A DNA stretch of 64,000 nucleotides, taken from NCBI RefSeq assembly GCF_023006325.1, contig NZ_JAINDF010000003.1, forward strand, positions 1-64,000, given 5' to 3'. Shown here piece by piece: positions 1 through 64,000 of the stretch. The notes under the pieces are model-generated. The model made no database searches. It saw nothing but the letters and a program-made list of their open reading frames with translations, and was not told the origin of the DNA. Position 1 is the stretch's first letter; each line of letters starts with the position of its first letter. The translations under genes were made by a program, and so were the position numbers. Source of the DNA: Kordiimonas marina (GTDB taxonomy: Bacteria; Pseudomonadota; Alphaproteobacteria; Sphingomonadales; Kordiimonadaceae).

Positions 1-12
1 CGCAAGCGATGC

Positions 13-89
13 GCGGGTGTAGCTCAGTTGGTTAGAGTATCGGCCTGTCACGCCGAGGGTCGCGGGTTCGAGTCCCGTCACTCGCGCCA
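13..89 (+). tRNA. tRNA-Asp (GTC)
   Basis: A 77-base cloverleaf with an encoded CCA end. The 7-bp acceptor stem pairs GCGGGTG with CACTCGC (one G-U). The D arm contains AGCTCAGTTGGTTAGAGT, the anticodon loop CTGTCAC gives anticodon GTC, and the T arm contains GGTTCGAGTCC. It decodes aspartate codons. A rho-independent terminator follows within about 35 bases, so it is probably the last or only gene of its transcript. Confidence 0.96.
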
Positions 90-121
90 GCTTGCGGATT
101 TCGGGGGTTCCCGGTCACAAG

Positions 122-150
122 CGCGCCTCTGGAAACAGGGGCGCGTTTTT
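122..150 (+). terminator. Terminator after tRNA-Asp
   Basis: An 8-bp stem (CGCGCCTC with GGGGCGCG, one G-U) and an 8-base loop are followed by TTTTT and then GTTTTG. It separates the tRNA transcript from the nuo operon. Confidence 0.8.
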
Positions 151-359
151 GTTTTGCCGGGCATTGGAAGCCGTAACGGTATTCTCGTGTCCGACCTGAT
201 TTCTCCCGCATCCTTTGCGTTTCGTTAACTAATCGCCTTTTTATACTCCCGCGCACATGTCGCCTGCATACTTTTGAGCCAAATTCATCCTTTACGGATG
301 CTATTCAGGTCGATAAAAGGGCGGGCAGTAACTAGGGCCAATTATCAAAAGGGACTCCC
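151..359 (+). promoter_or_regulatory. Leader region of the nuo operon
   Basis: This non-coding stretch must hold the nuo promoter. A -10-like TATACT lies at 242-247, but no well-spaced -35 is visible, so I do not assign the promoter. A small inverted repeat CATCC-N5-GGATG lies at 286-300. The Shine-Dalgarno sequence AAAGGGA lies just before the nuoA ATG at 360. Confidence 0.35.
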
Positions 360-725
360 ATGGAGTCGTTGCTCACACAATACTTTCCGATTCTGATCTT
401 CCTCGGAATCGCGATCGCCTTCTCCGTCATTTTCGTTGGCGCCGCAATGTTGATCGCCAAGCAACGGCCAGACAGTGAAAAGCTGTCGGCCTATGAATGT
501 GGTTTCGAAGCCTTCAGCGATAGCCGTCATCAATTCGATGTTCGTTTCTACCTTGTCGCCATTCTGTTCATTATCTTCGACCTCGAAGTAGCCTTCCTGT
601 TCCCCTGGGCGATCTCGCTCGGCAGCATTGGCGTCTTCGGCTTCTGGTCGATGATGGTGTTCCTCGGCGTGCTGACTGTCGGCTTTGTATATGAGTGGAA
701 CAAAGGAGCGCTGGAATGGGAGTAG
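360..725 (+). CDS. nuoA: NADH-quinone oxidoreductase subunit A
   Basis: Small membrane subunit of complex I (121 residues, usual length). It has three hydrophobic segments (about 10-32, 62-84, 92-112). The conserved loop between the first two contains [10 protein letters not shown] and [17 protein letters not shown], a signature of NuoA/ND3 near the quinone-site membrane interface. It is the first gene of the fourteen-gene nuo operon and overlaps nuoB by ten bases, which suggests translational coupling. Confidence 0.97.
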
Positions 726-1267
726 TACCTGCCAATAGTCCGGCCGTAGCCGAAGGCGGGGTCAATCCCGCCGAAACCGCGTTCTACCAGGGACTCAATG
801 AAGAACTGACCGACAAAGGTTTTGTCGTCACGTCGCTCGAGGACCTGATAACCTGGGCGCGGACCGGTTCGCTATGGTGGATGACCTTCGGTCTCGCCTG
901 CTGTGCGGTAGAAATGATGCACACCAGTATGCCGCGGTATGATGTCGAACGTTTCGGCTTCGCCCCGCGGGCTAGCCCCCGTCAATCCGACGTGATGATC
1001 GTCGCCGGTACGCTGACCAACAAAATGGCGCCGGCTATGCGTAAGGTCTATGACCAGATGTCCGAACCCCGGTACGTCATTTCCATGGGCTCCTGCGCGA
1101 ACGGTGGTGGCTATTATCACTATTCTTATTCTGTGGTGCGTGGCTGTGACCGCATTGTGCCGGTCGACATTTACGTGCCCGGGTGCCCGCCGACGGCGGA
1201 AGCCCTGCTTTACGGTATTTTGCAGCTGCAGCGCAAAATTCGCCGGACCGGTACGATCAACCGATAA
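716..1267 (+). CDS. nuoB: NADH-quinone oxidoreductase subunit B
   Basis: Peripheral-arm subunit carrying cluster N2, the terminal 4Fe-4S centre that reduces quinone. With the ATG at 716 the protein has 183 residues, and the N2 ligands are the tandem C62-C63, C127 (MGSC) and C157 (VPGCPP). I prefer 716 to the in-frame ATG at 695 because AAGGAG lies 7 bases upstream and the protein then starts where NuoB homologues do. It is followed by a 93-base spacer with two hairpins before nuoC. Confidence 0.96.
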
Positions 1268-1279
1268 AGCATGAGAGCA

Positions 1280-1336
1280 GAAGCGCCCACCGATCCCCGG
1301 GCGCTTCCCCGTGTGCCTGCAGCCGTCCTGGCTGCA
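1280..1336 (+). repeat. Two hairpins between nuoB and nuoC
   Basis: Two perfect inverted repeats lie in the only sizeable spacer of the nuo operon. The first pairs GAAGCGCCC (1280-1288) with GGGCGCTTC (1299-1307). The second pairs TGCAGCC (1318-1324) with GGCTGCA (1330-1336). No T-tract follows either, so they look like RNA-processing, stability or attenuation structures rather than terminators. Confidence 0.7.
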
Positions 1337-1360
1337 TATCAAAAAGGAGCGCGTGAGCGC

Positions 1361-1987
1361 ATGACTGATAAGGCATTAGAAGGACTCGGCGACCATATCG
1401 CCAACAGCCTGGAACATGAGGTTATCTCGACGACTGTGGCCTTCGGTGAACTCACCGTTGTTGCCCGTGCCGAGCATATCCAGAAAGTCCTGACTTTCCT
1501 GCGCGATGACCAGGAATGCATGTTCAAACAATTGACCGACCTGTGCGGCGCCGACTATCCGGAGCGCGCAAAACGGTTTGATGTAGTTTACCAGCTTCTC
1601 AGCGTGCAGCTGAACCAGCGGATGCGGGTTAAAGTGGAAACCGACGCCGACACGCCAGTGCCGAGCGCCGTTGAAGTTTTCCCGTCCGCCGGTTGGTTCG
1701 AGCGCGAAACCTGGGATATGTACGGCATCTTCTTCGCCGATCACCCGGATCTGCGCCGTATGCTGACGGACTATGGCTTTCAGGGGCATCCGCTCCGCAA
1801 GGACTTCCCGCTCACCGGTTTTGTCGAGGTGCGCTATTCCGAAGAAGCCAAGCGCGTTGTGTACGAACCCGTGAAGCTGACCCAGGAATTCCGTAGCTTC
1901 GACTTCCTGAGCCCGTGGGAAAGCGCCAAATATATCCTCCCCGGTGACGAGAAGGCTGAAGAGCCCAAGAAAGAGGGGGCGAAATAA
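1361..1987 (+). CDS. nuoC: NADH-quinone oxidoreductase subunit C
   Basis: The 30-kDa-type peripheral subunit of complex I, 208 residues, not fused to NuoD. The family signature is visible as [22 protein letters not shown] and, further on, [12 protein letters not shown]. The start at 1361 is chosen because AAGGAG stands 11 bases upstream. An earlier in-frame ATG at 1271 would place both spacer hairpins inside the gene and add a non-conserved tail. The C-terminus is a short charged extension. The stop overlaps the nuoD ATG by one base. Confidence 0.95.
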
Positions 1988-3165
1988 TGGCTGAAGTCGA
2001 TATCAAGAACTATTGCCTCAACTTCGGTCCGCAGCACCCGGCCGCGCACGGGGTATTGCGTATGGTCATGGAGCTGGACGGCGAGACGATCGAACGGGTT
2101 GACCCGCATATCGGTCTTCTGCACCGCGGCACCGAAAAGCTGATCGAATATAAACAGTATCTCCAGGCGATGCCGTACTTCGACCGCCTCGACTATGTGG
2201 CGCCGATGAACCAGGAGCATGCTTTCGTGCTCGCGGTTGAGAAGCTCGCAGGCATCGAAGTTCCGGAACGCGGTCAGTATATCCGCGTTCTTTTCTGTGA
2301 GATCGGCCGGATACTGAACCACATCCTGAACCTGACGACTCACGCCATGGACGTGGGCGCGCTGACCCCGATCCTGTGGGGTTTTGAAGAGCGCGAAATT
2401 CTGATGGAATTCTACGAGGCGGTTTCGGGCGCGCGTCTGCACGCGGCTTATTTCCGCCCGGGTGGTGTTCACCAGGACATGCCTGCAGGCCTGGCCGAGC
2501 GTATTTACGCCTGGACCGAGACCTTCCCGAAAGTCCTTGAGGACATGGAAGCACTCCTGATCGATAACCGCATCTTCAAGCAGCGGAACGTCGACATTGG
2601 CCGCTTCACCGCGGAAGAGGCGCTTGCCTGGGGCTTCACCGGCCCGATGCTGCGTTCGACCGGCATGGCCTGGGATATCCGGAAAGCGGAACCTTATGAA
2701 GTCTATGACAAGATGGACTTCAAGGTCGCCGTTGGTACCTCCGGTGACTGTTACGACCGTTTCATGCTGCGCCTCGCGGAAATCCGGGAGTCGCTGAAGA
2801 TCATGCGCCAGTGTCTGGACAAAATGCCGGGCGGTCCGGTTCTGTCGACCGATAATAAGGTCGCACCGCCGCGCCGGGCTGACATGAAGCGTTCGATGGA
2901 ATCGCTCATCCACCACTTCAAACTCTATACCGAAGGCTTCAAAGTACCGGAAGGTGAGGTGTATGTGGGTGTGGAAGCGCCGAAGGGTGAATTCGGCGTG
3001 TATCTTGTGTCGGATGGCTCGAACAAGCCGTACCGCTGCAAGATCAGGGCACCTGGGTTTGCGCACATGCAGGCGATGGATTTCCTCTGCAAAGGGCACA
3101 TGCTCGCGGACGCTCCGGCCGTACTCGGAGCTATGGATATCGTGTTTGGTGAGGTTGACCGATGA
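1987..3165 (+). CDS. nuoD: NADH-quinone oxidoreductase subunit D
   Basis: The 49-kDa-type subunit (392 residues) that forms the quinone pocket with NuoB and descends from the hydrogenase large subunit. The N-terminal GPQHPAAHG (14-22) forms the loop lining the quinone site, followed by [12 protein letters not shown]. The C-terminus ends in DIVFGEVDR, typical of the family. Its start overlaps the nuoC stop, and its end overlaps nuoE by four bases (ATGA). Confidence 0.97.
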
Positions 3166-3764
3166 CAGCGGCAGCTCAGAAGGCTTTTGCCTGGACGCCC
3201 GAGAACGAGGCGACCGCGCAGAAACATATCGCAAAATACCCTGAGGGGCGTCAGCAGAGCGCGGTTATGCCGCTTCTCGACCTGGCGCAGCGTCAGAACG
3301 GTGGGCATGTGACCCAGGAAATCATCGAATATATCGCTGATTATCTGGACATGGCGCCGATTAAGGTGATGGAGGTCGCGACCTTCTACACCATGTATAA
3401 CCACAAGCCGATCGGCAAACATCATGTCCAGGTTTGCGGCACCACGCCGTGCTGGCTTCGCGGCTCCGATGCCATCATGGGCGCCTGCAAGAAGCACCTG
3501 GGCATCGAAAAAGGCCAAACCACCGAGGACGGCATGTTCACTCTGAGTGAGGTTGAATGTGCCGGTGCCTGTGTGAACGCGCCGGTCGTTGCCATCGATG
3601 ACGATTATTTCGAGGACCTGACGCCCGAAACCATGATTGAGCTTCTGGGCAAGCTCTCGAAGGGTGAAGAGGTAAAGCCGGGTCCGCAAGGCGTCGATCG
3701 TCAGAACAGTGCGCCTGAAGGTGGCCCGACCACGCTGAAGGACTTCATGGGGGAGGATGCATAA
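3162..3764 (+). CDS. nuoE: NADH-quinone oxidoreductase subunit E
   Basis: The 24-kDa-type subunit (200 residues) with a thioredoxin-like fold and the 2Fe-2S centre N1a. The cluster ligands are C92, C97 (VCGTTPC) and C133, C137 (CAGAC). The N-terminal helical domain includes [12 protein letters not shown]. The C-terminal 35 residues are a low-complexity Gly/Pro/Ser-rich tail often seen in alphaproteobacteria. It forms the NADH-dehydrogenase module with NuoF and NuoG. Confidence 0.96.
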
Positions 3765-5044
3765 TGCTTGCCGATAAGGATCGCATTTTCACGAACCTCT
3801 ATGGTTTCCAAAGCCCGGGCATCGACGCTGCCATGAAGCGCGGTGACTGGAACGGCACCAAAGAGCTGATCGGGAAGGGCAAAGACTGGATCATCCAGGA
3901 GATGAAAGACTCCGGTCTTCGTGGTCGTGGCGGCGCAGGCTTCCCGACCGGCCTGAAATGGTCCTTCATGCCGAAGGAAACCGACGGCCGTCCGTCTTAT
4001 CTCGTGGTCAACGCCGACGAGGGCGAGCCCGGCACCTGTAAAGACCGTGACCTGATGCGTCACGATCCGCACAAGCTGCTGGAAGGCTGTCTGATTGCCG
4101 GTTTCGCCATGAACGCGGTTGCCGCTTACATCTATATCCGTGGTGAGTTCTACCGCGAGGCAGAAGCGCTTAACCGCGCGATCGACGAAGCCCGCGCGAA
4201 AGGCTTCCTCGGCAAGAATGCCTGCGGCACCGGGTACGACTTCGACATTTTCGTGCACCGTGGGGCGGGGGCTTATATCTGCGGCGAGGAAACCGCCCTG
4301 ATCGAAAGCCTTGAAGGCAAGAAGGGCCAACCGCGCCTTAAGCCTCCGTTCCCCGCGAACGTCGGTGTCTGGGGTTGTCCGACTACGGTGAACAACGTTG
4401 AATCGATCGCGGTTGCGCCGACCATCCTGCGCCGCGGCGCTTCCTGGTTTGCCGGTATTGGCCGTCCGAACAACACGGGGACCAAGGTCTTCTCGATCTC
4501 GGGGCATGTGAACAAGCCCTGTAACGTCGAAGAAGAAATGGGCATCCCGCTCAAGGAACTCATCGAAAAGCACGCCGGCGGTGTTCGCGGCGGCTGGGAC
4601 AACCTGCTCGCGGTCATTCCGGGCGGGTCTTCTGTTCCGGTCCTGCCCAAGGACATCTGCGACGATGTGCTGATGGATTTCGACAGCCTGCGGGAGGTCC
4701 AGTCGGGCCTCGGGACCGCGGCGGTGATCGTGATGGACAAGTCCACCGACATCGTCAAAGCCATCGCGCGGCTGAGCGAGTTCTACAAACATGAATCCTG
4801 CGGCCAGTGCACGCCGTGCCGTGAAGGCACCGGCTGGATGTGGCGGGTGATGGAGCGTCTGGTTGTCGGCAATGCCGATAAATCGGAGATCGACATGCTC
4901 CTCGATGTCACCAAGCAGATCGAAGGCCACACTATTTGTGCGCTCGGCGACGCCGCTGCCTGGCCGATCCAGGGTCTGATGCGTCATTTCCGTCCTGAGG
5001 TGGAGGCTCGTATCGACGCCTACCACGCCAAGGCGGCTGAGTGA
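3764..5044 (+). CDS. nuoF: NADH-quinone oxidoreductase subunit F
   Basis: The 51-kDa-type flavoprotein (426 residues) that oxidises NADH. The NADH-binding glycine loop GRGGAGF is at 54-60, followed by the FMN-binding region [13 protein letters not shown]. The 4Fe-4S centre N3 uses C346, C349 and C352 (SCGQCTPC) plus C392 (HTICALGD). It starts at the last base of the nuoE stop, so translation is tightly coupled. Confidence 0.97.
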
Positions 5045-5059
5045 GGCGAGGAGAGTTAG

Positions 5060-7111
5060 ATGCCCACGCTTACTATTGACGGACAAGAAGTAACGGTCGA
5101 ACCGGGCACAACGGTTCTGCAGGCCTGTGAGGAAGTCGGCGTTGAAGTGCCGCGCTTCTGCTATCACGAGCGCCTGTCGATTGCAGGCAACTGCCGTATG
5201 TGCCTTGTCGACATGGAAAGATCGCCGAAGCCGATCGCAAGCTGTGCGATGCCGGCAGGCGACGGCATGGTGATCCACACCAATACCGAACGGGTGAAGA
5301 AAGCCCGCGAAGGGGTGATGGAATTCCTGCTGATCAACCACCCGCTTGACTGCCCGATCTGCGATCAGGGCGGTGAGTGCGACCTGCAGGACGAGGCCAT
5401 GGCCTTCGGCCGGGGTCAATCGCGCTTCCATGAAAACAAGCGCGCGGTTGAAGACAAATATATGGGGCCGCTGATTTCGACTACCATGACCCGCTGCATC
5501 CACTGTATGCGCTGCGTGCGCTTCTCGGAGGAAGTCGCCGGGGTTGATAACATGGGTTCTATCTGGCGTGGTGAGCACACGGAAGTGACCACCTACCTCG
5601 AGGGCCTGCTGGACAGTGAAATGTCCGGCAACGTCGTCGACCTCTGCCCGGTCGGTGCGCTGACTTCCAAGCCCTACGCCTTCACGGCGCGGAGCTGGGA
5701 GCTCAAGCACATCGAAAGCATCGACGTGATGGACGCCGTTGGCTCCAACATTTCGGTTGATGTTCGGGGTGCCGCCGTGATGCGGATCACCCCGCGCCTT
5801 CATGAAGACGTCAACGAAGAGTGGATCTCGGACAAGAGCCGCTTCGTTTATGATGGCCTCAGGAAGCGCCGTCTTGACCGTGCCTACGCCCGCAAGAACA
5901 AGAAACTCGCTGAAGTTTCCTGGGCTGATGCGTTCGACACGATCAAGAAGAAGCTTAAGGGCGTGAAGGGCGACGAGATCGCCGCCATCGTCGGCGACAT
6001 GGCTGATATGGAATCGATGCTCGCCCTCAAGGACCTGATGGCCGCGCTTGGCTCCAAGCGCGTCGAAGCCCGCCAGGACGGCGCGGCGCTCGATGCGTCG
6101 GTCCGCGCAGGCTACCTGATGAACAGCGGCATCGCCGGTGTTGAAGAAGCGGACTTCCTCCTGCTCGTGGGCTCCAACCCGCGTGCTGAGGCGCCGATCG
6201 TCAACACCCGCATCCGCAAGGCAGTCCGTCACATGGGCCTGAAGGTCGCCGCCATCGGCGCCCCGACGGACCTGACCTACGATGTTGACGAACTGGGGGA
6301 TGACGCCAGCGTCCTCGATGCGATCCTCGGCGGCAAGCATGAGGTTGCGAAGGCGATGAAAGCGGCGAAGAAGCCGATGATCATCGTAGGCCAGGGCGCT
6401 CTCGCCCGCGAAGATGGCGCTGCCATCCTCAAGGCTGCCCGCGACATCGCCGACAAATTCTGCGTCAAGGACGGTTGGAACGGCTTTAACGTGCTGCATA
6501 CCGCAGCGGCCCGTGTTGGTGCGCTCGATCTTGGGCTCACCACTGACGGCGGCGTGAAGCAGATCCTGGCCGATGCCGAAGCCGGTAAGCTCAAGGCTGT
6601 GTTCCTTCTGGGCGCGGACGAGTTTGATACCGCGGCGCTGAAGAATGTCTTCACGGTCTATATGGGGACCCACGGCGACGAAGGCGTGAAAAACGCCGAC
6701 GTTATCCTGCCGGCGGCCGCCTATACCGAGAAAGACGGCACCTACATCAACACCGAAGGCCGCGTGCAGCGGACCGAGAAGGCCGTGTTCGCACCGGGCG
6801 ATGCCCGTGAGGACTGGACGATCTTCCGGGCGCTTTCCGATGTGCTTGGCCACACGCTCCCTTACAACTCGCTCGGCGAGCTCCGCGCGCGGCTTGAAAC
6901 TGTTGCTCCCGCAACGGCAAGCCTCGACCAGAAGCCGACCGAGGCCTGGGGCGATTTCGGTACGAAAGGCAAGATCGAAGCGGGTGCGATTGCCCCGGCG
7001 ATTGACAATTTCTATCTGACCAACCCGATCGCGCGTGCAAGCGAGATCATGGCGGACTGTATTGCCGCGCGCGTTGGTGACGTTGAGGAGGCGACAGGGA
7101 CCCATGGTTGA
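5060..7111 (+). CDS. nuoG: NADH-quinone oxidoreductase subunit G
   Basis: The 75-kDa-type subunit (683 residues) that carries a chain of iron-sulfur clusters. The N-terminal ferredoxin domain has [16 protein letters not shown] and a later SCAMPA. A His/Cys motif follows ([18 protein letters not shown]), then [11 protein letters not shown] with a distal CPVGAL. The rest is a molybdopterin-oxidoreductase-like domain without cofactor-binding function, of normal length for alphaproteobacteria. It overlaps the nuoH start by eight bases. Confidence 0.97.
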
Positions 7112-8141
7112 GGCGCTCTATAAACTGTTCGGCGGCGAAGGGCAGTTCCTTTACCTGCTCGCCATCGTCGCGTCGATCCTGGCGATTGTGCTGCCGCTTC
7201 TGATCGGTGTCGCTTTCGCGGTTTATTTCGACCGGAAAATCTGGGCTGCGGTGCAAATGCGCCGCGGACCGAACGTGGTTGGCCCATTCGGCCTTCTGCA
7301 ATCCTTTGCGGACGGCTTGAAGCTGTTCCTGAAGGAAACCATCATCCCTGCAGGCGCCAACAAGGCGATCTTCCTGATGGCGCCGATGATCACCTTCGTG
7401 GTGGCGCTACTCAGCTGGGCGGTGATCCCGTTTGAGGCTCATATGGCGATCGCCGACATCAACGTCGGTATCCTGTATCTGCTGGCGATCTCGTCGCTGG
7501 GGGTCTACGGCATCATCATGTCGGGCTGGGCGTCGAACAGCCGCTACGCTTTCCTCGGCGGTCTCCGCTCGGCGGCGCAGATGGTCTCCTACGAAGTATC
7601 CATCGGTTTTGTGCTGGTGTGCGTGCTGATGCATGTTGGGTCCCTGAATATGACCGACATCGTCAACTCGCAGTCCGGCGCCATCTGGCACTGGAACTTC
7701 ATTCCCTTCTTCCCGGTCTTCATCATCTTCTTCATCTCGGCCCTGGCCGAGACGAACCGCCCGCCGTTCGACCTTCCGGAAGCGGAAGCCGAACTGGTTG
7801 CCGGCTATCAGGTTGAATATTCATCGATGGCCTTCGCGCTCTTCTTCCTGGGCGAGTATGCCAACATCCTCCTGATGTCGACCGTGATGTCGATCCTGTT
7901 CTTCGGTGGCTGGAACGCACCGCTGCCTGGGCTTGAATTCGTGCCCGGCTTTATCTGGCTCCTCCTCAAGACCGCCTTCTTCTTCTGGCTGTTCGCGATG
8001 GTGAAGGCTTTCGTGCCGCGCTACCGCTACGACCAGCTGATGCGTCTTGGCTGGAAGGTGTTCCTGCCGCTCTCGTTGTTCCTCGTGGTCTTCTACGCTG
8101 CTGTCATGGTGTATGGCGGCTTCCTGCCCACGCACGGTTAA
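7104..8141 (+). CDS. nuoH: NADH-quinone oxidoreductase subunit H
   Basis: Membrane subunit (345 residues, about eight helices) that connects the quinone cavity to the proton-pumping arm. Signature segments are [20 protein letters not shown] and the acidic loop [17 protein letters not shown] facing the quinone site. I place the start at 7104, where homologues begin with a short amphipathic stretch before the first helix. The in-frame ATG at 7035 would lie deep inside nuoG. Confidence 0.96.
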
Positions 8142-8155
8142 GAAAGGCTTGAAAG

Positions 8156-8644
8156 ATGACTGCACTTGTACAAGCCACTAAAAGCCTGCTGCTGCTGGAG
8201 TTTGTGAAAGCCTTCTGGCTTTCGATCAAATATTTCTTCCGGCCGAAGGTGACGGTGAACTACCCGTATGAAAAGGGTCCGCTGAGCCCGCGCTTCCGCG
8301 GGGAGCACGCGCTGAGGCGGTATCCGAACGGCGAAGAACGCTGCATCGCCTGTAAGCTTTGCGAGGCAATCTGCCCCGCACAGGCCATCACCATCGAAGC
8401 CGAACCGCGTGAAGACGGCTCGCGCCGCACCACGCGCTACGACATCGACATGGTTAAATGCATCTACTGCGGCTTCTGTCAGGAAGCCTGCCCGGTCGAT
8501 GCCATCGTTGAGGGGCCGAACTTCGAGTTCGCCACGGAAACCCGTGAGGAGCTCCTCTATAACAAAGACAAACTGCTGGCCAATGGCGAGCGGTGGGAGC
8601 GCGAGATCGCAGCCAACCTGGCTGCCGACGCGCCGTACCGCTGA
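8156..8644 (+). CDS. nuoI: NADH-quinone oxidoreductase subunit I
   Basis: A 162-residue ferredoxin-like subunit holding two 4Fe-4S clusters (N6a and N6b) through [12 protein letters not shown] and [12 protein letters not shown]. The N-terminal amphipathic region (about 10-30) anchors it at the membrane surface. It passes electrons from NuoG towards N2 in NuoB. Confidence 0.97.
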
Positions 8645-8661
8645 GGCGAGGGGAGTAGGAA

Positions 8662-9300
8662 ATGATCAACCTTGCTGATATGGCATTTTATCTGTTTGCC
8701 TTCATCACCGTGGCCTCTGGCTTCCTGGTGATCTCGGCCCGGAACCCGGTTCACTCGGTTCTGTGGCTGATCCTGGCATTCTTCTCGGCGGCCGGCCTGT
8801 TCGTGCTGATGGGCGCCGAATTCCTGGCGATGCTTCTTGTCATCGTTTATGTGGGCGCGGTCGCGGTCCTGTTCCTCTTCGTGGTGATGATGCTCGACAT
8901 CAACTTCACGGAGTTCAAACAGGGTGCGCTTCAATATCTGCCCATGGGAGGCCTGATCGGCCTTATCCTTCTGGCTGAGCTTGTCACGCTCGGGTCCGCA
9001 TGGGCCTTCGGCGATGTGGTTGGCCAGAATATCACGGCGCCGATCCCGGCGGCCTCGGATGTGCATAACACCCAGGCGCTCGGCCAGCTTCTCTATACCC
9101 ACTATATCTTCATCTTCCAGACCGCAGGGCTCATCCTCCTGGTGGCCATGATCGGCGCAATCGTGCTGACCCACCGCCAGCGTCCGGGTGTGAAACGCCA
9201 GAGCATTGCTGATCAAGCAGCGCGCCGGCCGGAAGATGCCTACAAACTCGTTGATGTGAAAGTCGGTAGTGGCGTTGCCCTGCCGACGAAGAAAGGCTAG
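8662..9300 (+). CDS. nuoJ: NADH-quinone oxidoreductase subunit J
   Basis: Membrane subunit (212 residues) with five hydrophobic segments. The conserved third helix reads as [20 protein letters not shown], which carries the pi-bulge involved in coupling. A hydrophilic tail of about 40 residues follows the last helix. It lies between nuoI and nuoK as in nearly all bacterial nuo operons. Confidence 0.96.
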
Positions 9301-9313
9301 GGGGCGATTGTCC

Positions 9314-9622
9314 ATGACTATTGGGCTCGGACATTACCTGACGGTCGCCGCGATCCTGTTCGTATTCGGGATCTTCGGTATCTTCCTCAACAGGAAGAAC
9401 GTCATCATCATTCTTATGTCGGTCGAACTGATGCTTCTGGCCGTCAATATCAACCTCGTGGCCTTCTCGACCTTCATGCACGACATGGTGGGCCAAGTCT
9501 TCGCCATGTTCGTTCTGACCGTGGCGGCCGCTGAGGCGGCCATCGGGCTTGCGATCCTCGTGATCTACTTCCGTACACGCGGCTCGATTGCGGTTGAAGA
9601 CATCAACCAGATGAAGGGCTAG
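9314..9622 (+). CDS. nuoK: NADH-quinone oxidoreductase subunit K
   Basis: A three-helix subunit (102 residues) homologous to ND4L/MrpC. Two membrane glutamates conserved for proton transfer are visible in [12 protein letters not shown] and [11 protein letters not shown]. The start at 9314 gives the family-typical beginning [10 protein letters not shown] longer reading from 9269 would extend into nuoJ. Confidence 0.96.
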
Positions 9623-9627
9623 GGCAG

Positions 9628-11550
9628 ATGATTTACAAAGCTATCGTATTCCTGCCGCTGATCGGCTTCCTGATTGCGGGTCTGTTTGGCCGCAAGATCG
9701 GGGACCGGGCGAGCCAGCTGATTACCGCGGGTCTCGTGACTGTCGGCGCTATCCTGTCCTGGAAGGTGTTCGGAAACATCGCCATGGGCGGTGGCAAAGA
9801 CAGCGTTCATGTGCTGGACTGGGTTAACTCCGGCACGCTCCATTTCGCATGGGCCTTCAAGATCGACACGCTGACCGCCGTCATGCTGGTGGTTGTCAAC
9901 TCGGTCTCCGCGCTCGTGCACTGGTACTCAATGGGCTATATGCACGAAGACCCCGACAAGCCGCGCTTCTTCGCCTACCTGTCGCTCTTCACCTTCGCCA
10001 TGCTGATGCTGGTCACCTCCGATAACCTCGTTCAGATGTTCTTCGGTTGGGAAGGCGTTGGTCTTGCCTCCTACCTCCTGATCGGTTTCTGGTTCAAGAA
10101 GCCGAGCGCGACCGCCGCGGCCATCAAGGCCTTCGTGGTCAACCGGGTAGGGGACTTCGGCTTCGCCCTGGGGATTTACGGTGTGTTCGCGCTGACGGGC
10201 TCGGTGATGTTCGACGATATCTTCGCCAACATCGGCCAGTTCCAGCACGCGACCATCACTTTCCTCGGCCATGACTGGAACGCCATTACCGTGGTGTGTG
10301 TCCTTCTGTTCATCGGTGCCATGGGTAAGTCGGCTCAGCTCGGCCTGCACACCTGGCTGCCGGATGCCATGGAAGGCCCGACGCCGGTTTCCGCACTTAT
10401 CCACGCGGCAACCATGGTCACCGCGGGCGTGTTCCTGGTAGCGCGCTTCAGCCCGGTCTTCGCTTTCTCCGCTGATGCCCTGCACATGGTCACGATCATC
10501 GGTGCCTCGACCGCCTTCTTCGCGGCGACCATCGGTCTCGTCCAGAACGACATCAAGCGCGTGATCGCTTATTCGACCTGTTCGCAGCTCGGTTATATGT
10601 TCTTCGCGCTCGGCGTTCAGGCGTATGATGCTGCGATCTTCCACCTGTTCACGCACGCCTTCTTCAAGGCGCTCCTGTTCCTAGGCGCTGGCTCGGTTAT
10701 CCACGCCATGCACCACGAACAAGACATGCGGAAAATGGGTGGCCTTTGGAAGAAGATCCCCTTCACCATGGCGGTGATGGTGATCGGCAACCTGGCGATC
10801 ACGGGTGTCTATCCGTTCGCGGGCTACTTCTCGAAGGATACGATCATTGAAGCCGCCTACCTCTCGGACGCTGCTGGTTCCCAGTATGCCTTCGTGATGG
10901 GTGTGGCTGCGGCCTTCCTGACCAGCTTCTACAGCTGGCGCCTGGCCTTCATGACCTTCTTCGGTGAAACCCGGGCTGATCATCATACGTTTGACCATGC
11001 CCATGAAGGGCCGTGGGTGATGCGTATTCCGCTGGCGGTTCTGGCCTTTGGTGCCATCGCTGCCGGTTTCCTCGGCCACCATTACTTCGTGGGTGAGGGC
11101 GCAAGCACCTTCTGGAACCATGCCGTGGTTGTTCACGGTGGCGAGGAAGAGCATATCCCGTTCGCGATCAAGGAATCGCCGTTCGTGGCCATGTTGCTTG
11201 GTCTTCTGCTGGCTGCCTGGTTCTACCTTCGTAAAACCGACCTGCCGAAGCGCACGGCCGAAACCTGGGAAGTGCTTTACGACTTCCTTCTGAACAAATG
11301 GTATTTCGACGAGCTTTACGACTTCCTGTTCGTACGCCCGGCCTTCTGGATCGGTCGTTTCCTCTGGAAGCGTGGGGACGAGCAAACCATCGACGGCTAC
11401 GGCCCGAACGGTATTGCAAGCGCTGTGGCGACGATCGCCGCCCGCGCGCGCAAGCTTCAGTCGGGATATGTGTATCACTATGCCTTCGCCATGATCATCG
11501 GCCTCGCGGCCTTCGTGACCTGGTTCATGGCGCATGGCGCCGGACTTTGA
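9628..11550 (+). CDS. nuoL: NADH-quinone oxidoreductase subunit L
   Basis: The distal antiporter-like proton-pumping subunit (640 residues, about 16 helices including the long lateral helix at the C-terminus). Conserved segments include [18 protein letters not shown] with the key glutamate, and [21 protein letters not shown] hydrophilic loop around residues 440-500 precedes the lateral helix. Only five bases separate it from nuoK. Confidence 0.96.
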
Positions 11551-11568
11551 GGCAGGGGACTTAGGAAT

Positions 11569-13125
11569 ATGACATTTTTTCAAAATAACCTGCTCTCGGC
11601 CATGATGCTGGTGCCACTGATCGGCATCTTCTTCATCATGTTCATTCGGCATGAAAACAAAGACCGGGAAAAGACCAACATCCGTTGGGTCGCGCTCCTG
11701 TCCACGCTCGCAACCTTCGCCATGAGCATTGCTCTCTGGGCTGGGTTCGATAACAGCAATCCGGGCTTCCAGTTCGTTGAGAACTATGCCTGGATCGGCG
11801 ACACCATCCGCTACTCGGTAGGGGTGGACGGGATTTCGATCCTGTTCGTGGTGCTGACGGCATTCCTGATGCCGATCGTGATCCTCTCAAGCTGGGAAAG
11901 CGTCCAGACGCGCGTGAAGGAATATATGATTGCCTTCCTGCTTCTGGAAACGCTGATGATCGGCGTGTTTACCGCGCTCGACATCTTCCTGTTCTATGTC
12001 TTCTTCGAAGGCGGCCTTATCCCGATGTATCTGATCATCGGTGTGTGGGGCGGTGTGAACCGGATTTACGCCAGCTTCAAATTCTTCCTCTACACGCTGC
12101 TCGGCTCGGTGCTGATGCTGGTTGCGGTCCTCTTTATGTACTTCAAGGCCGGAACCACCGATATCCCGACGCTGATGAACTTCCACTTCGATCCGGGTGT
12201 GCAGAACCTTCTGTGGCTCGCCTTCTTCGCCTCATTCGCGGTGAAGATGCCGATGTGGCCAGTTCACACCTGGTTGCCTGACGCGCACGTACAGGCGCCG
12301 ACGGGTGGCTCGGTCATCCTGGCCGGTGTGCTTCTGAAGATGGGTGGTTACGGTTTCCTCCGTTTCAGCCTGCCGATGCTGCCGGACGCCAGCGTGCACT
12401 TCGCCTGGCTGGTCTTCGCCCTGTCGATTATCGCGGTGATCTACACCTCGCTGGTGGCGCTGGTTCAGGAAGACATCAAGAAGCTGATCGCTTATTCGTC
12501 TGTCGCCCACATGGGCTTCGTGACGATCGGTATCTTCGTCTTCGGGGCAAACGGCATTGAGGGTGCGATCTTCACCATGCTCAGCCACGGTATTGTCGCC
12601 AGTGCGTTGTTCCTGTGTGTCGGCGTGATCTACGACCGGCTCCATACTCGCGAAATCAAGCGTTATGGCGGCCTGGCCGTGAATATGAAGGTTTACGCGG
12701 TGGTCTTCGTCCTCTTCTCGATGGCGTCGGTCGGCCTGCCGGGTACCAGCGGCTTCATCGGTGAATTCCTCGTGCTCAACGGCGCCTTCAGCTACAATAG
12801 CTGGGTTGCCTTCGGTGCGGCTACCGGTGTGATCCTGGGGGCAGCTTACATGCTCTATCTTGTCCGCCGCCTGATCTTTGGCGAACTCGACAAGGATGAT
12901 GTGAAAGCCATGCCGGACCTTAGCGTTCGCGAGAAGCTGATTTTCGCACCGCTGATTGCCGTTGTCCTCTGGATGGGTATCTACCCGAACAGCTTCCTCG
13001 ACCCGCTGCACGCGTCCGTCGACAAGCTGGTCTCCACCCATTTCGCCAACCTCGACCATGCTACCAAGGTGAAGGTCGCCCCCGCGGCGGCTGAGCCTGA
13101 GCATACCGAACACGAAGCCCGTTAA
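11569..13125 (+). CDS. nuoM: NADH-quinone oxidoreductase subunit M
   Basis: Antiporter-like subunit (518 residues, 14 predicted helices). The key membrane glutamate lies in [17 protein letters not shown] and the broken-helix region in [20 protein letters not shown]. The last 20 residues are rich in Ala, Glu and His. It is an integral part of the nuo operon between nuoL and nuoN. Confidence 0.96.
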
Positions 13126-13138
13126 GGAGTAAGAACCG

Positions 13139-14590
13139 ATGACCGGTCACCTTCCATCCCTTGTTCCCGTTCTGCCGGAAATCATTCTGGCAGTCGGTGC
13201 CATGGTGCTTTTGTTGCTCGGCGTGTTCCAGGGCGACAAAAGCTACACTCAAGTTACCAACCTTTCCGTGGCTCTTCTGGCCGTGGCAGCCTTCGTCATG
13301 TTCGGTGAGGTCGGCAGCAGCCGCCAGATTACCTTCGGCGGCATGTTCATCACCGATGCCTTCGCGCTCTTCGCGAAGACGCTGGTTCTGATCGGCTCGG
13401 GTGTCGCGCTTCTGATGTCCGGCCGCTATATGCGCGACCACAACATCAACAAGTTCGAGTATCCGATCCTGGTGCTGCTTTCGACCGTTGGCATGATGAT
13501 CATGATCTCGGCCTCGAACCTGATGAGCCTCTATGTCGGCCTCGAACTGCAGAGCCTGTCGCTCTATGTTCTGGCTGCCATGAACCGGGACCGCATCCGC
13601 TCGACCGAAGCCGGCCTGAAGTATTTCGTGCTCGGTGCGCTGTCGTCCGGCATGCTGCTTTACGGCATTTCGCTGATCTACGGCTTCTCCGGCACCACCG
13701 ATTTTGCCACGCTTGCTGCCACGCTTAAGGGCATGCATGAGCCGGCGATGGGCGTTACCGTCGGCATGGTCTTCCTGATGGCGGGCCTCAGCTTCAAGGT
13801 TTCGGCCGTACCGTTCCATATGTGGACGCCGGATGTGTACGAAGGCTCGCCGACCCCGGTAACCGCCTTCTTCGCGGCTGCCCCGAAAGTGGCTGCCCTC
13901 GCACTCTTTGTCCGTGCCATGTTCAGTGCCTTCCACGGCATGACCGCTGAATGGCAGCAGGTTGTGATCTTTATCTCGATCGCCTCGATGCTCGTCGGTG
14001 CCTTCATCGCGCTGGTGCAGACCAACATCAAACGCCTGATGGCCTATTCGTCCATCGGTCACGTTGGCTTCGCCCTTGTTGGCCTCGCGGCTGGCACGGA
14101 AGCCGGTATCCAGGCGCTTCTGGTTTACATCGCCATTTACCTGACGATGACCCTGGGGGCATTCGGTGCCATCCTGACGATGCGCCGCTCGGAAGGCATG
14201 GTTGAGGATATCAGCGATCTTTCTGGCCTGTCGCAGACCAACCTGCCGATGGCGATTGGCATCGCGACCCTGATGTTCTCGCTTGCCGGTATTCCGCTCC
14301 TCGCGGGCTTCTTCGGCAAATGGTATGTGTTCAAGGCGGCGGTTGACGCCGGTCTTGTCCCGCTTGCCGTGATCGGTCTCGTGACCAGCGTGGTCAGCTG
14401 CTACTACTATCTGCGTATTATCAAGATCATGTTCTTCGATGAACCTGCACCGGCCTTCGAAGGCGGGCAGGGCCGTACGGTCGGCCTCGTGGTCGGCGTT
14501 GCTGCCGTGCTCAATTCGCCGGTCAGTTTCCTCTTGATCTCGCCGCTGGTTGCAGCTGCTGCATGGGCCGCGGGCTCGCTGATCCTCTAG
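13139..14590 (+). CDS. nuoN: NADH-quinone oxidoreductase subunit N
   Basis: Third antiporter-like subunit (483 residues). Conserved features are YVGLELQSLSLYVLAAMNR with the membrane glutamate, and FHMWTPDVYEGSPTPVTAFF. It is the last complex I gene. Its stop codon overlaps the GTG proposed as the birA start, so the downstream housekeeping genes are probably co-transcribed with the nuo operon. Confidence 0.96.
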   Translation: MTGHLPSLVPVLPEIILAVGAMVLLLLGVFQGDKSYTQVTNLSVALLAVAAFVMFGEVGSSRQITFGGMFITDAFALFAKTLVLIGSGVALLMSGRYMRDHNINKFEYPILVLLSTVGMMIMISASNLMSLYVGLELQSLSLYVLAAMNRDRIRSTEAGLKYFVLGALSSGMLLYGISLIYGFSGTTDFATLAATLKGMHEPAMGVTVGMVFLMAGLSFKVSAVPFHMWTPDVYEGSPTPVTAFFAAAPKVAALALFVRAMFSAFHGMTAEWQQVVIFISIASMLVGAFIALVQTNIKRLMAYSSIGHVGFALVGLAAGTEAGIQALLVYIAIYLTMTLGAFGAILTMRRSEGMVEDISDLSGLSQTNLPMAIGIATLMFSLAGIPLLAGFFGKWYVFKAAVDAGLVPLAVIGLVTSVVSCYYYLRIIKIMFFDEPAPAFEGGQGRTVGLVVGVAAVLNSPVSFLLISPLVAAAAWAAGSLIL

Positions 14591-15402
14591 TGAGCACAAG
14601 CTACCAGAATTGGGGGGCCTCGATGCCGCATGGCGTCGGGGCCCGCTTCTTTGAGGTGTGTTCGAGCACCAACCGCCTGGCGTCTGATGCCGCTTTGGAA
14701 GGCCTTCAGGGGCCGTGCTGGTTCATCGGCGGCGCCCAGGAAGCGGGCCGTGGCCGCCGCGGGCGGGCCTGGACATCGGAGCCGGGCAACCTCTATGCCT
14801 CGCTTCTGTTCCGGCCGAGCCTGAAACCCGCCGATATGGCGGCGTTGCCCTTCATTTGCGCCCTTGCTGTCCGGGACACCTTCATCGCCCTTGGCGCGGA
14901 TGCAGATACCGTTCGCTGTAAATGGCCGAACGACGTGCTGATTTCGGGTAAGAAAGCCAGTGGTATCCTGATCGAAAGCAGCGCCCGGAACGCCGACGCA
15001 CTTGACTTTGTCGTGATCGGGATCGGCATGAACCTCGCGCATTTCCCCGCCGATGCGCTGTTCCCGGCAACCTCGCTTGCCACGGAGATCGGTCAGGCGG
15101 TACCGGTTCAGGATGCCGCTTCACATCTCGCGCGCATCCTCTATGACCGGCTGAATGCCTGGAATGTTGCGGATTTTGCCGCCATTGCCCGGGAATGGAC
15201 CGAGGTCGCCTGGGGCCTCGGATGCCCTGTGACCCTGCGCACGACAGGTGAGACCTTCACCGGCACACCCGTTAGGCTCGAAGCCGACGGCGCGCTGCTC
15301 GTGACGCTGGACGGCGGCCATGAAAAACGCCTATATGCAGGGGACGTTTTTCCCGTGAACACCGCGGAGCAAGAAGGAAACGAAGATGCTTCTCACCATT
15401 GA
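14590..15402 (+). CDS. birA: Biotin--[acetyl-CoA-carboxylase] ligase
   Basis: Attaches biotin to the carboxyl carrier protein of acetyl-CoA carboxylase. This is the class I form: it has the catalytic domain (SSTNRLAS, GRGRRGRAWTS, CKWPNDVLISGKKASGIL) and a C-terminal SH3-like domain, but no N-terminal DNA-binding domain. It therefore should not act as a biotin-operon repressor. The start is uncertain: GTG at 14590 (270 residues, coupled to nuoN) or ATG at 14623 behind a G-rich stretch. Confidence 0.9.
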   Translation: MSTSYQNWGASMPHGVGARFFEVCSSTNRLASDAALEGLQGPCWFIGGAQEAGRGRRGRAWTSEPGNLYASLLFRPSLKPADMAALPFICALAVRDTFIALGADADTVRCKWPNDVLISGKKASGILIESSARNADALDFVVIGIGMNLAHFPADALFPATSLATEIGQAVPVQDAASHLARILYDRLNAWNVADFAAIAREWTEVAWGLGCPVTLRTTGETFTGTPVRLEADGALLVTLDGGHEKRLYAGDVFPVNTAEQEGNEDASHH

Positions 15403-16159
15403 TGCCGGCAATACCAACACGGTCTTCGCCCTCATTGACGGCGAAGACATTGTCGAACAGTGGCGTATCTCGACCGGGGACCAGCGCACAGTCGATGAAT
15501 ATATGGTCTGGATCAGCCACCTGATGGCGCTGCATGACCGTAAGCCTGAGGCAGTGACCGGCGCGATTATCGCCAGCGTGGTGCCGCAGATGCTGTGGCC
15601 GCTGACGCAGCTTTGTAAGAAATATTTCCACTGCGACCCGCTTATCGTTGGCGCGCCGGAGGTCAAGCTCGGTGTCGACGTCGATGTGAAGAACCCGCAG
15701 GAAGTGGGCGCTGACCGCCTGGTTAATGCCGTGGCGGCCGACGCGCTTTATGGCGGACCGGTTGCGGTCGTCGATTTCGGTACCGCCACCACCTTCGATA
15801 TCGTCGGCAAGAACGGCGCGTATCTGGGCGGGGTTATCTGCCCGGGGATCAACCTGTCGCTCCATGCGCTCCACCAGGCTGCAGCCAAATTGCCACGGAT
15901 TGCCGTCGCACCGCCGACCAGCGACCGGGTGACAGGCAAAAGCACGCTGGAAGCCATGCAGGCCGGGATCTTCTGGGGATATGTCGGCATGATCGAAGGC
16001 ATTACCGCGCGGCTCAAGAAAGAGCATGGCGCCGATATGAAAGTGCTGGCGACCGGTGGCCTTGCCCCCGTGTTCGCAGGCCATACAGATGCTATTGACG
16101 CAGTGGCGGGTGATCTGACCCTGCAGGGCCTTCGGCTCATTTACGAAAGGAACCAATAA
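15386..16159 (+). CDS. coaX: Type III pantothenate kinase
   Basis: Phosphorylates pantothenate, the first step of coenzyme A synthesis. The 257-residue protein has the ASKHA phosphate loop with DAGNTN at 6-11, GADR at 109-112 and DFGTATTFD from 131, all typical of CoaX. It overlaps birA by 17 bases and has AAGGA upstream. The birA-coaX-rnj order behind nuoN is common in alphaproteobacteria. Confidence 0.95.
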   Translation: MLLTIDAGNTNTVFALIDGEDIVEQWRISTGDQRTVDEYMVWISHLMALHDRKPEAVTGAIIASVVPQMLWPLTQLCKKYFHCDPLIVGAPEVKLGVDVDVKNPQEVGADRLVNAVAADALYGGPVAVVDFGTATTFDIVGKNGAYLGGVICPGINLSLHALHQAAAKLPRIAVAPPTSDRVTGKSTLEAMQAGIFWGYVGMIEGITARLKKEHGADMKVLATGGLAPVFAGHTDAIDAVAGDLTLQGLRLIYERNQ

Positions 16160-16164
16160 GGCCC

Positions 16165-17844
16165 ATGGCGTATTTACGGGAAAGAGACGAGCGGCTGTTG
16201 TTTTTGCCGCTTGGGGGCTCTGGCGAAATTGGCATGAACCTCAACCTCTATGGCCACAAGGGAAAGTGGCTGATGGTGGATTGCGGCATGACCTTCGCCG
16301 AAACCCATGTTCCGGGCATCGACCTGATCTTTCCCGACCCGGCTTTCATTGAAAGCGAACGTGAGGACCTTGTCGGCCTTGTCCTGACCCACGGGCATGA
16401 GGACCATATCGGGGCTGTGCCGTATCTGTGGTCACGCCTCAAGTGCCCCGTCTATGCCACGCCTTTCACCGCTGAGCTGGTCAAAGACAAGCTGAAGGAA
16501 GCCGGGCTTCTGGACGTGGTGCCGCTCCATGTGGTTGATGCGCTCACGCCGATTGAGATCGGCCCCTATACCGTCAGCTATGTCCCGCTTGCGCATTCGA
16601 TCGCTGAAGGCCATGGCCTGGTTATCGAAACCGGGGAGGGGACGATTTTCCACACCGGGGACTGGAAGCTGGATGACCGTCCGCTTATCGGCCCTGTGTG
16701 TCCGTCGCCGGTCCTGAGCGAGCTTGGGGACAAGGGCGTGCTGGCGCTTGTGGGCGATAGCACCAACGTTTTCAACCCTAATGAATCCGGATCGGAGGCT
16801 GCCGTTCGTGAAAGCCTGGTTGAGATCGTCAAGGAGCTTGAGAACAGGGTGGTGATCACCACATTCGCCTCCAACGTTGCGCGCCTTGAAACCATCGGCG
16901 CTGTTGCCAAGGCCTCAGGCCGCCACCTGGTGCTTCTGGGGCGATCGATGGAACGCGTTGTGCGTGCGGCCAAGGCCACGGGCTACCTGCAGGACTTCCC
17001 GCCCCTTGTGCCAGAGGAAGACGCCGACCATCTGCCCAGGAACAAGGTATTGATCGCCTGTACCGGTTGCCAGGGTGAACCGCGTGCGGCAATCGCCCGC
17101 ATTGCGCGCGGCGACCATAAATATCTACACCTCAGCCCGGAGGACAATGTCATCTTCTCATCGAAGATCATACCGGGGAACGACCTGACGCTCGGCCAGC
17201 TCTTTAACACGCTGGCGGCTGAAGGCATCAACGTCATCACCGAGAAGGATGCCTTTGTCCATGTCTCCGGCCACCCTGGGCGGGCGGAGCTTGCGAAAAT
17301 GTACGGCTGGACCAAGCCGTTCAGCGCGATCCCGGTCCATGGTGAGGCGCGCCACCTTCTGCGCCATGCCAAGCTCGCGCGTGAATTGGGTGTGGAGCAC
17401 ACGATTGTGCCGCGAAATGGCGATATCATTGAAATCAGCAAGCAGGGGCTTAAGCTGGTTGATGAGGCCCCGGTTGGCCGCCTCGCACTTGACGGCACTG
17501 AGGTCATCAATGTCGGCGACCCGTCGATTATCGACCGCCGGCGGGCATCCGCGAACGGTTTCGTAACCGTTAGCCTGGTATTTGATGATGATGGCGCGTT
17601 GGCCGCGGAACCGGCTTTCGCCATTATGGGGCTGCCGCGCAGCCATGACGACGCTTTCTATGACGGCCTTGTCGACGCCGTTGAGGAAGCGCTGGACAGG
17701 ATGAAAGCTGCTGACAGGCGTGGTGACAGCATGGTGGAAGAAACTGCCCGCATCGCCGTGCGCCGCTATTGCCGCAGTGAGATCGGTAAAAACCCTGGTG
17801 TCGCGAGCTTGATCACGCGCCGGGAAGATATCGATTTCCGCTAA
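16165..17844 (+). CDS. rnj: Ribonuclease J
   Basis: A 559-residue metallo-beta-lactamase/beta-CASP ribonuclease with endo- and 5'-3' exonuclease activity in RNA turnover and rRNA maturation. The metal motif HGHEDH is at 76-81, the second histidine motif is FHTGDWKLD, and the beta-CASP histidine lies in VSGHPGRAEL. The C-terminal domain after about residue 460 is typical of the family. It starts six bases after coaX. Confidence 0.95.
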   Translation: MAYLRERDERLLFLPLGGSGEIGMNLNLYGHKGKWLMVDCGMTFAETHVPGIDLIFPDPAFIESEREDLVGLVLTHGHEDHIGAVPYLWSRLKCPVYATPFTAELVKDKLKEAGLLDVVPLHVVDALTPIEIGPYTVSYVPLAHSIAEGHGLVIETGEGTIFHTGDWKLDDRPLIGPVCPSPVLSELGDKGVLALVGDSTNVFNPNESGSEAAVRESLVEIVKELENRVVITTFASNVARLETIGAVAKASGRHLVLLGRSMERVVRAAKATGYLQDFPPLVPEEDADHLPRNKVLIACTGCQGEPRAAIARIARGDHKYLHLSPEDNVIFSSKIIPGNDLTLGQLFNTLAAEGINVITEKDAFVHVSGHPGRAELAKMYGWTKPFSAIPVHGEARHLLRHAKLARELGVEHTIVPRNGDIIEISKQGLKLVDEAPVGRLALDGTEVINVGDPSIIDRRRASANGFVTVSLVFDDDGALAAEPAFAIMGLPRSHDDAFYDGLVDAVEEALDRMKAADRRGDSMVEETARIAVRRYCRSEIGKNPGVASLITRREDIDFR

Positions 17845-17869
17845 GGACTGGAAAGAAGGACAAGAGACC

Positions 17870-18274
17870 ATGATCGGACGCCTGAACCATGTTGCGATTG
17901 CCGTGCCTGACCTTGAGGCCGCTACGGCAACATACCGCGATACGTTGGGGGCCAAGGTGTCCGCCCCGGTTGATCTGCCGGACCATGGCGTAACCACCGT
18001 ATTCGTGGAACTCCCGAACACGAAGATCGAGCTTCTGCTACCGCTTGGTGAGACTTCACCGATCGCCAAGTTCCTGGAGAAGAACCCCTCGGGCGGTATG
18101 CACCATGTCTGTTATGAGGTGGATGACATCATCGCTGCGCGTGACCAACTGCTGGAAAAGGGTGCGCGTATCCTGGGGGATGGGGAACCGAAGACAGGCG
18201 CCCACGGCAAACCGGTTCTGTTCCTGCATCCGAAAGACTTTTCCGGCACACTCGTAGAACTTGAACAGGTGTAA
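17870..18274 (+). CDS. mce: Methylmalonyl-CoA epimerase
   Basis: A 134-residue vicinal-oxygen-chelate protein with two beta-alpha-beta-beta-beta halves. Metal ligands are expected at the histidine of NHVAIAVPDLE, the histidine pair in MHHVCYEVDD and the glutamate of GTLVELEQV. It interconverts (R)- and (S)-methylmalonyl-CoA in propionate metabolism. A general glyoxalase-family function is the alternative, but length and motif spacing favour the epimerase. Confidence 0.9.
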   Translation: MIGRLNHVAIAVPDLEAATATYRDTLGAKVSAPVDLPDHGVTTVFVELPNTKIELLLPLGETSPIAKFLEKNPSGGMHHVCYEVDDIIAARDQLLEKGARILGDGEPKTGAHGKPVLFLHPKDFSGTLVELEQV

Positions 18275-18279
18275 AAACA

Positions 18280-18537
18280 ATGAGCATAGCGTCGATTATC
18301 CTGGTTTACGCCCTGTCCTGGTGGATGACCTTTTTCTGTATGCTTCCGATTGGTGTGAAGTCACAGCTTGAGTCGGAAGACGGCGTGATTGAAGGCACCG
18401 ACCCAGGCGCTCCGGTAAACCCGAACTTCAAGAAGAAACTGCTGGCGACCACTATCGTTGCCGCGCTCTTTACCATTCTCTATCATTGGATTGCGACGTC
18501 TGGTCTTATCGTCCTGCGTCATCCGGTCCCCCACTAG
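18280..18537 (+). CDS. DUF1467 family membrane protein
   Basis: An 85-residue protein with two predicted membrane helices (about 4-24 and 53-77) and a polar connecting segment containing PGAPVNPNFKKK. It matches the DUF1467 family found next to mce and proS in many alphaproteobacteria. The function is unknown. It lies six bases after mce and immediately before a strong terminator, so it appears to be the last gene of the long nuo-birA-coaX-rnj-mce transcript. Confidence 0.85.
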   Translation: MSIASIILVYALSWWMTFFCMLPIGVKSQLESEDGVIEGTDPGAPVNPNFKKKLLATTIVAALFTILYHWIATSGLIVLRHPVPH

Positions 18538-18560
18538 GGTAGACCGGGAAACCAGCCAGA

Positions 18561-18600
18561 AAAAGAAAAAGCAAGGCGTGTAAGCCTTGCTTTTCTTTTA
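18561..18600 (+). terminator. Terminator after DUF1467 gene
   Basis: An 11-bp perfect stem, AAAAGCAAGGC (18567-18577) with GCCTTGCTTTT (18584-18594), and a 6-base loop are followed by CTTTTA and preceded by an A-rich run. It should act on the plus strand and perhaps on both. Confidence 0.9.
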
Positions 18601-18970
18601 TATTCAGCAGGCTGCTCTACGGCGCCCGTCTGTTTTATGCGCTAAGTCCTCCCTGAGCGTGAGCCACGATTGTGAGCTTCTCGCCCCGCGCACCGATGAA
18701 GCTATGGAATGGCGGGGAGAATGTCATCACACTAGATGCACTTGGCCACAACATCTTGTGTTTCTTTATGGGGGCTGTTGCGTCTGTGCAACATATTGAG
18801 CAGGGAGACCCGGTTCCAGTTGCCATTTTGGAAAGAATCTGGGGTTTTCCGCGCAATCATGTCCAGAAAGCCGTTGCCAAAATCGGCCTCGACCGGCAAA
18901 AGAGGCGCAGGCGTTAACGCTGTTTGAACGCCTATCTGTTTCAGCGAATTTTTGAAAGAATGTCAGAACC
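18601..18970. other. 370-base stretch without a firm gene
   Basis: This region lies between the terminator and proS. It holds one weak reading frame (listed separately) and presumably the proS promoter. I see no tRNA, strong hairpin or repeat. Base composition is less GC-rich than the neighbouring genes, and no long frame shows the strong third-position GC bias of the genes on either side. Confidence 0.5.
18672..18917 (+). CDS. Doubtful small ORF
   Basis: Would encode 81 residues from a GTG, or fewer from the ATG at 18696. It has a hydrophobic middle (LGHNILCFFMGAVASV) and a very basic end (RQKRRRR). I recognise no family. The segment VPVAILERIWGFPRNHVQKA could form a helix-turn-helix-like unit, but this is speculation. 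There is no convincing ribosome binding site. It may be a gene remnant or chance. Confidence 0.25.
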   Translation: MSFSPRAPMKLWNGGENVITLDALGHNILCFFMGAVASVQHIEQGDPVPVAILERIWGFPRNHVQKAVAKIGLDRQKRRRR

Positions 18971-20284
18971 ATGCGTCTAAGCCGCTATTTCCTGCCCACG
19001 CTTAAGGAAAACCCCGCAGAGGCCCAGATTGCCTCGCACCGCTTGATGTTGCGCGCCGGTATGATTCGCCAGGGCGCCGCCGGTATTTACAGCTGGTTGC
19101 CACTGGGGTTGAAGGTTCTCAAACACATCGAACGGATCGTTCGGGAAGAGCAGGACCGCGCAGGCGCTCAGGAGCTTCTGATGCCGACCATCCAGTCCGC
19201 CGACCTGTGGGTCGAGAGCGGCCGGTATGACGACTATGGCAAGGAAATGCTGCGGATCGAGGACCGGCATGGCCGTAACATGCTGTATGGCCCCACCAAC
19301 GAGGAAATGATCACCGACATTTTCCGCCGTGAAGTGCGCTCCTACCGCGACTTGCCGAAAAACCTCTATCACATCCAGTGGAAATTCCGCGATGAGATCC
19401 GTCCGCGTTTCGGCGTGATGCGGGGCCGCGAATTCCTGATGAAGGATGCCTATAGTTTCGACCTGACAGCCGAAGATGGACGCAAGTCCTATAACGCCAT
19501 GTTCGTCGCCTACCTGCGGACCTTCGCACGTCTGGGCCTGAAGGCGATCCCGATGCGCGCGGACACGGGGCCAATCGGCGGCGACCTCAGCCACGAATTC
19601 ATCATCCTGGCCGACACCGGCGAAAGCGAAGTCTTCTTCCATAAGGATTTCGACAAGATCGACCCGCTTGCGGATGACGTCGATTTCACGGGTGATCTTC
19701 AGCCGATTGTCGACCGCTGGACCAGCATCTATGCAGCTACCGAAGAAATGCATGACGCCGAAAACTGCCCGGTTGAAAGCGCTGACCTGATCACCGGCCG
19801 CGGCATTGAAGTTGGCCATATCTTCTTCTTCGGCGACAAATATTCCAAGCCCATGGGCGCAAGCGTGCAGGGGCCTGAAGGCGAAAGTGTGAATGTCCAG
19901 ATGGGCTCCTACGGTATCGGCGTGTCGCGCCTCGTCGGCGGCATTATCGAAGCCAGCCACGATGAAAACGGCATCATCTGGCCTGAAGCGGTTGCGCCTT
20001 TCAAGGTTGGTCTTATCAACCTGCGCGCGGGCGATGACGCCTGCACCAAAGCCTGTGATGACCTGTATGCCGAGCTTGAGAAGGCGGGCATTGAGGTGCT
20101 TTATGATGACCGGGACGAACGTGCTGGCGCCAAGTTCGCCAATATGGACCTGATCGGCCTGCCGTGGCAGATTGCGATTGGACCGCGCGGCCTTGAAAAA
20201 GGCGTAATCGAGCTCAAGAACAGGGCGACGGGTGAGCGGGTCGAAGTTTCGGCCGCAGATGCCATCCAAAAGCTTTCGGCTTAA
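18971..20284 (+). CDS. proS: Proline--tRNA ligase (short form)
   Basis: A class II aminoacyl-tRNA synthetase of 437 residues. It is the short bacterial form that lacks the editing insertion between motifs 2 and 3, as is usual in alphaproteobacteria. Motif 1 is in [19 protein letters not shown], motif 2 in [21 protein letters not shown] and motif 3 in [16 protein letters not shown]. The C-terminal anticodon-binding domain begins near residue 345. The lol genes follow directly. Confidence 0.95.
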
Positions 20285-20301
20285 GGGAAAAGGACAGGCA
20301 T

Positions 20302-21549
20302 GTGATTGCAACGGGGTATGAATGGGCGGTTGCCAGACGGTACCTTCTATCGCGCAACCGTGACGTTTTCATCTCCGTGACCACTTTCCTGTCCGTCCTG
20401 GCGATTGCGCTTGGTGTCACCGCGCTGATTGTCGTCATGTCGGTAATGAACGGGTTTCGTGCCGACTTGATGGACAAGATCCTCAGCTACCACGGCCATA
20501 TCCTTGTTGGCGGCTATGGCGGCAAAATCCATGACTATGAAAAGCTTCTCAGTGACCTGAAGGGTACGGACGGTGTGGTCAAGATCATGCCGTTCACCGA
20601 AAACCAGGTCATGGCGATGAATGGCCCCGAGGCGCGAGGCGCCTTGGTCCGTGGCATTCCGGATGAGTTTTTCAACAAAGAAAAGCTTAATGTTACTAAG
20701 GTATTGGCCGGTAACCTTGAGAATGCGATTAAGGAGCGTGGGCTGGTCCTTGGCTCCCAACTGGCCAAGAATTTGGGCGTTGGGGTTGGGGATACGATCA
20801 CCATCGTCAGCCCGCAATCCATCTCCACGCCGTTCGGGTCGACCCTGCGCTATCTTGCCTATCCGGTTTCGGCTGTGGTCGACCTTGGCATCTATCAGTT
20901 CAATGAAGTTTTCATCGGGATGCCGCTTGAGGAATCCCAGCGCTTTTTCCGGCTTGGGGACACGGTCTCCAATATCGAGATATTCCTGAACCAGCCGGAT
21001 GCCGTGGATGATGTCGGGCCTAAAGTCGCCAATATCGTTGGCCGCCGCGCTTATGTCCGTTCCTGGCGTAGTTTCAACACCGCGCTGGTGAGCGCTTTGC
21101 AGACCGAACGTGTCGTGATGTTCCTGGTGGTTGGCCTCGTGATTCTGGTGGCGGTATTCAATATTTCTTCGAACCTGTTCATGATGGTGAAGGACAAGGC
21201 GCCGGATATCGCCATCCTGCGCACGGTGGGTGCCAGTGAGGCTTCAATCCGCCGCATTTTCATCACCGTTGGCCTTGTTGTCGGTTTGATGGGGATTGTT
21301 GTCGGCTGCGGGTTGTCCGCGCTGATCATCCATAACCTTCAGGCCATCAAGGAAGGGATAGAGCATCTGTTCCATTTCAATGCCTGGGACCCGTCTGTGC
21401 GCTTCGTGACGACCATGACGGCGAAGGTGGACTGGTTTGAGGTCGGCCTCACCATCGGGATTGCTGTGGTGCTCTCCTTCCTGGCGGCGGTGCTGCCAGC
21501 TTGGCGCGCGGCCAAGCTCGACCCCGTTGAAATCCTTCGGTACGAATAG
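20302..21549 (+). CDS. Lipoprotein-releasing ABC transporter permease LolC/E
   Basis: Inner-membrane permease (415 residues) that passes outer-membrane lipoproteins to the periplasmic chaperone. It has an N-terminal helix (about 22-47), a large periplasmic domain, and three C-terminal helices in the FtsX-like domain, ending with DPVEILRYE. It begins with GTG. It is the only such permease next to lolD, so it may serve as both LolC and LolE as a homodimer, as known for single-permease Lol systems. Confidence 0.92.
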   Translation: MIATGYEWAVARRYLLSRNRDVFISVTTFLSVLAIALGVTALIVVMSVMNGFRADLMDKILSYHGHILVGGYGGKIHDYEKLLSDLKGTDGVVKIMPFTENQVMAMNGPEARGALVRGIPDEFFNKEKLNVTKVLAGNLENAIKERGLVLGSQLAKNLGVGVGDTITIVSPQSISTPFGSTLRYLAYPVSAVVDLGIYQFNEVFIGMPLEESQRFFRLGDTVSNIEIFLNQPDAVDDVGPKVANIVGRRAYVRSWRSFNTALVSALQTERVVMFLVVGLVILVAVFNISSNLFMMVKDKAPDIAILRTVGASEASIRRIFITVGLVVGLMGIVVGCGLSALIIHNLQAIKEGIEHLFHFNAWDPSVRFVTTMTAKVDWFEVGLTIGIAVVLSFLAAVLPAWRAAKLDPVEILRYE

Positions 21550-21558
21550 GGGAAGACC

Positions 21559-22236
21559 ATGACAGCCGTTCTTTCCCTGAAAGACCTCCGCAAAAGCTAC
21601 CAGCAGGGCCATAAGTCGCTCGAAATCCTCAAGGGAATCGACCTTGAGGTCCAGAAGGGTGAGCTTGTGGCGCTTGTTGGCGCGTCGGGCTCGGGCAAGT
21701 CGACCCTCTTGCAGATCACCGGCCTTCTGGACCGGCCCACGTCCGGTACCGTGATGATCGGCAGCGAGGACGCCAGCGGGATGCGCGATGATGGCCGCAC
21801 GCGGCTTCGCCAACAGAAGCTGGGCTTTGTCTATCAGTTCCATCATCTGCTGCCTGACTTTTCCGCGCTTGAAAATGTGGCCATTGCGCTGCGCATCAAA
21901 GGCATGTCGGACAAGGCGGCCAGCCAGGAAGCCACTGAAATCCTGACCCAGGTCGGCCTTGATGAACGGCTGGACCATGTGCCGTCCCAGCTTTCGGGTG
22001 GCGAACAGCAGCGTGTTGCCATTGCGCGCGCGGTGGCTGGTACCCCGGTCCTGTTGCTCGCCGACGAACCGACGGGCAATTTGGACGAGGAAACGGCAGG
22101 CCGGGTTTTCGACCTGTTCGTACGGCTTGTGCGGGACCGTGGCCTGACCGCCGTAATCGCCACCCACGACCGCGAGCTTGCCGCGCGGGCCGACCGTCAG
22201 CTTCACTTGCGTGAAGGACATCTCACCAGCGCTTGA
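21559..22236 (+). CDS. lolD: Lipoprotein-releasing ABC transporter ATPase LolD
   Basis: A 225-residue ABC ATPase. Walker A GASGSGKST is at 41-49, the Q-loop in YQFHHLLPDFSALENV, the signature LSGGEQQR from 145, and Walker B with LLLADEPTGNLDEET from 165. It drives lipoprotein release together with the upstream permease; nine bases separate the two genes. FHHLLPDFSALEN is typical of LolD rather than other MacB-type ATPases. Confidence 0.94.
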   Translation: MTAVLSLKDLRKSYQQGHKSLEILKGIDLEVQKGELVALVGASGSGKSTLLQITGLLDRPTSGTVMIGSEDASGMRDDGRTRLRQQKLGFVYQFHHLLPDFSALENVAIALRIKGMSDKAASQEATEILTQVGLDERLDHVPSQLSGGEQQRVAIARAVAGTPVLLLADEPTGNLDEETAGRVFDLFVRLVRDRGLTAVIATHDRELAARADRQLHLREGHLTSA

Positions 22237-22294
22237 GCCCGGCTTATGGTCGGGGTAGGGTAGGCTTCCACCTTGGTGGTGGGAGAAGGGCGTC

Positions 22295-22305
22295 ATGTAT
22301 GTTTT
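22295..22305 (+). promoter_or_regulatory. ATGTATGTTT motif upstream of dnaE
   Basis: One of four copies of the ten-base word ATGTATGTTT found in intergenic DNA of this window, here 44 bases before the dnaE ATG and followed by TTATAAG. It may be part of a promoter or a regulator site. Confidence 0.35.
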
Positions 22306-22348
22306 ATAAGAACCAGCACACTGGTCAGTTCATTGGGGGTACCGACGT

Positions 22349-25300
22349 ATGAGCCACGCCGGCTTTGTTCATTTGCGTGTTCACACGGCTTATTCGCTTT
22401 CCGAAGGCGCCATCCACGTCAAGGACATGATCAAACAGTGTGTCGGCCACAAGATGCCCGCGGTGGCGATGACGGATACGGACAATATGTTCGCAGCACT
22501 CGAGTTTTCGAGCTATGCGACCGATGCCGGTGTCCAGCCGATCATTGGCGTCACGCTCCATGTGAAGAACCCCTATATCGATGATACCGCCCGCGGCAAG
22601 AAGATGGTGGAGCCGGATGAGCTCGTCCTGCTCGCGCAAACGCCGGCCGGCTACAAGAACCTGATGAAGCTCGTCTCCAAGGCGCACCTGGAAAGCGATG
22701 CCCATGAAGGCGTGCAGTTGCCGATGGAGGCCTTTGAGGGCCATTCCGACGGCATCATCTGCCTGACCGGCGGGCCCGACGGCCCTGTGGGGCACCTTTT
22801 GCGCGCGGGGCAGGCGGAAGATGCCGAGGGCTGTCTTTTGAAACTGAAGGACCTGTTCGGCGACCGGCTCTATGTCGAGCTGATGCGCCATGGCGAACAG
22901 AAAGAGGAAGAAACCGAAGAGGCCTTCCTCGACCTCGCTTACAAGCATGACCTGCCGATTGTTGCCACCAACCGGCCTTTCTTCGTCGGGCCGGATATGT
23001 ATGCCGCGCATGACGCGCTCCTGTGCATGGCTGAAAGCACCTATGTGGCGGTGACCGACCGGCGCAAGCTCAATAAGGAATACCGTTTCAAGACGGCTGA
23101 AGAGATGGAGGAACTATTCAAGGACCTCCCGGAAGCCATTGAAAACACAATCAATATTGCGCAGCGCTGTGCCGCCAAGGTCGACAAGATCGCGCCGCTG
23201 TTGCCGAACTTTACCCAAGGCCAGGACGTGTCCGAGGCCGATATGCTGCGGACAGAGTCGGAAGACGGCCTGCGCGCCCGGCTCGATTTCAAGGCAGCGG
23301 AAGAAAAGCTCACGCCCGGCAAGGATGAGGAATGGGAGAAGGCCTACTGGGACCGGCTCGAATATGAGCTGGGGATCATCAACCAGATGGGCTTCCCGGG
23401 TTATTTCCTGATCGTTGCCGACTTTATCCAGTGGGCCAAGGACCACGATATCCCGGTGGGGCCAGGCCGTGGTTCGGGCGCGGGCTCGGTTGTCGCCTGG
23501 GCGCTCAAGATCACCGATTTGGACCCGCTTCGTTTCTCGCTGCTGTTCGAACGCTTCCTGAACCCGGAACGGGTGTCGATGCCTGACTTTGACGTCGACT
23601 TCTGCCAGGACAAGCGCGAACGCGTGATCCGCTATGTGCAGGACAAATACGGTTACGACCATGTGGCGCAGATCATCACCTTCGGTAAATTGCAGGCGCG
23701 CGCGGTGGTGAAAGCCTGCGGCCGCGTGATGCAGCAGCCGCACCCGGTGACCGACCGCCTGTCCAAGATGATCCCGAACGACCCGGGTAGCGCGATGACG
23801 CTGCAGGAGGCCATCGATTCCGAACCCCGCCTTCGGCACGAGATCGACTCTGACGAGCTGACGCGCCGGGTGATGGAACACGCCCTGAAGCTGGAGGGCT
23901 TTTACGCGCACTCATCCACCCACGCCGCGGGCGTGGTGATCGGCGACCGGCCGCTTGATGAGCTTGTGCCACTGTACCGAGACCCGAAATCCGACATGCC
24001 GGTAACCCAGTTCAACATGAAATGGGTGGAGCAGGCGGGTCTGGTGAAGTTCGACTTTCTCGGCCTCAAGACCCTCACGGTATTGGACCGCGCCGTCGAC
24101 TATATCCGGGACCGTGGGATCGAGGTGAGCCTGCCGGCTGTGCCGCTGGATGATGGGCCCAGCTATAAGCTGCTCGCCGCAGGCGATACCGCGGGCGTGT
24201 TCCAGCTTGAAAGTACCGGGATGCGGGCGGTCCTCAAGGGCCTGAGGCCGGATAAGTTCGAGGATATCATCGCTATCGTGGCGCTTTACCGCCCGGGCCC
24301 GATGGATAACATTCCCACCTATGTGGACCGCAAGCACGGACGGGAGCCCGTCGAATACCCGCACCCGATCCTTGAGGAAATCCTGGGGGAGACCTACGGC
24401 GTCATCATCTACCAGGAACAGGTGATGCAGATCGCGCAGGTCATGTCCGGCTACAGCCTCGGTGAGGCTGATCTTCTCAGGCGCGCGATGGGTAAAAAGA
24501 TCAAGGAGGAGATGGACAAGCAGCGTGGCCGCTTCTGTGACGGCGCGGTTGAGCGCGGCATCGACGCTGAGAAAGCCAGCTATATCTTCGACCTGGTTAC
24601 CAAGTTCGCGTCCTATGGCTTCAACAAATCCCACGCGGCCGCCTATGCGCTGGTCGCCTACCATACGGCCTACCTGAAGGCTAACTTCCCGGTCGAGTTC
24701 ATGGCGGCGATCATGACGCTCGATATGGGCAACACCGACAAGCTGGCGGCTTTCAAGCAGGAACTGCAACGGAGCGAGATTCCGCTTCTCCTGCCGGACA
24801 TCAATAACTCGGAAGTGCCTTTCACGGTCGAAAAGGTTGCGGACCCCTACTGTGAGGACGGCGACCCGCGCCATAACCTCGGCGTTCGCTATGCTCTTGG
24901 CGCCATTAAGGGTGTGGGCGAAAAGGCGATGGAAGCCATCGTCGCGGAACGCAAGGAAAACGGACCCTTCAAGGACCTGTTTGATTTTGCCGAGCGGGTC
25001 GATCCCAAGCTCCTGAACAAGCGTCAGATCGAACGTCTGGCAGCCGCTGGCGCCTTCGATGGCCTGGTGCCCGACCGGGCGCAGGCTTATGCCGCCGCCG
25101 ATCTCATCATGCGGACAGCGCAGATGGAAGCGCGCGAACGGGAAAGTGACCAGGTTAGCCTGTTCGGGGGTGAGCTCGCACAGGTCGTTGAGCGGCCGAG
25201 CCTGCCGGTTGTCCGCAGTTGGACCGATACCGAAATGCTGGAGGAGGAAAAGAAAGCCGTCGGCTTCTATATTTCCGCCCATCCGCTCGATGCTTACGAA

Positions 25301-25858
25301 ACCGTGCTGGAGCGCGAACGGATTGTGCCGGCGCGGGAAGTCTACAGTGACTTTGGCCTTGTCGGCCAGACCATCCGCATGGCGGGCGCCATCGCAGGCT
25401 ACCGTGAGGGTAACACCAAGCGCGGAAGCAAGTTCGGCCGCCTGACGCTATCTGACCGTACTGATGCGTTCGAGATCATGGCGTTCGAGGACGACCTGGA
25501 GCGGATGCGGGCGCTGGTGGAGGAGGGCGCACCGGTTGTGGTGTCCGTCCAGGTACGTAAGCGGGATGAAGACGACAGCGTCGGCCTTTCGTGCCGATCG
25601 ATTGAATCGCTCGAAACCGTGGCGTCGCAATCCTCCAAGGGCCTGTTCGTCGAGGTGGAAGACGGCAAGGCTTTCGCGGCGATGAAGGCGAGCCTAGACC
25701 GTAAGGTCGGCGGTAAAGGGCGCATCACGGTCAGGGTGCCGGTGGCGGACGAAAAACGCCATGCGGAATTCCGGCTGACCGGCCGCTACAAGGTAACCCC
25801 GGAGCTCAGGCAGGCGATCGCCGCTGAAATGGGCGTCCTGTCGGTGGAGGAGGTCTAA
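22349..25858 (+). CDS. dnaE: DNA polymerase III subunit alpha
   Basis: Replicative polymerase catalytic subunit, 1169 residues, the usual DnaE1 length. The N-terminal PHP domain opens with LRVHTAYSLSEGAI. The palm carries the catalytic aspartates in PDFDVDF (about 412-418) after GPGRGSGAGSVVAW. A helix-hairpin-helix and an OB-fold domain follow (QTIRMAGAIAGY at about 1007). SD-like GGGGG precedes the ATG. It lies downstream of lolD with a 112-base spacer and three bases before the Nudix gene. Confidence 0.97.
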   Translation: MSHAGFVHLRVHTAYSLSEGAIHVKDMIKQCVGHKMPAVAMTDTDNMFAALEFSSYATDAGVQPIIGVTLHVKNPYIDDTARGKKMVEPDELVLLAQTPAGYKNLMKLVSKAHLESDAHEGVQLPMEAFEGHSDGIICLTGGPDGPVGHLLRAGQAEDAEGCLLKLKDLFGDRLYVELMRHGEQKEEETEEAFLDLAYKHDLPIVATNRPFFVGPDMYAAHDALLCMAESTYVAVTDRRKLNKEYRFKTAEEMEELFKDLPEAIENTINIAQRCAAKVDKIAPLLPNFTQGQDVSEADMLRTESEDGLRARLDFKAAEEKLTPGKDEEWEKAYWDRLEYELGIINQMGFPGYFLIVADFIQWAKDHDIPVGPGRGSGAGSVVAWALKITDLDPLRFSLLFERFLNPERVSMPDFDVDFCQDKRERVIRYVQDKYGYDHVAQIITFGKLQARAVVKACGRVMQQPHPVTDRLSKMIPNDPGSAMTLQEAIDSEPRLRHEIDSDELTRRVMEHALKLEGFYAHSSTHAAGVVIGDRPLDELVPLYRDPKSDMPVTQFNMKWVEQAGLVKFDFLGLKTLTVLDRAVDYIRDRGIEVSLPAVPLDDGPSYKLLAAGDTAGVFQLESTGMRAVLKGLRPDKFEDIIAIVALYRPGPMDNIPTYVDRKHGREPVEYPHPILEEILGETYGVIIYQEQVMQIAQVMSGYSLGEADLLRRAMGKKIKEEMDKQRGRFCDGAVERGIDAEKASYIFDLVTKFASYGFNKSHAAAYALVAYHTAYLKANFPVEFMAAIMTLDMGNTDKLAAFKQELQRSEIPLLLPDINNSEVPFTVEKVADPYCEDGDPRHNLGVRYALGAIKGVGEKAMEAIVAERKENGPFKDLFDFAERVDPKLLNKRQIERLAAAGAFDGLVPDRAQAYAAADLIMRTAQMEARERESDQVSLFGGELAQVVERPSLPVVRSWTDTEMLEEEKKAVGFYISAHPLDAYETVLERERIVPAREVYSDFGLVGQTIRMAGAIAGYREGNTKRGSKFGRLTLSDRTDAFEIMAFEDDLERMRALVEEGAPVVVSVQVRKRDEDDSVGLSCRSIESLETVASQSSKGLFVEVEDGKAFAAMKASLDRKVGGKGRITVRVPVADEKRHAEFRLTGRYKVTPELRQAIAAEMGVLSVEEV

Positions 25859-25861
25859 GCC

Positions 25862-26629
25862 ATGACGGAACGGCGGCCGATTGCCATGCCTAAGCCTGCA
25901 TCCTCCATTCTGTTGATCCGGGACGGAGGGCAGGGGCTTGAGGTTCTGATGACTGAACGGGCCCAGACCATGAGGTTCGCCCCGGGGGCTTTTGTCTTCC
26001 CGGGCGGTAAGGTCGACAGGATGGACCAGGCCTTCTGGCGCTGGCAGGGCCGGACAACCGGGGTTAAGGCCTACAGGGACCTCCCTTACCGTGTTGCCGC
26101 CTTGAGGGAGCTTTATGAGGAAGCCGGGGTTCTTCATATGGAGGAACCTGTCGGGGATGCGCACCTTGTGCACCGTATCCCGGCGCGGGTGCCGTTTTCC
26201 CGGGTGCTGGAAATCGCTGGTGGCCTGCTGGATACCGCGTCACTCGTGCCGTTCGCACACTGGGTCACGCCGGAACCGATGCCGCGCCGCTTCGATACCT
26301 ATTTTTACCTCGCCGCCCACAAAGGCCAGGCCGCGCGCCATGACGGCTCGGAAGCCGTGTCGATGAAATGGGTTAGTCCGCGCAAACTGCTGGCGGACTG
26401 GGAAGCTGAGCGCACCCCGCTGATGTTCCCGACCCGCCTCAATTTGATGAAGCTTGCACGGGCGAGCACGGTGACACAGGCGCTTCTTGAGGCCCGCCGT
26501 GAACGTATTGTGCGCACGCTTCCGCAGGTCAATATGCAAGACCGGGGCGTGCGGCTGACAATCGACGCGGCTACCGGCTATGGCGTCACCGAGGCGACCG
26601 AGCGCGAACTCAGCGTCGAACGCCCGTAA
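25862..26629 (+). CDS. Nudix hydrolase with enlarged Nudix box
   Basis: A 255-residue protein starting three bases after dnaE, with GGAGG upstream. The Nudix motif is split: FPGGKVD near residue 42 and LRELYEEAGVL near 80. About 20 residues are inserted between the glycine and the REx2-EExG part, resembling the NUDT19-type coenzyme A pyrophosphatases. The metal-binding glutamates are present. The substrate is not known; a CoA or nucleoside diphosphate derivative is an inference. Confidence 0.8.
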   Translation: MTERRPIAMPKPASSILLIRDGGQGLEVLMTERAQTMRFAPGAFVFPGGKVDRMDQAFWRWQGRTTGVKAYRDLPYRVAALRELYEEAGVLHMEEPVGDAHLVHRIPARVPFSRVLEIAGGLLDTASLVPFAHWVTPEPMPRRFDTYFYLAAHKGQAARHDGSEAVSMKWVSPRKLLADWEAERTPLMFPTRLNLMKLARASTVTQALLEARRERIVRTLPQVNMQDRGVRLTIDAATGYGVTEATERELSVERP

Positions 26630-26638
26630 AACCGGCGT

Positions 26639-26666
26639 TTTACCATAAGAAAAAGCTTGCTATTAT
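26639..26666 (+). promoter_or_regulatory. Putative rpsB promoter
   Basis: A -35-like TTTACC (26639-26644) and a TATTAT -10 (26661-26666) preceded by TGC, an extended -10, are spaced by 16 bases. Transcription from here would give a leader of about 130 bases before rpsB, long enough for S2 autogenous control. Confidence 0.5.
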
Positions 26667-26801
26667 ACCCTGCGCGGACTATACGAGCCGCGACTTCACA
26701 CGTGGGGTAGGCTTTCTGCTGTGTTGGCAGGCCGCCATCCGGTGTCCGGAATTGTCTGGGCGCACACCTCACGGAGGCTAAACCGGAAAAGGAGATATAG
26801 T

Positions 26802-27620
26802 ATGGCTATGCCCGTAGTCGACATGCGCGCCCTTTTGGAAGCAGGCGTGCACTTTGGTCACCAAACCCACCGTTGGAACCCGAAAATGGCGCCGTTCATC
26901 TTTGGCGAGCGCAACGGTATCCATATCGTAGACCTGAGCCAGACGGTTCCCTACATGACCCGCGCTCTGCAGGCTGTTCGTGACGTTGTTGCCGGTGGCG
27001 GCCGCGTTCTGTTCGTCGGCACCAAGCGCCAGGCTTCGCCGATCATCGCTGAAGCCGCTCAGCGCTGCGGTCAGTATTATGTGAACCACCGCTGGCTCGG
27101 TGGCATGATGACCAACTGGCAGACCATCAGCCTGTCGATCAAGCGCCTGAAGCAGCTTGATGAGCAGCTGAACCAGGAACACACCGGCCTGACCAAGAAA
27201 GAAACCCTGACCCTGACCCGTCAGCGCGACAAGCTGAAGCTTTCGCTCGGTGGTATCCAGGACATGGGCGGCCTGCCGGACATCATCGTCGTCGTTGACG
27301 TGATCCGCGACGATATCGCGATTGCTGAAGCCAACCGTCTTGGTATCCCGGTTGTCGGCGTTGTCGACACCAACTCCAAGCCGGACGGCGTTGACTACCC
27401 GATCCCGGGTAACGATGACGCGACCCGCGCCATCCGCCTCTACTGCGACATGGTTGCTGAAGCCGCTCTTGACGGTATTCAGGCTGAGCTGGCTGCCCAG
27501 GGCGTTGACCTTGGCGCCGCTGCTGAAGCCCCGACTGAAGAAGCTGCCGCTGAGGCGCCGGCTGAAGAAGCTGCTGCTGAAGCCCCGGCCGAAGCTGCTG
27601 CTGAAGAAGCAAAGGCGTAA
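26802..27620 (+). CDS. rpsB: 30S ribosomal protein S2
   Basis: Core small-subunit protein, 272 residues, starting at the ATG 26802 behind AAAAGGAG. Motifs [31 protein letters not shown] and [16 protein letters not shown] are typical S2. The last 35 residues form an Ala/Glu-rich tail built of near-repeats of EEAAAEAP, an extension beyond the E. coli protein seen in many alphaproteobacteria. It is followed by a hairpin and tsf. Confidence 0.97.
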
Positions 27621-27635
27621 CAATTCTCGGTTAAG

Positions 27636-27664
27636 GCTCCCGGATGGCCCGGCCGTCCGGGAGC
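27636..27664 (+). terminator. Hairpin between rpsB and tsf
   Basis: A 9-bp perfect stem, GCTCCCGGA (27636-27644) with TCCGGGAGC (27656-27664), and an 11-base GC-rich loop are followed by TTCATCATATTTG. There is no clean T-tract, so it may be a partial terminator that sets the S2 to EF-Ts ratio, as at the rpsB-tsf junction of E. coli. Confidence 0.6.
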
Positions 27665-27722
27665 TTCATCATATTTGATATTGTCACGTTTATGAGCGTG
27701 AGAGATCTAAAGGGGACCCCCA

Positions 27723-28649
27723 ATGGCACAAATTACCGCCGCTCTTGTTAAAGAACTGCGCGAAAAGTCCGGCGCAGGCATGATGGACTGCAAAAAAGCG
27801 CTGGCCGAAAACGATGGTGACCTCGAAGCCGCTGTTGACTGGCTGCGCACCAAAGGCCTCGCCGCCGCTGCCAAGAAATCCGGCCGGATTGCCGCTGAAG
27901 GCCTCGTCGGCATCAAAGCTGAAGGCAACAAAGCAGCTGCGATCGAAGTGAACTCTGAAACCGACTTCGTTGCCCGTAACGAGCTGTTCCAGAAGTTCGT
28001 ATCCGACCTCGCTGGCGTTGCTTTTGAAGTTGGCACCGACGTTGAAGCCATCAAAGCCGCTCCGTACCCGGGCGCAGGCAAGCCGGTGGCTGAAGTCCTG
28101 ACCGACAACATCGCCAAGATCGGTGAAAACCAGAGCATCCGCCGCGCGGCTGTCCTGGAAGTTGATGAAGGCTATGTTGCTTCCTACGTTCACAGCGCCG
28201 TTGCTGATGGCATGGGCAAGATCGCCGTTCTCGTTGCGCTGAAGTCGACCGCTGGTGAAGACGCTCTCGCCGCTCTTGGCAAACAGCTTGCCATGCATAT
28301 CGCCGCAGCGAACCCGGCATCGCTTTCGGAAGCTGACCTTGATCCGGAACTCGTTGAACGCGAGAAGCAGGTTCAGATCGAGAAAGCCAAAGAATCCGGC
28401 AAGCCGATGGAAATCATCGAGAAGATGATCGTTGGCCGTATGCGCAAATACTATGAAGAAGTCGTTCTTCTGAACCAGATCTTCGTCATCGACGGCGAAA
28501 CCAAGATTTCTGACGTTGTTGCCAAGGCTGCTAAAGATGCTGGCGCACCGATCGAGCTCGTCGGTTTTGTTCGCATGGAAATGGGCGAAGGCCTCGCGAA
28601 GAAAGAAGAAGACTTCGCTGCTGAAGTGGCCGCCGCTGTTGGCCAGTAA
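27723..28649 (+). CDS. tsf: Translation elongation factor Ts
   Basis: Nucleotide exchange factor for EF-Tu, 308 residues. It starts with the UBA-like [21 protein letters not shown], contains the conserved [10 protein letters not shown] that contacts EF-Tu, and has the two-part core domain and C-terminal module typical of the longer bacterial forms. AAAGGGGA precedes the ATG. It is co-transcribed with rpsB across a hairpin and closed by a strong terminator. Confidence 0.97.
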
Positions 28650-28670
28650 GGCACCTAGCCGCTAAATGTT

Positions 28671-28703
28671 AAAGCCCAGGAGACATTCTCCTGGGCTTTT
28701 TTA
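28671..28703 (+). terminator. Terminator after tsf
   Basis: The stem AGCCCAGGAG (28673-28682) pairs with CTCCTGGGCT (28688-28697) around a 5-base loop, flanked by AA and a run of six T. It ends the rpsB-tsf transcript and implies a separate promoter for pyrH in the 28704-28830 spacer, which I cannot place exactly. Confidence 0.92.
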
Positions 28704-28830
28704 TAATCTGTTCGATGCCATACCCGGCGGGGTGTGGCGCCCTGTAAAATTTTAACGAAACATAGGTAGCCAATTGCGGTGTGAGCGGATAAGCTGCCGC
28801 GGGCTAAGTATTTGAGGAAGGTGGAGAACT

Positions 28831-29556
28831 ATGTCGAGCGGGCCAAAATATAAGCGCGTTCTGTTGAAGCTGTCCGGTGAAGCCCTGATGGGGAACGGCA
28901 GCTACGGGATCGATCCGGAAACGGCAGCGCGTGTATCGCGTGAGATCAAGCAGGCGCGGGATATTGGCACGGAAGTCTGTGTGGTTGTCGGGGGCGGGAA
29001 TATCTTCCGCGGCCTCAAGGGCGCGGCAGAGGGACTCGACCGTTCTACAGCTGACTATATGGGAATGCTGGCGACCGTGATGAACGCGCTGGCGCTTCAG
29101 AATGCGCTTGAGAAAGTTGGCGTCGACACCCGTGTGCTGTCCGCCATCCCGATGGCAAGCGTGAGCGAGCCCTATATCCGCCGCCGTGCGATCCGGCATC
29201 TGGAAAAGGGCAGGGTCGTCATTTTCGCGGCCGGTACCGGCAACCCCTTCTTTACGACCGATACCGCCGCGGCACTGCGTGCGGCGGAAATGAACTGCAA
29301 CGCCCTTCTGAAAGGGACGCAGGTGGACGGCGTCTATAACGCCGACCCGAAAAAGGACCCGACTGCGGTTCGCTACGAAAGCCTGAGCTATATGGATGTG
29401 TTGACCCAGGACCTGAAGGTCATGGATGCCTCCGCCATTTCGCTCAGCCGTGAGAACAATATCCCCATCGTCGTGTTTTCGATTCATAGTCAGAATGAGC
29501 TCGTCAATGTATTGAAGGGCGATGGGACCTGCACTGTTGTTGGTGAGGAGCAATAA
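28831..29556 (+). CDS. pyrH: UMP kinase
   Basis: Bacterial-type uridylate kinase of the amino-acid-kinase fold (241 residues). It phosphorylates UMP to UDP for pyrimidine and nucleotide-sugar synthesis. Signatures are [44 protein letters not shown] and [19 protein letters not shown] precedes the ATG. It is first in the pyrH-frr-uppS-cdsA-dxr-rseP run. Confidence 0.97.
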
Positions 29557-29558
29557 TC

Positions 29559-30122
29559 ATGAGTGATGAAGAACTGGACCTTGGTGATATTGAACGGCGC
29601 ATGAAAGGTGCCGTTGAGGCGCTGAAGCATGAATTCGCTGGCCTGAGGAGCGGCCGGGCATCGGCAAGCCTGCTGGAGCCTGTCGTGGTGGACGTTTACG
29701 GTGCCTCCATGCCGCTTAACCAGGTTGGGACGATCTCGGTGCCGGAGCCGCGCATGTTGTCGGTCTCTGTTTGGGACAAGTCGAATGCGTCGGCGGTTGA
29801 GAAGGCGATCCGCAACGCGGGCCTCGGCCTTAACCCCATGCTGGACGGGACGCTTGTGCGTATCCCGATCCCGGAGCTGAACGCCGAACGCCGGGCCGAG
29901 CTTGCCAAAGTGGCTGGCAAATATGCCGAACAGGCGCGGATCGCAGTCCGCAATGTGCGCCGGGATGGCATGGATCAGCTGAAGCGCATGGAAAAAGACA
30001 AGGCGATCAGCGAAGACGACCATAAAATGTATGCCGATGAGGTACAGTCGCTGACGGACCAGTATATTGGTCAGATCGACAGTGCACTGCAAACCAAAGA
30101 AGCGGAAATTACACAGGTCTGA
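29559..30122 (+). CDS. frr: Ribosome recycling factor
   Basis: A 187-residue protein that splits post-termination ribosomes with EF-G. It shows the three-helix-bundle domain ([23 protein letters not shown]) and the beta-alpha-beta insert ([39 protein letters not shown]). The length is typical. It begins two bases after pyrH behind GGAG. Confidence 0.97.
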
Positions 30123-30124
30123 TA

Positions 30125-30868
30125 ATGACGGCAGGTATTCAGCCCCTTTCTGAAAATGGTGGAGACGTTTCTGCTCCCCGGCATGTCGCTATCATCATGG
30201 ATGGCAACGGCCGTTGGGCCGCGAAAAGGCGTCTGCCGCGTTCCGCGGGACACAGACGGGGGGCTGAAGCCGTACGTGAGGCGATCAGCGGCGCTTTGAA
30301 AGCTGGCGTCGAGTATCTGACGCTCTACGCCTTCTCCAGTGAAAACTGGAACCGCCCGCAGGAGGAAGTCACCGACCTGATGGGCTTGCTCAAGCTTTAC
30401 CTCAGCCGGGAAGTGAAAAGCCTGTCGAAGCAGGGGATCCGGCTGAAGGTCATCGGGCGCCGGAAGCGTCTGTCCGAAGATATCAATGAGATGATCGAGC
30501 GGGCGGAGACGCAGACCAGGGACAATAAGCGGATGACCTTGGTGATCGCGCTGAGTTATGGCGGCCGGGACGAAATCCTGGATGCCGTGCGGTCCATCGC
30601 CGCTGATGTGGCGGACGGGCGTATGTCGATCGATGATATCGATGAGGCCCGCTTCCAGAATTCGCTCGCTACCCACGATTTGCCGGATCCGGACCTGATT
30701 ATCCGGACGAGCGGCGAACAGCGCCTGTCAAACTTCCTTTTGTGGCAGGCCGCTTACTCTGAGTTCCTGTTCCTCGATCTGCTATGGCCGGATTTCACTG
30801 AAGAAACCTTTGCCAGTGCGATGGAAGAATATCAGGGCCGTCACCGCCGTTTCGGCGGTCGCCCTTAG
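30125..30868 (+). CDS. uppS: Isoprenyl transferase (undecaprenyl diphosphate synthase)
   Basis: A cis-prenyltransferase (247 residues) making the C55 lipid carrier for peptidoglycan and surface polysaccharides. The catalytic loop MDGNGRWA places the Mg-binding aspartate at residue 26, followed by RSAGHRRGAEAVR. YAFSSENWNRP and the C-terminal RTSGEQRLSNFLLWQ are also conserved. It begins two bases after frr and precedes cdsA. Confidence 0.96.
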   Translation: MTAGIQPLSENGGDVSAPRHVAIIMDGNGRWAAKRRLPRSAGHRRGAEAVREAISGALKAGVEYLTLYAFSSENWNRPQEEVTDLMGLLKLYLSREVKSLSKQGIRLKVIGRRKRLSEDINEMIERAETQTRDNKRMTLVIALSYGGRDEILDAVRSIAADVADGRMSIDDIDEARFQNSLATHDLPDPDLIIRTSGEQRLSNFLLWQAAYSEFLFLDLLWPDFTEETFASAMEEYQGRHRRFGGRP

Positions 30869-30882
30869 AAAGAAAGCCCTTC

Positions 30883-31698
30883 ATGCCTTTGGGGATGTCC
30901 GACAATCTGTTCCAGCGCGTGGTCTCGGCACTTCTTTTGCTGCCGCCCGTCCTTGGTGCCATCTATTTTGGCGGCTGGTGGTTTGCAGCACTCCTGATGC
31001 TCGGGGGCGCGCTGATGGTCATCGAATGGTGCCAGCTGACCCGTGTACAGGCCGTTGCCCTCAAAGCTGCGGCGGCCACGGTTATCGTGGCTGGCGTGGT
31101 TTGGCTGATGACAGCACCTGATATGAATATCGCGGTGGTTTTGGCGTCGCTGGGCGGGCTTGCGGCGTTTGGAGTATTGCTGCTGCGCTTGAACATTAGC
31201 TCCAGGCCGGGGTGGTGGTTTGCGGGTATCGCTTATGTGGCGCTGCCGATCGCATCGCTTTGGTGGGTGCGCGGCATGGATGCTATGCTGCTGTTCTGGA
31301 TTTTTCTGGTGGTGTGGGCGACCGATGTTGGTGGCTATTTTGCCGGGAAGGGCATCGGCGGGCCGAAGCTTGCCCCGAAAATCAGCCCCAAGAAGACCTG
31401 GGCTGGCCTGATCGGCGGTATGGTGCTGAGCGTTGCCGCCAGCTTGGTCCTGCACTATGGCTTTGGCGTCGGGCACAATGTCGTGGCCTTTGCGTTGTGG
31501 TCGGCCCTTCTGCCCATCTGGGCACAGATTGGCGACCTGCTGGAAAGTGCGGTGAAACGTCACTTCGGCGTTAAGGATTCAGGCGGGCTTATCCCCGGCC
31601 ATGGTGGTCTTCTGGACCGGGTGGACGGGTTGGTCTTTGTGGCCCCGGCTGTAGTTGTGATTATGCTGGCACATGCGCGCATGGGCTGGGCACTTTAG
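30883..31698 (+). CDS. cdsA: Phosphatidate cytidylyltransferase
   Basis: An integral-membrane enzyme (271 residues, about eight helices) that makes CDP-diacylglycerol, the precursor of phospholipids. The family signature is present near the C-terminus as SAVKRHFGVKDSGGLIPGHG followed by GLLDRVD. It may instead start at the ATG at 30895. It lies between uppS and dxr in the classical order. Confidence 0.95.
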   Translation: MPLGMSDNLFQRVVSALLLLPPVLGAIYFGGWWFAALLMLGGALMVIEWCQLTRVQAVALKAAAATVIVAGVVWLMTAPDMNIAVVLASLGGLAAFGVLLLRLNISSRPGWWFAGIAYVALPIASLWWVRGMDAMLLFWIFLVVWATDVGGYFAGKGIGGPKLAPKISPKKTWAGLIGGMVLSVAASLVLHYGFGVGHNVVAFALWSALLPIWAQIGDLLESAVKRHFGVKDSGGLIPGHGGLLDRVDGLVFVAPAVVVIMLAHARMGWAL

Positions 31699-31705
31699 GC
31701 GTGAA

Positions 31706-32881
31706 ATGAACAGTCATCCCAAAACACTTACCATCCTGGGGGCCACAGGTTCCGTCGGGCAAAGCACGCTGGATTTGATTCGTAGAAATCCAAATGATTT
31801 CAAAGTCATAGCGCTAACTGCTTACAGTAAAGTTGAAGAGCTGGCTGCGGCCGCACGGGAATTTTCAGCCGAATTCGCGGTGATCGGGGATGCGCGGCTT
31901 CTGCCCCAGCTCCGGGATGCGCTTTCTGGCACATCTATCGCGGCAGGCGCGGGCCCCAATGCGCTGGTTGAAGCGGCTGAGAGGAATGCCGCCATCGTTA
32001 TGGCGGCGATTGTCGGGGCCGCCGGCCTAGCGCCGACACTGGCGGCCGTCCGGCGTGGGGCGACAGTGGCGCTCGCCAATAAGGAATGCCTGGTGTGCGC
32101 GGGCGACCTGATGATGCATGAGGTCAAAGCCCATAAGGCGACACTGTTGCCTGTGGATTCTGAACATAACGCCATCTTCCAGGTGTTTGATTTCGAGGCC
32201 GGCAAGGCCGTGGACAGGATCATCCTGACGGCGTCGGGTGGTCCGTTCCGTGAAACGCCGCTGGAGGCGCTCAAATCTGTCACGCCAGCCCAGGCTGTTG
32301 CCCATCCCAACTGGGACATGGGGGCCAAAATCTCGGTCGATTCCGCGACCATGATGAACAAAGGTCTTGAGATTATTGAGGCTTATCACCTGTTCCCGGT
32401 TGAGCGGGGGCAGATAGACGTGCTAGTCCACCCACAGTCGGTGATCCATTCGATGGTGGAATATGTCGATGGCAGTACGCTGGCGCAGCTTGGCTCCCCC
32501 GATATGCGGACGCCGATTGCCTATTGCCTGGCTTGGCCGGGCAGGATGACGGCGCCCGTTAAGCGCCTGCGGCTTGAAGATATTGGTCAGCTGACGTTTG
32601 AGGCCCCGGATCTTGAGAAATTCCGCTGTCTCGCGCTGGCGATGGAAGCCTTGTCCACGGGCGGCGCTGCCCCGGCAATTCTTAATGCCGCCAATGAGAT
32701 AGCGGTTCAGGCTTTTCTAGGCGGAAAACTGGGCTTTCTGGATATTGCCGCGGTTGTTGAGGAAACTCTTGCAGCAGCAGACATGAAAGCGCCACAATCG
32801 CTGACGAGTGTGATGGCGATAGACGAGGAAGCGCGGCGCACCGCCCGTGCGTTCGCTGATCGTATGGCCGCGAAGAGCTAG
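31706..32881 (+). CDS. dxr: 1-deoxy-D-xylulose 5-phosphate reductoisomerase
   Basis: NADPH-dependent enzyme of the methylerythritol phosphate pathway (391 residues), supplying isoprenoid units that UppS uses. Its NADPH fold opens with LGATGSVGQSTLDLI, and ALANKECLV and DSEHNAIFQ mark the metal and substrate site. The start at 31706 is chosen because homologues begin just before the Rossmann strand; an earlier in-frame ATG at 31673 lies within cdsA. Confidence 0.96.
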   Translation: MNSHPKTLTILGATGSVGQSTLDLIRRNPNDFKVIALTAYSKVEELAAAAREFSAEFAVIGDARLLPQLRDALSGTSIAAGAGPNALVEAAERNAAIVMAAIVGAAGLAPTLAAVRRGATVALANKECLVCAGDLMMHEVKAHKATLLPVDSEHNAIFQVFDFEAGKAVDRIILTASGGPFRETPLEALKSVTPAQAVAHPNWDMGAKISVDSATMMNKGLEIIEAYHLFPVERGQIDVLVHPQSVIHSMVEYVDGSTLAQLGSPDMRTPIAYCLAWPGRMTAPVKRLRLEDIGQLTFEAPDLEKFRCLALAMEALSTGGAAPAILNAANEIAVQAFLGGKLGFLDIAAVVEETLAAADMKAPQSLTSVMAIDEEARRTARAFADRMAAKS

Positions 32882-32895
32882 GAGAAACAAAGACC

Positions 32896-34005
32896 ATGGA
32901 AACACAAGGTCCGGGCTTGCTTTTCACGATTGCTGCCTTCATTGGCGGCTTCAGTATCCTGGTGTTTATCCATGAGTGGGGCCACTTTGCCATGGCCCGT
33001 CTGTTCGGTATCAAAGTAGACACATTCTCCATCGGTATGGGCCGTGAGATTTTCGGCCGGACAGCCAAAAGCGGCACGCGCTGGAAGATCAGCATCCTGC
33101 CCATCGGTGGTTATGTGAAATTCTTTGGTGACGCCTCTGCCGCCAGTAACCCGGGTGACCTGCCTGAGGGACTGACGGAGGAAGAAAAGAAAGTCTGCTT
33201 CCATTTCAAACCCTTGTGGCAACGGGCCCTTGTGGTTTTTGCCGGACCTGCCGTCAACCTGATTGCGGCTGTGCTTGTGTTCGCAACCTTCTATTTCGCC
33301 TACGGTGTCGGCATTGCCGAGCCGGTGGTTCATGGCGTTTCCGCCGGGACCGCTGCGGAAAAGGCCGGTTTGCAGGTTGGCGACCGTATCGTTTCGGTTG
33401 ACGGCGAAAGCGTCAGCCGGTTCACCGATATTGGCGCGATTGTCCGCCTGCACCCGGGGGCGCGGGTTACGCTGTCCCTCGTGCGGGACGGCCAGCCCCT
33501 GACCAAAGAGGTGGTCTTAGGCACCAAATATATGGAAGACCGGTTCGGTAACCGGTATCCCTACGGTTTCCTCGGGGTGGAATCGCCTGTGCCGCACAAG
33601 GTAAACCTTGGCCCGATCGGCGCGCTGCGGGAAGGTGCCCGCCAGACGGTGGAGATGACCGATACAATCTTCACCACTCTTGGACAAATGATCCTTGGGG
33701 TTCGCTCCGTAAAAGAAATGGGTGGACCCGTCCGCATCGCCAGTATGGTCGGTGAGGCGGCAAGCCATGGTGTTCAGAGCTTTGCCTGGATGCTGGCCCT
33801 GCTGTCGCTCAACCTGGGGATCGTCAACTTGCTGCCGATTCCGGTTCTGGACGGCGGCCATCTGCTGTTTTATGCCCTTGAAGGTATCAAGGGTTCACCG
33901 CTGAGCAGGAAGGCACAGGAGGCCGGTTTCATCGCCGGTATGGCCCTGATGCTGATATTTATGCTGCTCGTGACACTGAATGACTTGCAATCCATGGCAC
34001 TCTAG
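32896..34005 (+). CDS. rseP: RIP metalloprotease RseP
   Basis: Site-2 intramembrane zinc protease (369 residues) that cleaves anti-sigma factors and remnant signal peptides. The zinc motif HEWGH is at 26-30 in the first helix. One PDZ domain is clear (about 145-210, with GTAAEKAGLQVGDRIVSVDG), and the third metal ligand lies in NLLPIPVLDGGHLLFY. GGAG precedes the ATG. Its place before bamA suits envelope-stress signalling. Confidence 0.95.
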   Translation: METQGPGLLFTIAAFIGGFSILVFIHEWGHFAMARLFGIKVDTFSIGMGREIFGRTAKSGTRWKISILPIGGYVKFFGDASAASNPGDLPEGLTEEEKKVCFHFKPLWQRALVVFAGPAVNLIAAVLVFATFYFAYGVGIAEPVVHGVSAGTAAEKAGLQVGDRIVSVDGESVSRFTDIGAIVRLHPGARVTLSLVRDGQPLTKEVVLGTKYMEDRFGNRYPYGFLGVESPVPHKVNLGPIGALREGARQTVEMTDTIFTTLGQMILGVRSVKEMGGPVRIASMVGEAASHGVQSFAWMLALLSLNLGIVNLLPIPVLDGGHLLFYALEGIKGSPLSRKAQEAGFIAGMALMLIFMLLVTLNDLQSMAL

Positions 34006-34052
34006 GCCAATTTCACCGCCGGGTTGCCAAAAGACAAGAATGGGCTGGAAAG

Positions 34053-36653
34053 TTGCGTTTATTTAGAATGTGCGTTGTGTGGCGCTTGTTTCTTGCGTTC
34101 ACAGTAGGGGGATTAACGCTCACTGGGTCTGTGTCCGCGCAGGATCAGGTAGCTCGTCAAATCCCAACAATTCGTCAGATCAACGTGGTCGGTAACGAAC
34201 GCGTGGAGCCGGAAACCATTGCTTCCTATCTGGAAGTGAAGCCTGGCGACCCGTTTGACCAGGCCCGTCTTGACGCCAGCCTGAAAAACTTGTTCGCGAC
34301 CGGCCTCTTCTCCGATGTCCAATTTTCGGAAGACAATGGTGCACTGGTTGTTCGCGTGGTCGAAAACCCGATCATCAACCGTATCGTGTATGAGGGTAAC
34401 AAGCACCTCAAGGACGACAAGATCAAGGATGAGGTCCAGCTGAAGCCGCGTATGGTCTTCACCCGTGCGAAAGTCCGCGCGGATGTGCAGAAGATCATGG
34501 ACCTCTACCGGACCAAGGGCCGCTTCGCCGCCATCATCGAACCGAAGGTGGTGCAGCTGGAGCAGAACCGGGTCGATCTCCTGTTCGAAATTCAGGAAGG
34601 TCCGAAGACCAAGGTTCGCCGCATCAATTTCCTCGGCAACCACCGCTACAGCGATGGCGACCTGCGCAAAGTGCTGGCCACCAAGGAAGCGCGCTGGTGG
34701 AAAATCTTCACCTCGAACGACACGTTTGACCCGAACCGTCTGGCATACGACCAGCAGGTCCTGCGCCAGCATTATCTCAACGAAGGCTATGCCGACTTCC
34801 GCGTGGTCTCCGCCGTGTCCGAGCTGACGCCGGACCGGAAGGACTTTTTCATCAACTTCACGGTGGAAGAGGGCGAGATTTATACCTTCGGCAAGATCGA
34901 TGTGGAAAGCGAGATCAGGGACGTTAACGCGAACCTGCTGCGCGCCTTCCTGCTGATGCGTGAAGGCATGACCTACAACGCCGAGTCGATTGAAAAGACG
35001 ATTGAATCGCTGTCGAACGCAGCAGGCCTCCTTGGCTACGCCTTCGTCGACGTGCGGCCGCAAATCCGTCGTGACAAGAAGACGCGTAAGATCAACATCA
35101 CCTTCAAGGTGCTGAACGCACCGCGGGTGTATGTGGAACGTATCAATATTCACGGCAACGTTGCGACGCTCGACCGGGTGATCCGGCGCGAATTCCGTTT
35201 GCAGGAAGGCGATGCCTTCAACTCGGCCTTCGTGAAGCGGTCGGAAACCCGCCTCAAGCGTCTGAACTTCTTCCGTAACGTCGAAGTGAACCAGGAGAAG
35301 GGCAGCAAGCCCGACCGCATGGTGCTGGACGTCAAGGTGGAAGAGCAGCCGACAGGTGAATTGAACCTCGGTGCGGGCTTCTCCAGCCTTGAAAACTTCA
35401 TCTTCGACTTCTCGGTCAAGCAGCGGAACTTCAAGGGCCGCGGCCAGACCCTGAACCTGGGCCTGCGTCTGTCCGGCCTTAGCCAGCAGATCAACTTCGG
35501 CTTTACGGAACCGTATTTCCTCGGCCGGAACATCGCTGCAGGCTTTGACATCTTTGCTCGCCGGACCCAGTCGTCGACTTATGCCAGCTCGTTTGACACC
35601 AAATCGTATGGCTTCTCGCTCCGCGGCGGTCTTGCGGTCAGTGAATACTGGACCTTGTCGACGCGCTATACGATCCGTCAGGATGACACGACCATTCCGT
35701 CGTCCTATGTGAACAGCTATTTCCAATCGTTCCTGCAAAGCGTTACGCCGAACAGTACGATGACGGATACGCAGATCCAGGAACTGCTGGACCTGTATGA
35801 CACCAACAATGACGGCCAGGTAACGGCGCTTGACTTCGATACCAACGGCGACGGTTCGCTCAGTTCCGCGGAACAGAGTGCAGCCGGTTTGCCACGCTAC
35901 CTGAAGGAAGCGGAAGGAAAACGCTGGCAGTCGATCTTCGGCTATACCCTGGCGTATGATACGCGGAACAGCGTCATTCATCCGACCCGCGGTCATTCCT
36001 TGTACTTCAGCCAGGATTTTGCCGGCCTGGGTGGCGATGTTCGCTACCTGCGCAGCAAGGTCAACTTCGACAACTATTGGACACCGTGGGCAGGTTGGAC
36101 CTTCCGTCTCGGTGGCGAGGCCGGTGTGATGCAAGGGCTGGGTCAGAAGATCCGTCTGACCGACAAGTTCTATATCGGTGGCCCGCGTATCCGTGGTTTC
36201 GATACGTCCGGTATCGGTCCGCGTGACTTCTCCTACGGCGCGAACAGCGCTACTGGGGCACTCGGTGGTACGGCCTACTATATCGGTAGGGCTGAGCTCT
36301 TCTTCCCGCTTGGGGATGCGGCGCTTGAATCGGGCATTAATGCCTCCGCCTTTATCGATGCAGGCTCGCTATTCCGTTCACAGGAAGAAACGGCTTCGTT
36401 CCAGAAGTGTGATTTCGGGATCAGCGACTATCAGGCTTACCAAGATGCGGTTGCCAATGGTTCTAGTAATGTTCCGAGTTTGAACATGAACTGTTTGGCT
36501 GGTGACTCGCCGGCACCGCGTATCGCGATCGGTATCGGTTTCTCGTGGCAATCCCCGTTCGGTCCGTTCCGGATCGACCTGGCGAAAGCTATCAAGAAAC
36601 AACTGGGGGACAGAACCCAGACGCTCCAATTCAATGTGGGCACCACTTTCTAA
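34053..36653 (+). CDS. bamA: Outer membrane protein assembly factor BamA with EF-hand insert
   Basis: The Omp85 insertase for outer-membrane proteins (866 residues). A signal peptide ends at VSAQ, five POTRA domains run to about residue 440, and a 16-strand barrel follows, with RGFDTSGIGPRD as the VRGF/Y-type motif in loop 6. Unusually, about 70 residues (546-617) are inserted between two barrel strands and contain two EF-hand-type calcium loops (583-594 and 596-607). The start is TTG 34053 or ATG 34068; both give a signal peptide. Confidence 0.95.
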   Translation: MRLFRMCVVWRLFLAFTVGGLTLTGSVSAQDQVARQIPTIRQINVVGNERVEPETIASYLEVKPGDPFDQARLDASLKNLFATGLFSDVQFSEDNGALVVRVVENPIINRIVYEGNKHLKDDKIKDEVQLKPRMVFTRAKVRADVQKIMDLYRTKGRFAAIIEPKVVQLEQNRVDLLFEIQEGPKTKVRRINFLGNHRYSDGDLRKVLATKEARWWKIFTSNDTFDPNRLAYDQQVLRQHYLNEGYADFRVVSAVSELTPDRKDFFINFTVEEGEIYTFGKIDVESEIRDVNANLLRAFLLMREGMTYNAESIEKTIESLSNAAGLLGYAFVDVRPQIRRDKKTRKINITFKVLNAPRVYVERINIHGNVATLDRVIRREFRLQEGDAFNSAFVKRSETRLKRLNFFRNVEVNQEKGSKPDRMVLDVKVEEQPTGELNLGAGFSSLENFIFDFSVKQRNFKGRGQTLNLGLRLSGLSQQINFGFTEPYFLGRNIAAGFDIFARRTQSSTYASSFDTKSYGFSLRGGLAVSEYWTLSTRYTIRQDDTTIPSSYVNSYFQSFLQSVTPNSTMTDTQIQELLDLYDTNNDGQVTALDFDTNGDGSLSSAEQSAAGLPRYLKEAEGKRWQSIFGYTLAYDTRNSVIHPTRGHSLYFSQDFAGLGGDVRYLRSKVNFDNYWTPWAGWTFRLGGEAGVMQGLGQKIRLTDKFYIGGPRIRGFDTSGIGPRDFSYGANSATGALGGTAYYIGRAELFFPLGDAALESGINASAFIDAGSLFRSQEETASFQKCDFGISDYQAYQDAVANGSSNVPSLNMNCLAGDSPAPRIAIGIGFSWQSPFGPFRIDLAKAIKKQLGDRTQTLQFNVGTTF

Positions 36654-36675
36654 GAGAGATCATAGGGATAATATA

Positions 36676-37278
36676 ATGGCTAACATCATGAAAACGCTTA
36701 AGCTTGCTGTCATCGGCCTTGTTGCTGCTGCAAGCGTTACCGGGGCTGTCAGCGCACAGATCTTGATCGTTGACGATCAGCGGGTCGAGCGTGAGGCCGC
36801 TGCCTACAAAGACTTCAACCTGCAAACCAACGAGCTGCGGAACAACATCCTCGAGCTTCGCAAGTTCGTCACCCGTGGCGGTGTGGTTGAGCAGAAGCTG
36901 GCTGATCTTGAAAAGCGCAAGTCGATCATCGGCAATGACAAGTATGAAGCCGAAAAACACCAGCTCGAGCAGCAGTATGTGAAGGCTCAGAATGCACTTC
37001 AGCAGCTTGAATATACCTTCGACAAACTGCGCCAGGAAGCCATGGTTCAGGTTGAACGTGCCCGCCAGCCGGTGATCCGCACGATCCTGAAGGAGCATAA
37101 GGCTCAGATCATCATGCTGAAGCGCCTGGTTCTTGGCTCTGCTGCTGGCCTCGATGTCACCACCGAGTTCATCGAGAAGCTCGACGCTCAACTGCCGAAC
37201 GTGACCATCAGCCTGCCCAAGCAAGGCGCAGCGCCAGCCGCGAAGCCTGCTGCCAAAACCGGCGACCAGAAGAAATAG
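36676..37278 (+). CDS. OmpH/Skp family periplasmic chaperone
   Basis: A 200-residue secreted protein with a signal peptide (cleavage after VSA, about residue 27). It is followed by long charged helices (about 55-150) that would form the Skp tentacles holding unfolded outer-membrane proteins for BamA. A Pro/Ala/Lys-rich tail ends the protein. The position directly after bamA is the usual one. Start at ATG 36676 or 36688. Confidence 0.88.
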   Translation: MANIMKTLKLAVIGLVAAASVTGAVSAQILIVDDQRVEREAAAYKDFNLQTNELRNNILELRKFVTRGGVVEQKLADLEKRKSIIGNDKYEAEKHQLEQQYVKAQNALQQLEYTFDKLRQEAMVQVERARQPVIRTILKEHKAQIIMLKRLVLGSAAGLDVTTEFIEKLDAQLPNVTISLPKQGAAPAAKPAAKTGDQKK

Positions 37279-37293
37279 TAAGTAGGTCCTACG

Positions 37294-37734
37294 ATGGAAT
37301 TCGACATCCAGAAAATCATGGAGGCGATCCCGCATCGCTATCCATTCCTCCTGGTGGACAAGGTCGTTGACGTGGTGCCGGGCGAAAGCTGCACCGGCAT
37401 CAAGAACGTCACGATCAACGAGCCGTTTTTCCCGGGGCACTTCCCGCAGAAGCCGGTGATGCCGGGGGTTCTGATCCTGGAAGCCATGGCGCAGACCGCT
37501 GGTGTGTTGGCCATTGATTTCCTGGGTGACGATGCCAAGGGTAAGGTGGTCTACTTCATGGCGATCGACGGCGCCAAGTTCCGGAAGCCCGTAGGCCCCG
37601 GCGACAGGCTCGAGATGAAGCTTGTGAAACAGCGTGGCCGTGGGGCCGTCTGGAAGTTCTCCGGCGAAGCCTATGTGGACGGCACGCTTGTCGCGGAAGC
37701 TTCACTGACCGCGATGCTGGGGGCTGAAGGATAG
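37294..37734 (+). CDS. fabZ: 3-hydroxyacyl-ACP dehydratase FabZ
   Basis: Hot-dog-fold dehydratase (146 residues) of fatty-acid elongation. Active-site residues are H49 in FFPGHFP and E63 in [21 protein letters not shown] is also typical. It comes 15 bases after the Skp gene. In many proteobacteria lpxD lies just upstream and lpxA/lpxB just downstream; here neither is present and a terminator follows directly. Confidence 0.96.
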
Positions 37735-37758
37735 GCTCCTTGAAATTCAGGACTATAG

Positions 37759-37784
37759 AAAGCGGCCTTCGGGCCGCTTTTTTA
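37759..37784 (+). terminator. Terminator after fabZ
   Basis: The stem AAAGCGGCC with GGCCGCTTT closes a TTCG tetraloop and is followed by more T. It ends the bamA-skp-fabZ transcript. Confidence 0.93.
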
Positions 37785-37890
37785 TTGGGCAATGCGTCGC
37801 CGCCACCTGGGTTGCATGTGTATAGGTGAGGGCGACGGCCTGGTCCCGGAGGTCAGGTGCGCGTATAGGCTATCGCTGTCGCTCTCAGGG
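37785..37890. other. Spacer between convergent terminators
   Basis: About 105 bases lie between the fabZ and gltA terminators. I see no gene or RNA here. This is the position where lpxA would stand in many relatives. Confidence 0.5.
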
Positions 37891-37929
37891 CACAAAAAGA
37901 AAGGGCCGGCTCAGATGAGCCGGCCCTTT
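37891..37929 (-). terminator. Terminator after gltA
   Basis: A long near-perfect palindrome (AAAGGGCCGGCTCA against TGAGCCGGCCCTTT) is followed on the minus strand by CTTTTTG. It ends the gltX-gltA transcription unit. Confidence 0.9.
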
Positions 37930-37953
37930 GTCTTGATAGTTTTGGTGTGCCGC

Positions 37954-39243
37954 TTAGGAGCGGTCTTCCAGCTTCACATAATCGCGCTTGGTGGCGCCGG
38001 TGAAAAGCTGACGCGGACGGCCGATCTTCTGGGTCGGGTCTTCGATCATTTCTTTCCACTGGGCGATCCAGCCCGAGGTCCGGGCGAGGGCGAACAGAAC
38101 CGTGAACATGGAAGTCGGGAAGCCCATCGCACGCAGGATGATGCCCGAGTAGAAGTCTACGTTCGGGTACAGCTTCTTGGAGACGAAATATTCATCTTCA
38201 CGGGCGATCTTCTCAAGTTCCATCGCAACGTCGAACATCGGATCGTCGACGCCCAGTTCTTCCAGAACTTTGTGAGCCGTATCGCGCATGACCTTGGCGC
38301 GCGGGTCGAAGTTCTTGTAAACGCGGTGACCGAAGCCCATCAGGCGGAACGGATCGTTCTTGTCTTTTGCCCGTGCGATGAATTCCGGAATGCGGTCAAC
38401 GGTGCCGATTTCCTCAAGCATGTTGAGGCAGGCTTCGTTGGCACCGCCGTGTGCCGGGCCCCACAGGCAGGCGATGCCGGCTGCGATGCAGGCAAACGGG
38501 TTGGCGCCCGACGAACCGGCGAGACGCACGGTCGAGGTCGAAGCGTTCTGCTCATGGTCGGCATGGAGGATGAAGATCAGGTCCATGGCTTTTTCAAGCG
38601 TCGGGCTAACCTTGTAATCCTCAGCCGGGACCGAGAACATCATGTGCAGGAAGTTGGCGGCATACGACAGCTCGTTCTTCGGGTAGACGAACGGCTGGCC
38701 GACCGAATATTTGTAAGCCATTGCCGCGATCGTCGGGATCTTGGCGATCAGGCGGTAGCTTGCGACCATGCGCTGGTGCGGGTCGTTGATGTCCGTGCTG
38801 TCATGGTAGAAAGCGGCGAGAGCGCCGACAACACCAACCATGATAGCCATCGGGTGACCGTCGCGGCGGAAACCGCTGAAGAAGCGGTGCAGCTGTTCAT
38901 GCACCATGGTGTGGTGCGTGATGTCGTGAACGAATTTCTCTTTTTCGGCTTTGCTCGGCAGTTCACCGAACAGCAACAGGTAGCAGACTTCCATAAAGTC
39001 GCTGTGTTCTGCCAGCTGCTCGATCGGATAGCCACGATACTGGAGCTCGCCTTTTTCGCCGTCAATATAGGTAATCTTGGATTCGCAGCTTGCCGTCGAA
39101 GTAAAGCCGGGGTCGAAAGTAAACATCCCGGTCTGGGCATAAAGCTTGCGGATATCGATGACCTTAGGACCCACAGCCCCCTCTAGAATGGGGAGGTCGA
39201 CGTCAACACCGGCGCCGGCCAGTTTAAGGGGATCGTTAGACAT
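37954..39243 (-). CDS. gltA: Citrate synthase
   Basis: Type II (hexameric) citrate synthase, 429 residues, condensing acetyl-CoA and oxaloacetate. Catalytic segments [12 protein letters not shown] and [14 protein letters not shown] are present, and [11 protein letters not shown] is also conserved. The start at 39243 places GGAG at good spacing; another ATG lies six bases upstream (39249). It follows gltX by about 60 bases on the minus strand. Confidence 0.95.
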
Positions 39244-39306
39244 GGTCATTACTCCTTCCTAAGAATAGACAGCCTGACACCTCTAAGCGGGCGCCTCGAC
39301 CTTTGC

Positions 39307-40722
39307 TTAAGCGGCAACGCGGTCCCTCAAGCGGCCGATGGTTTCTGCCTGGCCCAAAATGGCCAGTGTCTCTACAAGGTCACCTGACGGTTTTCCACCC
39401 GTCACGGCAGCCCTGACCGGCTGCATCACTTTGCCAAGTTTAAGGTCCTTCGCTTCAGCGAAGGACATAATGGCAGCCTTTATCACCGTGGGTTCCCAAT
39501 CAGTGACGGCTTCCAATTCGTCAGCCAAGCCAGCAAGCGTCGGGATGATATCCTCAGTAAGCTGCTTGGCTGCGTTGTCCGTAAGACTTAACGGCCGGGT
39601 GTTACAGAACAGAGACGCGCTCTCCGTCAGATCCGGCAGGCGTTTGGCCCTTTCGGCGAGCGAGGGCAGGGCTTTTAGAAGCCGGGCTTCCTCGACGCTA
39701 TCAAGGGCGCGTCCAATGTGATCTTCTAGTGCAAATTTTATGGAAGACAAGAGAGATTTTGCATCCATCGTCCGAAGATAATGCGCATTCAGGCTGTCCA
39801 GCTTGTCGAAATCGAACCGGGCGGGGCTGCGACCAACATGCTCAAGGTCGAACCAGGTGATGGCCTCATCGGTCGAAATGATTTCGTCGTCGCCATGACT
39901 CCAGCCCAGGCGCAGCAGATAGTTGCGCATGGCTTCCGGCAGGAAACCCATTTCCTCATAAGCATCAACACCCAGCGCGCCATGGCGTTTGGACAGCTTC
40001 TTGCCGTCAGGGCCATGGATCAGCGGAATATGGGCGAAGGTCGGGATATGCCAGCCCATGGCGGCATAAACCTGATACTGGCGGAAAGCATTGTTCAGGT
40101 GGTCGTCACCCCGGATGATATGGGTGATGCCCATGTCATGGTCGTCCACCACCACGGCCAGCATGTATGTGGGCGTGCCGTCCGACCGCAGCAGGATCAT
40201 GTCATCCAGTTCGCTGTTCTGAACGGTAACTGCGCCCTGCACCTCATCAGTAATCGTCGTCTCGCCTTGGCGCGGCATCCGGATACGGATGGAATAGGGC
40301 GTGCCTTCCGGGGCTTCTTTAGGGTCGCGGTCACGCCACAGGTCACCGCGGAAATTCTCACCGCGTTCGCGGGCGGCTTCACGGGCGGCCGTCAGTTCTT
40401 CCGGGGTCGCAAAGCAGCGGTACGCCTTGCCTTCGGCCAAGAGTTCCTCAGCAACTTCCTTATGACGGCCGGCGCGCTCAAACTGGCTGATGGCATCGCC
40501 ATCCCAGTCAAGCTCAAGCCACTTCATCCCCTTCAGGATCGCGGTAATGGCCGGCTCGGTCGACCGCTTGCGATCGGTATCTTCGATACGCAGCAGGAAG
40601 TCGCCGCCATGATGGCGGGCGAAGAGCCAGTTATAAAGAGCGGTCCGAGCACCGCCAATATGCAGGAAGCCGGTTGGCGAAGGCGCGAACCGCGTTACCA
40701 CTTTGGGCATGTCAGGTTGCAT
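39307..40722 (-). CDS. gltX: Glutamate--tRNA ligase
   Basis: Class I synthetase of about 471 residues. The HIGH-type motif is in FAPSPTGFLHIGGART and the KMSKS-type motif in KLSKRHGALG. The C-terminal helical anticodon domain spans roughly 330-470. Alphaproteobacteria often have two GltX paralogues; which one this is cannot be told here. The start is unclear: ATG 40722, TTG 40728 (with AAGGG upstream) or ATG 40710. Confidence 0.93.
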   Translation of the reverse strand: MQPDMPKVVTRFAPSPTGFLHIGGARTALYNWLFARHHGGDFLLRIEDTDRKRSTEPAITAILKGMKWLELDWDGDAISQFERAGRHKEVAEELLAEGKAYRCFATPEELTAAREAARERGENFRGDLWRDRDPKEAPEGTPYSIRIRMPRQGETTITDEVQGAVTVQNSELDDMILLRSDGTPTYMLAVVVDDHDMGITHIIRGDDHLNNAFRQYQVYAAMGWHIPTFAHIPLIHGPDGKKLSKRHGALGVDAYEEMGFLPEAMRNYLLRLGWSHGDDEIISTDEAITWFDLEHVGRSPARFDFDKLDSLNAHYLRTMDAKSLLSSIKFALEDHIGRALDSVEEARLLKALPSLAERAKRLPDLTESASLFCNTRPLSLTDNAAKQLTEDIIPTLAGLADELEAVTDWEPTVIKAAIMSFAEAKDLKLGKVMQPVRAAVTGGKPSGDLVETLAILGQAETIGRLRDRVAA

Positions 40723-40904
40723 GCTCAACTCATAGACCCTTGTTTTTTATTACAAAATTCGAGCGCAGATCATTTAAGGCGCACTCGCTTGCTGAATGTT
40801 TGATTGGCTTGTAGCACAAGTTATTCGGCAACACAAATTGCAGTGCAGCAAAAAAATCTTATCCGGTTTATGCTTCTCGTCAAGGGAGGGACTGGCAGCG
40901 AACC

Positions 40905-43085
40905 ATGCAGGAACCGGGGCATTCAGAAGATCGAGGCATCCGTAACGTCGCGCACCGACGATGGCAGCGTGCTGCAGCGCATATAACAGATATGCTTGGT
41001 CCGGTTTCCGTGCATAGCGAATGGCAGCTTGTGCTTTTGGCAGCGGCATTCGGGGGAGGCGCAGCTCTCTATATTGCCGGGCCGTTCCCGTTGGCGCCGA
41101 GCGCGTGGGCTATCGGCATTGGGCTCGCCGGTCTTCTTATCCTGGGGTATTCAGCTTTTCGGCAAAGCATTTCCTTCCGCTTGGCGGCCTTTCTGCTGTT
41201 GGGGGTAACGGCCGCGGCTTACCGGGTTTCGGAAGGAACGGCGCCGATTGTGACGAAGGATACGTTCGTGCGCATGGATGCCCGGGTAGAACGGTTGGAA
41301 ATCCGGCCGGACCGTCCGCCCAGGCTGCTGTTGTCGCCCCTGACTTTCAGCCGGCACGATATCAAAATACCGCCTCATATCCGGCTGGTGGTGCGGACAT
41401 CCATGGCACCGGGGTTGGTACCCGGCGATATCGTCACCTTGTCGGCACTGCTCACCGTGCCTGGTGGCCCTGTCGTCCCTGATGGGTATGACTATGCCAG
41501 GACTGCCTATTTTGCCGGGATAGGCGCGGGCGGTTATGCTACCGGCCCCGTGGTCCGGAAAGGCCCTCGCGCGCAGGCCAGTATAACAACGCGCCTGCTG
41601 GCGCTGCGGCTTATGGTAGCGGACAGGATAACAGGGACCATTCCCGGGCAGGCGGGGGCGCTCGCGGTCGCGCTGACGGTCGGCTTCCGCAATAACCTGA
41701 GCCTGGACACTGAAAGCACCCTCAGGCGCGCCGGGCTCTCACATCTTCTGGCGATTTCGGGGCTTCACATGGGGCTTGTGACGGCGGCGGCGTTCTTCTT
41801 TCTCGAATTTCTGTTTGCGGCAATTCCGGCGCTGGCGCTTCGGGTGCGGCCCAAGAAGCTGGCGGCTGTGGGGGCGTGGCTGGTGGCGCTTGGGTATCTG
41901 CTGCTGTCGGGCGCTGGGATTACGACGATCCGGGCTTTTGTCATGGTGTCGGTGGCGCTTCTGGCGGTGCTATTGGACCGCCGGGTCCTGTCGCTCAGAA
42001 GTGTTGCGCTTGCAGCACTTGCGGTCCTTATCCTGTGGCCCGAGGCCGTTTTGAGTATCGGCTTCCAGATGTCCTTTGCTGCAACGGCTGTTCTGGTCGC
42101 TTTCTATGAATATGCTGCCCGCCATGGCTGGCTGAAGGTGGGAGAAAGGCCGACCGGAATCCTGGGCCGGTCCGGGCGCTTCCTGCAGGCGACACTTTTG
42201 ACCACGCTGGTGGCACAGGTCGCGGTGGCGCCGTTTGCGCTCTATCACTTCCAATCTGTGTCGCTGATCGGGGTGGCGGCGAACCTTGTTGTCGTGCCGG
42301 TCGTCAGCCTGCTTGTCATGCCGCTTGCGCTTCTGACGCTTTCCCTGATGCCTTTGGGGCTCGATATGGTGGCGACTCCGATTCTGAAACTGGCGCTGTC
42401 AGGCACCCTGTGGCTTGCCCATGGTTTCGCGGCTGTGCCGATGGCAGTCGTCCGGGTCGGCGCACCTGACCCCGCATTCCTTTGGGGGGTCGCGGTCATG
42501 CTGGTCGCAGGCTTGGTGCTGCGGGGGCGCTGGATCGCACTCCCTGTGACCGGGTTTGTCATCCTATGCCTGCTGAATTTGCCCAGCCGTCAGGCCGATG
42601 TCCTGATCGCAAATGGCGGCCGAGTCATCGCAGCCCGACAGGAAGGGGCAGAGACAATGGCTGTTGCCGGCGGCAGGCGGGATAGTTTCCGCGACATCCG
42701 CTGGCAGCAATATTGGGGGCTGGACCCACTGGCCGAGGATCAACCTTTGTCCAGACGCTGTGACACGGATGGGTGCCGGACAATCGTGAAGGGCCATGCC
42801 ATCAGCGTTGTCCGTTCTATGGAAGCCATGCGCCTGGCGTGCGGCACGGGCGATATCGTCATCTTACCCTGGCGTTGGCGACGCTACTGTCACGGCGCTC
42901 AGCTTGTAATCGCGGATGAGGATATTGAGGAGAAAGGTCCTGCAGCCTTGTTCTGGCAGGGAGGGGACGTGAGCGTGAAGCCGGTTCTAAAGTGGGCCAA
43001 TCCACCGATCGACCGACCCTGGCATCCCGTGCCCTGGTACAAGCGGCAGAATGCCAGATATAAGCCCGCCCACAAGGCACGCTGA
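40905..43085 (+). CDS. ComEC/Rec2 family DNA-uptake channel protein
   Basis: A 726-residue polytopic membrane protein. An N-terminal DUF4131-type region (about 35-230) precedes the competence domain (about 240-520) with LAISGLHMGLV and AGITTIRAFVMV. The last 170 residues are a degenerate soluble domain, not a full metallo-beta-lactamase domain. It probably moves single-stranded DNA across the inner membrane in transformation. It lies between divergent gltX and convergent lexA, as in many alphaproteobacteria. Confidence 0.88.
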   Translation: MQEPGHSEDRGIRNVAHRRWQRAAAHITDMLGPVSVHSEWQLVLLAAAFGGGAALYIAGPFPLAPSAWAIGIGLAGLLILGYSAFRQSISFRLAAFLLLGVTAAAYRVSEGTAPIVTKDTFVRMDARVERLEIRPDRPPRLLLSPLTFSRHDIKIPPHIRLVVRTSMAPGLVPGDIVTLSALLTVPGGPVVPDGYDYARTAYFAGIGAGGYATGPVVRKGPRAQASITTRLLALRLMVADRITGTIPGQAGALAVALTVGFRNNLSLDTESTLRRAGLSHLLAISGLHMGLVTAAAFFFLEFLFAAIPALALRVRPKKLAAVGAWLVALGYLLLSGAGITTIRAFVMVSVALLAVLLDRRVLSLRSVALAALAVLILWPEAVLSIGFQMSFAATAVLVAFYEYAARHGWLKVGERPTGILGRSGRFLQATLLTTLVAQVAVAPFALYHFQSVSLIGVAANLVVVPVVSLLVMPLALLTLSLMPLGLDMVATPILKLALSGTLWLAHGFAAVPMAVVRVGAPDPAFLWGVAVMLVAGLVLRGRWIALPVTGFVILCLLNLPSRQADVLIANGGRVIAARQEGAETMAVAGGRRDSFRDIRWQQYWGLDPLAEDQPLSRRCDTDGCRTIVKGHAISVVRSMEAMRLACGTGDIVILPWRWRRYCHGAQLVIADEDIEEKGPAALFWQGGDVSVKPVLKWANPPIDRPWHPVPWYKRQNARYKPAHKAR

Positions 43086-43144
43086 CCACGCCCCAAAAGG
43101 GGAAAGGAAGCTCTTTCCAATGCGCCTCTGACGGCGCGGGAAAC

Positions 43145-43837
43145 TTAGTGATATTGGCGCAAAAGCCCGACCAGACGGCCCTGAACCTGGACGCGCCCTG
43201 CGTCATAGGTCTGGGTGTTATAGTCGCGGTTCGCGGGGATCAGGGCAACATTCCTGCCGTCCCGCTTGAGGGTCTTGAGCGTGGCTTCCTCCCGGTCGAC
43301 AAGGGCAACGACGACTTCACCGTCCCGCGCGGTATCGCAGCTTTCGATGATGACGGTATCGCCGTCCAGAATGCCCATTTCGACCATGGAGTCGCCGGAG
43401 ACTTCCAGCGCGTAGCAGTTGCCCCGGCCCATCATGCCCATCGGCACGGTCACGAAACTATCGCGGTTTTCCAGCGCTTCGATCGGCGTACCGGCAGCGA
43501 TACGGCCATGGAGCGGAATTTCGACGGAATGGTCGTCATTCGCAGGCGCGGGGGCGCTTTTGGCGCCAAAGTCCGGGCTGACGACATTGCTGCCGCTCCC
43601 TGCGGGCTGGCTAGCGGCCTGACCTTCGGGCAGGCGGATGATTTCAAGCGCGCGGGCCCGGTTGGCCATGCGGCGGATAAAGCCGCGCTCTTCAAGCGCG
43701 TTGATCAGCCGGTGCACGCCGGACTTGGATTTAAGCCCAAGCGCGTCTTTCATTTCGTCAAACGAGGGGGAAACACCGGTTTCAGCCAGACGGTCCCTGA
43801 TGAACAGAAGAAGCTGGTGCTGTTTTGCCGTAAGCAT
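43145..43837 (-). CDS. lexA: LexA repressor
   Basis: SOS repressor, 230 residues. The winged helix-turn-helix domain spans 1-65. The self-cleavage site is A115-G116 (GRIAAGTP), with catalytic S150 (SGDSMVE) and K188. The linker is longer than in E. coli, as is usual in alphaproteobacteria. ATG 43837 has AAAGGA 8 bases upstream. A canonical SOS box lies 34 bases further upstream, so it is autoregulated. It converges with comEC. Confidence 0.96.
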
Positions 43838-43859
43838 GATCGTTCCTTTACCCAAGTTT

Positions 43860-43885
43860 GTTTTCTATATGTTCTCTTTTAGTTC
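43860..43885 (-). promoter_or_regulatory. SOS box (LexA operator) of lexA
   Basis: A perfect alphaproteobacterial SOS box GTTC-N7-GTTC lies at 43871-43885 (GAAC-N7-GAAC in the lexA direction). An additional imperfect half-site GTTT at 43860 lies exactly 11 bases away, giving three half-sites one helical turn apart. The location between lexA and moeA, 34 bases before the lexA ATG, fits autorepression. Confidence 0.85.
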
Positions 43886-43915
43886 ACCTTTTGGCTGGAA
43901 GTCAAGCCGAAAGGC

Positions 43916-45112
43916 CTAGAAGGGGAGGAAAGGCACCAGATCGCCGGCTTTTGCGGCAGGGGCATCGGGCGCACGGACAATCAGGCCGTCACTTTGTGCC
44001 AGAACGGTCAGGAGGCTGCTGTCCTGTTCGGCGGCGGGGGCAATATGGCGGCTGCCGGGCTCACCGGTAAGCTGCGCGCGCATATAATGCTGGCGGCTGC
44101 CGTTCTCCGGCAGGCCGGCGGCAAGCGGCAGCATGACGCCGCTCGGCATCGGGGCCGGGCGGCCCATCAGGGCATCGATAAGCGGCCGAACAAATAGGAG
44201 GGCACAGACAAAGGCGGAGACCGGATTACCGGGCAGCCCGAGAACGTGCCGGTCGCCCATATGCCCATGGATCAGCGGTTTACCGGGACGCATGGCGACT
44301 TTCCAGAAGTCGAGTTTCATACCGCTTTCCGACAGGGCCTGTTGGATCAGGTCCTTCTCGCCAACCGATGCCCCGCCGATAGTAACGAGAATATCGGCGT
44401 CAGCCGTCTTGGCGATCGCCGTCTTCAGGTCCTTGAGCGTGTCCCCGGCCTGCATAGGCGGCAGGACGACAGCCCCAGCATCCTTGAAGAGCGCGGCGAG
44501 CTGCGGTGCCGTGCTGTTCACCGTTTCATGCGCTTTAAAGCTTTTCTGGTCGGGGGCCGCTAGTTCGTCCCCGGTCGACAGGATCGCGATCTTGGGCGCG
44601 CGGTACACCATCAGGTGGGCGTAACCGGCACTGGCGGCGAGGCCGATCGATTTTGGTGTCAGGAAGGTGCCGGCATCCAGCACGACCTGGCGTTCCAGGA
44701 AATCCTGGCCTTTGCCCCGGATATTGGCACGCGGCGATGGTGCCTCGCGGGTATAGACCGTACCTTTGTCTTCGGTGGCGTTTTCCTGAATGACGACCTG
44801 GTCTGCGCCTTCGGGAACAATCGCGCCCGTGAAGATGCGGACAGCTTCACCGGCACCGAGCTTGCCCGTGAAGGGCGCGCCCGCCGCACTTTCGCCGATG
44901 CGCTTGAGGGCTGCGGGTTCCTTGCCGCCGAGGTCGGTGTTTCTGACGGCATAGCCGTCCATGGCCGACATGTCGGCGCCGGGTTGGGAGCGCCGCGCGG
45001 GCAGGGGAGCTGCGAGCACACGGCCCGAGGTCTCCGCGACCGGCAGTTTTTCGGTGGTCAGTGGTTTCACGTCGCCGACGATACGGCTGAAGGCTTCCTC
45101 AACGCTGATCAT
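43916..45112 (-). CDS. moeA: Molybdopterin molybdenumtransferase
   Basis: Inserts molybdate into adenylated molybdopterin (398 residues). Visible are AMDGYAVR in the N-terminal domain, the MoaB/Mog-like domain with LSTGDELAA and [11 protein letters not shown], and the C-terminal beta-barrel domain. It overlaps moaC by four bases (ATGA), placing both in the trp transcript. Confidence 0.95.
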
Positions 45113-45585
45113 GGCTTAGCCTCATAGGTGCCGGATTTACCGCCTTCTTTACGCAGAAGCCGGATGCCGTCAATGCGCATGGCCTTATCGGCGGCTTTGG
45201 CCATGTCATAGAGCGTGAGCGCAGCGACAGATACGGCGGTCAGCGCCTCCATCTCAACCCCGGTCTGGCCCGACACCTTGACCCGAGCCTCGATACGGAT
45301 ACGGTCATCACCTGCGGGGGCGAGATCCAGCTTGACGCTGGTGATCATCAGCGGGTGGCAGAGCGGAATGAGATCACTCGTCTTTTTGGCGGCCATGATG
45401 CCGGCAAGGCGCGCTGCGGCCAGCACATCGCCCTTCGGGAGGCCATCCGACAGGATCAGTTTCAGCGTTTCCGGTGCCATATGGACATAACCTTCAGCGA
45501 CCGCGATACGTTCGGTCACGTTCTTGCCGCCGACGTCCACCATATGGGCGGCGCCTTGTTCGTCTATATGGCTCAGTTTCGTCAT
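45109..45585 (-). CDS. moaC: Cyclic pyranopterin monophosphate synthase
   Basis: Second step of molybdenum cofactor synthesis (158 residues). Conserved segments are [26 protein letters not shown] and [20 protein letters not shown], with [14 protein letters not shown] at the end. Its ATG shares a base with the trpC stop. The trpC-moaC-moeA arrangement is widespread in alphaproteobacteria. Confidence 0.95.
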
Positions 45586-46382
45586 CAACTTGCCTTCTGG
45601 AGACTGCGGACAGCCACTTCAACATCCGGCTGCCGCATGAAAGTCTCGCCGATCAGGAAGCAGCCTGCGCCTGCGGCTTCGCACGCGGCAAGGTCTTCTG
45701 CGGTCCTGAGGCCAGACTCGGCAACCACCAACCGGTCTTTAGCGACAGTTGGTGCGAGCGACAGCGTCGTTTCAAGCGACACGTCCATGGTTTTAAGGTT
45801 GCGGTTGTTGATGCCAATCAGCGGACTTTTGAGCTTGAGCGCGCGGTCAAGCTCAGCCGCATCATGCACTTCGATCAGTACATCCATACCGTAATGATGG
45901 GCGGCGGCTTCAAGCTCAGCCGCGAGCGCATCATCAAGCGCTGCCATGATCAGCAGGATACAGTCGGCGCCCAACCCCCGTGCCTCGGTGACCTGATAGG
46001 GATCGACCATGAAATCCTTGCGGAGTGCGGGCAGGGAACAGGCGGCGCGGGCGGCGACGAGATAGTCGTCATGGCCCTGGAAATAGGGAATGTCGGTTAG
46101 GACCGACAGGCAGCTTGCCCCACCGCGCTCGTAAGCTGCGGCGAGTGTGGCCGGGTCGAAATCGTCCGGACGGATCAGGCCCTTGGACGGGCTGGCCTTT
46201 TTGATTTCGCAGATGAAGCCATAGCGGCCGTCAGCGCGTGCTGTCCTCAGCGCGGAGATGAAACCGCGCGGTGCACTGGCTGCTTTGGCGCGCGCTTCCT
46301 GCTCGGCGAGCGAGAGTTGGGCTTTGGTCGCGGCGACATGTTCGCGTTTGCGGTCACAGATTTCGGCCAGGATATCAGACAT
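45585..46382 (-). CDS. trpC: Indole-3-glycerol phosphate synthase
   Basis: TIM-barrel enzyme (265 residues) of tryptophan synthesis. Conserved are [13 protein letters not shown] with catalytic lysines, [25 protein letters not shown], and the phosphate site in [11 protein letters not shown]. It is monofunctional and not fused to TrpF. It overlaps trpD by eight bases. Confidence 0.96.
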
Positions 46383-47412
46383 CGTCTTCCTCCGGCTTGT
46401 GCGCCTGGGTGAAGGCCGCCCAGGTGTTCAGGAGCGCTTCTGCCTTGCCGCTGTCGATCGTCTCGGCGGCCAGTTTCACGCCGTCAGCCAGCGTTTCCGC
46501 CTTGCCGCCGACCACGAGGCCTGCGCCAGCGTTCATCAGTACGATATCGCGGTAGGGTGACGGTTTGCCGGCCATCAGGTCACGTATGGCTTGCGCGTTA
46601 ACCTCGGCGTCGCCGCCCTTGAGGTCCTCAAGTGTCGCGGTCGCAAGGCCAACATCGCCGGGCGTGACCTCGAACTCACGGATTTGACCGTCCTTGAGCT
46701 CGGCGACATAGGTGGTGCCGGTGGTGGTGAGCTCATCGAGCCCGTCTTCACCATGGACGACCCAGACATGCTCGCTGCCGAGCTTCTTCAGCACTTCAGC
46801 CATCGGACGCAACCATTTGCGGTCAAACACCCCAAGCACCTGCCGTTTGGCGTGTGCGGGGTTCGCCAGCGGCCCGAGGAGGTTGAAGATGGTCCGAAGC
46901 TGCAGGGAACCGCGCGCAGGGGCGACATGGCGCATGGCCCTGTGATGCGCGGGCGCGAACATGAAGGCGAAGCCGTTTTCGCTGAGGCTTTGCTCGTTGG
47001 CGGCCTCCGGCATGTCGAGGTTGGCGCCCAGCGCCATCAATACGTCAGCCGAGCCGGATTTGGAGGAAACAGAGCGGTTACCGTGTTTGGCGACCGGCAC
47101 GCCTGCGGCGGCAATCACCAGCGCGGCGGCGGTTGAGATATTATAGGTGCCGTGGCCGTCGCCGCCGGTGCCGCAGGTGTCGATCACGCCTTCGGGGGCC
47201 TTCAGGCGGTTGGCTTTGGCGCGCAGCACGCGGGCACCGCCAACGATTTCGTCGACTTCTTCGCCCCTCACGCGCAGCGCCATGATGAAGGCGGCCATCT
47301 GGGCGAGATCGGCGCCGCCGGACATGATGATGTCAAAAGCCTGTTCGGCTTCATCGGCGTTCAGGCGTGTGCCGTCAGCAAGACGGGCGAGGATAGGGCG
47401 GAGGTCAGCCAT
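46375..47412 (-). CDS. trpD: Anthranilate phosphoribosyltransferase
   Basis: Transfers phosphoribosyl to anthranilate (345 residues). The PRPP-binding loop [17 protein letters not shown] and the [17 protein letters not shown] motif are intact. The start at 47412 gives the typical [14 protein letters not shown]; earlier in-frame starts would lie within trpG. It overlaps the trpG stop by eight bases. Confidence 0.96.
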
Positions 47413-47989
47413 CAACTTTCCCCTCAGCGATATCGAGGAAGTTCTGCAGAAGCTTATGGCCATGCTCGGATGCGATGCTTTCCGGATGGAACTGGACACC
47501 GTGAAGGCTGTATTCCTTGTGGGCGAGGCCCATGATCAGCCCGTCTTCGGTTTCCGCCGTAATTTCAAGGCAATCCGGAAGCGTGTCCCGCTTGACCACC
47601 AGCGAATGATAGCGCGTGCCAAGATAGGGGCTGGGGATGCCTTTGAAAACACTGGTGCCGGTGTGGCTGATCAGGCTGGTTTTACCGTGCATCACGTAGG
47701 GGGCGCGCACGACTTCACCACCGAACACCTGGCCGATACTCTGGTGTCCCAGGCAGACGCCAAAGAGCGGAATGTCGCCTTTGACGGCGTCGATAAGCTC
47801 CAGGCAGATACCGGCTTCATTGGGGGTGCAGGGGCCGGGGCTGATGATGATGCCCGTCGGCTTTTTTGCCGCGACCTCGGCCACGGAAATCTGATCATTT
47901 CGCCAAACTTCGACGTCTGCCCCCAATTCGACAAGATAATGGTACAAATTGTAGGTAAAGCTGTCGTAGTTATCGATCAGAATATACAT
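47405..47989 (-). CDS. trpG: Anthranilate synthase glutamine amidotransferase component
   Basis: Class I glutamine amidotransferase (194 residues) feeding ammonia to TrpE. The nucleophile is C79 in [10 protein letters not shown], and the His/Glu pair is in [15 protein letters not shown]. It is the first gene of the trpGDC-moaC-moeA unit. Its partner trpE is on the same strand 1.3 kb away, separated by an oppositely oriented gene. Confidence 0.95.
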
Positions 47990-48116
47990 TGGGCCTAGGT
48001 CCGCTGATTCTCAGTTGAGACAAGGACAATGCGGCTTTCAGGCCGATTGTCAATGGCTGACTGGAACAAACCGCCGTGCCTTTGAAGTGGGAACGGCTTA
48101 TCGAGCAAGGTACCGG

Positions 48117-49193
48117 GTGGCAGGGAAGTTTAACAAGCCGAAACCACGGAAAAGAGTGGCGCCTTTGAAGCGCCAGCCTGAGGGCTGGTCGTGGGCGCGG
48201 TTTGCCCGTTACGCCAAGCTTTTCTATGGCGGGATCGTGACGCTTGTTCTGATCGGCCTCATTTATGTGCTGGAAGCCACACCACCCGTGGACGAGACCA
48301 GGCCTGAGGCGGTAGCCGCGCAAGCGGCCGCGGTGGAGCATGACCCTGAAGTCGCTGCGATCCTCACGGATATGGGGCAGAAAAAGGCCACGCCCGTCAG
48401 GAATATCCCGAAAGTGGTACGGCAAAAGCCGGAAAAGCCAGCCTGGCTTGAATATGCCGCGCATTGGGACAGGTCGGCCGCCCCTAAGGTCGCCATTGTT
48501 GTCGATGACCTCGGCCTTTCCGAAGAAGCCACGCATGAGCTCGCCAAAATGCGCGGGCCTTATACGCTTTCGTTCCTGCCCTATGCAGAAAATTTGCCGA
48601 CGCAGACTCGGCTTGTTCACAAGGCAGGGCACGAACTGATGGTCCATATGCCGATGCAGCCGCATGGTGACACGGCGGACCCGGGGACAAACGCGCTCAT
48701 CAATGGGCTTTCGGCCCAGGAGTTCGAACGCCGGGTGATGTGGAACCTGTCCCGTTTTCACGGTTTTGTCGGCATCAATAACCATATGGGCAGCCTGCTG
48801 ACCGAAGAACCGGCGCCGATGGTGCGGGTGATGGTGCATTTGCGGCAGCAGGGGCTTTTGTTCCTGGATAGCCTGACGTCGCCGCACAGCGTTGCCCTGA
48901 GGGCGGCGGAAGCAGCGGGGGTGCCGGGGATCGCGCGGGATATCTTCCTTGATAACGTGCGGGAGCCTGAGCTTATCATGGCGCAGCTCAAGAAGACCGA
49001 GCATATCGCCCGGCTGCGCGGCTGGGCTGTCGCAATCGGTCACCCATACCCGGAAACGCTGGAGACGCTGGCTAAATGGCGAAAGACGCTCGAGCGCAAG
49101 CATATCGTCCTTGTGCCCCTGAGCCAGCTTGTGGCGCGTCGCAACCATATCGATTTGCAAACCGCGTCTCTACCGAGCACCACGGCGCGCTAG
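48117..49193 (+). CDS. Divergent polysaccharide deacetylase family protein
   Basis: About 358 residues from GTG 48117 (AAGG upstream); further in-frame starts at 48087 (GTG) and 48015 (TTG) are possible. A basic N-terminus is followed by one membrane helix (about 42-60), then a periplasmic domain of the divergent polysaccharide deacetylase (DUF610/YibQ) family, with AIVVDDLGLS, LMVHMPMQP and GINNHMGSLLTE. The family lacks some canonical deacetylase ligands and its activity is unknown. It diverges from trpG and converges on trpE. Confidence 0.8.
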   Translation: MAGKFNKPKPRKRVAPLKRQPEGWSWARFARYAKLFYGGIVTLVLIGLIYVLEATPPVDETRPEAVAAQAAAVEHDPEVAAILTDMGQKKATPVRNIPKVVRQKPEKPAWLEYAAHWDRSAAPKVAIVVDDLGLSEEATHELAKMRGPYTLSFLPYAENLPTQTRLVHKAGHELMVHMPMQPHGDTADPGTNALINGLSAQEFERRVMWNLSRFHGFVGINNHMGSLLTEEPAPMVRVMVHLRQQGLLFLDSLTSPHSVALRAAEAAGVPGIARDIFLDNVREPELIMAQLKKTEHIARLRGWAVAIGHPYPETLETLAKWRKTLERKHIVLVPLSQLVARRNHIDLQTASLPSTTAR

Positions 49194-49259
49194 AATGTGT
49201 CTGAATAATTATTATTTGCCATATGGTTATGGCTTTAATTTAAAGATAAATATGATTTC
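49194..49259. other. AT-rich spacer between convergent genes
   Basis: This 66-base spacer is strikingly AT-rich compared with its surroundings and contains the palindromic AATAATTATT. I see no classical hairpin-plus-T terminator for either trpE or the deacetylase gene. Confidence 0.5.
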
Positions 49260-50768
49260 TTAGCCGCGGTTTGAGCGGGCGAAGCGCAGGGCTTCCTGGG
49301 CGGCGGAGACAAGCGCACGGGCTTTGTTCTCACATTCCTGATACTCGCCTTCAGGTTTGCTGTCGGCGACGATCCCGGCGCCCGCCTGTACATGCATCAT
49401 GCCGTCCTTGACGATGGCGGTGCGAAGAACGATGGCACTGTCCATGCTGCCGTTCGCGCTGAAATAGCCGACACTGCCGGCATATGGACCACGGGCGTCC
49501 ACTTCCAGTTCGTCGATGATTTCCATCGCCCGTACCTTGGGGGCACCGGAGACAGTCCCCGCCGGGAAGCCGGCCGAGAGCGCATCGATCGCGTCGGCGC
49601 CGTCTTTGATCTCGCCCACCACATTGGAGACGATATGCATGACGTGGGAATAATATTCGATGGTGTTCTGGGCTGTCACCTGCACCGTGCCGGGCTTGGA
49701 GACGCGGCCGACATCGTTGCGGCCCAGGTCGAGCAGCATCAGGTGTTCCGCCAGTTCTTTCTCGTCCGCGAGCAGGTCTGCGGCGAGGTCGGCGTCTTCC
49801 TCCGGCGAGGCGCCGCGCTTGCGGGTGCCGGCGATCGGGCGGATGGTGACTTCGCTGTCCCGCAGGCGCACCAGAATTTCCGGGCTTGAGCCGACAATCG
49901 CCAGGTCCTCGAACGCCAGGTGATACATGAAGGGCGAGGGGTTGGTCCGGCGAAGCGCCCGGTAAAGCGCGAAAGGCGGCAGGCCGAACGGCATGGAGAA
50001 GCGTTGGCTCAGCACCACCTGGAAGATATCGCCCGCGAGGATATAGTCCTGCGCTTTGGCGATCATCTGGTAATAGCGCGCACGGCTGGTGTTCGAGACA
50101 GGTTCCTCGAATGCGATGGGCGCTGCTTCCTTGTGCGTAAGCGGGAGCGGCGCATCCAGCCGGGTGAGCATGGCCTCAATGAGCTGTTCGGCCCGGCTGT
50201 AAGCGTCCGTGGCGGAGATGCCAGCGTGCGGGCGGACAGGTGTGACGAGCGTGATCAGGTTGGTCACGCTGTCGAAGATCGCCATCACGGTCGGCCGGAT
50301 AAAGATAGAGGTATTGACGCCGAGAGGGTCAGGCTTGCCCGGACCGATATCCTCCATCTGGCGGACCATGTCGTAGCCCATATAGCCGACAATGCCAGCC
50401 GCCATCGGCGGCAGGGGGTGGGGCAGGTCGATCAGGCTTTCGCCAAGAAGCGACCGCAGGCTTTCGAGCGGTTTTTCATCTGTGGAGACAAAGGCGTCCG
50501 GCGTTTCAACGGCTGTGCGGCAGATCTCAACCTTATCACCGTTCGAGCGCCAGATGATGTCAGGCCTAAGCCCGATAATGGAATAACGGCCACGGGTATC
50601 ACCGCCTTCGACAGATTCCAGCAGGCAGCTGTATTTTTCGCCGTTTGCAAGCTTCAGGTAGGCGGAAACCGGCGTGTCCAGGTCCGCGACGAGTGTCTCG
50701 GACAGAACCTGGGGCACGCCGGCCTCATAAAGACTGCTAAAAGCAGCTATGTCAGCAGCGTCCCTCAC
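49260..50768 (-). CDS. trpE: Anthranilate synthase component I
   Basis: Chorismate-using subunit (502 residues). Catalytic-domain motifs include SSPEILVRL, PIAGTRKRGAS, DLGRNDVGRVS and PAGTVSGAPKVRAMEIIDELE. The N-terminal region contains SYLKLANGEKYSCLLESVEG-like sequence (here AYLKLANGEKYSCLLESVEG), which binds tryptophan in feedback-sensitive enzymes. It starts with GTG and overlaps the ppiD stop by four bases, so it is translated with ppiD. Confidence 0.96.
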   Translation of the reverse strand: MRDAADIAAFSSLYEAGVPQVLSETLVADLDTPVSAYLKLANGEKYSCLLESVEGGDTRGRYSIIGLRPDIIWRSNGDKVEICRTAVETPDAFVSTDEKPLESLRSLLGESLIDLPHPLPPMAAGIVGYMGYDMVRQMEDIGPGKPDPLGVNTSIFIRPTVMAIFDSVTNLITLVTPVRPHAGISATDAYSRAEQLIEAMLTRLDAPLPLTHKEAAPIAFEEPVSNTSRARYYQMIAKAQDYILAGDIFQVVLSQRFSMPFGLPPFALYRALRRTNPSPFMYHLAFEDLAIVGSSPEILVRLRDSEVTIRPIAGTRKRGASPEEDADLAADLLADEKELAEHLMLLDLGRNDVGRVSKPGTVQVTAQNTIEYYSHVMHIVSNVVGEIKDGADAIDALSAGFPAGTVSGAPKVRAMEIIDELEVDARGPYAGSVGYFSANGSMDSAIVLRTAIVKDGMMHVQAGAGIVADSKPEGEYQECENKARALVSAAQEALRFARSNRG

Positions 50769-52693
50769 TGGGCGGCGTCACGCGGGAACATCCGGCTGAT
50801 CATGCCTTGGTTGATCTCCGGCTTATAGCGGTCGGAGAGATAGGCCAGATACTGGTCGATCATCTCGTTGCTATATTGCGTCTCAAGGGCCTTGTAGAGG
50901 TCGTCCACGGCTTTGGTATCCGCGGCCGGGTCACCCGGCATGATCTCATTGACCTTAACGACGACATACCCGTTGTTGTCCGCTGCGCGCTCAGCATCAA
51001 TGCCGCCCAGCGGCAGGTCGAAGATCAGCCCACGAATGTTGGCCGACAGGCCGGATTTACCGCTGCCGGTGCGCGTGACATTCTTGGCATCGAAGGAGGT
51101 GCCACCAAGGTCGAGCGCGACTTTCTCAGCGGACTCACCTGATTTCAGGAGGGTCTTGGCTTTCTCGGCCAGTTCGCCAGCGCGTTTTTGCTTTGCCTCG
51201 GTCATCCAGGCGGCCTGGACTTGGTTTTTGACCTCTTCAAGCGTCTGCTGCTGCGGTTCGGTGATCTTGTTGACCTCAACGAGGTAAACGCCGGCTGTGG
51301 TGTCTTTATCGTCCAGGTTCTTCACCTCAGGCTCAACGCCTTGACCCAGATGGAAGGCCGTCTGCATGACGGTATATTCGTTCTTCTGGGTGATCACCGG
51401 CGTACCGTCGGTCTTCCGGCCGCGGGCGTCAATATCGGAAACCGTCGCCAGCGTCAGCTTCAATGCCTTAGCGACAGCCTTGATATTGCCTTGGGCGGCA
51501 ATGGCGTCCTCAACGTCAGGCAGGAAGTCGAACATCTTGGTGACGGCATGGTCCCGCTTGAGCGACTTGGTCAGCTGATCGCGGACGTCGTCCAGGCTTT
51601 TGGACGTGCCCGGGGTGATCGAGGTCACCTGGAATACGTTCCAGCCCGTGGTGCTTTCCAGCGGACCAACGATATCGCCTTTCTTTGCACCGAAGACGGC
51701 GTCGGAGATATCCTTGTTATAATCGGTGACAAGGTCGGAACGGTTCTGGTCACCGATGTTGATTTCGTCGGCGGAGAAGTCAGTGGCCTTGGCGGCGGAC
51801 TTGACGAAGTCTTTGCCGTCTTTCACGCCTTTGACGAAGGCTTCAGCGGCAGCCTTGTCCTTGAAGGTAACCTGGTTGAGACCACGCAGTTCCGGCTTGG
51901 CGAATTCATCCTTGCGGGAATCGTAAGCCTGCTCCAGCTCCCCATCATCCAGCTTGACCTGGTCCATGAACTGGTCCGGCGTCAGGATGATGTAGCTATA
52001 GCTGCGGCGCTCCGGCGTCATGTAGGTCGACTTGTGGTCGTCATGGAAGGTCTTCAGCTGCTTGTCGGTCGGGGCCGCAATATCGGTGATGCTGGACGCC
52101 GGGATATTGATCATGTCCGCGCGGCGACGCTCGGCTTTCCAGGTATAAAGGACCTTGGCGAGCTCTTTGGTCGGGGCGGCGCCCGCAACCATGCTGCGCA
52201 TCAGCTGTTCACGGGTAATGCCGTGGCGCAGATCGCTCAGCAGTTCTTTCTCCGTGAGGTGGTTGCGCTGAAGCACCATTTCCATCTGCCGCTGGTTGAA
52301 GCTGCCACCGGGCCCCTGGAAGGCCGGAATTTTATGGAGCTGCTCGATGATCTGGTCATCGGTTGCGCGCAGGCCAAGTTCACGGCTGTGCTCAACGACC
52401 GAGGCATCCGAAATCATCTGCATCAGGACCTGACGGTCGAGGTTGAGCATCGGGATCAGCTTGTCTGCGCTGATCTGGCCGCCGAACTGTTGCTGCAACT
52501 GTTGCGCCCGGCGCTGGACGGCGCTGTCGAACTGTTGCGCGTCAATTTCGGTCTCACCGACTTTGGCCACACTTTTGGTGTTGCCGCGCAAGAGGTTGGG
52601 ACCAATGCCCCAGACCGCAAAGGCCGCGATCAATACACCAAGTAGGATGGTAACAAGAATGTGGTCCAGTCCGCCACGAAGTTTGAGCAGCAT
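50765..52693 (-). CDS. ppiD: SurA N-terminal/PPIC-type foldase (PpiD-like)
   Basis: Membrane-anchored periplasmic foldase of 642 residues. A helix near residues 11-31 anchors it, followed by a SurA-type chaperone region (about 35-170), a parvulin-like domain (about 235-350) and a long C-terminal part. It assists folding of exported proteins. ATG 52693 has GGGAG at good spacing and lies downstream of a TATAAT; a start at 52720 is less likely. trpE follows by a GTGA overlap. Confidence 0.85.
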   Translation of the reverse strand: MLLKLRGGLDHILVTILLGVLIAAFAVWGIGPNLLRGNTKSVAKVGETEIDAQQFDSAVQRRAQQLQQQFGGQISADKLIPMLNLDRQVLMQMISDASVVEHSRELGLRATDDQIIEQLHKIPAFQGPGGSFNQRQMEMVLQRNHLTEKELLSDLRHGITREQLMRSMVAGAAPTKELAKVLYTWKAERRRADMINIPASSITDIAAPTDKQLKTFHDDHKSTYMTPERRSYSYIILTPDQFMDQVKLDDGELEQAYDSRKDEFAKPELRGLNQVTFKDKAAAEAFVKGVKDGKDFVKSAAKATDFSADEINIGDQNRSDLVTDYNKDISDAVFGAKKGDIVGPLESTTGWNVFQVTSITPGTSKSLDDVRDQLTKSLKRDHAVTKMFDFLPDVEDAIAAQGNIKAVAKALKLTLATVSDIDARGRKTDGTPVITQKNEYTVMQTAFHLGQGVEPEVKNLDDKDTTAGVYLVEVNKITEPQQQTLEEVKNQVQAAWMTEAKQKRAGELAEKAKTLLKSGESAEKVALDLGGTSFDAKNVTRTGSGKSGLSANIRGLIFDLPLGGIDAERAADNNGYVVVKVNEIMPGDPAADTKAVDDLYKALETQYSNEMIDQYLAYLSDRYKPEINQGMISRMFPRDAAQ

Positions 52694-52727
52694 CAGCCCG
52701 TGCTCCCGTCGTTCAATCATTACTGTT

Positions 52728-52733
52728 ATTATA
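52728..52733 (-). promoter_or_regulatory. Possible -10 of the ppiD-trpE promoter
   Basis: A perfect TATAAT on the minus strand lies 35 bases before the chosen ppiD start. No good -35 stands at the expected distance, so this is tentative. Confidence 0.3.
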
Positions 52734-52851
52734 GGGCGGCAAAGCACCGTCACTACAGGGCGCGCATCATAAGCATGGTTCTTCACGCCCGCAACAGGTG
52801 AAATCGCAGAATCCTGCGAAGGCTTACATGGCTAGTCTTTCTGGCGCAATT

Positions 52852-52882
52852 TTGCTAAGGACCGACGGATAAAACATATAAT
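52852..52882 (+). promoter_or_regulatory. Putative tpiA promoter
   Basis: TTGCTA (52852-52857) and a perfect TATAAT (52877-52882) are separated by 19 bases, 30 bases before the tpiA ATG. A 6-bp inverted repeat TCGCAG-N4-CTGCGA lies just upstream (52804-52819) and could be an operator. Confidence 0.45.
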
Positions 52883-52911
52883 GTCACTTTATAAAAAAGA
52901 GGCCCCAAATA

Positions 52912-53661
52912 ATGAAACCCATGCCGCTTGTAGCGGGAAACTGGAAGATGAACGGTCTGCGCGCGAGCCAGGCCGAACTTGACGCCCTGAAGCATATGAT
53001 CGCCGAGGCGCCGCCACAATGCGAAGTCCTGATCTGTCCGCCCTTCACCCTTGTCGGTGCCTTCTCCGCTGCATCGGGCGAGACGATCGGAATTGGTGGG
53101 CAGGACTGCCACGCCAAGGTCAGCGGTGCCCATACTGGTGATATTTCCGCCGCCATGCTGAAGGACTGCGGCGCCAAGTATGTCATTGTCGGCCATTCGG
53201 AACGCCGCGCGGACCACGGTGAAACCGATGATATGGTCCGTGCCAAGGCAGAAGCTGTCCTCGCCGAAGGGTTGGTTGCCATCGTCTGTGCGGGTGAACG
53301 CGAAGATGTGCGGGATGCAGGCAAGGCGTGCGAGCATGTGTTGAGCCAGTTGGCGTCATCTGTACCTGAAGGCGCGACCCCGGAAAATACGGTTATCGCC
53401 TATGAGCCCGTCTGGGCTATCGGCACCGGCAGGACCCCGACGACAGGTAACCTGGAAGAAATGCACGGCGCTATCCGGGCCGCCCTCGTGGAACGGTTCG
53501 GCGCGGCCGGGAACGGTTTCCGTATTCTGTATGGCGGTTCGGTCAATGCCGGGAATGCCCGCGATTTGATGGCGGTCGCCAATGTTGATGGCGGTCTTGT
53601 CGGTGGCGCCAGCCTGAAGGCGGCCGACTTCAATGGTATCATGGACGCCTACCGCGGCTAA
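52912..53661 (+). CDS. tpiA: Triosephosphate isomerase
   Basis: TIM-barrel glycolytic enzyme (249 residues). The catalytic residues K12 (AGNWKMNG), H95 (GHSERR) and E165 ([11 protein letters not shown]) are all present. The C-terminal phosphate-binding [13 protein letters not shown] is intact. AGAGG precedes the ATG. A terminator follows, so it is probably transcribed alone. Confidence 0.97.
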
Positions 53662-53685
53662 ACCGGGAAGCGCACTAAAAAATTC

Positions 53686-53726
53686 AAAGGGCAGGGTGGT
53701 CATAAGGTTGCCCTGCCTTTTTGTTT
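53686..53726 (+). terminator. Terminator after tpiA
   Basis: An 11-bp stem (53686-53696 with 53711-53721, one G-U) and a 14-base loop are followed by TTGTTTA. Confidence 0.75.
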
Positions 53727-53795
53727 AGCGGTCGCGCAGCGGGTATTTTTCTCCTATAAGTCTCCGCAGGTGGGGCAGCTAAGAAGGAACGCATC

Positions 53796-54857
53796 ATGCA
53801 ATCGGCAGGAAAAATCCGGGAAGCCTTTCTGGTCCAGGCAGAACATTGCGAGCACCTTGGCTCCCCCTTCATGACGCGGCTGTGCCGTCTGCTCGCGGAC
53901 CGTCTTACCGAAGGGGCGCCGGTCGGGGATGCCATCAGCCATTGGCCCGGCGATATCAGCAGTGCAGGCGATTCCGTGCCGCTTCGGCTCGCGGGCGCTC
54001 TCCACGCCCTGGTGCTCCTGGGGCGCCACGAAGGGCTCGCCGCGGTGTATCCGCCCAAAGATGACGCGCTCGATGACGATACTCTGTGGAACGGCGTGAA
54101 TGCGGCATTGAGCGAAGAATCGGACTTTATTCTCGAGTGGATGAAGAGCCCGCCCCAAACCAATGAGGTCCGGCGCTCGGCAGCTTTGCTTCCCGGCTTC
54201 CTGACTGTGGCTGAGCAGACTGGTCTGCCGCTTATGATGTCCGAGGTGGGGGCGAGCGCAGGCCTGAACCTTCTGTGGGACAAATTTCATTATCAGCTTG
54301 GCGATATGAGCTGGGGCGACGAGATGGCGGCGGTTCACCTCAAGCCGGAATGGGAAGGACCGGAACCGCCGCAGGCGACCCTCTCGGTTGTTGGGCGGGC
54401 AGGCTGTGACCTGCAACCGCTCAACCCTGCGGATGAGGCTGACAGGCTTAGGCTAAGGTCCTATCTGTGGGCGGATCAGGCGGAACGTGTGGCACTGACG
54501 ACCGCGGCGCTTGATCTCGCGGCTGATGCCCAGGCTCCGGTGGAACCCTGCGATGCCCTAGTGTGGCTGGAAAGGCGCCTCGCCATCGATACGCCGAAAC
54601 TTGCGCATGTCGTGTATCATTCCGTGGCATGGCAGTATCTGCCCCCTGAAGCACAAGCGCGCGGGGCTGAGATGATTGCGGAGGCCGGCGCGCGGGCAAC
54701 AGAGTCGGCGCCCCTCGCTTGGCTCCGGATGGAAGCGGACGGCAAAGCCCCTGGGGCGGCGCTTACATTGACGCTGTGGCCATCAGGGGAAGAACATGTC
54801 CTGGGTCGCGCCGATTTTCATTGCCGCTGGGTGAAGTGGCAGGGTTTGGCGGCTTGA
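53796..54857 (+). CDS. DUF2332 family protein
   Basis: A 353-residue soluble protein with no signal peptide or membrane segment. The opening FLVQAEHCEHLGSPFMTRLCRLLADRL and the middle MSEVGASAGLNLLWDKFHY match the DUF2332 family, whose role is unknown. The GASAGLNL segment resembles a methyltransferase glycine loop, but I would not assign activity. It stands alone between the tpiA terminator and secG, where many relatives have no gene. Confidence 0.75.
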   Translation: MQSAGKIREAFLVQAEHCEHLGSPFMTRLCRLLADRLTEGAPVGDAISHWPGDISSAGDSVPLRLAGALHALVLLGRHEGLAAVYPPKDDALDDDTLWNGVNAALSEESDFILEWMKSPPQTNEVRRSAALLPGFLTVAEQTGLPLMMSEVGASAGLNLLWDKFHYQLGDMSWGDEMAAVHLKPEWEGPEPPQATLSVVGRAGCDLQPLNPADEADRLRLRSYLWADQAERVALTTAALDLAADAQAPVEPCDALVWLERRLAIDTPKLAHVVYHSVAWQYLPPEAQARGAEMIAEAGARATESAPLAWLRMEADGKAPGAALTLTLWPSGEEHVLGRADFHCRWVKWQGLAA

Positions 54858-54971
54858 GGGCAGGGAATGCCTGAGCCTAATGCCTGATAGCAGCCACTAG
54901 CGGGAAATAGGACTTGGCAAAGCCGCCGAGTTGGTCTAGAAACCGCGCTTTGAAAAGGGTGCCGGAAATCC

Positions 54972-54981
54972 ATGTATGTTT
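54972..54981 (+). promoter_or_regulatory. ATGTATGTTT motif upstream of secG
   Basis: Second copy of the recurring ten-base word, 34 bases before secG. A TTGAAA stands at 54950-54955, so the contained TATGTT could serve as a -10 with a 19-base spacer. Confidence 0.4.
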
Positions 54982-55014
54982 CCGGGCTTTAGTCATGAGG
55001 TATAGGACGGTTAG

Positions 55015-55341
55015 ATGGAAGCTGTACTGCTTATCATTCACTTGATGGTCGCCATTGCACTGGTCGTAACGATTCTGTTGCAACGCTCTGAAGGTGGCGC
55101 GCTCGGTATCGGTGGCGGGTCGGGCAGTTTTCTGACCGCACGCGGTGCCGGGGACGTTCTGACCCGCACCACCAAGTGGCTTGCGATTATCTTCCTGGCG
55201 AACTCGCTTCTGCTCGGCTGGATGGCCGAACATCGGCAGGACGACAAGAAGATCCTCGAAAAGGCGGAGACCCAGAAGCCGACCCCGAAAAAGGGCGGGC
55301 TTCCCGAAATTCCAACCGTCCCCGCCGACGGTAAGAATTAA
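55015..55341 (+). CDS. secG: Preprotein translocase subunit SecG
   Basis: Small translocon subunit (108 residues) with two helices (about 2-22 and 52-72). The conserved loop between them contains LLQRSEGGALGIGGGSG. A Lys/Pro-rich cytoplasmic tail follows. It precedes pyrG, as in many alphaproteobacteria, and is closed by its own terminator. Confidence 0.93.
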   Translation: MEAVLLIIHLMVAIALVVTILLQRSEGGALGIGGGSGSFLTARGAGDVLTRTTKWLAIIFLANSLLLGWMAEHRQDDKKILEKAETQKPTPKKGGLPEIPTVPADGKN

Positions 55342-55350
55342 GAGATTTCA

Positions 55351-55381
55351 GAGCGGGGGCCAAGTGCCCCCGCTTCTCTTT
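55351..55381 (+). terminator. Terminator after secG
   Basis: A 9-bp perfect stem, AGCGGGGGC with GCCCCCGCT, and a 5-base loop are followed by TCTCTTT. Confidence 0.8.
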
Positions 55382-55388
55382 GAGTAGA

Positions 55389-55398
55389 ATGTATGTTT
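55389..55398 (+). promoter_or_regulatory. ATGTATGTTT motif upstream of pyrG
   Basis: Third copy of the recurring ten-base word, 58 bases before pyrG. A separate promoter-like pair, TTGGCA (55414-55419) and TATTTT (55436-55441) with a 16-base spacer, lies between it and the gene. Confidence 0.35.
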
Positions 55399-55455
55399 GA
55401 CTATCCGTGCCGATTGGCAGGGGTATGCGGAACGCTATTTTTATAGAGAGGCTCC

Positions 55456-57090
55456 ATGACGCGCTATATCTTCATCACCGGTGGTGTTGTTAGTTCGCTC
55501 GGTAAAGGTTTGCTTTCGGCATCGCTGGGTGCCCTGTTGCAGGCCCGCGGTTATTCGGTCCGTCTGCGCAAGCTGGATCCGTATCTCAACGTCGACCCGG
55601 GCACCATGAGCCCGTATCAGCACGGCGAAGTCTATGTCACCGATGATGGCGCGGAAACTGACCTCGACCTTGGTCACTATGAGCGTTTCACCGGTGTGGC
55701 TTCGCGCCAGAGCGACAATATTACCTCGGGCCGTATCTATCAGCAGATCATCCAGAAGGAACGCCGTGGCGATTATCTCGGCGGCACCGTACAGGTGATC
55801 CCGCACGTGACCGACGCTATTAAGGAATTCGCCCTCGCCGAGCAGGACGGTATCGACTTCATGCTGTGTGAAATCGGCGGCACCGCCGGTGACATTGAAG
55901 CCATGCCCTTCATGGAAGCGATCCGCCAGCTGTCGATCGAGATGGGCAAGGGCCGCTCGATCTTTGTTCACCTGACGCTGGTGCCCTACTTGGCCGCCGC
56001 CGGCGAACTGAAGACCAAGCCGACCCAGCACAGCGTGCGCGACCTGCGCGCCATCGGTATCCAGCCGGATATCCTGGTGTGCCGGTCCGAGCATCCGATC
56101 CCGGATGGGGAGCGCCGCAAGATGTCGCTCTTCTGTAACGTTGCCGAAACCGCGGTTATCCCGGCGCTGGACGTCAGCACCATCTATGAAGTGCCGATCT
56201 CCTACCACAAGGAAGGTCTGGACGTGGAAGTCCTCAAGGCGTTTGGCCTTGCCCATTCCAGTCATCCGGACCTCAACGTCTGGGAAGATATCGTCGACCG
56301 GGTCAAGAACCCGGAAGGCGAGGTCACGATTGCGGTCGTCGGCAAATACACCGGCCTCAAGGATGCGTACAAATCCCTCAACGAAGCCATCGTCCATGGC
56401 GGTATCGCCAACAAGGTGAAGGTGAATATCGAGTGGATCGAATCCGAAGTGTTCGAGCGCCCAGACGCCATCAGCCAGCTTGAAGGCGTGAACGGCATCC
56501 TGGTGCCGGGCGGCTTTGGCAAGCGCGGGACCGAGGGCAAGATCGCGGCGGCGACCTTCGCGCGTGAACGGGGTGTGCCGTATTTCGGCATCTGCCTCGG
56601 GATGCAGATGGCGACCATCGAAGCGGCCCGCAACATGGCAGGCATCGAGGACGCAGGCTCGACCGAGTTCGGTGAACAGGTTCATCCGGTCGTCGGCCTC
56701 ATTACGGAGTGGACTCGGGAAGACGGTAGCGTCGAGACGCGCACCGAAGAAACCGACCTCGGCGGTACCATGCGCCTTGGCGCCTATCCGGCCGTGCTCA
56801 AAGAAGGCTCGAAAGTCAGCGAAGTCTATGGCGGCAAGACCGATATCAGCGAACGCCACCGTCACCGCTATGAGGTGAACATCGGCTATGTGAAAAAGCT
56901 GGAGGATGCTGGCGTGGTCTTTTCCGGTATGTCGCCCGATGGCGAGCTGCCGGAAATCATGGAACTGCCGGACCATCCCTGGTTCATCGGCGTTCAATAC
57001 CACCCGGAACTCAAGTCCAAGCCGTTTGATCCGCATCCGCTGTTCGCGAGCTTCATCAAAGCCGCGGTAGACCAAAGCCGTCTCGTCTAA
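55456..57090 (+). CDS. pyrG: CTP synthase
   Basis: Glutamine-dependent conversion of UTP to CTP (544 residues, standard length). The N-terminal amidoligase domain opens with [20 protein letters not shown]. The C-terminal glutamine amidotransferase domain has its cysteine in [10 protein letters not shown] and the His/Glu pair in [19 protein letters not shown] precedes the ATG. In many relatives kdsA follows; here it does not. Confidence 0.97.
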
Positions 57091-57116
57091 GAAGCGGGCT
57101 TTCGTGAGTTTTTCGG

Positions 57117-57143
57117 AAAAGGGGGCTTTCGGCCCCCTTTTTG
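57117..57143 (+). terminator. Terminator after pyrG
   Basis: AAAAGGGGGC pairs with GCCCCCTTTT around a 5-base loop, with further T. Confidence 0.93.
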
Positions 57144-57225
57144 CATTATTGTAGGGAAATGGGTTTATATGGGTGCTTGCCGGGGTATATCCCGGTAAAT
57201 TGTGCCCATTCGGATACGGGAAGCC

Positions 57226-58014
57226 ATGATGGTCAGAAACAGTTTATTCGCTCTCTTTCTCGCAATCGCGACGACCATGACGGCGTCTGCCAATGATGAA
57301 GAGCGCATGAAACAAACGCTCGATAACGCGGCGGCGATTGTTTCCCAGTATTCCAATGTCGCAGGCGGTGAGGCCCTTGCCCGCGCCGATAGCCAGATCG
57401 AAGATACCTGGCGTAACCTGATCCAGTATTACGGCGAAGGCCATGCGCTGGCTCCCAAGCTTGCCATCATTCGGGCCCGCGCGGCGGCAGCGGATGGCGA
57501 CAGGAGCCGTGCGCTCTCCGCCTGGAAGACGGCACTTGGGCTCAACAGCGCGGCTATGCCCACTGAATTGATGGGGATGAATGTTGAAGCGGCGAACGCT
57601 GCGGTGGCAGACCATAAGCCACAAGTTGCCTCCCAGTATTTCGCGGCCGCCCGTGCCTATGCCTTTGTCCGGGGTAAAGATGCGGGTACCGCCCGCCAGC
57701 AACTGCGCATTCAGGAGCTGAAGCAGATCGGCGGCTCCATGCAGTGGCGCGAACTTCGGGACGCGCTTGCTGATCTCCGTCATTATTCGGAGAACTTCCC
57801 GATGTGGACAGGCCCCAGGCTGGATGCCCTGGTCAGCGAAGCCGAAATCCGGCTCATGTATGAACCGGACGACAAGGAAAAGCGCGAGGCCCTTCGCCAG
57901 CTGAAGACGGATGTCCAGCTCATGCAAAAGGGGATGACCGAGGACATGTTGTCCCTCTATACCCCGCGCATCCGCCAGCTTTTGTATACGCTTGAGGACA
58001 AGTTCAAGCTTTAG
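57226..58014 (+). CDS. Exported protein of unknown function
   Basis: About 262 residues beginning MMVRNSLFALFLAIATTMTA, a signal peptide with probable cleavage after TASA. The mature part is almost entirely helical. Segments such as KLAIIRARAAAADGDRSRAL, followed by SAWKTALG, resemble degenerate TPR repeats. I recognise no named family. It stands where kdsA is found in many alphaproteobacteria, and its stop codon overlaps that of the convergent peptidase gene. Confidence 0.6.
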   Translation: MMVRNSLFALFLAIATTMTASANDEERMKQTLDNAAAIVSQYSNVAGGEALARADSQIEDTWRNLIQYYGEGHALAPKLAIIRARAAAADGDRSRALSAWKTALGLNSAAMPTELMGMNVEAANAAVADHKPQVASQYFAAARAYAFVRGKDAGTARQQLRIQELKQIGGSMQWRELRDALADLRHYSENFPMWTGPRLDALVSEAEIRLMYEPDDKEKREALRQLKTDVQLMQKGMTEDMLSLYTPRIRQLLYTLEDKFKL

Positions 58015-59561
58015 CGCCCGAAGGACGCCAGAACAGCCGCATAGGTGTCGATCGCATTCCATAGGTTTGCGATGCGGACATTTTCATTGCGGCCATGCTG
58101 GTTGTCGTCATGGTTGGCAATCGGCAACAGCACGATCGGTGCTTTCACCACATCCTTGAACAGGTAAATCGGCAAGCTGCCGCCCATGGTCGGCGCCATC
58201 AGTGTCTGGTCGCCGTTTATGCCGTCCAGAATGGCTTTGAGCTTGAGGGCTGAAGGGCTATCGAGCCGGCTGCGGAAGGCGGGGTAGGCGCCTTCTTTCC
58301 AGTCAACCTTGAGGACCTTGGCGTGGGCACTAAGCACGGCTGGGCTCGGGTCTTTCTCCGTCAGGAAATAGCCTTGGGCCTTGAAGAAGGCCGTCAGGCT
58401 TGTCTTGGCACTTTCCGGGGTTTGGTTGGGCACGAGCCTGAGGTCGAGCGAGGCTGTCGCCGTTGTCGGGATAACATTGCGGGCCTTGGCGCCAATTTCA
58501 CCGGATTTCATGCCCCGGACGACGATCGCCGGTTTCATGATAAGTGCCGCGAGGCGCTCTCCGCCACCATCGACCGAGCCAAGCGCCAGTTCCTTCTGGA
58601 GTTTCGCCCCCATATCGGGAAGGGCCTCGACGGCTTTTTCTTCCGCCGGACTGATCGGGATCACAGAGTCGCTATAGCCAGGCACGATGACATGGCCGTC
58701 CGCATTCTTCATGGCGGTCAGAAGGCGCATCAGGCGGTCAGCCGGGTTCGGTGCCCAGTTGCCATAATGGCCACTATGAAGAGGGCGCAGGGCGCCGTAG
58801 GTGGTGATATCCACACCCATGTCGCCGCGTGCACCGAACACCAGCATCCGGCGGCCGCTTTGGTGCATCGGGCCGTCACAGAACAGCATCAGGTCGGTTG
58901 AAAGCCGGTCGCCGTATTTCTTGAGGATGCCGGGCAGGGAGGGGGAGCCCTGTTCCTCCTCGCCATCGAGAATCAGTTTGATGTTGACGCTGATGCCTTG
59001 CTTCGTGGCCTGAAGCGCGTCGATCGCGGCCATCAGGGTAATGATCGGCGCCTTGTCGTCGCCGGAGGCGCGGGCGAAAAGCCGCCATTCTGGCTTGAAA
59101 TGGCCATCTTTGGGCCAAGCGACGGCCTTGCCGCCTTCTTCAACCAGGCCGTCCCTGAGGCTTGGGGTATAGGGCGGGGAGATCCAATCTTTCGGCACGA
59201 CAGGTTGGCCGTCATAATGGGCATAGATGAGGATGGTCTTGGTGGCGCCTGCGGCCTTGCGTTCCGCCAGGATATAAGGCGCGCCACCGGCGCTGACGGT
59301 TTCGGATGTGAAGCCGCGCTTGCCCAGATAGTCCGTAATCCAGGCGGCGTTCGTCAGCATGTCCTGATGATTGGTGGCAATATTGCGCATGGAGAGGAGC
59401 GCCCGGAAGTCCGCCATGATTTGCGCTTCATGGGCAGCGCGGTAGCTGCGGACCGCGCCGATGTCAGCACTGTCGCCAGCGCACGCGCTCAAGGATGAAA
59501 GGGCGGCTGTCCCGGCCATGAGGGCTGCGGCGATTGTTTTTCTGAAACGGACGACTGGCAT
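58011..59561 (-). CDS. M20 family metallopeptidase, lipoprotein
   Basis: A 516-residue M20/M25/M40 peptidase with a lipoprotein signal peptide: lipobox LSAC puts the lipidated cysteine at residue 27. Metal-site segments are HYDGQPVVP, GDDKAPIITLM and DGEEEQGSPS. The dimerisation domain follows. It is likely an envelope-bound dipeptidase or aminopeptidase. The start is set by GGAGG seven bases upstream of ATG 59561. It converges on the unknown gene and diverges from eno. Confidence 0.85.
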   Translation of the reverse strand: MPVVRFRKTIAAALMAGTAALSSLSACAGDSADIGAVRSYRAAHEAQIMADFRALLSMRNIATNHQDMLTNAAWITDYLGKRGFTSETVSAGGAPYILAERKAAGATKTILIYAHYDGQPVVPKDWISPPYTPSLRDGLVEEGGKAVAWPKDGHFKPEWRLFARASGDDKAPIITLMAAIDALQATKQGISVNIKLILDGEEEQGSPSLPGILKKYGDRLSTDLMLFCDGPMHQSGRRMLVFGARGDMGVDITTYGALRPLHSGHYGNWAPNPADRLMRLLTAMKNADGHVIVPGYSDSVIPISPAEEKAVEALPDMGAKLQKELALGSVDGGGERLAALIMKPAIVVRGMKSGEIGAKARNVIPTTATASLDLRLVPNQTPESAKTSLTAFFKAQGYFLTEKDPSPAVLSAHAKVLKVDWKEGAYPAFRSRLDSPSALKLKAILDGINGDQTLMAPTMGGSLPIYLFKDVVKAPIVLLPIANHDDNQHGRNENVRIANLWNAIDTYAAVLASFGR

Positions 59562-59748
59562 TGAGTTTCCTCCCACTATTTGCAGGCACTCTAGCCCGTC
59601 GGGCACTTTTTACTAGTCCCTTGCCAGCTCCCGGGCATCACACTTCTGTTAAGGCTTGCGCCCTGACTATGCGCCCAAGTCTTGCAGAGGGACGCCTTAA
59701 GCGGTACATATCGGCCACCGATTTCTGTTTTTTCCTTTGACCGACTAA

Positions 59749-61035
<1,287 letters not shown>

Positions 61036-61044
61036 GTCCAAAGG

Positions 61045-61136
61045 GCAGGGCCGTCTATCAGCCCTGCTGCCAGCAAAAAGACTCACCCCTACCGGGTCTG
61101 GTGGGGGTGAAACTAAGCGACGAATTTTCTTGTATT
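61045..61136 (+). terminator. Paired hairpins after eno
   Basis: GCAGGGC (61045-61051) pairs with GCCCTGC (61061-61067). A longer stem of about 11 bp (61083-61093 with 61100-61110) follows, with T-rich sequence about 15-25 bases later. It is probably a transcript end or stability element; the T-run is not directly adjacent. Confidence 0.5.
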
Positions 61137-61176
61137 TTTTGTCGATTTTCTCTTGCACGCCCGATTCGGCTATGAG

Positions 61177-61509
61177 ATGATTCGAATCATGAAGCGAGTC
61201 GGAAAAATATCACGCTATTTAGGTCAGTCCTGGATGACCGCCGTATGGGTCTTCCTGGGTGCCTATTTTGCCTTCCATGCTTTCCAGGGCGACAACAGCC
61301 TTGGGGCACTGAAAGCGCTTGACCGCCAACAAGTGGTTCTGGCGGCGGAAGCGGCTAAGGTCGCTCATCAGCGTGCCGTGCTTGAGGCCCGCACGGCCAA
61401 GCTTTCCGGCAAGGCCGTCGATCCCGATATGTTGGAAGAGCAGGTTCGCCTGCGTCTCGGCTTCGTCCACCCTGATGAAGTGGTGGTTCTGGTCCGTGAT
61501 CAGAGTTAA
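61177..61509 (+). CDS. Septum formation initiator family protein (FtsB-like)
   Basis: A 110-residue bitopic membrane protein: one helix (about 18-36), then a coiled coil (about 45-80) and the conserved end LRLGFVHPDEVVVL. It fits the FtsB/DivIC family, which links FtsL and FtsQ at the divisome. Starts at 61177 or 61189 are equally possible, without a clear ribosome binding site. The eno-ftsB-pdhA order is usual in alphaproteobacteria. Confidence 0.85.
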   Translation: MIRIMKRVGKISRYLGQSWMTAVWVFLGAYFAFHAFQGDNSLGALKALDRQQVVLAAEAAKVAHQRAVLEARTAKLSGKAVDPDMLEEQVRLRLGFVHPDEVVVLVRDQS

Positions 61510-61608
61510 TGAAAAACATCAATTAACAAAAATCTAGTTAATTGTAATTTATGTATGTTTTTCAATAATTTACATCCTATTGCAAAATCATCTTAACCGG
61601 GGTATCCA
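61505..61608 (+). promoter_or_regulatory. AT-rich control region and promoter of pdhA
   Basis: This very AT-rich stretch holds GTTAAT (61505-61510), ATTAAC (61522-61527) and GTTAAT (61537-61542). It also holds the fourth ATGTATGTTT (61551-61560) and a promoter-like TTGCAA (61580-61585) with TATCCA (61603-61608) at a 17-base spacing. It likely controls the pyruvate dehydrogenase genes. Confidence 0.5.
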
Positions 61609-61668
61609 TAGTCCGAACTTCTCCAGTTTCGGGCAGTCCGCCCGCGCCCTTTGTTTTGGAAGGCCGAG

Positions 61669-62700
61669 ATGACCACAGCAAAAACAACGAAAAAGGCGGC
61701 GAAACCCACACGCCGCCGCGCCGCCAAACCGGCACTTTACGAAGCGTCTAACGACGAACTCATTGAATTTTACCGGCAAATGCTGATGATCCGCCGCTTT
61801 GAAGAAAAAGCTGGCCAGATGTATGGCATGGGCCTGATCGGTGGCTTCTGTCACCTTTATATCGGCCAGGAAGCTGTTGCCGTCGGCGTACAGACCGCCC
61901 TTAAGGATGGCGATAGCGTTATCACCGGTTACCGGGAGCATGGCCATATGATCGCCGCCGGGTGTGACCCGCGTGGCGTCATGGCCGAACTCACCGGCCG
62001 GTCCGGCGGGGTTTCGCGCGGCAAGGGGGGCTCCATGCACATGTTCGACCCCGCACGCGGCTTCTATGGCGGTCACGGGATCGTCGGCGCGCAGGTTTCG
62101 CTGGGCACGGGTCTTGGCTTCGCCGCCAAATACCGCAAGAGCGATAATGTCTCCATCGCCTATTTCGGCGACGGTGCCGCAAACCAGGGCCAGGTGTACG
62201 AAAGCTTCAACATGGCGCGCATCTGGAACCTGCCGGTGATCTACATCATCGAGAACAACCAGTATGCCATGGGGACTTCGGTCGCCCGTGCGAGCTCTGA
62301 AATCGAGCTGTACCGCCGTGGGGAAAGTTTCCGCATTCCGGGCAAGCAAGTTGACGGCATGAACGTCCTGGCTGTCCGCGCCGCGATGGATGAGGCTGTC
62401 GCCCACTGCCGTGCTGGTGAAGGGCCGTTCATTCTTGAGATGAAGACCTACCGCTACCGCGGTCACTCCATGTCTGACCCGGCGAAATACCGTTCCAAGG
62501 AAGAAGTCCAGAAAATGCGCGCCGAGCATGATTCGATCGATCAGCTCAAGCAGATGATCCTTGACCAGGGCATCATGGATGAGGCCGGGCTCAAGGATAT
62601 CGACCGCGAAATCAAGGCTGCTGTCGCTGACGCGGCCACTTTCGCGACCGAGTGTCCGGAGCCGGATCTCAGCGAGCTTTATACCGACGTTCTGGCGTAA
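61669..62700 (+). CDS. pdhA: Pyruvate dehydrogenase E1 component subunit alpha
   Basis: Thiamine-diphosphate-binding half of E1 (343 residues). A Lys/Ala-rich N-terminal tail precedes [15 protein letters not shown]. The cofactor motif is [17 protein letters not shown] with the terminal ENNQYAMGT. The region [15 protein letters not shown] contains the phosphorylation-loop equivalent. ATG 61669 is chosen; an upstream TTG at 61651 is less likely. Confidence 0.96.
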
Positions 62701-62714
62701 GGGAAGTACACGTA

Positions 62715-64000
<1,286 letters not shown>

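Follow-up and report, generated by a model that had tools for sequence, protein, structure and literature searches.

A long extracellular loop 4 with two EF-hand-type loops in BamA of Kordiimonas marina: a candidate calcium-stabilised surface element

BamA of Kordiimonas marina, encoded in the 64,000-nucleotide stretch of DNA analysed here (the window), carries in extracellular loop 4 (L4) an insert with two EF-hand-type loops. This insert is a real, conserved and lineage-specific element of the BamA surface and, as judged from its sequence and a structural model, most likely binds calcium. We propose that it acts as a lineage-specific, calcium-stabilised cap that orders L4, a predicted structural role to which we give a probability of roughly 0.6. 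BamA is essential, and L4 is an outside loop reported to be needed for the function of the E. coli BAM complex (PMC3871556). With a metal site built into L4, there would be a handle on the action of this outside loop on the insertase, since supplying or withdrawing calcium might order or loosen it. Should the loops indeed bind calcium, BAM would have calcium on its outer side in a second case besides Flavobacterium, here by a route other than the BamM subunit and in an order with no LpxC in the genomes sampled; outer-membrane building may then depend on the calcium around the cell. A literature search that covered titles and the beginnings of abstracts, with few subscription papers and no preprints, gave no description of an EF-hand in BamA among the papers listed, and one may exist; the words "calcium" and "Ca2+" have no occurrences in the main text of a 2026 BAM review (PMC13067283).

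The bamA gene and the position of its insert

The open reading frame at 34053-36653 on the forward strand encodes a BamA equivalog (TIGR03303, E 1.7e-225, 750.8 bits against a cut-off of 297.15, residues 39-866), with five POTRA stretches and an Omp85 domain above their Pfam cut-offs. The RGF motif of L6, I713-R714-G715-F716, aligns with V660-R661-G662-F663 of E. coli. The protein length of 866 residues is counted from a TTG start; an in-frame ATG at residue 6 (34068), within the TTG-start stretch 34053-34070, lies upstream of the apparent signal peptide and may be the true start. Upstream of bamA are uppS, dxr and rseP, downstream is fabZ, and gltA and gltX lie nearby on the opposite strand. 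An open reading frame at 36502-37278, placed between bamA and fabZ, had no NCBIfam match at 1e-10 and is taken for skp by its position only. The insert and its surroundings comprise the following features, in which model numbering refers to a model of residues 420-866:

34053..36653, + strand: bamA, 866 aa, POTRA domains and Omp85 barrel, TIGR03303
35649..35693, + strand: barrel strand 7, before L4; residues 533-547, model strand 114-128
35700..35888, + strand: L4 insert proper; residues ~550-612, absent from L030-L032 (same order, outside the family), from E. coli and from 60/60 class barrels
35700..35744, + strand: first insert helix; residues 550-564, model helix 131-145
35766..35798, + strand: entering (E-type) helix; residues 572-582, model helix 153-163
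35799..35834, + strand: calcium-type loop 1; residues 583-594, D-x-N-x-D-G-x-V-x-x-x-D, pattern in 25/27 family sequences
35838..35873, + strand: calcium-type loop 2; residues 596-607, D-x-N-x-D-G-x-x-x-x-x-E, pattern in 21/27 family sequences
35865..35888, + strand: exit helix; residues 605-612, model helix 186-193
35889..35918, + strand: L4 cap helix with Gly; residues 613-622, LPRYLKEAEG, by E. coli alignment; model helix 196-201
35916..35960, + strand: barrel strand 8, after L4; residues 622-636, model strand 203-217

We modelled BamA residues 420-866 with AlphaFold2 from 61 sequences and without ions (mean pLDDT 86.6, pTM 0.80). In structure comparison, the modelled barrel resembled E. 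coli BamA structures, with a best E of 8.0e-26. Between strands 7 and 8 the model contains helices at 550-564, 572-582, 592-595, 605-612 and 615-620, and the 10-residue pLDDT means of the insert in this barrel context are 88, 89, 88, 92, 93, 90 and 78. The end of the window L4, LPRYLKEAEG (613-622), lines up with VAMWRYLYSMG of E. coli K-12, which ends at G553; in this alignment the insert directly precedes the L4 helix, and the antibody-epitope residue H555 directly follows that helix. Because strands 7 and 8 flank the insert in the model and the alignment puts it before the E. coli L4 helix, both place it in extracellular L4, ahead of a helix common to E. coli. In the model, the exit helix of loop 2 leads into this L4 helix. 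A periplasmic location is ruled out by two observations: the insert comes after strand 7 in the model, and the alignment matches its position to L4 of E. coli.

The first-pass annotation had assigned the insert to an outside-facing loop, which these results bear out, and had described a helix-like segment ahead of the two loops, for which a helix is predicted at 572-582. Its boundaries, residues 546-617, were drawn somewhat wide: the insert is present, but 546-547 still belong to strand 7 and the insert proper spans about 550-612. A periplasmic or disordered prediction had been named as grounds for abandoning the idea. Neither was obtained in the barrel context, whereas a model of the isolated insert showed comparable helices with low confidence (pLDDT 63, pTM 0.36). 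For this weak isolated model no fold match was significant: Foldseek matches had E-values of at least 1.7 and VIA-align Z-scores were at most 3.0; among the 50 Foldseek matches listed, all in that E range, we take 49 to be EF-hand or calmodulin-derived, and one is a nucleosome.

Compared with BamA/Omp85 of E. coli and Neisseria, the window protein shares the POTRA domains, the barrel, the L6 RGF motif and the L4 helix with its glycine, and differs in that ~60 residues bearing two calcium-type loops are added ahead of the L4 helix. The BAM complex of Flavobacterium johnsoniae, as described in PMC12611786, is similar in that its BamA has a lineage-specific extension of an outside loop and calcium is found on the outer side of the complex. 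In contrast to the window protein, its 76 extra residues are located in L5, not L4; this extension holds the subunit BamM, and seven metal ions, assigned as calcium, are in BamM and not in BamA (PMC12611786).

Two calcium-type loops and their conservation

The two 12-residue EF-hand-type loops occupy residues 583-594 and 596-607 and are separated by one residue. All of the loop residues named in the first-pass annotation (D583, N585, D587, G588 and D594; D596, N598, D600, G601 and E607) are correct. Shuffling residues 546-622 200,000 times or the whole protein 20,000 times never reproduced the two-loop pattern, which therefore lies beyond chance. Four Pfam EF-hand models match the window loops at E 1.8e-4 to 5.9e-4, each under its curated cut-off (EF-hand_5, 21.3 bits against 25.9; EF-hand_7, 22.1 against 30; EF-hand_1, 20.4 against 25.4; EF-hand_6, 19.8 against 25). 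At E 0.05, EF-hand_5 matched nine, EF-hand_7 five, EF-hand_1 four and EF-hand_6 two of 25 family members. A profile of nine BamA inserts compared with the PDB ranked calmodulins first among the best 60 of 508 sequences at E ≤1. The best whole-sequence E, 9.8e-11, adds up four weak stretches, of which the strongest listed has E 0.014.

For 27 BamA sequences of the window's family, a number that includes the window itself and near-copies such as L017/L018 and L021/L022, we defined an intact loop 1 by D1, D/N/S3, D/N/S5, I/L/V8 and D/E12 and an intact loop 2 by D1, D/N/S3, D/N/S5 and D/E12. The EF-hand ligand positions 1, 3, 5 and 12 together with a hydrophobic position 8 are found in loop 1 of 25 sequences; position 8 is I, V or L in all 27, and position 12 is Asp in 25. 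Loop 2 keeps positions 1, 3, 5 and 12 in 21/27, with a hydrophobic position 8 in some and not all, and both patterns are intact in 20/27. Calcium-ligand residues are thus conserved throughout the family (loop 1 in 25, loop 2 in 21). We prefer these counts to those of a looser pattern with overlapping matches, which gave two motifs in six of nine sequences. Ten marker positions, consisting of positions 1, 3, 5 and 12 and Gly 6 of both loops, have a mean majority share of 0.81, against 0.41 at the remaining insert positions, and none of 100,000 permutations was as high. The two exceptions for loop 1, L028 and L029, are paired on the tree; L029 retains loop 2 and L028 has neither loop. The long L4 of L028 (genome G025) contains two cysteines. 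Loop 2 of L005 and L006 has four residues more than that of the window, and the second site is therefore variable in shape.

With calmodulin-type EF-hand pairs, the window loops share the 12-residue ligand loops, an entering helix and the hydrophobic position 8 of loop 1. They differ in being one residue apart, with only a four-residue helical turn (592-595) between them in the AlphaFold2 model, where full helices do not stand on both sides of each loop, and in ending loop 1 (position 12) with Asp rather than Glu, a difference that usually weakens calcium binding. The back-to-back spacing is, as stated in the first-pass annotation, unlike that of a normal EF-hand pair. Dockerin type I and thrombospondin type 3 repeats, like the window insert, combine closely spaced calcium loops with a D-x-N-x-D-G-x-I/V-x-x-x-D loop that is followed by a hydrophobic residue. 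The likeness to dockerins suggested at first is weak; it holds for the Asp at the last position of loop 1, but the Dockerin_1 model matches just two of 25 family members at E 0.05 and scores 13.8 bits in the window, under its cut-off of 22.9. A likeness to thrombospondin type 3 comes from the general loop pattern, with no TSP3 model among the Pfam matches of the window.

Distribution, single origin and variability

All 27 BamA sequences read from the window's family have a long L4. They derive from 29 family genomes searched; the other two, G022 and G024, are 93% complete and split into many contigs, and their missing BamA match probably reflects assembly gaps. We call the family Kordiimonadales because of its named relatives with a long L4, Pseudokordiimonas caeni, Kordiimonas sediminis and Eilatimonas milleporae. 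Five metagenome-assembled genomes (L033, L034, L037, L039 and L040) also have it. The relatives L033-L040 are not extra independent cases, since their L4 strings are identical to those of eight of the 27. A frameshift or assembly artefact is ruled out by the open frame that runs through the insert in 26 other family genomes.

Outside the family, the match to window BamA breaks at 545-567 in 30 genomes of the order and resumes at 594-627 in 29 of them, and the three sequences read from these 30 (L030-L032) have a short L4. BamA was matched at 1e-60 in 106 of 115 class genomes. We read L4 in the 60 best-scoring of 104 genomes outside the window's genome and order, passing over G101 and G170, and its length, flanking strand ends included, was 35-39 residues in 57 of them. 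Mapping the insert on a BamA alignment of relatives, a check proposed in the first-pass annotation, gives 27/27 in the family and 0/60 among these BamA sequences of other families in the class. In one of the 60, L154 (genome G061), L4 carries two cysteines and one DTDGDG motif, which may be an independent gain of a similar element. We placed 50 BamA rows (27 of the family, three of the order and 20 of 72 other relatives) on a tree constructed with the insert columns left out; a single change, on a branch supported by an SH-aLRT of 100, accounts for the long L4, and on this tree the two-loop insert was gained once. The insert profile, used to look for a donor protein in the window's genome, matched bamA alone at E 0.01.

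The 72 relatives outside the family (L041-L112), mostly sphingomonads, have a short L4. Two or more cysteines are present in the L4 of 69, and 25 carry a single calcium-type motif, D-x-[DNS]-x-[DNS]-G, there; in the same 72 relatives, this motif occurs nine times in ~29,700 residues of the rest of the barrel, against 25 sequences in ~3,060 L4 residues. The short form thus shares with the window a calcium-type motif in the same loop, and differs in its single motif, its short loop, its cysteines and its place on the tree, where the long form lies on the opposite side. From this distribution we infer that L4 in this order seems prone to gain stabilising elements, either disulfide or calcium.

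Among ten BamA stretches measured, the insert varies most, with a majority share of 0.47 (L7 0.54, L3 0.55, POTRA 0.85). Nonsynonymous change (pN) is higher in the insert than in the strands in 9/9 pairs; in several of these, synonymous sites are saturated or nearly so. The Nei-Gojobori ratio of the insert is 0.01-0.29 in the six of nine pairs that gave a ratio, three being saturated, and these values are rough because synonymous change is high. They suggest that the insert is under purifying selection. A diversifying-selection arms race left no sign in the six pairs, and in view of these ratios it is unlikely to be the main cause of the variability.

Possible roles and accompanying features

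In the cap that we propose, each intact loop would bind one calcium ion after reaching the outside, and the ions would staple the acidic insert segment into a rigid unit. The exit helix would transmit this rigidity to the L4 helix above the barrel mouth, such that calcium would keep L4 in the shape required by BAM without any switching. Loop 1 would be the main site and loop 2 dispensable. The family-wide long L4 (27/27), its one origin and the conservation peak at calcium-type positions argue for such a cap. Against it stand the loss of the loop 2 pattern in 6/27 and of the loop 1 pattern in 2/27, with L028 lacking both, as well as the Asp that ends loop 1, usually a weaker calcium ligand than Glu, the EF-hand Pfam scores under cut-off, the low confidence of the isolated insert (pLDDT 63) and the faster evolution of the insert than of the strands. 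In E. coli, deletion of L4 is reported to yield a folded protein that fails to make up for BamA depletion, and inserting a linker at W546 to have a severe effect (PMC3871556); the latter implies that E. coli L4 is not simply tolerant of extra residues. The antibody MAB1, which binds E. coli L4, inhibits BAM, and the changes that confer resistance are far from L4, for which its authors speculate about an allosteric cause (PMC6287456).

The membrane in which the insert acts deserves consideration. The region that here lies downstream, between bamA and gltA, is the usual place of lpxD, lpxA and lpxB. No lpx genes are present at 36654-37953 of the window, from the skp-like open reading frame to gltA, and these three genes are missing from their usual place, since only the skp-like frame and fabZ fit between bamA and gltA. 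LpxC scored above cut-off in none of 59 genomes searched, the window's included, with one match under cut-off in G011; in the window's genome (G000), LpxB was not found and LptD was. The insert thus probably acts in an outer membrane without lipid A, a condition known from Sphingomonas (PMC11324152). Loss of LpxC as a specific partner of the insert is unsupported: LpxC is missing across the sampled order, and its absence therefore does not explain a family-specific insert.

Instead of a static cap, the insert could be a calcium switch, in which loss of calcium from L4 would alter the barrel gate and BAM activity would track external calcium or, in a variant, new BamA would become active only after L4 reaches the calcium-rich outside. 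The Asp that closes loop 1 at position 12 in 25/27 sequences would suit a weaker, millimolar site of this kind. The inhibition of E. coli BAM by an L4 antibody, with resistance changes distant from the loop (PMC6287456), is also compatible with it. Loop 2, however, is gone in 6/27 family sequences. Calcium is moreover steadily present in sea water, and for the Kordiimonas group, which we take to be marine, a near-constant level would leave little to sense; for this reason we favour the structural cap and consider the switch, both variants taken together, unlikely. Further-reaching is a calcium-licensed BAM, whose BamA would be inactive or mis-gated until its L4 insert had passed through the membrane and taken up calcium outside. 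We regard this as a speculative proposal and rather improbable; if true, the insertase would sense that it has been placed correctly, in an outer leaflet rich in calcium and probably without lipid A.

Two other readings look outward from the barrel. Calcium held by L4 might also touch acidic groups of sphingolipids, which possibly replace lipopolysaccharide in the order; the LpxC result (0/59) and the missing LpxB of the window's genome agree with this, as does a sphingolipid that seems essential in the LPS-lacking Sphingomonas koreensis (PMC11324152). Yet LpxC is missing throughout the sampled order while the long insert is confined to one family, and we judge a lipid bridge very unlikely. 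We give equally little credence to a bulky and variable loop that would hide the L4 helix and so serve as a shield or decoy against phages or toxins acting at the surface. L4 of E. coli is an exposed epitope (PMC6287456) and the variability of the insert (0.47) fits a shield, but the Nei-Gojobori ratios of 0.01-0.29 in 6/9 pairs and the family-wide retention of calcium-type positions speak against it. That the insert is a chance linker rich in Asp, Asn and Gly and free of metal would account for the Pfam scores under cut-off, the loop 2 losses in 6/27 and the weak isolated model; with conservation concentrated at calcium-type positions, a confident fold in the barrel context and 0/200,000 shuffles with the pattern, it is highly improbable. 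We accordingly retain the calcium-stabilised cap as the preferred reading.

Two further features accompany this BamA. In the L7 region, C786 (36408-36410) and C814 (36492-36494) are invariant in 25 family BamA sequences and likely form a disulfide. Elsewhere in the genome, at G000:C11:458844-459719 (L002), a second Omp85-domain protein is encoded in an open frame of 656 aa, which is possibly TamA.
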